Source of the DNA: a virus | DNA: 23,439 nt | Direction: 5' to 3' (one strand) | IMG/VR virus record: IMGVR_UViG_3300046003_003235 | Location: 1-23,439 of that record | Shown here: piece by piece, positions 1 to 23,439 of the stretch | Numbering within the stretch: position 1 is the stretch's first letter | Layout of the letters: each line of letters begins with the position of its first letter | Notes under the pieces: model-generated | Told to the model about the DNA's origin: nothing | The model's input: only the letters and a program-made list of their open reading frames with translations | Database searches by the model: none | Translations under genes and position numbers: made by a program

Positions 1-288
1 AATGCCTCCGGCGGGGCCGGAAATTCCGGGCATCGGTTGTACGTTAGCGACCCGCAGGCGCTTAGCCCAAGAATCACGGGTAACATCAAGAGCAGCTTTC
101 CACGCATTTGTCGTGTCCTCTGTGATTTGTTTCTGTTCGGCGACCACACGCTCGGCAGCTTGTGCAGCAAGTTCGCTACGCAGTTCAATCAATTCCAGCT
201 TGTGCGTCTCGGCACGCCACATCGCACCTGTAAACAGGTTCATGGCGACTAGCGCTGCGATGGCGTACCAAGTAATCGGAAAGGTCAT
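1..288 (-). CDS. Rz-like inner-membrane spanin (partial, runs off left edge)
   Basis: I translated this by hand from the ATG at 288-286; it stays open to base 1, so the C-terminus is missing. The 96 visible residues begin with a short hydrophobic segment (residues 4-19, ITWYAIAALVAMNLFTGAMW) and continue as a charged, Ala/Glu/Lys/Gln-rich helical stretch with coiled-coil character (about 22-75). That is the layout of i-spanins (Rz or DUF2514 type): an N-terminal signal anchor with a periplasmic coiled coil that helps fuse the inner and outer membranes during lysis. The start overlaps the stop of the upstream gene as ATGA. Its place at the end of a lysis-type cluster supports the call. No o-spanin (Rz1) is visible in this part. 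Family assignment is by architecture, not by a conserved motif. Confidence 0.7.
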   Translation of the reverse strand, partial: MTFPITWYAIAALVAMNLFTGAMWRAETHKLELIELRSELAAQAAERVVAEQKQITEDTTNAWKAALDVTRDSWAKRLRVANVQPMPGISGPAGGI

Positions 289-719
289 TTGATTTCGATC
301 AGGCAGATTTCGCCAGCTTCCTCAGCGGCTTCGATGCGGGCCATCAGCACTGTCATAACATTGGCGCAGCCGCTGACACCGTCGACGGTGCGGAGCTTAC
401 CGAAGATCAAGCAGCCCTCTGAGTCCTCGGCGCGGTTGCCTCCGTGGATACGTACGCCCTCAAAAAACGGCACATTTGACAGGATCGGAAGAACCTTCTG
501 GAAGCGATGCGAGAACGACAGACCGAGCGCGTAGGTGCCACGCGGGATAGCCGTCTGCTTCTTGACCTTGTAGGATGCACCGTAAAACTCAAGCTGGCGG
601 TCCATGTCTTCTACGCACTCGCAGAACTTCAGCCCGTTGATATATACCTGAGACATGATGAAGGTCTCGGCACCTTCACGAAGTTGATTAGTTTCACGGA
701 TAACAACTACTTTCATCAT
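285..719 (-). CDS. DUF5675 family protein, possible lysis/cell-wall role
   Basis: This 144-aa protein carries the DUF5675 signature: a TAIPRGTY segment (residues 56-63), then SFSHRF, LPILSNVPFFEGVRIHGGN (about 77-95) and a DSEGC turn ending at Cys103. His92 and Cys103 in an IHGGN...EGC arrangement recall the His/Cys pair of L,D-transpeptidase folds, but catalysis is not established for this family, so that is inference. It is encoded between two membrane proteins and a spanin, where phages usually keep the endolysin, and no other muralytic gene is visible here. Its ATG overlaps the upstream stop as ATGA and is preceded by AAGGGA. A second in-frame Met directly follows the first. Confidence 0.75.
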   Translation of the reverse strand: MMKVVVIRETNQLREGAETFIMSQVYINGLKFCECVEDMDRQLEFYGASYKVKKQTAIPRGTYALGLSFSHRFQKVLPILSNVPFFEGVRIHGGNRAEDSEGCLIFGKLRTVDGVSGCANVMTVLMARIEAAEEAGEICLIEIK

Positions 720-1084
720 GCGTCCCTTATGATTGTGCGGAGGTGTTCAAGTAAGCGATCGCGCTCTTCGCCTTCACATTCACACTCGTTAGCCAACTGG
801 TAGCAGTCAAGAGCGACCAAGCGAACGTTTGCCAGCTTGTCGGTCAGATGTGCGACCGTAGCCTCAAGAGCTTCAACGCGGTCAGTCAGTCGCTTGATCT
901 CTTTCAGTACATTCTCAAGTACCGCGTCGTTGCCTTTGAACCCTTTGACGGTAGACTCGCTCTCGGCGTCCGACACCTTCTTGCTTCTGAAGTACGCACC
1001 AGTTCCAACAACAGCGGTGATTAGTGCGGCAACTGCCGTCCCGATGTAGCCTCCCAACCCATTAGGATCAAACTCGTTCGCCAT
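716..1084 (-). CDS. Small membrane protein with coiled coil, holin-like
   Basis: The 122-aa product has one clear transmembrane segment near the N-terminus (residues about 11-31, Gly/Ala/Val-rich), a short basic patch (FRSKK), and a long helical region with heptad-like Leu/Val spacing (about 55-90), followed by an acidic, Cys-containing tail. This could be a one-TM holin or a membrane-anchored accessory to lysis. The choice of holin rests on its neighbours: a spanin and a DUF5675 protein downstream and another membrane protein upstream. The ATG follows AGGA at good spacing. The coding region overlaps the upstream gene by 17 bases, an unusually long overlap for this cluster. Confidence 0.6.
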   Translation of the reverse strand: MANEFDPNGLGGYIGTAVAALITAVVGTGAYFRSKKVSDAESESTVKGFKGNDAVLENVLKEIKRLTDRVEALEATVAHLTDKLANVRLVALDCYQLANECECEGEERDRLLEHLRTIIRDA

Positions 1085-1580
1085 TTTTCATCCTATCCGT
1101 GGCTGCATAGCGAATTAAAATGATTGCCATAAAACCACTAGCAATAACCTCCATACCCATAATCTTTGGCATACGCCAAGTCAAGATTGCGTTGTTGTCC
1201 GGGAAGTACGCGAAGTAACAGCAGGCGACCGCAGTGATCCAGAGCGTTGCGCCCAAGGCGGCGTCGAACCACAGACGTACCTTGTTGTAAGTACGTGTGC
1301 GTAGCGAGTGGTAAGCGAGTACGCCTTGAGCCATCATTGCCCAACCCCATACCCACTCCGGCGCGATCTCGGCCATCAGCGAGTATGTGTGTCGACCTGT
1401 ACCTTGAATCAACTGGATAGCAGTAGGAAATACCTCGACGGGCCATAGTGCGAACTGTGCGCCAGTGTAGATAGAACCTAGCGCCAGCATCATTCGCAGG
1501 GCTTCCATGTCCGACTTAAAGAGAATCTCGTATTCACGAGTACGCCGTATGCGGCACATGAATCGTGTGCAGGGGCTCAT
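1068..1580 (-). CDS. Multi-spanning membrane protein of unknown function
   Basis: I do not recognise a family. The 170-aa protein has about four hydrophobic segments (roughly residues 30-48, 73-92, 104-126 and 141-160) joined by short loops, and Arg-rich ends. Its place directly before the holin-like gene suggests a lysis or membrane role, possibly the true holin, but nothing in the sequence settles it. The start at 1580 overlaps the upstream stop as ATGA and has a strong GAGGTGA ribosome-binding site. Met codons at residues 8 and 25 are possible alternatives, with weaker upstream sequence. The cysteine-rich first ten residues and the basic cluster before the first helix fit a cytoplasmic N-terminus. 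Confidence 0.6.
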   Translation of the reverse strand: MSPCTRFMCRIRRTREYEILFKSDMEALRMMLALGSIYTGAQFALWPVEVFPTAIQLIQGTGRHTYSLMAEIAPEWVWGWAMMAQGVLAYHSLRTRTYNKVRLWFDAALGATLWITAVACCYFAYFPDNNAILTWRMPKIMGMEVIASGFMAIILIRYAATDRMKNGERV

Positions 1581-2176
1581 GTCGTCACCTCTTTGGTAAC
1601 TGTCACCGCGCCGACCAGCAGCGCCGTAACTATGTCTGACGGGCTGACCATCTCTAGTTCATAGACGGCTTTCTTCCAGTCGAACAACGTCGTGTCAGCA
1701 GCTGATATGTTGAGCGTGATGGTGCAAGCTGCGATGTCGAGCGTAATGCCACCGCCGACTGTGGTTAGTGACTTGAGCAGAGTGCCACCGACCTTGTCTT
1801 TGATGGACATACGGGCTGAGTAACCGGTCATGTTGACCGGCGTGTTGAACTGAATAATCCCGCCAGATACGTATGGACGGAAGCCAGCTGCGTTGATTGC
1901 GTTGATTTCGATGGTGTTTGGATCGACTACTGTGACAGGGTTGAAATCCTTGTCTTTGAGGTTGTTCGCCTCGGAGTTGATCTCGGTCATACCCTTGACG
2001 TTGGTAACGGCACAGCGCCAACCGTTAGGGATTCCGTGCGCCGTCACTGTGATGCGAACGGGGGCTTCTTGAAGAATGCTCGTGATTTTCTTGTACTGAA
2101 TTGGTTCTGTTTCCCAACGCAGCACTAGGGAAAATGTTTTCCCTTGCACGATTGATAAGTCTTTTGTGTCAGCCAT
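1577..2176 (-). CDS. Virion/tail-associated protein with FCCH-like segment
   Basis: This 199-aa protein has a central stretch (residues about 40-110) with the pattern TVTAHGIPNG, then VKGMTEIN, then VDPNTIEI, then YVSGG. That pattern is seen in phage structural proteins annotated with an E1 FCCH-like domain. The C-terminal half (about 112-199) is beta-rich, with MTGYSARMSIKDK and an FDWKKAVYELE motif like the Ig-like modules of baseplate or tail proteins. A structural role is therefore likely; the exact position in the virion is unknown. A promoter-like pair of CTCTGA boxes sits just upstream. The ribosome-binding site is weak (GAGCGAAAT before ATG). Confidence 0.6.
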   Translation of the reverse strand: MADTKDLSIVQGKTFSLVLRWETEPIQYKKITSILQEAPVRITVTAHGIPNGWRCAVTNVKGMTEINSEANNLKDKDFNPVTVVDPNTIEINAINAAGFRPYVSGGIIQFNTPVNMTGYSARMSIKDKVGGTLLKSLTTVGGGITLDIAACTITLNISAADTTLFDWKKAVYELEMVSPSDIVTALLVGAVTVTKEVTT

Positions 2177-2182
2177 ATTTCG

Positions 2183-2214
2183 CTCATATCAGAGTTTGTT
2201 GGATTGTATCAGAG
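2183..2214 (-). promoter_or_regulatory. Promoter-like tandem CTCTGA boxes, 20 bp apart
   Basis: Read on the minus strand, CTCTGA (2214-2209) is followed directly by TACAAT, and a second CTCTGA (2194-2189) by TATGAG. Each reads as an extended -10 element (TG-A-hexamer). Other copies in the window have boxes 10 bp apart; here they are two helical turns apart, so this may be two overlapping start sites. It precedes the 199-aa virion gene. There is no recognisable -35. Confidence 0.55.
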
Positions 2215-2240
2215 TGGAGGTCGTGTGAACACAGCACAGC

Positions 2241-2921
2241 TTATAATCCGCCGTACGAGACCACACGGGTCTTGTGTTTCATGCGGTCAAACTCGGCTTT
2301 TGCCAACGAGCAGTACGCTTCAAAATTCTGTTTACCAGCGGCGCTGGCCTGCGGATTAAACGTCTCAGCGTCCTGTTTCTTGTACGCTAAATACTTCATC
2401 CAATCCAACAGATGAATGTGGTGGATTTCTTCAACGTCGTCGAGTTTCTGACCGTCGCCTGTGATGGTCGAAAGCGGCAGACGGTAGACGTACATATCGA
2501 CGTAGTCATCGACTTTAGGTACCTGAACCCATCGCACTGTGTTCTTCTGCATACCAACAACCATGTAGCGCACTTCGCCTTGGTTGTTGTCCAGCAGCAG
2601 CCGCTTAACCTGACCGTAGTCCATTGAGCGCAGCTTGCCGACATCGGCTTCGTTGATGACATTGACAGTATTCAGGTCTGAGCGGCGTGATGCGCTCATA
2701 ATCCGCAGAATACTTGGGTGCAGCGCGGCTACAGCCTCGCCGGTTACGATAGGGATTGCCGTGGCATCGCTCAGGAAGTCAGGGATGCCGCCGGTGAGAC
2801 GGACGAACATGTGGTAGGCGTCGTTTGCGTAACGCCACACCTCATCGTCTGTCCACAAATAAGGACGGACCTCGTCAACCACATCCGAGCGGAAGGCTTC
2901 GTAGAGACCCGTCGAGTCCAT
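2241..2921 (-). CDS. Head-tail adaptor-type protein (DUF6682-like)
   Basis: The 226-aa product resembles neck/adaptor proteins found next to the capsid genes of N4-gp56-type podoviruses. It has an N-terminal helical part (LYEAFRSDVVDEVRPYLWTDDEVWRYANDAYHMF in outline, residues 6-40), a Val/Ile-rich middle with RWVQVPKVDDYVDMYVYRLP in outline (about 130-152), and a helical C-terminus. Such proteins bridge the portal to the tail tube. The call rests on this pattern and on position, so the exact role is inference. Its start overlaps the upstream stop by one base (TAATG), with GAGG as ribosome-binding site, so the two genes are translationally coupled. Confidence 0.6.
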   Translation of the reverse strand: MDSTGLYEAFRSDVVDEVRPYLWTDDEVWRYANDAYHMFVRLTGGIPDFLSDATAIPIVTGEAVAALHPSILRIMSASRRSDLNTVNVINEADVGKLRSMDYGQVKRLLLDNNQGEVRYMVVGMQKNTVRWVQVPKVDDYVDMYVYRLPLSTITGDGQKLDDVEEIHHIHLLDWMKYLAYKKQDAETFNPQASAAGKQNFEAYCSLAKAEFDRMKHKTRVVSYGGL

Positions 2922-3307
2922 TATTGTGCGGCCTCAGCTTTGAAAATCTTGTACTCGTTCCACTCTTCGACGATCTCGGCCTTGTCCATAGTGAAGGCGA
3001 CAATCTTCTCCATAGCCTTGACGCTAGGTACGCCCTGAGCGGTGAATTCCTTGGAGTCGTTCTTGTCGATGATCAGATCGAACGCGGCGCGAATCTCTTC
3101 CTGACGCTCAAGACCCTGCGGCTCTTGATACACAGGCTTCTCGTTAGGCAACGGGCTTGGGGTTTCACCTTCAGCTCGGACACCGCCGATTGCGATTACT
3201 TCGCGCTCCATGTACGGAGGAACGAAGCTCGGTTCGCCTTCAGTGAAGGACAGAACGCCGTTGGTTGAGCGGAGGACATAATTGCGGTTTAGTACGTATA
3301 AGGGCAT
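2921..3307 (-). CDS. Small virion-module protein of unknown function
   Basis: I do not recognise a defined domain in this 128-aa protein. The first 40 residues are beta-rich (MPLYVLNRNYVLRS, then FVPPYMEREV) and look like short head proteins that follow the capsid gene in many tailed phages. The middle is Pro/Glu-rich. The last 60 residues are helical and acidic with a segment like helical DNA- or protein-binding modules (VPSVKAMEKIVAF). It is the first gene after the terminator that closes the capsid unit and is coupled to the adaptor gene downstream. Ribosome-binding site GAGGT precedes the ATG. Confidence 0.6.
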   Translation of the reverse strand: MPLYVLNRNYVLRSTNGVLSFTEGEPSFVPPYMEREVIAIGGVRAEGETPSPLPNEKPVYQEPQGLERQEEIRAAFDLIIDKNDSKEFTAQGVPSVKAMEKIVAFTMDKAEIVEEWNEYKIFKAEAAQ

Positions 3308-3325
3308 GACTACCTCGGTTAAAGT

Positions 3326-3349
3326 CTCCGACCCATCGCTGGGTCGGAG
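3326..3349 (-). terminator. Second hairpin after the capsid unit (processing or terminator)
   Basis: A perfect 10-bp stem with a 4-base loop (arms 3326-3335 and 3340-3349, CTCCGACCCA against its complement). On the minus strand it is followed only by ACTTTAACC, a poor U tract. It stands immediately downstream of the stronger terminator and just ahead of the next gene. It may stabilise or process the mRNA rather than terminate. Confidence 0.5.
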
Positions 3350-3353
3350 TTAT

Positions 3354-3383
3354 AAAAAGCACTAGAGCGTCGCCGCCCTAGTG
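3354..3383 (-). terminator. Intrinsic terminator closing the capsid transcription unit
   Basis: On the minus strand a hairpin of 6 bp, one mismatch, 3 bp and a 4-base loop (arms within 3360-3383) is followed by C and five T (3358-3354), then AT. It begins 10 bases after the stop of the decoration-type gene. A terminator here lets capsid and decoration proteins be made in excess over the connector proteins downstream. Confidence 0.75.
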
Positions 3384-3393
3384 AAGTCCCACG

Positions 3394-3840
3394 TTAGTTC
3401 GGGTTTACTTCGTTTGCGCGATTCGGCTGGACGTAGAACACACGGATGGTGGCCTTACCAGCTGAAGCGTTAGCAACGGTGGAGTTGATGGTCAGACGCA
3501 GATTCTCAGTGGTGCGGAAGCCGGTCAGGGTCAGCGCGGTGCGTGCACCGACTGCGCCCTTCAGGTCAAACGCTGAGAGATAGCGGGTTGCAGAGACTGA
3601 GTCACCGAGGGACACGGTGTAGGCGGTTGGGCCGACACCTTGAACTTCGACTACAGCCTCGCCGCCAACTACGACAGCGCCTTCCGGCAGGTTGAGTGCT
3701 GCGACATCCACAGCGTCGGTAAATACCGAGCCGAAGGTCTTGGTAACACCAGCAGCGTTAACGATGGTGTCGTCAAAGTTGAAGGTGAACTCAGCTTCCA
3801 TCAGGTACTGAGCAGAGCGCGATGCGAGAAGTTTAGCCAT
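3394..3840 (-). CDS. Head decoration/minor capsid-type protein
   Basis: This 148-aa protein is mostly short beta strands rich in Val, Thr, Ala and Gly, with few Cys or Trp, as expected of capsid cement or decoration proteins. Nothing enzymatic is visible. It lies 13 bases downstream of the major capsid gene, with its own strong AAGGAGA ribosome-binding site, and ahead of an intrinsic terminator. It therefore shares the capsid transcript and is probably made in large amounts. Pattern features include FGSVFTDAVDVAALNLPEG (residues about 36-54), also seen in phage proteins of this position. The decoration role is an inference from position, size and composition. Confidence 0.6.
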   Translation of the reverse strand: MAKLLASRSAQYLMEAEFTFNFDDTIVNAAGVTKTFGSVFTDAVDVAALNLPEGAVVVGGEAVVEVQGVGPTAYTVSLGDSVSATRYLSAFDLKGAVGARTALTLTGFRTTENLRLTINSTVANASAGKATIRVFYVQPNRANEVNPN

Positions 3841-3853
3841 TTGTCAGCTCTCC

Positions 3854-4963
3854 TTATTGTGCAACGAAGGCAGAGATCACACCGTGGTCTTCTTTGGTGC
3901 CGCCGCTGTACTGGGTGGTGAATTGAGGCTTCAGGAAGCCAAGAATCTTGGAGACGCTGATACCCGGTTGGTTGTCATAGTCGAACTCTTTCTCGACCCA
4001 GTCAGGATTGCCGATGTCAGCCATACCGAGAGCTTGAGCGCCGCAGAACAGAATCTGGCAACCATCAACTGCGCCGCCGCCCCACTTGGAACCACCAGCA
4101 GCCAAGCGGCTGTTAGGTACGTGGCGGAACTCGTGCAGGTAGATACCGTCGATCTTGACGCTAGAGCCGGTGAATAGCTCGTTACCAGCGCCGCGCTGCT
4201 GTGCATAACGCAGGTTGTCACGATAAACCGGATCAAGCTTCAGCTTGGACATAGCCATCGGAGACAGGAAGGCGTGGTAGGTCTCTTCGCCGCCGGATTC
4301 CTTGATACCGCGAACGTAGTTCTCTTTCGCGTAGGCTTTCAGCTGAACGAACAGTTCCCAAGCTGGGGTGTCGGTCGAAACGATGTTGTTCTGGCCGCCA
4401 GCGGTGTCGAACAGCTTGGTGGTGTTGTTCCAGCGACCTACGCGCTTGGCAGACGGAGCGACTACGTCAGCTGCGAATTCCAAGTTCTTCAGGTTGGAGC
4501 CAACACGGATGGTGCCGTTCGGGTGCTGGGTGTAAGCGCGGCCAGCCAGCGTCAAGAACGCCAATTGGTCGATACGGTCAGACAGCCAGTAGGACAGACG
4601 GTCACGGGCGGATTCACGGAAGTTAACAACAGACTTCTGGTCGGCCATCTTACCTTCGTGGCGTACAGCGTCACGCATTTGGTCGATACGGATCACTTGA
4701 TCGTACGACTTCATTGCCTCTTCGTTACCTTCCAAGGTGTTGTCACCAGTAACGCCATCGCCTTCGAGGTCGGCCAACAGGGTGATAACGGCGCGTGCGC
4801 CTTTCTCGGTCTTCTTCAGCTCAGTGATGTGCTGAATCATGGAGTTGGCATCTTTGCCAAGGAATTTGTTGATGAACGACTGGTTGCGAGCTTGCTTCCA
4901 GAAATCAAGTGACCATACGGTTTTCTGTTCGCTGGTCAGTAGCGCAAAATTGGTTGTGGACAT
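3854..4963 (-). CDS. Major capsid protein, N4-gp56 family
   Basis: The 369-aa protein matches the N4-gp56-type HK97-fold capsid family. It starts with SEQKTVWSLDFWKQARNQSF (residues 11-30), followed by FLGKDANSMIQ. The N-terminal region has EGDGVTGDNTLEGNEEAM (about 68-85), then DQMRDAVRHEGKMADQK and a helix with RDRLSYWLSDRIDQL (about 120-134). The length is usual for the family. Many copies form the icosahedral shell. A perfect AGGAGG lies five bases before the ATG, and the gene has its own promoter-like element and a structured leader of about 230 bases, in line with very high expression. It follows scaffold and portal genes with two small non-structural genes in between. Confidence 0.93.
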   Translation of the reverse strand: MSTTNFALLTSEQKTVWSLDFWKQARNQSFINKFLGKDANSMIQHITELKKTEKGARAVITLLADLEGDGVTGDNTLEGNEEAMKSYDQVIRIDQMRDAVRHEGKMADQKSVVNFRESARDRLSYWLSDRIDQLAFLTLAGRAYTQHPNGTIRVGSNLKNLEFAADVVAPSAKRVGRWNNTTKLFDTAGGQNNIVSTDTPAWELFVQLKAYAKENYVRGIKESGGEETYHAFLSPMAMSKLKLDPVYRDNLRYAQQRGAGNELFTGSSVKIDGIYLHEFRHVPNSRLAAGGSKWGGGAVDGCQILFCGAQALGMADIGNPDWVEKEFDYDNQPGISVSKILGFLKPQFTTQYSGGTKEDHGVISAFVAQ

Positions 4964-5193
4964 TACGTCCTCCTATGTAAATGAATCGTGTGGTTTCTGA
5001 AGCTCTCTCGTGGCTTCTGCGCGGTGCCTTGTCGCTGGCGACATGCGAAATCAAACGACCATTACGAGGACGAATCGGCTGGGTTTAGTGCCTCTAGCTA
5101 GGCGGCGTCCGTATCGCTGGACTTGCGAGGTTGGTGGCTTACGGCCACCACTCGTCTCGGGGGATGAGAAAGCACGAGGTAGGTGCGGCTCAG
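4964..5193 (-). promoter_or_regulatory. Structured 5' leader of the capsid mRNA
   Basis: No gene was found in these 230 bases between the promoter-like motif and the capsid ATG. On the minus strand they can form several short hairpins: GGTGGC with GCCACC around a 5-base loop (near 5130-5147), GTCC with GGAC, GCCT with AGGC, and GAAGC with GCTTC (near 4998-5016). It ends in AGGAGG and ATG. A 23-codon reading frame in it lacks a ribosome-binding site and I do not call it. The structure may stabilise the capsid transcript; this is inference. Confidence 0.5.
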
Positions 5194-5215
5194 ATACTAT
5201 CAGAGTGCATCAGAG
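5194..5215 (-). promoter_or_regulatory. Promoter-like CTCTGA tandem for the capsid unit
   Basis: Two exact CTCTGA boxes on the minus strand (5215-5210 and 5205-5200), 10 bp apart, run directly into TAGTAT (5199-5194), giving an extended -10-like TGATAGTAT. The upstream end touches the stop codon of the preceding gene. It sits about 230 bases before the capsid start. No -35 sequence is evident, which suggests an activator or a phage-specific polymerase. Confidence 0.7.
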
Positions 5216-5479
5216 TTATGCAACTATTTTTGATAAACGTTCAGCCAACAAGTAGCCTTCTAGCTGCCACAGTTTGTCGAACGCATTTTCATAGGCGATA
5301 CCGCGACCGATCGCTTCGTCGAAGTTCCGAGGGTCAACACACGCAGACTCGCCGCGTACGCCGAAGCCGTTCGCCATCGTGATGTTACAGATGGTGCAGG
5401 TAGTACCCGGAATGACGAAGTACGACACGTCCTTCATGCGGGAGATGATGTACGGCTTGTCGATAGAGGTTTTCATCAT
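5216..5479 (-). CDS. Gp49-like phage protein
   Basis: This 87-aa protein fits the Gp49/Gp66-like phage family of unknown function. It has TTCTICNITMANGFGVRGES in outline (residues 26-45), then ACVDPRNFDEAIGRGIAYENA and a C-terminal LWQLEGYLLAERL (residues 69-81). Length is normal for the family. It is a small accessory protein, here placed between the Tad2-like gene and the capsid gene. It overlaps the upstream gene by 4 bases and may start at either of two adjacent Met codons. Its stop codon touches the capsid promoter-like motif. Confidence 0.8.
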   Translation of the reverse strand: MMKTSIDKPYIISRMKDVSYFVIPGTTCTICNITMANGFGVRGESACVDPRNFDEAIGRGIAYENAFDKLWQLEGYLLAERLSKIVA

Positions 5480-5709
5480 AGTTGAACCCAGTCCTCAGCT
5501 AATACGTCAGTTTGTGAAGCCAGCCATGGCACGCGAGCACCCGGAGTCGTCTTCGCATTGTCAGGATAGCTCATAAAAATGTAGGGTAGAGTCATCTTGC
5601 TGTGAGCGTCAGGTACCTGAAGCTCCAACCACAGGCCGACGCCATTCCAACCAGAACGGCTTACCTTTTGCCCAGCTTTCAGGGCTTCAAGCGCTTGACC
5701 GAAGTTCAT
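5476..5709 (-). CDS. DUF2829/Tad2-like protein, putative Thoeris anti-defence
   Basis: This 77-aa protein matches the DUF2829 family: MNFGQALEALKAGQKVSR (residues 1-18), a GWNG turn (20-23), a beta-strand region, then PWLASQTDVLAEDW (61-74). Members of this family include Tad2, a phage protein that binds and sequesters the cyclic ADP-ribose-type signal of Thoeris defence, so that the effector is not activated. That link comes from the family; ligand binding by this copy is inference. The length is typical. It overlaps the scaffold gene by 4 bases and the next gene by 4 bases, and so is transcribed with late head genes, an unexpected place for an anti-defence protein. Confidence 0.8.
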   Translation of the reverse strand: MNFGQALEALKAGQKVSRSGWNGVGLWLELQVPDAHSKMTLPYIFMSYPDNAKTTPGARVPWLASQTDVLAEDWVQL

Positions 5710-6680
5710 ACGAAGTCACCCCGCAACTTAGCCTTGGTACTCTCAGGCAGAGCTTTGAACTCTTCCTCAGTCATCTGCGACACATTCGGCAAAGTGCCTG
5801 TCTGACCGGCCTTGTCGGAGTCCATACCGCTGTCCTTCAGGCTCCCCGGCTGCTTGGCTGCGGTAGCGAGGTTCTTCTTAACCTGCTCGGCCTTGCGGTC
5901 AGCGGTCTGCTTAGCTGCAGCAAGACCCTTCTCGTCGGCTGGCTCTTGCGGAGCCGTGCCGAAGCGCTTCATAACCGTGTTTGCGGCCTCGGTCAGTGCG
6001 TCAGACGGTGAGTAGCCCTGCTGCTGGATCAACGTGCGCTGCTTGGTCAGTACCAGCTCGACCAGATCAGCGTCGTAGACTTCAGAGTCAGGGTTCAGCG
6101 GAGCGTAGTCAGCTTCCAGACGTGCGATGGAGGCGTTGACGCGCTGGGACTCAAGGGCTTGGCTCGTGCGCTGAGTAACCATCGCCTCGGACTCAGCGCG
6201 TGCAATCTGGCGTTCGGACATACGAATGTCCTTCATCACCTTGGCTGCGCCAGCGGTGTCGCCGTCCAGCAACAGCTCAGCGTGCTTGGACTCAAGCGCC
6301 TCAATCGAAGCCTCAAGCTCGGCAACCGCAGTGCTCTGCTCTTGCTGACGCGAGGCTTGAGCCAGCTGGCGCTCTAGCTCGGCAGCACGGCGCTCCGCAG
6401 CTTCGCGTGCGTCACGCTCCTTACCAACAGCTTCGTCGAAGCGTGCCTTGGGAATACCCTTGCCGGTGAACTTGCCCTTCTCATCACGCGGCTGCTCTTC
6501 CTCAGGCTCTTCCGGCTCGAGCTCTTCGCTCGGCTCGGTTGGCTCCTCAGTAGGCTCTACAGGTTCTTCAACCGGTTCGGTTTTTGGCTCCTCAACAGGT
6601 ACGATCGAGTCACCCCGATCCATAGCTGCTAGATCAAGGGTTTCGAGGTCCGGTGTCGGCTGGATGTTGTCGATGTCCAT
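5706..6680 (-). CDS. Capsid scaffold protein
   Basis: The 324-aa product has the make-up of a phage scaffold. The first 65 residues are acidic, with imperfect PVEEP/PTEEPTEPSEE repeats. A DEKGKFTGKGIPKARFDEAV linker follows (about 67-86), and then a long Ala/Glu/Arg/Gln coiled coil (about 88-190). The C-terminus is basic and disordered, ending in a short helix (SQMTEEEFKALPE, about 300-312) that may contact the coat. It sits between portal and capsid genes, the usual scaffold position. AAGGAG overlaps the portal stop codon and serves as ribosome-binding site. Scaffolds are removed before packaging, so it should be absent from mature virions. Confidence 0.85.
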   Translation of the reverse strand: MDIDNIQPTPDLETLDLAAMDRGDSIVPVEEPKTEPVEEPVEPTEEPTEPSEELEPEEPEEEQPRDEKGKFTGKGIPKARFDEAVGKERDAREAAERRAAELERQLAQASRQQEQSTAVAELEASIEALESKHAELLLDGDTAGAAKVMKDIRMSERQIARAESEAMVTQRTSQALESQRVNASIARLEADYAPLNPDSEVYDADLVELVLTKQRTLIQQQGYSPSDALTEAANTVMKRFGTAPQEPADEKGLAAAKQTADRKAEQVKKNLATAAKQPGSLKDSGMDSDKAGQTGTLPNVSQMTEEEFKALPESTKAKLRGDFV

Positions 6681-8846
6681 TTACTGCTCCTTACTAACGG
6701 GATTAGCGGCTTGTCGTAGGTCATTGGCACGCTGAGTGGCCGCTTGCTGCTCAGCTTGCTGTTGCTTCAAAACCTGATTCTGTTGGTGCTCTTCTTGTTT
6801 AATCTGCTGCTGCTGCGCGTGCTCAGCTGCCTGCATCTGGAACTTCATCTCCATCTCTTGCTGCTTGAGCGCCATCTCTTCGCGCATCTGCTGCAGCTCC
6901 ATATCGAGGCGCTCGCGCTCCATCTGCAGCTCGGCCTGCATCTTCTGAAGCTCACCGCCCTGACCACCCTCGGCTTCTTGCTGCTTGAGCGTGGTGTCGG
7001 CACCCTTATGACCGGCGTCGGCCAAGGTCTTCTGAACCTGAGCTTCTTTCAAGGCAACGTCAGCTTCCTCGGCACGCTGCTGGCGCCGAGCACGAGCTTG
7101 AGCTTCCGGCGACTCCTGATCCCCGGTCATCTGCTTGACGATCTCCGCACGGCGCATCAGACGGCTGTTCTCGATCAGCACGCTGTCTGGAATCGGCAAA
7201 CCCAGCTCCTTTAGCGCACGAGCCTGCTCAAACTGGCTGTCTTCAAGGCTGTTACGGAACGGCGACGAGCTGATAACGATGTCGTACTCACCCAGCGTCA
7301 GGTCGTTCAGAATCTCACCGGTGGCTGAGTCGTACTCGTTGACCGTCACCGACTCAGCGCCACGTGTAACGTCGTCGTGCGTGATGCTGATCAGACGCTG
7401 CTCGGTGTAGTAGTCCTGAACGATGCTCAGGACGTTCCGAGCCAGAATCCAGTCCGTACGCTCAAGGTTGTCCACGACCTTCGTGTGGTTGACACTGGAG
7501 CGCTGCTGCTTGTAGGCGATAGCCTTAGCCGCCACGTCCTCGCGGTCATTGCCCTGCATGGAGTCAGAGACGTTGGAGATCGTCTTGATGTGCTCCTCAG
7601 CCTTGTAGCTCAGACGATCCAGCCCTGACGGTGTCTGATTCGGCTGAATCTTCTCTGGCGGCTGCGAGCCCTTCTTGTACTCGACCACTAGGCCGGTGGT
7701 AGCGCCCTTCAGCTCCAACTCTTCGATAGTCATGTTCAGCAGCGAGTCCTGCTCAACCACCCAGCCACTGTTAGCCGTGGTGTTCACAACGTGCAGCTCT
7801 TGGCTGGACACCTTGTTCAAAATCTCTTGCGGCCCGATCAAGTTCTCAACCACGCCCACAGACTTGCCGTAGCGGAAGTTCGGGAAGTACGGTACGACGG
7901 TGAAGTGCTTGAACGGCGACCAGTCGTCATGCAGAACCACGTTATCCGCCGTCACAGTCCAGCGAATCCGCTTGACCTGCTTCTTCATGGTGGACAGCGT
8001 GCCGCCAGCCTTCTCAAGCAGCTGAGCGATGCGGTTACGATCCCAGTCAAACGGAATCGGACGCATGTCGCCGGTCTCCACGTCGACAAAGTGTTCCTGT
8101 TTGTCCATCTTCCGGTACTGGCGCTCCAGAACACGGATATTTCGACGTACACCTACATCCTCAACCGTTCCGAAATAGCCCCCGACAGGAGTAGGACCAG
8201 CGAAACGATCACGGACACGCTCGATGGAGTCATAGCCATATGGATAGGCCGATGTAGCTTTGTCTTTAAGAATTTCAGCATCTGCGTCTGAGTAAATAAT
8301 GGCTACGTCCTGATACGTCAGCCATTTCGTAATAAACACGTCGTTCCAGCTGTCAGGATCGTATTCCTCGGCATCAGGGTCGATCACAACGTTCTTGCTG
8401 TTCAGCTGGACAATCTTTACCTCACCCTGCATAGAGTCCGTGAAGTCCAGCCGTACGTCGTAGAACCCTCGGCTGCGTACCAGACCGTCGCTGAACACCT
8501 CGGAGCGCACCCATGGCAGCTGGTTGTTCTGACTAATCTGCATCCACACCTTGCTCAGCGCATCAGCTGTGTCGGCCGGCGCACCGTTCGCCGGACGGAA
8601 CAGAACCTCTGTGCGGTTCTGAATCTGCTCGCCTAGCAAGGTGCTGATCGTTGGGAGAATCTTGTTAATCGTCAGTGCTGGGCGGTTCTGAAGCTGCAGC
8701 GCGTTCATATCTGCCTGCAACCACTGTTCTCCACTAACAAATTTATCACATTTATCCGCTTTGGCAACGAAGTCTAGGTGGCCTCGGTCACGACACCATT
8801 GGAAACGTAACCACTGCTGCTGAGCTAGATCATTGTTGACAGGCAT
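6681..8846 (-). CDS. Portal protein, P22 type
   Basis: This 721-aa protein has the length and pattern of P22-like portals. It begins with a helix containing WLRFQWCRDRGH, then DKCDKFVSGEQWLQADMNAL in outline, RPALTINKILPTISTLLGEQ (residues about 55-74) and NRTEVLFRP. Further on come VVIDPDAEEYDPDSW, FKHFTVVPYFPNFRYGKSVGVVENL in outline, and SNVSDSMQGN. The last 130 residues are an extended Gln/Glu/Met-rich coiled coil, as in the barrel of P22-type portals. Twelve copies form the DNA channel that binds the terminase. The ribosome-binding site is AAGGAA. Next on the mRNA is the scaffold. Confidence 0.93.
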   Translation of the reverse strand: MPVNNDLAQQQWLRFQWCRDRGHLDFVAKADKCDKFVSGEQWLQADMNALQLQNRPALTINKILPTISTLLGEQIQNRTEVLFRPANGAPADTADALSKVWMQISQNNQLPWVRSEVFSDGLVRSRGFYDVRLDFTDSMQGEVKIVQLNSKNVVIDPDAEEYDPDSWNDVFITKWLTYQDVAIIYSDADAEILKDKATSAYPYGYDSIERVRDRFAGPTPVGGYFGTVEDVGVRRNIRVLERQYRKMDKQEHFVDVETGDMRPIPFDWDRNRIAQLLEKAGGTLSTMKKQVKRIRWTVTADNVVLHDDWSPFKHFTVVPYFPNFRYGKSVGVVENLIGPQEILNKVSSQELHVVNTTANSGWVVEQDSLLNMTIEELELKGATTGLVVEYKKGSQPPEKIQPNQTPSGLDRLSYKAEEHIKTISNVSDSMQGNDREDVAAKAIAYKQQRSSVNHTKVVDNLERTDWILARNVLSIVQDYYTEQRLISITHDDVTRGAESVTVNEYDSATGEILNDLTLGEYDIVISSSPFRNSLEDSQFEQARALKELGLPIPDSVLIENSRLMRRAEIVKQMTGDQESPEAQARARRQQRAEEADVALKEAQVQKTLADAGHKGADTTLKQQEAEGGQGGELQKMQAELQMERERLDMELQQMREEMALKQQEMEMKFQMQAAEHAQQQQIKQEEHQQNQVLKQQQAEQQAATQRANDLRQAANPVSKEQ

Positions 8847-8855
8847 AGCTGTTCC

Positions 8856-9104
8856 TTACTGCAAAATAATTAGAGGTTTCTCTTCTTCAGGGTCTGTTGG
8901 CGTCGCTTCTTCCCGCGCCTCACGCATGGCTGTGTACAGCTCTTGCAACTTCTCCAGATCAATCCGCTCTAGCTGCTCACGACGCCATGCCCATGTCTGC
9001 GTACGCTTGTCGTACGCGGCTAGCCCAACGCGCTCACACTCCTGAGCCAAAATAACTGAATGAATGCCTGCGCCGATCAAGGCGTCGATAACAAGAGTCT
9101 TCAT
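8856..9104 (-). CDS. Small protein between TerL and portal, unknown
   Basis: I do not recognise this 82-aa protein. The N-terminal half is hydrophobic and mixed (MKTLVIDALIGAGIHSVILA). The rest is helical with many Arg and Glu (WAWRREQLERIDLEKLQELY in outline, residues 38-57) and an acidic tail ending in PLIILQ. It is the first gene after the promoter-like element at 9130-9151, so it leads the transcript that includes portal and scaffold. AGGA stands at good spacing before the ATG. Only 9 bases separate it from the portal gene. Confidence 0.6.
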   Translation of the reverse strand: MKTLVIDALIGAGIHSVILAQECERVGLAAYDKRTQTWAWRREQLERIDLEKLQELYTAMREAREEATPTDPEEEKPLIILQ

Positions 9105-9129
9105 AGTTTTCCTGTAAGAGTTGCGCGAG

Positions 9130-9151
9130 ATTGTATCAGAGTTTGTCAGAG
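9130..9151 (-). promoter_or_regulatory. Promoter-like CTCTGA tandem for the portal unit
   Basis: Minus-strand CTCTGA boxes at 9151-9146 and 9141-9136 are followed by TACAAT (9135-9130), the best -10-like hexamer of the series. The upstream edge touches the terL stop codon (9154-9152). The predicted start lies about 20 bases before the next ATG. Confidence 0.72.
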
Positions 9152-11794
9152 TTACGCAGCCATGTGTGATGAGCCCTTGTTACCAAGGTACTTATGCAAG
9201 TCGTCCTTCCAGCTCTTCGTCTTAGGCGTGTAGTCCTTCTGACGTGGTGCGCTCTTGGTCAGCGTGAGGCGTATAGCCCATGCAAGCGAGTCCACTTGGT
9301 CGTCGTGCTTACCTGCTGGGAAGTGGAGCATCTCCTTATAGAGCTCTGTCCAGTGGGTGCTCTTGTTGTCGAAGTAGACCTTACCGATCTGCATCCGACC
9401 CTTGAGCGGGTTCGCCCGTATCAACTTGTCCGTCAGTGGCTTAAGCAGCTCGAAGCTGGGGAACTGACGACGCTCCTCACAGCGCTTGGTGAACTGAAAC
9501 TCAATCGCCTTCCAAATCTGCCCGTCCTCGAAGCCAATCACATCCGGCTGGTGCAGCGCTGCGAAGTCCAATATCTCATCAACGATAAACCCGCCGTCCT
9601 GTATGCGGAACCGACGCTGGTCGAGGATGTAGACGTTGTCCCGATGGTCGACACCGATGCATGTGCCCACGGTGTAGTCCGACTCCTTGCCTTCCGAGAT
9701 CGCGAAGTCCCATGCTTGGTAGACGTACAGCTCTTCCCGCGCAGGCTGAGACCCGTAGAAACGAAACATTTCCTTGCTGAAGAAGTTACCCTCGTCCGGT
9801 ATAGGATTCTGCTGGTACAGCGCGTCCCACACCCGCTTCTGCCCACCGCCGATGAGGTTGTGCTTAATCCGCAGCATCATCTCTGTCGTGTAGCGCGCTG
9901 GGTGGATCGCCGTATTCTGACGACGGGTGAGCCGCGAGCCTGCGGGTATCGGCTGGCCGTCTGGTATCTCCTGAATCGTCTCGTCAGCGAGGATAAACTC
10001 GTCACCGTACTCGTTGATCGCCGGATACCGGATGATCTCGAACTTATCCGCCCCGTCGTCAACCAGCATGGCCTCCTGAATCCGACCAGCCCAGTCATCA
10101 GCGTGCCACCACGTATTGTGGCTCACCAAGCCGTTGGCGATGAAGTTCTCGGTGTCGTCTACCTGAACATCGAAAACTTCTTCCTCGCCAGCAAGCTCAA
10201 TGCTAACTATCTGTTCAGGCGTGAAGTCCGAGGTATTTTGCAGCGGCAAGTGCCACTGACTTAGTTCCAAGGTGTCCGATCCCCGCATTACAGTCGTTGC
10301 AGAGCAACCCGCGAACTTTTCCAGTGTCGTGACAGTGGTCGACAGCGAGCTTGTCTTTCCAATGTTCAGGCTGTCTGTCACGAGCGCTTCCGCAGATGGC
10401 GCACTTTCCACCTTGCTCGGCATACATTCTGTCGTAGTCCGCCGCTGTGATGCCGTAACGATGTTTGAGTCGTGCGTTGCGACGCGGTTCGTAGCCATCA
10501 CACTCTGTACGGTGCCCATCAGCCCATCGCTTCTTGTCGTAGTGGTGCGTGCACATTCCACGGCACTTGGCGGGTTTTTCGCACTCATCAACGGAGCAGG
10601 TTGATCCTTTCCACTTACCCCACTGGCCGGTAAGCCCACGATTTTGTGGGCCGTAGTCAAGCTTTTCACTCTTGTCCATACAAGCTCTCCGTCAGGAGCG
10701 ATGGTCAGAAACGGATGTCTCTGATTCGCTCTTACGATTTTACCAGAGTTCGTCAGAATTCGGTAGACTGAATCCCGACCACTTGACTTCAAAGCAGCTA
10801 CACGAGAGGAACTCAGCGCTCCGTTCTTGTACGTAGCTATCTTGTCCGAGGTCTTCAGAGTGTCAAGGCGCTGGCTGGTGCCGTCTGCCATAAGGACAGG
10901 TGTGTCGCCCGTCATGCACATCAGCCCTAGCACGCCGCCGCCGGGAGCTAGCCGTGTGTATGCAGTCGAGAGGTACCACTCCCAAGTATTGTCTCTAATA
11001 GTGATGGAATCCGCAGCCTCGATGTCTTTTACAAGGTCATCAAGCAGCAAAACGTGAGCGCCGCGACCAGTAATACCAGTACCAACGCCCGCAGCAAGAT
11101 AACCACCTCCTTTTGTGAGGTTCCAGTTCTCGACGGACTGGCTGCTTGGATCAAGCCGAGCATCAGGAAAAACAGCAGTATAAGCAGGGTCACGCATGAC
11201 ATCTCGGAGATACCTCGAAAATGAGAGCGATAGGGAGGATGTATGGCTACCGGCGATGATCTCCCACTCAGGGTGCTGCCCTAATATCCATGCAGGTGTG
11301 TGGCGAGAGCTGATCTCTGACTTTCCTGACCGTGGGGGCATCATCAACAGAAGACGCGGCGACTCACCTGCTTCAACTTGACGTACAAAACGCTCAATTC
11401 GACGACAAATATCCTCATGCACCCATCCAGCAGTGTATTTCGGTCTAAACCGCTGGATAAAAGGAAGCAACTTACGGCGACATAGCTCGCGGGAGGCAAG
11501 TTCAACATGCGGGTCTGTGCTCGGCGTGAAATGGTAAGAAGGAGGGTCGTACGGTAGCTCATATGCTTCATTTATCGCCTCTTGATCCTTGCCTTTCGGT
11601 ACTAGCGGGGTGGTGATTTCAACAGCATCTCGAACATCCACGTCTCTCTTCCGTGTTGAAACCCGTGCTTTTTTACTAGCTGGCGGAACCGGTGCATCTT
11701 CGACTTCAGGGTTATGTGTGGTTTCCTGTGCTTTAACGGTTTTGGTAGCTTCGTCACGTAGCTTCGCTTCCTTAAGTGTGGTGGGTCTGGTCAC
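9152..11794 (-). CDS. terL: Terminase large subunit precursor containing an intein
   Basis: The 880-aa precursor would splice to a 612-aa terminase. The N-extein has Walker A MPPRSGKSE (residues 152-160) and a Walker B-type VLLLDDLVKD (248-257). The intein (293-560) splits the ATPase coupling motif just before T561-W-W-H564. The C-extein has the RNase H-like nuclease with Asp696 (QAWDFAIS), Glu756 (IGFEDGQ) and HDDQVDS (830-836). The enzyme cuts concatemeric DNA and drives it into the head through the portal. Its ATG overlaps the terS stop as ATGA. The ORF is uninterrupted, so splicing, not readthrough, is needed for activity. An endonuclease gene is nested out of frame within the intein. Confidence 0.93.
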   Translation of the reverse strand: MTRPTTLKEAKLRDEATKTVKAQETTHNPEVEDAPVPPASKKARVSTRKRDVDVRDAVEITTPLVPKGKDQEAINEAYELPYDPPSYHFTPSTDPHVELASRELCRRKLLPFIQRFRPKYTAGWVHEDICRRIERFVRQVEAGESPRLLLMMPPRSGKSEISSRHTPAWILGQHPEWEIIAGSHTSSLSLSFSRYLRDVMRDPAYTAVFPDARLDPSSQSVENWNLTKGGGYLAAGVGTGITGRGAHVLLLDDLVKDIEAADSITIRDNTWEWYLSTAYTRLAPGGGVLGLMCMTGDTPVLMADGTSQRLDTLKTSDKIATYKNGALSSSRVAALKSSGRDSVYRILTNSGKIVRANQRHPFLTIAPDGELVWTRVKSLTTAHKIVGLPASGVSGKDQPAPLMSAKNPPSAVECARTTTTRSDGLMGTVQSVMATNRVATHDSNIVTASQRRTTTECMPSKVESAPSAEALVTDSLNIGKTSSLSTTVTTLEKFAGCSATTVMRGSDTLELSQWHLPLQNTSDFTPEQIVSIELAGEEEVFDVQVDDTENFIANGLVSHNTWWHADDWAGRIQEAMLVDDGADKFEIIRYPAINEYGDEFILADETIQEIPDGQPIPAGSRLTRRQNTAIHPARYTTEMMLRIKHNLIGGGQKRVWDALYQQNPIPDEGNFFSKEMFRFYGSQPAREELYVYQAWDFAISEGKESDYTVGTCIGVDHRDNVYILDQRRFRIQDGGFIVDEILDFAALHQPDVIGFEDGQIWKAIEFQFTKRCEERRQFPSFELLKPLTDKLIRANPLKGRMQIGKVYFDNKSTHWTELYKEMLHFPAGKHDDQVDSLAWAIRLTLTKSAPRQKDYTPKTKSWKDDLHKYLGNKGSSHMAA
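10215..10679 (-). CDS. HNH endonuclease, endonuclease VII type, nested in the intein
   Basis: A 154-aa protein read on the same strand as terL but shifted by two bases. Residues 28-46 form a Cys/His zinc motif (C28, C33, C39, C43, H45). Residues 74-150 are an endonuclease VII domain: RYGITAADYDRMY, Cys93-x-x-Cys96, VDHCHDTGKVRGLLC with catalytic-type Asp114/His115, Cys127-x-x-Cys130 and Asn131. The start is well supported: GGAG lies seven bases before the ATG, and a promoter-like motif sits about 58 bases upstream. It lies wholly inside the intein and ends shortly before block F. It probably acts as the homing endonuclease for the intein, made as a separate protein; cleavage of the empty terL site is inference. 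Confidence 0.9.
   Translation of the reverse strand: MDKSEKLDYGPQNRGLTGQWGKWKGSTCSVDECEKPAKCRGMCTHHYDKKRWADGHRTECDGYEPRRNARLKHRYGITAADYDRMYAEQGGKCAICGSARDRQPEHWKDKLAVDHCHDTGKVRGLLCNDCNAGIGHLGTKSVALAAAKYLGLHA
10737..10758 (-). promoter_or_regulatory. Promoter-like element inside the intein, ahead of the nested HNH gene
   Basis: Minus-strand TTCTGA (10758-10753) and CTCTGG (10748-10743), 10 bp apart, run into TAAAAT (10742-10737), a good extended -10. It lies within the coding sequence of intein block B (residues about 346-353). The expected start is about 50 bases before the nested ATG, so the endonuclease could be transcribed independently of terL. Confidence 0.62.
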
Positions 11795-12294
11795 TGGACA
11801 ACCTCGCCGTCGATAACCTTGGCTCGACCGGCTGCGATTTCGAGTAGTTCAGAGTCTGTCAGAGCCTTGAACTTAGAAGCCATAGCTGCAGTGTTTCCAG
11901 ACACCTCCAACTTCAGCGTCTCTGGCTCGTAGAAACCCATCATGCGCCCTACTTCCCGTGCGCCGTTGATCATCTGCGCTGGGTCAGCAAGGGTACGTGC
12001 CATGTCGATCGCTTCGATGAAGATTTCCAACACATCCAGCTTCTTGATCGTGCTTAGTTCTCGCATCTCTGCCTTAGCGTTGGCAACCATCAACTGAATC
12101 TCCTCTTGACGCATGACACTACTGGCGCTGCCGGGATGATACCCAGCCGCTCGTGCTGCGTCGGCTTGTGATGAGCCACAAACGATAGCGTCTGCGAACG
12201 CTTGCTGCTTCTCGATTATCTCTTGCTGCTTTGTGACGACAGACTTCTCTCTGGCTTTCTTAGTCGCCATGACATCGCGTGAGGCTTTAGGCAT
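11791..12294 (-). CDS. terS: Terminase small subunit
   Basis: The 167-aa protein has the usual layout of small terminases. A basic N-terminus (to about residue 25) is followed by a helix-turn-helix-like region with KQQAFADAIVCGSSQADAARAAGYHP in outline (about 28-53) that would bind the packaging site. A helical oligomerisation segment (about 66-120) contains EIFIEAIDMARTLADP. The last 40 residues end in SELLEIAAGRAKVIDGE. It recognises phage DNA and regulates TerL. It overlaps terL by 4 bases. The ATG at 12294 has only a weak GAGAG upstream; Met9 is a possible alternative start. Confidence 0.85.
   Translation of the reverse strand: MPKASRDVMATKKAREKSVVTKQQEIIEKQQAFADAIVCGSSQADAARAAGYHPGSASSVMRQEEIQLMVANAKAEMRELSTIKKLDVLEIFIEAIDMARTLADPAQMINGAREVGRMMGFYEPETLKLEVSGNTAAMASKFKALTDSELLEIAAGRAKVIDGEVVQ
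11843..11864 (-). promoter_or_regulatory. CTCTGA tandem with poor -10, within terS
   Basis: Two exact boxes (11864-11859 and 11854-11849) are 10 bp apart, but the following hexamer is ACTACT, not -10-like. It is within the last codons of terS, about 50 bases before the terL start. It may be a weak promoter or a regulator site. Confidence 0.4.
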
Positions 12295-12326
12295 TTGTCA
12301 TGCTCTCTTTGGAAAAATATAAAAAT

Positions 12327-12369
12327 ATTATAGTACGACTTAAGATACGAGTTTCAGATTTTGTCAGAG
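12327..12369 (-). promoter_or_regulatory. Promoter region ahead of terS
   Basis: Minus-strand CTCTGA (12369-12364) and ATCTGA (12359-12354) are 10 bp apart, followed by AACTCG, a poor -10. Closer to the gene, a perfect TATAAT (12332-12327) lies in an AT-rich stretch. The two could work together, with the boxes as an activator site. The start would be about 25-30 bases before terS. Confidence 0.5.
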
Positions 12370-12420
12370 GCGGGGGTGCCTTGGGATTTGAATTCTGTAT
12401 AGAAAAATGATGTTTGAGTA

Positions 12421-12467
12421 ATAGAGAAACTTTGAAATTTTAAAAATATAAATAGAGAAACTTTGAA
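12421..12467. repeat. 16-bp direct repeat downstream of the free-standing HNH gene
   Basis: The sequence ATAGAGAAACTTTGAA occurs at 12421-12436 and again at 12452-12467, 31 bp apart, in a very AT-rich stretch. The second copy ends one base before the HNH stop codon. The repeat may mark the edge of the inserted HNH gene. Confidence 0.7.
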
Positions 12468-12468
12468 T

Positions 12469-13005
12469 TTAGATAGGAAGAATCCCAGTAACTAAACCGG
12501 CCCCGTCGAAAGAATCACTTTTGATCTCATTACGAAACTTTGGGATGACTTGAAGGTTGCTAGGTACATGAAGCCCGCACACCGTTTTACCGTTAAGAGG
12601 AATGATGTGATCGACAACCCAGTGCTCACCTGCACGGTAAGCAAGATCGTAGAAGTCGAATACATCCTTTGGTTTGACCCACTTTGGACAATGACCTGAG
12701 TTCCGAAGTTTATAAAAAACACGATTGTTGCGCTTTATCGACGGTGTCTCACTGCGAGACTTTGCCGCCTTGCGTTTAGTGCGCCCATTGTCGGTTTTGT
12801 TGTATGCACTTCGCCACTTTTTTCGCTCGTCAGATCGCATGTACTCACGGCGATGCTCTTGCCACTCAGGATTATTAGCTCGACTTTGCTTAGTGTATTC
12901 GTTGCTACAAGTTATGCACCACGACTGGCGTTTGTCTTTGGTTCGTTTATTAGCAGCGTATGCGCTGAATGGCTTTACAACGCGGCACTTTGTACAGGCT
13001 TTCAT
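12469..13005 (-). CDS. Free-standing HNH homing endonuclease
   Basis: A 178-aa protein with an N-terminal zinc ribbon (Cys4-x-x-Cys7, Cys30-x-x-Cys33), a basic Arg/Lys-rich helical region (about 45-95) for DNA contact, and a C-terminal HNH motif: VVDHIIPLNG (130-139, Asp132/His133), then PSNLQVI with Asn150, then a last Asn159/Lys162 in NEIKSD. It differs in family from the endonuclease nested in terL. It lies just upstream of terS, in a place where phages often carry selfish HNH genes. It has its own promoter-like element and a weak GAGA ribosome-binding site. The AT-rich flank with a direct repeat hints at insertion. Its target is unknown. Confidence 0.87.
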   Translation of the reverse strand: MKACTKCRVVKPFSAYAANKRTKDKRQSWCITCSNEYTKQSRANNPEWQEHRREYMRSDERKKWRSAYNKTDNGRTKRKAAKSRSETPSIKRNNRVFYKLRNSGHCPKWVKPKDVFDFYDLAYRAGEHWVVDHIIPLNGKTVCGLHVPSNLQVIPKFRNEIKSDSFDGAGLVTGILPI

Positions 13006-13035
13006 GGCATCTCTGAAAAAGAAGGGTGTATAGAG

Positions 13036-13057
13036 AGTATATCAGAGTCTATCAGAT
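13036..13057 (-). promoter_or_regulatory. Promoter-like CTCTGA tandem ahead of the HNH gene
   Basis: Minus-strand ATCTGA (13057-13052) and CTCTGA (13047-13042) are followed by TATACT (13041-13036), a good extended -10. The expected start is about 25 bases before the HNH ATG. It is the first leftward promoter after the divergent region. Confidence 0.68.
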
Positions 13058-13119
13058 AATATTAGGAATCTATGCGGTAAGTCTCCCTCCCCTCCCAGTA
13101 GCCAAGCCGCCCCCGACTT

Positions 13120-13220
13120 CGGATTCGGATTCCCGAATCCGGTAGGAGTCCCTTAGTCCTCCTACCCGTGTGCGCCGGTGGCGCAGAGCAAAGACACGAA
13201 ACGGCCCGCTAGCGCGTGTC
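13120..13220. other. Divergent intergenic region with four consecutive hairpins
   Basis: No gene is seen between 13058 and 13321. Four stems follow each other: 13120-13128 with 13133-13141 (9 bp, 4-base loop); 13141-13148 with 13159-13166 (8 bp); 13171-13176 with 13180-13185 (6 bp, 3-base loop); and 13193-13198 with 13215-13220 (6 bp). None has a U tract on either strand. They could insulate the leftward late genes from the rightward early genes or form a structured RNA. Confidence 0.5.
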
Positions 13221-13263
13221 GTCGCATGAAGCCGCAACGACAACACCCTTCTATATGTATCGA

Positions 13264-13285
13264 CGCTACCTCATTAGAGGTAGCG
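13264..13285 (+). terminator. Hairpin with T-rich leader (cassette copy 1)
   Basis: A perfect 9-bp stem, CGCTACCTC with its complement around ATTA, is followed by CTTGTCTTCTGTTGTG. It is the first of four similar hairpin-plus-leader cassettes (others at 13466, 14396 and 15111), each just ahead of a small gene. The tail is T-rich but interrupted, so partial termination or mRNA processing is possible. Confidence 0.55.
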
Positions 13286-13321
13286 CTTGTCTTCTGTTGT
13301 GTTCATAACAAGGAGATCATC

Positions 13322-13459
13322 ATGACTGTCACAAACGTTTGCTTCTGTACATACCAAGGCAACTTCGGCCTCGTCCGTTCATTCGACCACGGCCATCTCA
13401 CCATCACCTTCGATACCGGAACAATCCGGTTGCGTCCGAACCAAGTTACGTTCCTCTGA
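13322..13459 (+). CDS. Small 45-aa protein, unknown
   Basis: I chose the ATG at 13322 because AAGGAG stands six bases before it; an upstream in-frame ATG at 13178 lacks such a site and lies in the hairpin region. The 45-aa product is MTVTNVCFCTYQGNFGLVRS at its start and then beta-rich, with a HLTITFD segment and a NQVTFL end. It looks like one small beta-barrel or sheet domain, with a Cys-x-Cys pair at residues 7-9. No family recognised. It is the first gene of the rightward early set and is bracketed by two nearly identical hairpins. Confidence 0.65.
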   Translation: MTVTNVCFCTYQGNFGLVRSFDHGHLTITFDTGTIRLRPNQVTFL

Positions 13460-13465
13460 TTAATT

Positions 13466-13500
13466 CGCCACCTCATTAGAGGTGGCGTTTATTTTCTTTT
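13466..13500 (+). terminator. Terminator-like hairpin (cassette copy 2)
   Basis: A 9-bp stem (13466-13474 with 13479-13487, loop ATTA) is followed by TTTATTTTCTTTT. It differs by one base pair from the hairpin at 13264. A second short hairpin (about 13507-13525, GTGATGAA against TTCATCGC) lies between it and the next ribosome-binding site. Confidence 0.7.
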
Positions 13501-13548
13501 GTGTAAGTGATGAATGGTTCATCGCTACAAACAAACTGGAGAAATATC

Positions 13549-13830
13549 ATGGCTGCTCAAAAATCAACCGCTTCCCTTCCTTCACGCGAACAGTTCATCG
13601 CTGATTACTTAGCGAAACGCGCCGCTGGCAACACCGGTACAGGCAAGGGCTTCATCGCAACGCTCAAAGAAAAAGTCGAGAACGCTGCGATCGACACCGT
13701 TGCTGACTCAACACGCATCGCTGGTCGTGTCACCGCTGCTGCATCTGCCGCAGGCGACGGCTTCCATCAAGCTGCTGCATTGGAACACGCTCGTCAGGCT
13801 GAACGCGCTGCAATCCGCTTAGGGTTGTAA
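13549..13830 (+). CDS. Ala-rich helical protein, unknown
   Basis: Starting at the ATG at 13549 (GGAG seven bases upstream), the product is 93 aa. It is rich in Ala, Arg, Glu and Thr and almost wholly helical: FIADYLAKRAAGNTGTGKG (about 16-34), then FIATLKEKVENAA and a C-terminal EHARQAERAAIRLGL. GTGTGKG looks like a fragment of a P-loop, but there is no other ATPase feature, so I do not call one. No family recognised. It is closed by the strong hairpin at 13835-13862. Confidence 0.65.
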   Translation: MAAQKSTASLPSREQFIADYLAKRAAGNTGTGKGFIATLKEKVENAAIDTVADSTRIAGRVTAAASAAGDGFHQAAALEHARQAERAAIRLGL

Positions 13831-13834
13831 CAGC

Positions 13835-13862
13835 ATCACACACCGCTTGCGCGGTGTGTGAT
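13835..13862 (+). terminator. 12-bp hairpin after the Ala-rich gene
   Basis: ATCACACACCGC pairs perfectly with its complement around TTGC. It starts four bases after the gene's stop codon. Only TAAAG follows, so it is a weak classical terminator but a stable mRNA end. It is symmetric and could act on both strands. Confidence 0.6.
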
Positions 13863-14042
13863 TAAAGCCTTGCGTCAGATTTCTATGGGCAAGACGTTGT
13901 AGTCCGTGTGGTGCTGGAAAATTTATTTCTCCGTCACCACATGCTACGGACATAACTGCTAAATTCTCCGAGACATGACGGTATGCCACGGGGATACTCA
14001 GTTATGCGAAATAAATAGCTGAGTTTTTGGCACAAAACACGT
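13863..14042. other. Gene-free stretch with nested inverted repeats
   Basis: No ORF with a plausible start was seen here. Inverted pairs include GTCCGT/GTGGTG (about 13902-13913) against CACCAC/ACGGAC (about 13935-13951), and ATAACTG (13952) against CAGTTAT (near 14000). An ACTCAG...CTGAGT stem followed by TTTTT ends near 14037. This could be a small structured RNA with its own terminator, or the left flank of the origin. Confidence 0.4.
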
Positions 14043-14363
14043 TGTACCGATGTACCGATCTTTTTGAGTTCAGTTGGGAAACCAAACATCCCTGTCTCCT
14101 AAACATGGGTCGTCGGTTTACATACTAATTCGGCCTTAAATTTCGGTACATTGGTACAATTATACGTATTACGTATATATATCAAGCACTTAGCTATGTA
14201 CCAAAGTTGTACCAAAGTTGTCCCGAATGTACCAAAATCCTGTGGATAACCTGTGGATAACCTGTGGATAACTTTTGTGCAGTGCAACACGTAAAAATCG
14301 CTGCCTGTGGATAACTTTCGTTTTTAAACACTGTACCGAAATTTGGACTAAGTTTCGGTACAG
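14043..14363. other. Putative replication origin: iterons, AT-rich tract and DnaA boxes
   Basis: Four exact TGTGGATAA sequences (complement of the DnaA box TTATCCACA) lie at 14241, 14252, 14263 and 14306; the first three are 11 bp apart. Around them are about ten copies of a TGTACCRAA-type iteron: 14043, 14051, 14197, 14208, 14219 (degenerate), 14228 and 14332, with inverted copies at 14142, 14150 and 14354. The 14332 and 14354 copies form a perfect 11-bp inverted repeat (14331-14341/14353-14363). An AT-rich tract (about 14157-14183) could be the melting element. This is the layout of an iteron origin that recruits host DnaA. The iteron-binding protein is not identified. Confidence 0.8.
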
Positions 14364-14395
14364 CCCAAATGCATAGCTTTATGCCATTTGGAACA

Positions 14396-14413
14396 CCCAC
14401 TCTTTCGAGTGGG
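14396..14413 (+). terminator. Hairpin with T-rich leader (cassette copy 3)
   Basis: CCCACTC pairs with GAGTGGG around TTTC, followed by CGATTATTTTCGTTTGTG. The tail is nearly the same as that after the 13466 and 15111 hairpins. It precedes the gene at 14454. Confidence 0.6.
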
Positions 14414-14453
14414 CGATTATTTTCGTTTGTGTCTATATCCCAAAGGAATAAGC

Positions 14454-14699
14454 ATGAACATGACTCTGTTACACGGTTCATTCGAGCCGCTATTGTACGG
14501 CGTAATAATCTTTCTCGGCATCTTCTCAATGATGTACAAGCTCAAGCACCAAATGTGGTTGAGCTTCTTCTCCGAGGTCTTTGTCTTCTGGCTTGTCTTC
14601 AAGCTACACGGCGGCACGATGCAAGGTGGCTTCGCAGCTACGGTTGCAGCACTCATCGCAGGTCTCGTGCTTCCTCTACTATTTAGGAGTAAGAAATGA
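14454..14699 (+). CDS. Small membrane protein (81 aa)
   Basis: The start at 14454 follows AAAGGAA at good spacing; an upstream in-frame ATG at 14388 would read through the hairpin and lacks a site. The 81-aa protein has hydrophobic segments at about residues 13-29, 36-50 and 57-76, so two or three membrane passes, and ends in RSKK. It lies to the right of the origin and overlaps the next gene by 4 bases. No family recognised. Early small membrane proteins in phages often alter the host envelope, but no specific role can be given. Confidence 0.7.
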   Translation: MNMTLLHGSFEPLLYGVIIFLGIFSMMYKLKHQMWLSFFSEVFVFWLVFKLHGGTMQGGFAATVAALIAGLVLPLLFRSKK

Positions 14700-14935
14700 G
14701 CGACGTATATCAAAACGCTGCATTTTTCTTAATTGAAAGACACGAATCTGTTGAGCTTCTTGATGAAGAAAACGGCAACCTTGTTATTCATTACCTAAGC
14801 AACGGCAAATATGCGGTTAGCGAATGGGATGAAGGTTGTTTCGACGAACAATTCAATACTGTTGTCGATCTAACCAACGCTAAGAACATCATTAAACGCT
14901 GGTTTAGAAACCTCGACAAACTCAACTCGTTATAG
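14696..14935 (+). CDS. Small acidic protein, unknown (79 aa)
   Basis: The ATG overlaps the previous stop as ATGA and has AGGAG upstream. The 79-aa product is acidic, with AFFLIERHESVELLDEENGN at its start (residues 9-28), a beta-hairpin pattern (LVIHYLSNGKYAVSEW) and a helical, basic end (AKNIIKRWFRNLDKL). No family recognised. It is translationally coupled to the membrane protein before it and is followed by another tiny gene after nine bases, so the three form one operon. Confidence 0.65.
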   Translation: MSDVYQNAAFFLIERHESVELLDEENGNLVIHYLSNGKYAVSEWDEGCFDEQFNTVVDLTNAKNIIKRWFRNLDKLNSL

Positions 14936-14944
14936 GCGTAAGAA

Positions 14945-15103
14945 ATGATCGACTGGTACACAGAAGGACTCGGCCGTATGTATAACGGTCATTACTGGAT
15001 GTGCGAATACGCACGTTATACAGGTCACTTTGTTGACGATTTCGGAAACATGGTGCGTGTCTATGCACCCGATGAACAAGGTATTCATCACCTAATGCCT
15101 TAA
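14945..15103 (+). CDS. Small Tyr/Gly-rich protein (52 aa)
   Basis: I read this short ORF directly: ATG at 14945, stop TAA at 15101-15103. It starts MIDWYTEGLGRMYNGHYWMC and contains VDDFGNMVRVYAPDEQG before ending in HHLMP. It is rich in Tyr, Gly, His and acidic residues. A weak ribosome-binding site (GGCGTAAGAA) precedes it. It follows the 79-aa gene by nine bases and is directly followed by a terminator-like hairpin, so it is probably the last gene of this small operon. No family recognised. Confidence 0.6.
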   Translation: MIDWYTEGLGRMYNGHYWMCEYARYTGHFVDDFGNMVRVYAPDEQGIHHLMP

Positions 15104-15110
15104 CCACACG

Positions 15111-15145
15111 CACCGCCTCAATAGAGGCGGTGTTTATTTTCTTTT
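15111..15145 (+). terminator. Terminator-like hairpin (cassette copy 4)
   Basis: A perfect 9-bp stem CACCGCCTC with its complement around AATA (15111-15132) is followed by TTTATTTTCTTTT, the same tail as copy 2. It closes the 14454-15103 operon. Confidence 0.72.
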
Positions 15146-15168
15146 ACGTAGTCGCCTTTGACTACGTA
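15145..15168 (+). promoter_or_regulatory. 9-bp hairpin between terminator and ribosome-binding site
   Basis: TACGTAGTC pairs perfectly with its complement across a 6-base loop. It ends two bases before CTGGAG, the ribosome-binding site of the 62-aa gene. A similar second hairpin follows cassette copy 2. It may protect the mRNA 5' end or control access to the site. Confidence 0.55.
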
Positions 15169-15182
15169 ACTGGAGATTAACT

Positions 15183-15371
15183 ATGTGGACTGAACAACTG
15201 TCTGTTGAACAACTCGTTGCCCTGAACATGGGTGACGAAGATTGGAAGGATTTAGAACCTCTCGCATTAGATAACGGCTGCTATCGAGCAGCTACGTCCG
15301 AGGTTGAGAAGTCGAACTACCTCGAAGCTGAACCCATGGGGCTTGTGTTCAACCCTGTGTTCGACCAGTGA
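15183..15371 (+). CDS. Small acidic protein, unknown (62 aa)
   Basis: A 62-aa product, acidic, starting MWTEQLSVEQLVALNMGDED and ending in MGLVFNPVFDQ. The first half is helical. GGAG stands well placed before the ATG. No family recognised and no enzymatic motif. It sits alone between hairpins, like the other small early genes here. Bases 15372-15578 after it hold only a short hairpin (GTAGCG with CGCTAC, 15376-15398) and no gene that I can support. Confidence 0.62.
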   Translation: MWTEQLSVEQLVALNMGDEDWKDLEPLALDNGCYRAATSEVEKSNYLEAEPMGLVFNPVFDQ

Positions 15372-15578
15372 GCGCGTAGCGAGCAACCCTCGCGCTACAC
15401 ATCTTAGAAATGGCTACGTAGTTGGTAGCGGCGGACGGTTAAACACCGGCGTGGTTGGCACCCACTTGCTCATAAATCAGCCTTACACACTTAGCAAACT
15501 GTACATCCAGTCGGAGAGCTGCGCCCGTAGAGCATCTGCTCACGCAGCACCTATTCCATCCATTCAAGGAGCATCACC

Positions 15579-16634
15579 ATGTCACACGCACAAAATGTTT
15601 TCTCAATCACCACCCGCACACAAGCTCTGGTTGCGCACCCACTGATCAAGCGCGCAAACCTTGGCTTCACGCTTGAACAGCCCTTCAGCTGGTCTCTGAT
15701 CAACGCAGCGTCTGTCCTCGCACGTATGCCGCAAGAGTCCAGCCCTGAATTCGACCCAGTACGTGTCGACCAGATGAAGATCAAATGCGCCAACCTACGT
15801 CACTTCAACAGGCAAGTCGGTAGCAACGATGTCGGTATGCACGCTATCGCACAGTGCCTACGTACAGAGGAAGAAATCCCTCTGGATGCGATCAAGCAGC
15901 AAGCTCGTGACCGCGTCAAGATTGAGCGCCGTAGCGGTAAGTGCAGCGCAGCCAACGTTTCAGCACGCTACACCTTCCTCGTAAGTTCCATGTACGAGGC
16001 AGCTCAAGCTAAGCATCGCGAGATTAAGCTTCTGTTGGACGAGGTGTATTACATCTGCAACCGCAGTGATGAGCAGCTCAGCTCACATGAGGCTAGCGGC
16101 ATCATCCACACAGGCGACACGTTCGAGGATCACGAGTTGGTTGATTACGACGCATACGACTACGTTATCGAGTCTCTACTCGACCGCTGTACGATGCCGA
16201 TCGTCAAGGCTACCGAGGAAGTGCAACGCGTGATGGACAAGACGTACCGCGTGTCTGCACTCAGCACAGCACAGCTCCTGATGACCGAGCTCAAGAAATT
16301 GGGTGAGGAAGTGGGTATCAGCTGGGCTAAGCTCGATGCAGAGACCGCTGCGATCAACGCTGAACTCGACGCCGTACAAGGTGCCGAGGCTCAAAGTGAC
16401 GCAGAGATCGACGCACTGTGTGACGACAGCTGGTTGCCTGCAGCCGAGACAGCACAGACCAAGTCTCAACCGCAGCGTACGACCATCAAGTCTCCAGAGC
16501 GTCTCGCACGCGAGGCAGAGGAAGCACGTATCACCAGTGTTGATGCTGCACTCAAGGAAGCAACCGCTGCTAAGAAGGCTCGGGCGGCTGCAAAGAAAGC
16601 AGCCAAGAGCTCTGAACTAGCTTCACAAGCGTAA
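15579..16634 (+). CDS. 351-aa protein with basic Lys/Ala tail, unknown
   Basis: No family is recognised for this 351-aa protein. Residues 1-230 look globular: FTLEQPFSWSLINAASVLAR (about 30-49), a region around CANLRHFNRQVGSNDVG, and KIERRSGKCSAANVSARYTF (about 114-133), which is basic and may contact nucleic acid. A helical acidic section (about 235-280) precedes a histone-like tail of Ala and Lys (about 315-345). The AAGGAG ribosome-binding site and a 15-bp hairpin after the stop suggest strong expression. It is the largest gene of the early small-gene region and could be a DNA-binding or nucleoid-modifying protein; that is inference from composition only. Confidence 0.7.
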   Translation: MSHAQNVFSITTRTQALVAHPLIKRANLGFTLEQPFSWSLINAASVLARMPQESSPEFDPVRVDQMKIKCANLRHFNRQVGSNDVGMHAIAQCLRTEEEIPLDAIKQQARDRVKIERRSGKCSAANVSARYTFLVSSMYEAAQAKHREIKLLLDEVYYICNRSDEQLSSHEASGIIHTGDTFEDHELVDYDAYDYVIESLLDRCTMPIVKATEEVQRVMDKTYRVSALSTAQLLMTELKKLGEEVGISWAKLDAETAAINAELDAVQGAEAQSDAEIDALCDDSWLPAAETAQTKSQPQRTTIKSPERLAREAEEARITSVDAALKEATAAKKARAAAKKAAKSSELASQA

Positions 16635-16639
16635 CACCT

Positions 16640-16677
16640 GACCGCCCACTACTCAGAACATCGAGTAGTGGGCGGTC
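16640..16677 (+). terminator. 15-bp hairpin after the 351-aa gene
   Basis: GACCGCCCACTACTC pairs without mismatch with 16663-16677 around an 8-base loop. It begins six bases after the stop codon. Followed by ATTTAAC. It separates the early genes from the next promoter-like element. Confidence 0.75.
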
Positions 16678-16720
16678 ATTTAACAGCGCTCGTCCACTAT
16701 GGGCAAGTAAACGTTTACCC

Positions 16721-16742
16721 ACCTGACATACTCTGATACTCT
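16721..16742 (+). promoter_or_regulatory. Promoter-like CTCTGA tandem for the accessory operon
   Basis: ACCTGA (16721-16726) and CTCTGA (16731-16736), 10 bp apart, run into TACTCT (16737-16742). It is the first rightward copy of the element and directly precedes the leader with two tiny peptides. A CGTGTC/GACACG hairpin (near 16744-16766) would be at the start of the transcript. Confidence 0.62.
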
Positions 16743-16777
16743 CCGTGTCAGAGCACTTAAGACACGAGGAAAAGATC

Positions 16778-16810
16778 ATGGCAACGTTAGCTCTCACACG
16801 CTCATCTTAA
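16778..16810 (+). CDS. 10-residue leader peptide
   Basis: The reading frame MATLALTRSS has a GAGGAAA ribosome-binding site at good spacing. Its last six codons including the stop form the left arm and loop of the terminator-like hairpin that follows. A ribosome on this peptide would block the stem, as in transcription attenuation. Leu, Thr and Ser recur, but no single amino acid dominates, so the signal is unclear. Confidence 0.5.
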   Translation: MATLALTRSS

Positions 16811-16825
16811 GAGCGTGTGAGTTTT
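16793..16825 (+). terminator. Hairpin plus TTTT overlapping the leader peptide
   Basis: An 11-bp perfect stem (16793-16803 with 16811-16821) with a 7-base loop is followed by TTTTC. It looks like an intrinsic terminator or attenuator. The right arm could also pair in part with CTCAC near 16855-16859, offering an alternative fold. Confidence 0.65.
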
Positions 16826-16877
16826 CATTTGCACCTATAACAACATAAAGCTCTCACTTAACCTAAAGGAGAACGAC

Positions 16878-16907
16878 ATGTTCAAAACTTACCACTACTT
16901 ATTATGA
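16878..16907 (+). CDS. 9-residue second leader peptide
   Basis: MFKTYHYLL has a strong AAAGGAG ribosome-binding site. It ends 12 bases before another hairpin. Two tiny, well-initiated ORFs in a row, each next to a stem, argue for a regulatory leader instead of chance. Confidence 0.45.
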   Translation: MFKTYHYLL

Positions 16908-16919
16908 AACCACCTTCTT

Positions 16920-16941
16920 AGAGCTGCGCAAGCGGCTCTTT
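16920..16941 (+). terminator. Hairpin with GCAA tetraloop
   Basis: An 8-bp stem (one G-T pair) closed by a GCAA loop, arms 16920-16927 and 16932-16939, followed by TT. GNRA loops are unusually stable. The short T run makes it a weak terminator. Confidence 0.5.
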
Positions 16942-16945
16942 AGGC

Positions 16946-17015
16946 AAGCAGCTGAGTATTAAACGATCGAGCCAAGACACCTCAAGTGTCCGTGCGCGTG
17001 GATGCTGAGCTGCTT
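16946..17015 (+). ncRNA. 70-base structured leader element
   Basis: AAGCAGCT (16946-16953) pairs with AGCTGCTT (17008-17015), closing a 54-base interior that includes a GACAC/GTGTC hairpin (16976-16990). It ends five bases before AAAGGAG of the DUF2591 gene. It is tRNA-sized but has no T-arm or anticodon arm of proper form. It could be a cis-acting control of that gene. Confidence 0.4.
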
Positions 17016-17033
17016 ACTTAAAGGAGAATTGCT

Positions 17034-17363
17034 ATGAAGACTTCAGAACTACAAGACCTTGCTCTAAATTATGCAGTGGCACTTGCTTTGAAAATCACAC
17101 CTGTCGTAAGTATTCAAAGTATCACCAATCGAACATTTGAACCTTCAAGTAAATGGTCACAAGGTGGCCCGATCATTGAGCGGGAGAAGATCAGCGTAAT
17201 TGGGTACACGGATCAGTGGGAAGCATGCGCAGACGTCGGTATCTACGTCGACAATTACCAAGGTGATTGGATAAGCGGCCCCACAGCCCTGATCGCAGCT
17301 ATGCGCTGCTACGTTGCCAGCAAGATAGGTGATGAGGTTGAGATACCGAAGGAACTACTATGA
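17034..17363 (+). CDS. DUF2591 family phage protein
   Basis: The 109-aa protein fits DUF2591: LNYAVALALK near the N-terminus (residues 12-21), a FEPSSKWSQGGPIIEREKI section in outline (about 35-53), and a typical end with GPTALIAAMRCYVASKIGDE and VEIPKEL (about 82-108). The family is common in the accessory regions of phages and prophages of gammaproteobacteria; its biochemical role is unknown. A strong AAAGGAG precedes the ATG, after a long structured leader. It leads an operon in which most genes overlap by 1-4 bases. Confidence 0.82.
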   Translation: MKTSELQDLALNYAVALALKITPVVSIQSITNRTFEPSSKWSQGGPIIEREKISVIGYTDQWEACADVGIYVDNYQGDWISGPTALIAAMRCYVASKIGDEVEIPKELL

Positions 17364-17455
17364 ACCTACAAGAACGCCTCGCCGCCGAAGGCGGTCGCGC
17401 CTGCAACGACTTGTTAGGTGCGGCGGCAACTACAGAGAAAGGCAACGACAAATGA
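17360..17455 (+). CDS. 31-aa small ORF, unknown
   Basis: Short ORF read directly, overlapping the previous and next genes by 4 bases each (ATGA at both ends). MNLQERLAAEGGRACNDLLG, then Ala/Thr and a charged end. The double coupling suggests it is translated, although it may serve mainly to couple its neighbours. Confidence 0.45.
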   Translation: MNLQERLAAEGGRACNDLLGAAATTEKGNDK

Positions 17456-17688
17456 AGGGCGAACAACTCTCCAGAATGCTTGTGCTGGCAACCAACCGAC
17501 ACGACGGCCAGTTTGACAAGGGCGGCAACCCGTACATCCTGCACCCGCTGAAGGTCATGCACTACCTGAAGACTGACGACGAGGAACTGATGTGTATCGC
17601 ACTTGGGCATGACCTTGTAGAGGATACGTTCAAGCGCGTTGAGGATGGTATTGGAACGCTGAGATACAACGGTTTTTCGGAGGACTAG
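17452..17688 (+). CDS. Short HD-domain (SpoT-like) protein, C-terminally truncated
   Basis: Beginning at the ATG at 17452 the product is 78 aa. It carries the first part of an HD hydrolase like the (p)ppGpp hydrolase domain: HDGQFDKGGNPYILHPLKV (residues 17-35, His31) and ALGHDLVEDT (50-59, His53/Asp54 and Glu57/Asp58). The family normally continues with several more helices and a further metal ligand. Here the chain stops at GFSED, soon after the HD motif. It may be a decayed or minimal version, or bind without hydrolysis. The downstream gene does not continue the domain in any frame I could see. Confidence 0.72.
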   Translation: MKGEQLSRMLVLATNRHDGQFDKGGNPYILHPLKVMHYLKTDDEELMCIALGHDLVEDTFKRVEDGIGTLRYNGFSED

Positions 17689-17690
17689 AG

Positions 17691-18041
17691 ATGGACTCAC
17701 TAAAGAATGACAGGCATACCATTATGGTACTTGCTGAACTCCGCAAAGACCTAGCAGAGCGAGAGGCTGAGACAGTTAAGCTACGGAATGTTCTTTTTGC
17801 TTCTGATGAATTGCTGCGGAGTCTAGAAAACTCGGGTGGGTTTTACGGGTTATGCGTAATGGAAGCTAACCAAGCAGTCCTATCCACCCCACCAAGCACC
17901 AGTTATTTGGAGCAGTGGGAGCATGAGCGGTACGGGGAGCCTGTTGGTCACTTCTTCAAAAATCATAATGGTTTTCTAAAGCAAGCTGGCGACCCAATAG
18001 GGTTCCCGGACATGTTGCCACTCTACACACGAAAGGATTGA
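17691..18041 (+). CDS. Phage accessory protein with LPLYT-type C-terminus
   Basis: A 116-aa product with an N-terminal coiled coil (about 12-45), then a TSYLEQWEHERYGEPVGHFF section in outline and the end LPLYTRKD. The EPVGHF...PLYT ending is a recurrent tail in small phage proteins, often after a variable coiled-coil front; function unknown. GGAGGA lies six bases before the ATG. It is followed by the next gene with a one-base overlap (TGATG). Confidence 0.65.
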   Translation: MDSLKNDRHTIMVLAELRKDLAEREAETVKLRNVLFASDELLRSLENSGGFYGLCVMEANQAVLSTPPSTSYLEQWEHERYGEPVGHFFKNHNGFLKQAGDPIGFPDMLPLYTRKD

Positions 18042-18379
18042 TGATGCTAAAACTGTGGATGAATCCCCTACGTCCGGTAGAAGAAAACCTAGAAATTGCA
18101 GATGGCGAGATTGATCGCTTTCAAGAAGAAATCGCCTCACTCAAGGAGCAGCTTGCCGAGTGCAAGAAGGATGCGGAGCTTCTTGAATCAATAGCTCAGT
18201 ACCTATACAAGTTACTTGATGACATTGACACAATAGGGGACATGGCTAAAGAAGATGACGTTCTATATCGCGTATTAGTAGAAAAGACCCAAGTGAAAAA
18301 GGGTCAGGTTGTAGCTGAGTGTGATGGCTATACAGTTACTTTTATTAGTACAGCAATAGCACAGAAGGAGGAAGCATGA
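18041..18379 (+). CDS. Coiled-coil protein, unknown (112 aa)
   Basis: Two adjacent ATG codons (18041 and 18044) may start this gene; AGGA lies three or six bases before them, so 18044 has the better spacing. An in-frame TTG at 18038 is less likely. The protein has a long acidic coiled coil (about 14-70, with EIDRFQEEIASLKEQLAEC in outline) and a small beta-rich end (GQVVAECDGYTVTFIST). No family recognised. It overlaps the next gene by 4 bases. Confidence 0.6.
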   Translation: MMLKLWMNPLRPVEENLEIADGEIDRFQEEIASLKEQLAECKKDAELLESIAQYLYKLLDDIDTIGDMAKEDDVLYRVLVEKTQVKKGQVVAECDGYTVTFISTAIAQKEEA

Positions 18380-18531
18380 GCAAGGAAATGACAGTGCTAG
18401 ACCTACAAGACGACGATGCTCTGCGCTTCGTCCAACGGGTTCTTGAGTCAGATGCTACCGAGGCTGACCGTGAGGCTGCTAGGCAGATGATTATCGAGAT
18501 CAGAACGAGGCTACGAAAGGGGGAAGCATGA
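18376..18531 (+). CDS. 51-aa helical protein, unknown
   Basis: Read directly: ATG at 18376 overlapping the previous stop as ATGA, with AAGGAGGAA upstream, and stop TGA at 18529. The product starts MSKEMTVLDLQDDDALRFVQ, and its second half (REAARQMIIEIRTRLRKG) is a basic helix. No family is recognised. It overlaps the next gene by 4 bases. Strong ribosome-binding site and double coupling support translation. Confidence 0.6.
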   Translation: MSKEMTVLDLQDDDALRFVQRVLESDATEADREAARQMIIEIRTRLRKGEA

Positions 18532-18614
18532 GCAAGATGGTAGCTATCGTCTGTGTGTTTATCACGCTTCTATACGCCATTCCTCTATGGTGGCCTGTTA
18601 TTGAGCGGTACTGA
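18528..18614 (+). CDS. 28-aa single-pass membrane peptide
   Basis: Start ATG at 18528 with GGGGGAA upstream, overlapping the previous gene as ATGA. The peptide is nearly one hydrophobic helix (VAIVCVFITLLYAIPLWW, residues 5-22) with a basic start (MSKM) and a polar end (IERY). Small membrane peptides of this type are common in phage early regions. No specific role can be read. Confidence 0.55.
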   Translation: MSKMVAIVCVFITLLYAIPLWWPVIERY

Positions 18615-18615
18615 A

Positions 18616-18870
18616 ATGAAAGACACCTACCCTAGCCAGTGTCCTCGCTGTCTTAAACATCTAGGTATCAGGTACGACGATCCACGGATTCATACCTGCA
18701 CACCAACTGCTGCATGGCGCGAGATGGAGCAAGAGAACAAGCGGCTGCGTGATGCTCTACTTGATGTGTTGCGCCGCATTGAAAACTCTGAAGAGTGGTG
18801 GATTAACGACCCTGACCGTGGAGGTTTTGACACAGATATGATCGAAGCGGCACTAAAGGAAACGAAATGA
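18616..18870 (+). CDS. Zinc-ribbon plus coiled-coil protein (84 aa)
   Basis: The ATG at 18616 lies one base after the previous stop; a longer frame starting at 18553 would overlap the membrane peptide and has no support. The first 35 residues hold CPRC (9-12) and HTC (about 32-34), a likely zinc knuckle. A helix follows (AWREMEQENKRLRDALLDVL in outline, about 38-57), then an acidic end (DPDRGGFDTDMIEAAL). The layout is common in phage accessory proteins, function unknown. Confidence 0.62.
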   Translation: MKDTYPSQCPRCLKHLGIRYDDPRIHTCTPTAAWREMEQENKRLRDALLDVLRRIENSEEWWINDPDRGGFDTDMIEAALKETK

Positions 18871-18992
18871 CTAAACAACAATACCTAGAACTTATCCAGC
18901 TACTTTCGGCGCTTGAGTCGTGGTCTTTCTCTTGCAAGACGAACCTACCTGATCACATGCATGAGCAGCTTTGCCATTGCGATGTTAAGTAA
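18867..18992 (+). CDS. 41-aa small phage protein, unknown
   Basis: Short ORF read directly, overlapping the previous stop as ATGA. MTKQQYLELIQLLSALESWS, then FSCKTNLPDHMHEQLCHCDV: the ALESW...LPDHMHEQL pattern recurs in small phage proteins of this size. Three Cys and three His near the end could bind metal. It ends 12 bases before the next gene. Confidence 0.55.
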   Translation: MTKQQYLELIQLLSALESWSFSCKTNLPDHMHEQLCHCDVK

Positions 18993-19004
18993 GGAGATTT
19001 TGAA

Positions 19005-19262
19005 ATGACCAAAGATGACTTGGTTAAATTTGCGGAGGTTTGCGATCTAGGGGAAGTGACAGGACCTCTCAACACATTACTAGATCACGAATGGGAAGAT
19101 TTACATCGCTTCGCCCAACTAATCGAGAACGCTACGCTTGAGAAGGCTGCGGCAGCTTGCGAGAACGTTGTGGGTGAATCTGATGAACGCGATTGGATAA
19201 TTAATACAGCCTGTTTGTGCGCAAAAACTATACGCAAACTTTCAAACTCTGACGCACTCTGA
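19005..19262 (+). CDS. Small phage accessory protein (85 aa), unknown
   Basis: An 85-aa helical protein with DLHRFAQLIENATLEKAAAACEN (about 32-54 in outline), a pattern seen in accessory proteins of many phages and prophages, where this helix is often fused to variable ends. AAGGAG precedes the ATG. Its last codons and stop (Ser-Asp-Ala-Leu, TGA) are written in the promoter-like boxes of the next transcription unit. Confidence 0.62.
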   Translation: MTKDDLVKFAEVCDLGEVTGPLNTLLDHEWEDLHRFAQLIENATLEKAAAACENVVGESDERDWIINTACLCAKTIRKLSNSDAL

Positions 19263-19268
19263 TAGACT
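19247..19268 (+). promoter_or_regulatory. Promoter-like CTCTGA tandem for the replication module
   Basis: Two exact CTCTGA boxes (19247-19252, 19257-19262) are 10 bp apart, followed by TAGACT (19263-19268). The second box contains the stop codon of the upstream gene. The expected start is about 19275, inside or just before the leader hairpin of the primase-helicase gene. Confidence 0.68.
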
Positions 19269-19272
19269 ATTT

Positions 19273-19311
19273 CCTCAGTAGCGAGGTCATGGGCTACTAA
19301 ATCAACTGAGG
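19273..19311 (+). promoter_or_regulatory. Leader hairpin that can hide the primase-helicase ribosome-binding site
   Basis: CCTCAGT (19273-19279) pairs with ACTGAGG (19305-19311), whose GAGG is the ribosome-binding site seven bases before the ATG. An inner pair, AGTAGC with GCTACT (19278-19297), overlaps the outer arm and may compete with it. Translation could be controlled by this switch. Confidence 0.55.
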
Positions 19312-19318
19312 TAAATCA

Positions 19319-21685
19319 ATGTCAACGATCATCAACTTCTTAGGCGCAGCCGTGCCTTTGACAAAGACTTTTTGTCTCGAAAAAAACGGCTCATTGACCA
19401 AGGATGCTTACCCCTTGGTCAGCAATGTAACCAGTTATGAGGAGGAAGTTTCTAAACCACTTGACCTATACAACGCCATCAAGCGTCATGCAGATCAAGG
19501 TCACTGTATGCTCAAGGGTCTGTTGACCCGCCCATTAGTTCAAGAGTCCCGTCGTGGGACGACCAAGACCAATGACAAGACAGAGGTCATCTGTCTGGAC
19601 TTCGATCGACATGAATGTGTTGATCTGGACGAAGAACTCGAACGCGTAGGTCTTGGTGACATCACCTACGTACTCCAATGGTCTGCATCACAAGGCACTC
19701 CGGGTACTGAAGGTACGATCAGCTGCCATGTGTTCATGCTGCTGGATGGCGAGGTACCTGCACCTGATCTCAAGGCTTGGTTGATGGGTATCAATCTTAA
19801 CCACTTCCGCGACACTGTGCGCTTATCACGTAGCAAGACTGTACTGAGCTGGCCGCTCGACATCACCACATGTCAGAACGACAAGCTGCTGTACATTGCA
19901 ACGCCGATCTTCAAGAACATGAAAGACCCGCTGAAAGCGCGTATCTCACTTGTTCCCAAGAAGCTAGCGCGTTTACCGGTTGAGCGCATCGGCACAACGA
20001 ACATCAACACACTCAAAGTCGCTGAACGCAAGCTGCTCAACGAGCTGCGTAAACTCGAAGACCTGCCCGCACGTACGGCTAAGACCTCATGGGTCGGTAC
20101 GTGCGAGATACAGAACAAGCCTGATGTAGCTACAGTCACAGATATTCGTGAAGGTGACGACTTCATCCGTTTGAATATCAACGGTGGAGACTCATGGGCT
20201 TACTGGCACGCCAAGGACAACTTTGAGTTGATTCACGACTTCAAGTCGGACACTTGGTACAAGACAAAAGAGTTCCTACCTGAATATTACTCAGAGCTGG
20301 TTGAGCAACGCAACTCTTTGGCAAGCACGCCGACTGATGATGGCGACTTGATCTTAGCGTTTCGTGATTTCAAAACCGCTGAGTATTACAATGGGCTATG
20401 GAATCCAGCAAACAACAAGTTGGAGTTATATCGTGCTAAGAACGAAACTCAACTCGATCATTGGATGCGCTCTCATGGTCGCGTTATTGGTGACTATATT
20501 CCAGTTTGGGAAATGGTCTACAACCCACTTGAAGACTGGGTGGTGGATGCCGAGCAACATCGTATTAACACTTTCAAACCCAGCTCATATTTTTACCTTG
20601 AGCCAAAAGCAGACGCCAAGTTCCCCGCGATCGAATACCTCATCAAGCACCTGCTCGGTTGTAGCTCCCAAGATGAAGCGTTGTATCAGCACTTCATCAA
20701 TTGGCTGGCTGTTGTCTTCCAGCGAAAAGGTACTTCAAATCATCCGATCACCTCATGGGTGATTCACGGTACTGAAGGTACAGGCAAGGGTTCATTCTTC
20801 AGCAAGGTCGTTACACCACTGTTCGGCTTTGAGAATGTCTTCGCCGCAGGTGTGAGCAATATCGAAGAAGGCTTCAACGGTTGGATGCAGAACAAGCTCT
20901 TCATTATGATCGAAGAGATTGACGTTGATGACTTCAAGGACAAAGGTCGCGTCAGCGCCAAGCTCAAGGTGTATATCACCGAGCCTAAGATTCCGTTCCG
21001 TCAAATGCGTCAGACCGCTGTGTTCATGGAGACGTACGCGTCGTTCCTGTTTGCTTCAAACAAGAAACAACCTGTACAGATTCCTGAGAATGACCGTCGT
21101 TACAACTGCGGAAACTACCAGCGCGACATGCTGAAATATCCGGGAGATGATGCCATCGAAGCTGAACTTGAAGCCTTTGCTCAATTCTTACTGGCTCACA
21201 AAGCTGATGCTGAAGCTGCTAACAAAGTATTGCAGACTGAGGCTCGTGAGCGTATTCAGAAGTTGGGCGTAACGAGTATCGACGAGACGTGCCGTCACAT
21301 CATCGAAGGTGACTTCGACGCACTGTGGATGTCGATGCCTGATGAACGACTGCTTAATGAATCAGGTATTCAGAACAAACACACTCAGGACGCGCAAGCG
21401 TACAGCGTGCTTATGAAACGTCTGCTGTTAGACGTTGTAAACGAACCGCGCAACGCACTAACGCGTGATGAGATGCAACTGATTCTTCAGTACAACGTCG
21501 GCAATATGCCTGAGAAGCCCAACAAGTTCACCAGCCTGCTACGTCATCACAACATTGAGACGAAGCAAGGCCGTCGTAATGGTCAGAAGACATACATCTT
21601 TGATGTTGAATGGAAGATCAGCGACGAGTTACGTGCTGAACTCTTAGGAACTCCAACAAAATCTAAAATACGGAAAATTAAATGA
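19319..21685 (+). CDS. Primase-polymerase/SF3 helicase fusion, replication protein
   Basis: The 788-aa protein joins two replication activities. The N-terminal part is an archaeo-eukaryotic-type primase-polymerase: ICLDFDRHE (91-99, metal ligands Asp94/Asp96), SCHVFMLLD (135-143, His137) and WPLDITTCQNDKLLYIA (178-194, Asp181). Residues about 270-470 are a linker with a D5-like look. The C-terminal part is an SF3 helicase with Walker A GTEGTGKGS (484-492), Walker B LFIMIEEID (527-535), motif C FLFASN (576-581) and Arg593/Arg594. It would open the origin, unwind DNA and lay primers. The ribosome-binding site can be hidden in a leader hairpin. It overlaps the next gene by 4 bases. Confidence 0.9.
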   Translation: MSTIINFLGAAVPLTKTFCLEKNGSLTKDAYPLVSNVTSYEEEVSKPLDLYNAIKRHADQGHCMLKGLLTRPLVQESRRGTTKTNDKTEVICLDFDRHECVDLDEELERVGLGDITYVLQWSASQGTPGTEGTISCHVFMLLDGEVPAPDLKAWLMGINLNHFRDTVRLSRSKTVLSWPLDITTCQNDKLLYIATPIFKNMKDPLKARISLVPKKLARLPVERIGTTNINTLKVAERKLLNELRKLEDLPARTAKTSWVGTCEIQNKPDVATVTDIREGDDFIRLNINGGDSWAYWHAKDNFELIHDFKSDTWYKTKEFLPEYYSELVEQRNSLASTPTDDGDLILAFRDFKTAEYYNGLWNPANNKLELYRAKNETQLDHWMRSHGRVIGDYIPVWEMVYNPLEDWVVDAEQHRINTFKPSSYFYLEPKADAKFPAIEYLIKHLLGCSSQDEALYQHFINWLAVVFQRKGTSNHPITSWVIHGTEGTGKGSFFSKVVTPLFGFENVFAAGVSNIEEGFNGWMQNKLFIMIEEIDVDDFKDKGRVSAKLKVYITEPKIPFRQMRQTAVFMETYASFLFASNKKQPVQIPENDRRYNCGNYQRDMLKYPGDDAIEAELEAFAQFLLAHKADAEAANKVLQTEARERIQKLGVTSIDETCRHIIEGDFDALWMSMPDERLLNESGIQNKHTQDAQAYSVLMKRLLLDVVNEPRNALTRDEMQLILQYNVGNMPEKPNKFTSLLRHHNIETKQGRRNGQKTYIFDVEWKISDELRAELLGTPTKSKIRKIK

Positions 21686-21996
21686 CACTAAACGCACAAA
21701 TCGTCTTCGACGAGATCACGTTCAACGCCTTGGCATTTCCATTGCCTGAAAAGATCACGGCCAACTTGAAGATGTTGGCACTTCAAATGACAACCATGCG
21801 TCAGTTGTTTGAAAGTGAGAAAGGCAAAGCCAAGGCGCAAGCTAAGGTTGATTACGAAAATGCGATTCGTTTGTTCGAGACGTACGAGAACCAACTTCGT
21901 ACTGCTATGGGCAAACGCATCAGTCGTAAAATTTTTGTTTCACAAGCTCAACCATTTACCAAAAAAGGAAGTAATCATGCAACAGCAAGTAATTGA
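21682..21996 (+). CDS. Helical 104-aa protein, unknown, in the replication operon
   Basis: The ATG overlaps the primase-helicase stop as ATGA; only a weak CGGAAA lies upstream, so translation is probably coupled. The product is mostly helical, with a Lys/Glu/Ala-rich middle (ESEKGKAKAQAKVDYENAIR in outline, residues 44-63) and a basic tail. No family recognised. Its position suggests a role in phage DNA replication or recombination. It overlaps the next gene by 20 bases. Confidence 0.6.
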   Translation: MTLNAQIVFDEITFNALAFPLPEKITANLKMLALQMTTMRQLFESEKGKAKAQAKVDYENAIRLFETYENQLRTAMGKRISRKIFVSQAQPFTKKGSNHATASN

Positions 21997-22312
21997 TTTA
22001 GCCGAAGTTTTATATGTCAACACTCTGAACAGTTCTCAGTTCATTGATGACTATCGTATTCAATACGAAGACGCTGCGGCTAATGCGTTTCATGCAGCCA
22101 AAAAGTTTTACGAAATCGCTGCCAACGAAGGTAAGGCGCTTAATCAAGAAGAAGACCCATGCGAAGGCTGCACTGGTTGCGATGCTCAACAAGAAGCACT
22201 GAGCCACATCCAGCGAATCATTCAGCAGAAGTATTCGGAAGCTGCTGCCCGCAACTCTGAAGCTCTCCAAGATATTCTGATGAAATCACTTCAGAAAGCT
22301 ATGGGTAAATAA
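21977..22312 (+). CDS. Helical protein with Cys cluster (111 aa), unknown
   Basis: I place the start at 21977, where AAAAGGAAG precedes the ATG; a frame open from 21809 has no site and lies over the previous gene. The 111-aa product has two long helices around a Cys-rich turn (PCEGCTGC, about residues 60-67) that could bind metal. No family is recognised. It ends one base before the nuclease gene, so the two are probably coupled. Confidence 0.65.
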   Translation: MQQQVIDLAEVLYVNTLNSSQFIDDYRIQYEDAAANAFHAAKKFYEIAANEGKALNQEEDPCEGCTGCDAQQEALSHIQRIIQQKYSEAAARNSEALQDILMKSLQKAMGK

Positions 22313-22313
22313 C

Positions 22314-23090
22314 ATGACAGTCCGTATCCCGAGTTGGTCGTTCTCTCGTCTGCAAGTCTTCGAGTCCTGTAAATATCGCGCCGCGCTTCAGTGGCGTGAC
22401 AAGGTTCCCGATCTGCAACCTAAGACTGCGGCTGATCGGGGTACGGCTATCCACCAAGAGGCTGAGGACTATGTCGTCGGAAAAGACACCTTTACGCATA
22501 ATCTCCGGTTCTTCAAAGACGACCTTACCGCCCTCAAAAAACACTACGCTGAAGGCCGCGTTGTTTGTGAAGAGGAATGGGCATTTAACACTGATTGGGG
22601 TCACGCTGAGTGGAAACGAGGGTGGCTCCGGCTTAAGTGCGATGCTGTTTGCTTCCTTGACCCAACACATGCTGTCGTTATCGACTATAAAACCGGCAAA
22701 CGATTCGGCAATGAAGTAAAGCACGCTGAACAGCTTCAGCTGTACGCAGTGTGCGCCCTACTTCGTTATCCGCAGATCGAGCATGTCACCTGCGAGCTGT
22801 GGTACTTCGATCAGAACGAACTCGCTTCGTTCAAGATGAAGCGTAGCCAGATGCCTAAGTATCTCAAGCAGTTCAATCAACGCGGCCACGCGTTTACCAA
22901 TGAGATCGAGTTCAAGCCGAACCCGAATATCTACAGCTGCAAATACTGTCCGTATGGCCCAGCCAAGCAAGGCGACTGCGCGTTTGGTGTTGATCCAAAC
23001 AATCCTACTGGTGAAAAACCACTGATTCAACAATTGAAGCCAATCGCTTTGAACGATGCTCAGAAATCACGGTTGGCTCGTTTTCTCTGA
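22314..23090 (+). CDS. Cas4/RecB-like PD-(D/E)XK nuclease with probable Fe-S cluster
   Basis: The 258-aa protein has the motifs of the PD-(D/E)XK RecB/Cas4 group: RGTAIHQEAED (42-52, His47), Asp110 (LKCDAV), VVIDYKTGK (121-129, Asp124/Lys126) and EQLQLYAV (139-146, Gln140/Tyr144). Four cysteines, Cys19 near the N-terminus and Cys209, Cys212 and Cys222 near the C-terminus, are set as in the Fe-S ring of Cas4 and AddB. It probably degrades or trims DNA ends in phage recombination or replication. No CRISPR array or other cas gene is seen. It follows the Cys-cluster protein by one base and ends 11 bases before the next gene. Confidence 0.88.
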   Translation: MTVRIPSWSFSRLQVFESCKYRAALQWRDKVPDLQPKTAADRGTAIHQEAEDYVVGKDTFTHNLRFFKDDLTALKKHYAEGRVVCEEEWAFNTDWGHAEWKRGWLRLKCDAVCFLDPTHAVVIDYKTGKRFGNEVKHAEQLQLYAVCALLRYPQIEHVTCELWYFDQNELASFKMKRSQMPKYLKQFNQRGHAFTNEIEFKPNPNIYSCKYCPYGPAKQGDCAFGVDPNNPTGEKPLIQQLKPIALNDAQKSRLARFL

Positions 23091-23101
23091 CGGAGTCTGA
23101 A

Positions 23102-23335
23102 ATGATCACAGCTAGAGCCATTACGAATGAGAAAGGTGATGGTTTTGTACTCCGTACCAGTCTCACTGTCGATCCTTTATTCAGAACCTTTGTTCCGATT
23201 GATTACGACCCTGAGACTGAAGCTTACAAGCACAAGGTCTCTGACAAAAACATCGGCCCGCGTCGAGTGATTCAAAACTACACATGGAGCCTATCTATGA
23301 ATGAATTATTGATTGGACTGAGTCATGGTCGTTAA
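23102..23335 (+). CDS. Small protein between nuclease and helicase, unknown (77 aa)
   Basis: A 77-aa product, mostly beta in the first half (GFVLRTSLTVDPLFRTFVPI in outline, residues 14-33), then charged (DYDPETEAYKHKVSDKNIGP) and a helical end (SMNELLIGL). GGAG stands six bases before the ATG. No family recognised. Its end overlaps the likely start of the helicase gene by 11 bases. Position suggests a part in replication or recombination. Confidence 0.6.
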   Translation: MITARAITNEKGDGFVLRTSLTVDPLFRTFVPIDYDPETEAYKHKVSDKNIGPRRVIQNYTWSLSMNELLIGLSHGR

Positions 23336-23439
23336 AGAAATGAAACACCAAACGGTGAGTCTGAAGTTCATGGCTCCTCGTAAAGAAGTCTTTGATATGT
23401 CTGATCCCGGCACGGGCAAGACGTACGTACAGATCATCC
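23325..23439 (+). CDS. NTP-dependent helicase (SNF2/DEAD type), partial at right edge
   Basis: The frame from the ATG at 23325 is open to the window end (38 codons). It reads MVVKEMKHQTVSLKFMAPRK and then MSDPGTGKTYVQII, with DPGTGKT being the Walker A motif of superfamily 2 helicases, located as early as in phage SNF2-like helicases. A second ATG at 23340 is equally possible; both have weak ribosome-binding sites, so coupling to the previous gene is likely. The rest of the gene is outside the window, so its subfamily cannot be settled. Confidence 0.75.
   Translation, partial: MVVKEMKHQTVSLKFMAPRKEVFDMSDPGTGKTYVQII

Follow-up and report, generated by a model that had tools for sequence, protein, structure and literature searches.

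The window analysed here, a stretch of 23,439 nucleotides, spans from end to end an IMG/VR record that is itself a 23,439-bp fragment. It encodes the gene set of a podophage: portal (P22-like), major head protein, terminase split by an intein, exonuclease and PrimPol-helicase. Its nearest named kin are Pseudomonas phage KPP25 and allies (KPP25-like podophages); KPP25 has the same genome layout, a portal 44% identical and a PrimPol 36% identical to those of the window. The coding sequence of the intein in the terminase large subunit (10115-10918, minus strand) contains a 154-aa Endonuclease_7 (HNH) gene (10215-10679, minus strand), and because this gene uses another reading frame of the same strand, the stretch apparently codes twice.

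Our study focused on a gene-free gap of 623 bp (13831-14453), put at about 600 bp by the original prediction, and on the candidate origin of some 320 bases within it (Table 1). From left to right, the gap holds two right-pointing repeats, two left-pointing ones, an AT-rich tract, four right-pointing repeats and three DnaA boxes; a fourth box lies 43 bp beyond these, and an inverted repeat pair followed by a terminator-like hairpin come last. TGTACCRA occurs ten times in the window, nine of them within 14043-14362 (six rightward, three leftward), and the only outlier lies at 20254, inside the PrimPol gene. Together with a degenerate copy at 14219 (TGTCCCGAA), these nine account for the roughly ten repeats in both orientations reported initially. 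Exact DnaA boxes (TGTGGATAA) number four in the entire window, all on the minus strand. They were present as claimed, three of them at 11-bp steps, and so were the AT-rich tract and the perfect 11-bp inverted pair, which can be extended to 14-nt arms at 93%. The row of four right-hand repeats, the element ATCAAGCACTTAG and the hairpin had been missed by the original prediction.

Table 1. Positions of the features of the candidate origin, of the proposed initiator and of second repeat clusters in relatives
Feature	Location	Strand	Remark
Two tandem repeats, right-pointing, TGTACCGA TGTACCGA	14043..14058	+	
Two tandem repeats, left-pointing, TCGGTACA TTGGTACA	14143..14158	-	Left flank of core
AT-rich tract, proposed melting site	about 14159..14196	.	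Position with respect to the repeats shared by L088 and other relatives
Conserved 13-bp element, general form ATCAANNACTTAG, here ATCAAGCACTTAG	14181..14193	+	Inside AT-rich tract
Four right-pointing repeats (TGTACCAA x3, TGTCCCGA)	14197..14235	+	11-bp steps between the first three, 9 bp to the fourth
Three exact DnaA boxes	14241..14271	-	At 14241, 14252 and 14263, 11-bp steps
Fourth exact DnaA box	14306..14314	-	
Perfect 11-bp inverted pair, CTGTACCGAAA / TTTCGGTACAG	14331..14363	.	Arms 14331-14341 and 14353-14363
Terminator-like hairpin, between origin and next gene	14396..14413	+	Weak: 2 in region, 1.0 expected
Gene of an 81-aa protein, reads as small membrane protein	14454..14699	+	Beside or near origin in relatives
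PrimPol-helicase, DUF5906, phrog_24712, proposed initiator	19319..21685	+	
C-terminal winged-helix domain of PrimPol, residues 687-765, proposed repeat-binding part	21377..21613	+	Predicted model
Second cluster of the phage's own repeats, L420-L422 (G006)	29823-30232		
Second cluster of the phage's own repeats, KPP25	58258-58536		
Second cluster of the phage's own repeats, L423-L426 (G007)	69729-69953		

The clusters of DnaA boxes and of repeats are far above chance expectation. In 200 dinucleotide-preserving shuffles of the window sequence, DnaA boxes averaged 0.09 in total, with at most one per 100 bp, and TGTACCRA averaged 1.1 copies, with at most two per 330 bp, so that no shuffle reproduced either cluster. 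An Rfam search gave no family match.

Searching viral contigs with a PrimPol profile (A1) gave 80 loci; the PrimPol as a single-sequence query recovered no relatives from such contigs. The closest relative (L088), with a primase-helicase 68% identical to that of the window, keeps the left-pointing pair, the AT tract, the four tandem repeats, three same-strand DnaA boxes and the inverted group with their order almost unchanged, despite different genes flanking the origin. The origin is not adjacent to PrimPol in either phage, the distance being about 5 kb in the window and 3 kb in L088. Many other KPP25-like phages have clustered repeats of their own, mostly directly upstream of the PrimPol-helicase gene, with differing sequences that resemble drifted forms of one 7-8-mer (GTACCRA, GTTCCGA, CTTCCAA, CTTACGA, GTTACAC). 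The layout, two repeat sets flanking an AT-rich tract, is kept across relatives while the sequence of the repeats varies, which provides a natural series in which to test how primase-helicases change their DNA specificity. In an automatic scan upstream of PrimPol, 25 of 73 regions went beyond the 95% level set by random segments, and about two thirds stayed below the repeat threshold; hence, the repeats are common, yet undetected in some relatives. The repeats of one locus (L031, 1060-1400) were dropped as iterons because they seem, as read from the sequence, to belong to a coding repeat: their TTGGTGCAG units apparently encode a short cysteine-rich repeat protein.

About one in three KPP25-like relatives has the 13-bp element ATCAANNACTTAG, with the AT-rich tract on one side of it and the right-hand repeats on the other. 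With a spacer of 2 between its halves, the element has 20 matches in the 2.09 Mb of fetched loci plus the window, corresponding to fewer than 20 independent cases because certain loci overlap as parts of a single contig, and with spacers of 0, 1 or 3-6 it has none in the same sequences. All the matches whose context was read lie in repeat regions. Among 65 less redundant origin regions, the element is exact in 12, versus 0.15% of shuffles, and present with at most one mismatch in 21, versus 0.92% of shuffles. Two thirds of the origin regions are without it, and L088 has only a degenerate form. The element is a precise candidate for a melting or priming site.

Three relatives have a second repeat cluster. 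The clusters are about half a genome apart in KPP25 (26.4-26.8 and 58.3-58.5 kb of 64.1 kb) and in a second phage, G007 (37.5-37.8 and 69.7-70.0 kb of about 70 kb), and in L088 the second one lies 25.7 kb from the first, near the integrase, without DnaA boxes. Under the same criterion, the remaining genomes examined have one cluster or none; with a looser pattern, one of them (G010) has two weak groups. A change of GC skew had been put forward as a check, and we found no consistent switch at the repeat clusters. Like the window, KPP25 has repeats, here GTTACGA, around an AT tract within the same genome layout; it differs in the sequence of these repeats, in having no DnaA-box cluster and in its two distant clusters. 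KPP25 also has a dense array of GCCCAGC repeats (L082, 29863-30121).

Which protein might read these repeats? The PrimPol-helicase, named in the original prediction as perhaps the iteron binder, turned out to be the best candidate. It matches DUF5906 and phage primase families in a family search, and its helicase region matches that of the PrimPol of Nitratiruptor phage NrS-1 both in sequence (8.8e-53) and in fold (8.5e-21), the fold match to SaPI5 Rep being weaker. Its last 117 residues are modelled as a winged helix (pLDDT 90.6, order H-E-H-H-E-E), and the Foldseek matches of this domain are mostly winged-helix proteins, all of them weak (E > 0.001); a sequence profile of the domain had no match among solved structures. 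An NrS-1-like helicase region followed by a predicted winged helix suggests that PrimPol is probably the repeat-binding initiator, and covariation backs this in part. In all three covariation tests, the similarity of the repeats between phages rises with that of PrimPol. The winged helix alone stands out with hand-picked repeats; under strict automatic repeat calling it ranks top, with the primase domain scoring too; under loose automatic calling it is not singled out. Because of this last result, we infer, and do not assert, that the winged helix binds the repeats. Known initiators strengthen this inference by analogy: the C-terminal domains of SaPI Rep and Cch2 bind short repeats (PMC7581432), and a winged helix of P4 alpha binds origin repeats (PMC4234260). 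In L088, PrimPol (5998-9195) has in its helicase part an insertion of about 280 residues that reads as intein-like.

The layout of the region matches the origins of PICI/SaPI and P4 better than that of P1. PICI origins have an AT-rich region between two repeat sets (PMC6092414), and the systems of SaPI Rep and SCCmec Cch2 likewise have two sets of short repeats around such a region (PMC6092414, PMC7581432). Their initiators combine or pair a primase and a helicase, and the window PrimPol has both parts; they also have a C-terminal DNA-binding domain, to which the predicted winged helix may correspond. Unlike the window origin, which lies 5' of PrimPol at a distance of 5 kb, theirs are just 3' of rep, they belong to satellites or islands and not to a full phage with portal, major head protein and terminase, and the DnaA boxes are an addition of the window origin. 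P4 alpha, acting with ori/crr, also unites primase, helicase and winged-helix origin binding in one protein, but its primase is of the TOPRIM type (PMC4234260), whereas that of the window is of the AEP/PrimPol type; the repeats and the host group also differ. The two repeat clusters of three relatives are reminiscent of P4 in another respect. P4 has two cis sites. The PrimPol of NrS-1, the best match of the helicase part, starts at a specific site (PMC8718748). The window does not contain this priming site (TTTGGTTA), and the available excerpts of the NrS-1 literature mention no repeat array, whereas the window has one.

The original prediction had likened the region to a plasmid or P1-type origin. 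RK2 oriV and P1 oriR do join repeats, DnaA boxes and an AT-rich tract, but plasmid iterons are direct repeats of 17-22 bp (PMC4980987), whereas the cores of the window are 8-9 bp long and stand in both orientations around the AT tract. The proposed initiator is also different, a PrimPol-helicase, and no Rep of the RepA/TrfA type was found in the subset of proteins scanned in this fragment. The plasmid or P1 label is not supported.

The proposal that replication begins at 14043-14363 fared better. Given clusters beyond chance and a layout kept in relatives, with L088 preserving the elements and many others having the layout close to PrimPol, it is very likely that replication of this full-size phage starts in this stretch, from an origin with a PICI/P4-like layout. 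The best overall explanation, in which we have good confidence, is that this phage origin is read by the PrimPol-helicase. The protein would use its C-terminal winged helix to bind the repeats, and would assemble as a helicase ring, one on each side of the AT-rich tract. It would then open the tract and prime DNA synthesis within it, with ATCAANNACTTAG or its surroundings as a possible priming site, before the phage DNA polymerase takes over. Less certainly, host DnaA bound to the added boxes beside the right-hand repeats might aid opening or helicase loading in this branch of the family.

Two rival readings of the gap were weighed. The repeats might be operators of a phage transcription regulator, the region controlling the genes to its right. 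They are indeed short sites in both orientations within an intergenic gap, and in a few relatives (L096, L104) a small HTH gene separates the repeats from PrimPol. Yet, nine of the ten repeats of the window are confined to a single place, and not scattered upstream of many genes. Moreover, the region has only one promoter-like site, a weak one, which is fewer than in shuffled sequence, HTH genes are no regular neighbour, and an AT-rich core with a conserved element between repeat sets resembles an origin. We thus regard operators as improbable. A parS-like partition or segregation site of a phage-plasmid seems to us more improbable still, to the point of being hardly credible. Some centromere sites have clustered inverted and direct repeats, as does this gene-free gap, although none of our results points to such a site in particular. 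However, a search for partition genes found ParA in only one of 15 relatives, against a tyrosine integrase in nine of their 15 phage records (L088 and eight of the 14 others), plasmid records matched no more than the portal and PrimPol, and these distantly, and the adjacency to PrimPol in many relatives indicates replication. No integrase was found in the records of KPP25, phiA008 and four further relatives, nor in the window, which is a fragment. Some relatives lie inside bacterial contigs of 120-261 kb, which exceed the phage genome sizes met here and suggest integrated prophages. The integrases and the near absence of ParA argue both against the phage-plasmid state, which we rate low, and against the simply lytic phage that the original prediction had envisaged. 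The most likely function of the origin is to replicate the phage once infection or induction has taken place, rather than to maintain a plasmid.

The contribution of DnaA is harder to assess. L088 is the only relative that also has DnaA boxes in its origin array, with an additional single box just upstream of PrimPol, and no DnaA-box cluster was found in the remaining relatives; the boxes thus appear to have been added in the window/L088 branch only. Their conservation within a shared array suggests that they have a use. Yet, at least 120 stretches from viral contigs contain an exact copy of the two-box array TGTGGATAACCTGTGGATAAC, and similar arrays are found in what we take to be T7-like, T5-like and T4-like phages and micro-phages. 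We know of no need for DnaA in T7-like and T5-like phages. Arrays in such unrelated phages imply that boxes alone are no proof of DnaA-driven initiation and, with the restriction of the boxes to one branch, leave the role of DnaA unproven. PrimPol alone could drive the origin, the boxes binding or titrating host DnaA without starting phage replication, an explanation that we hold to be a serious contender at slightly less than even chances. It accommodates the relatives that bear repeats without a DnaA-box cluster, the box-free second cluster of L088, and the tandem CTGTGGATAAC arrays of at least 120 viral stretches, T7-like and T5-like phages included. It fits less well with the position of the boxes in the window and L088, within the repeat array and adjoining the tandem copies, an arrangement also found in RK2 oriV, whose DnaA boxes are important (PMC4980987). 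Boxes that are specific to one branch make it possible to examine directly whether host DnaA can be adopted by a self-loading initiator.

Tentatively, and with somewhat more doubt than belief, these observations can be extended to a family of full-size, often integrating podophages with PICI-like origins read by a PrimPol-helicase, having ATCAANNACTTAG as a core element of which we know no earlier description, sometimes two origins about half a genome apart, and one branch that recruits DnaA. The apparent presence of such origins in KPP25-like phages bears on the source of the PICI replication modules. As a separate observation, tandem arrays of the DnaA-box-like CTGTGGATAAC recur in many unrelated phages (L300-L379, phage records), some of them near terminal repeats.
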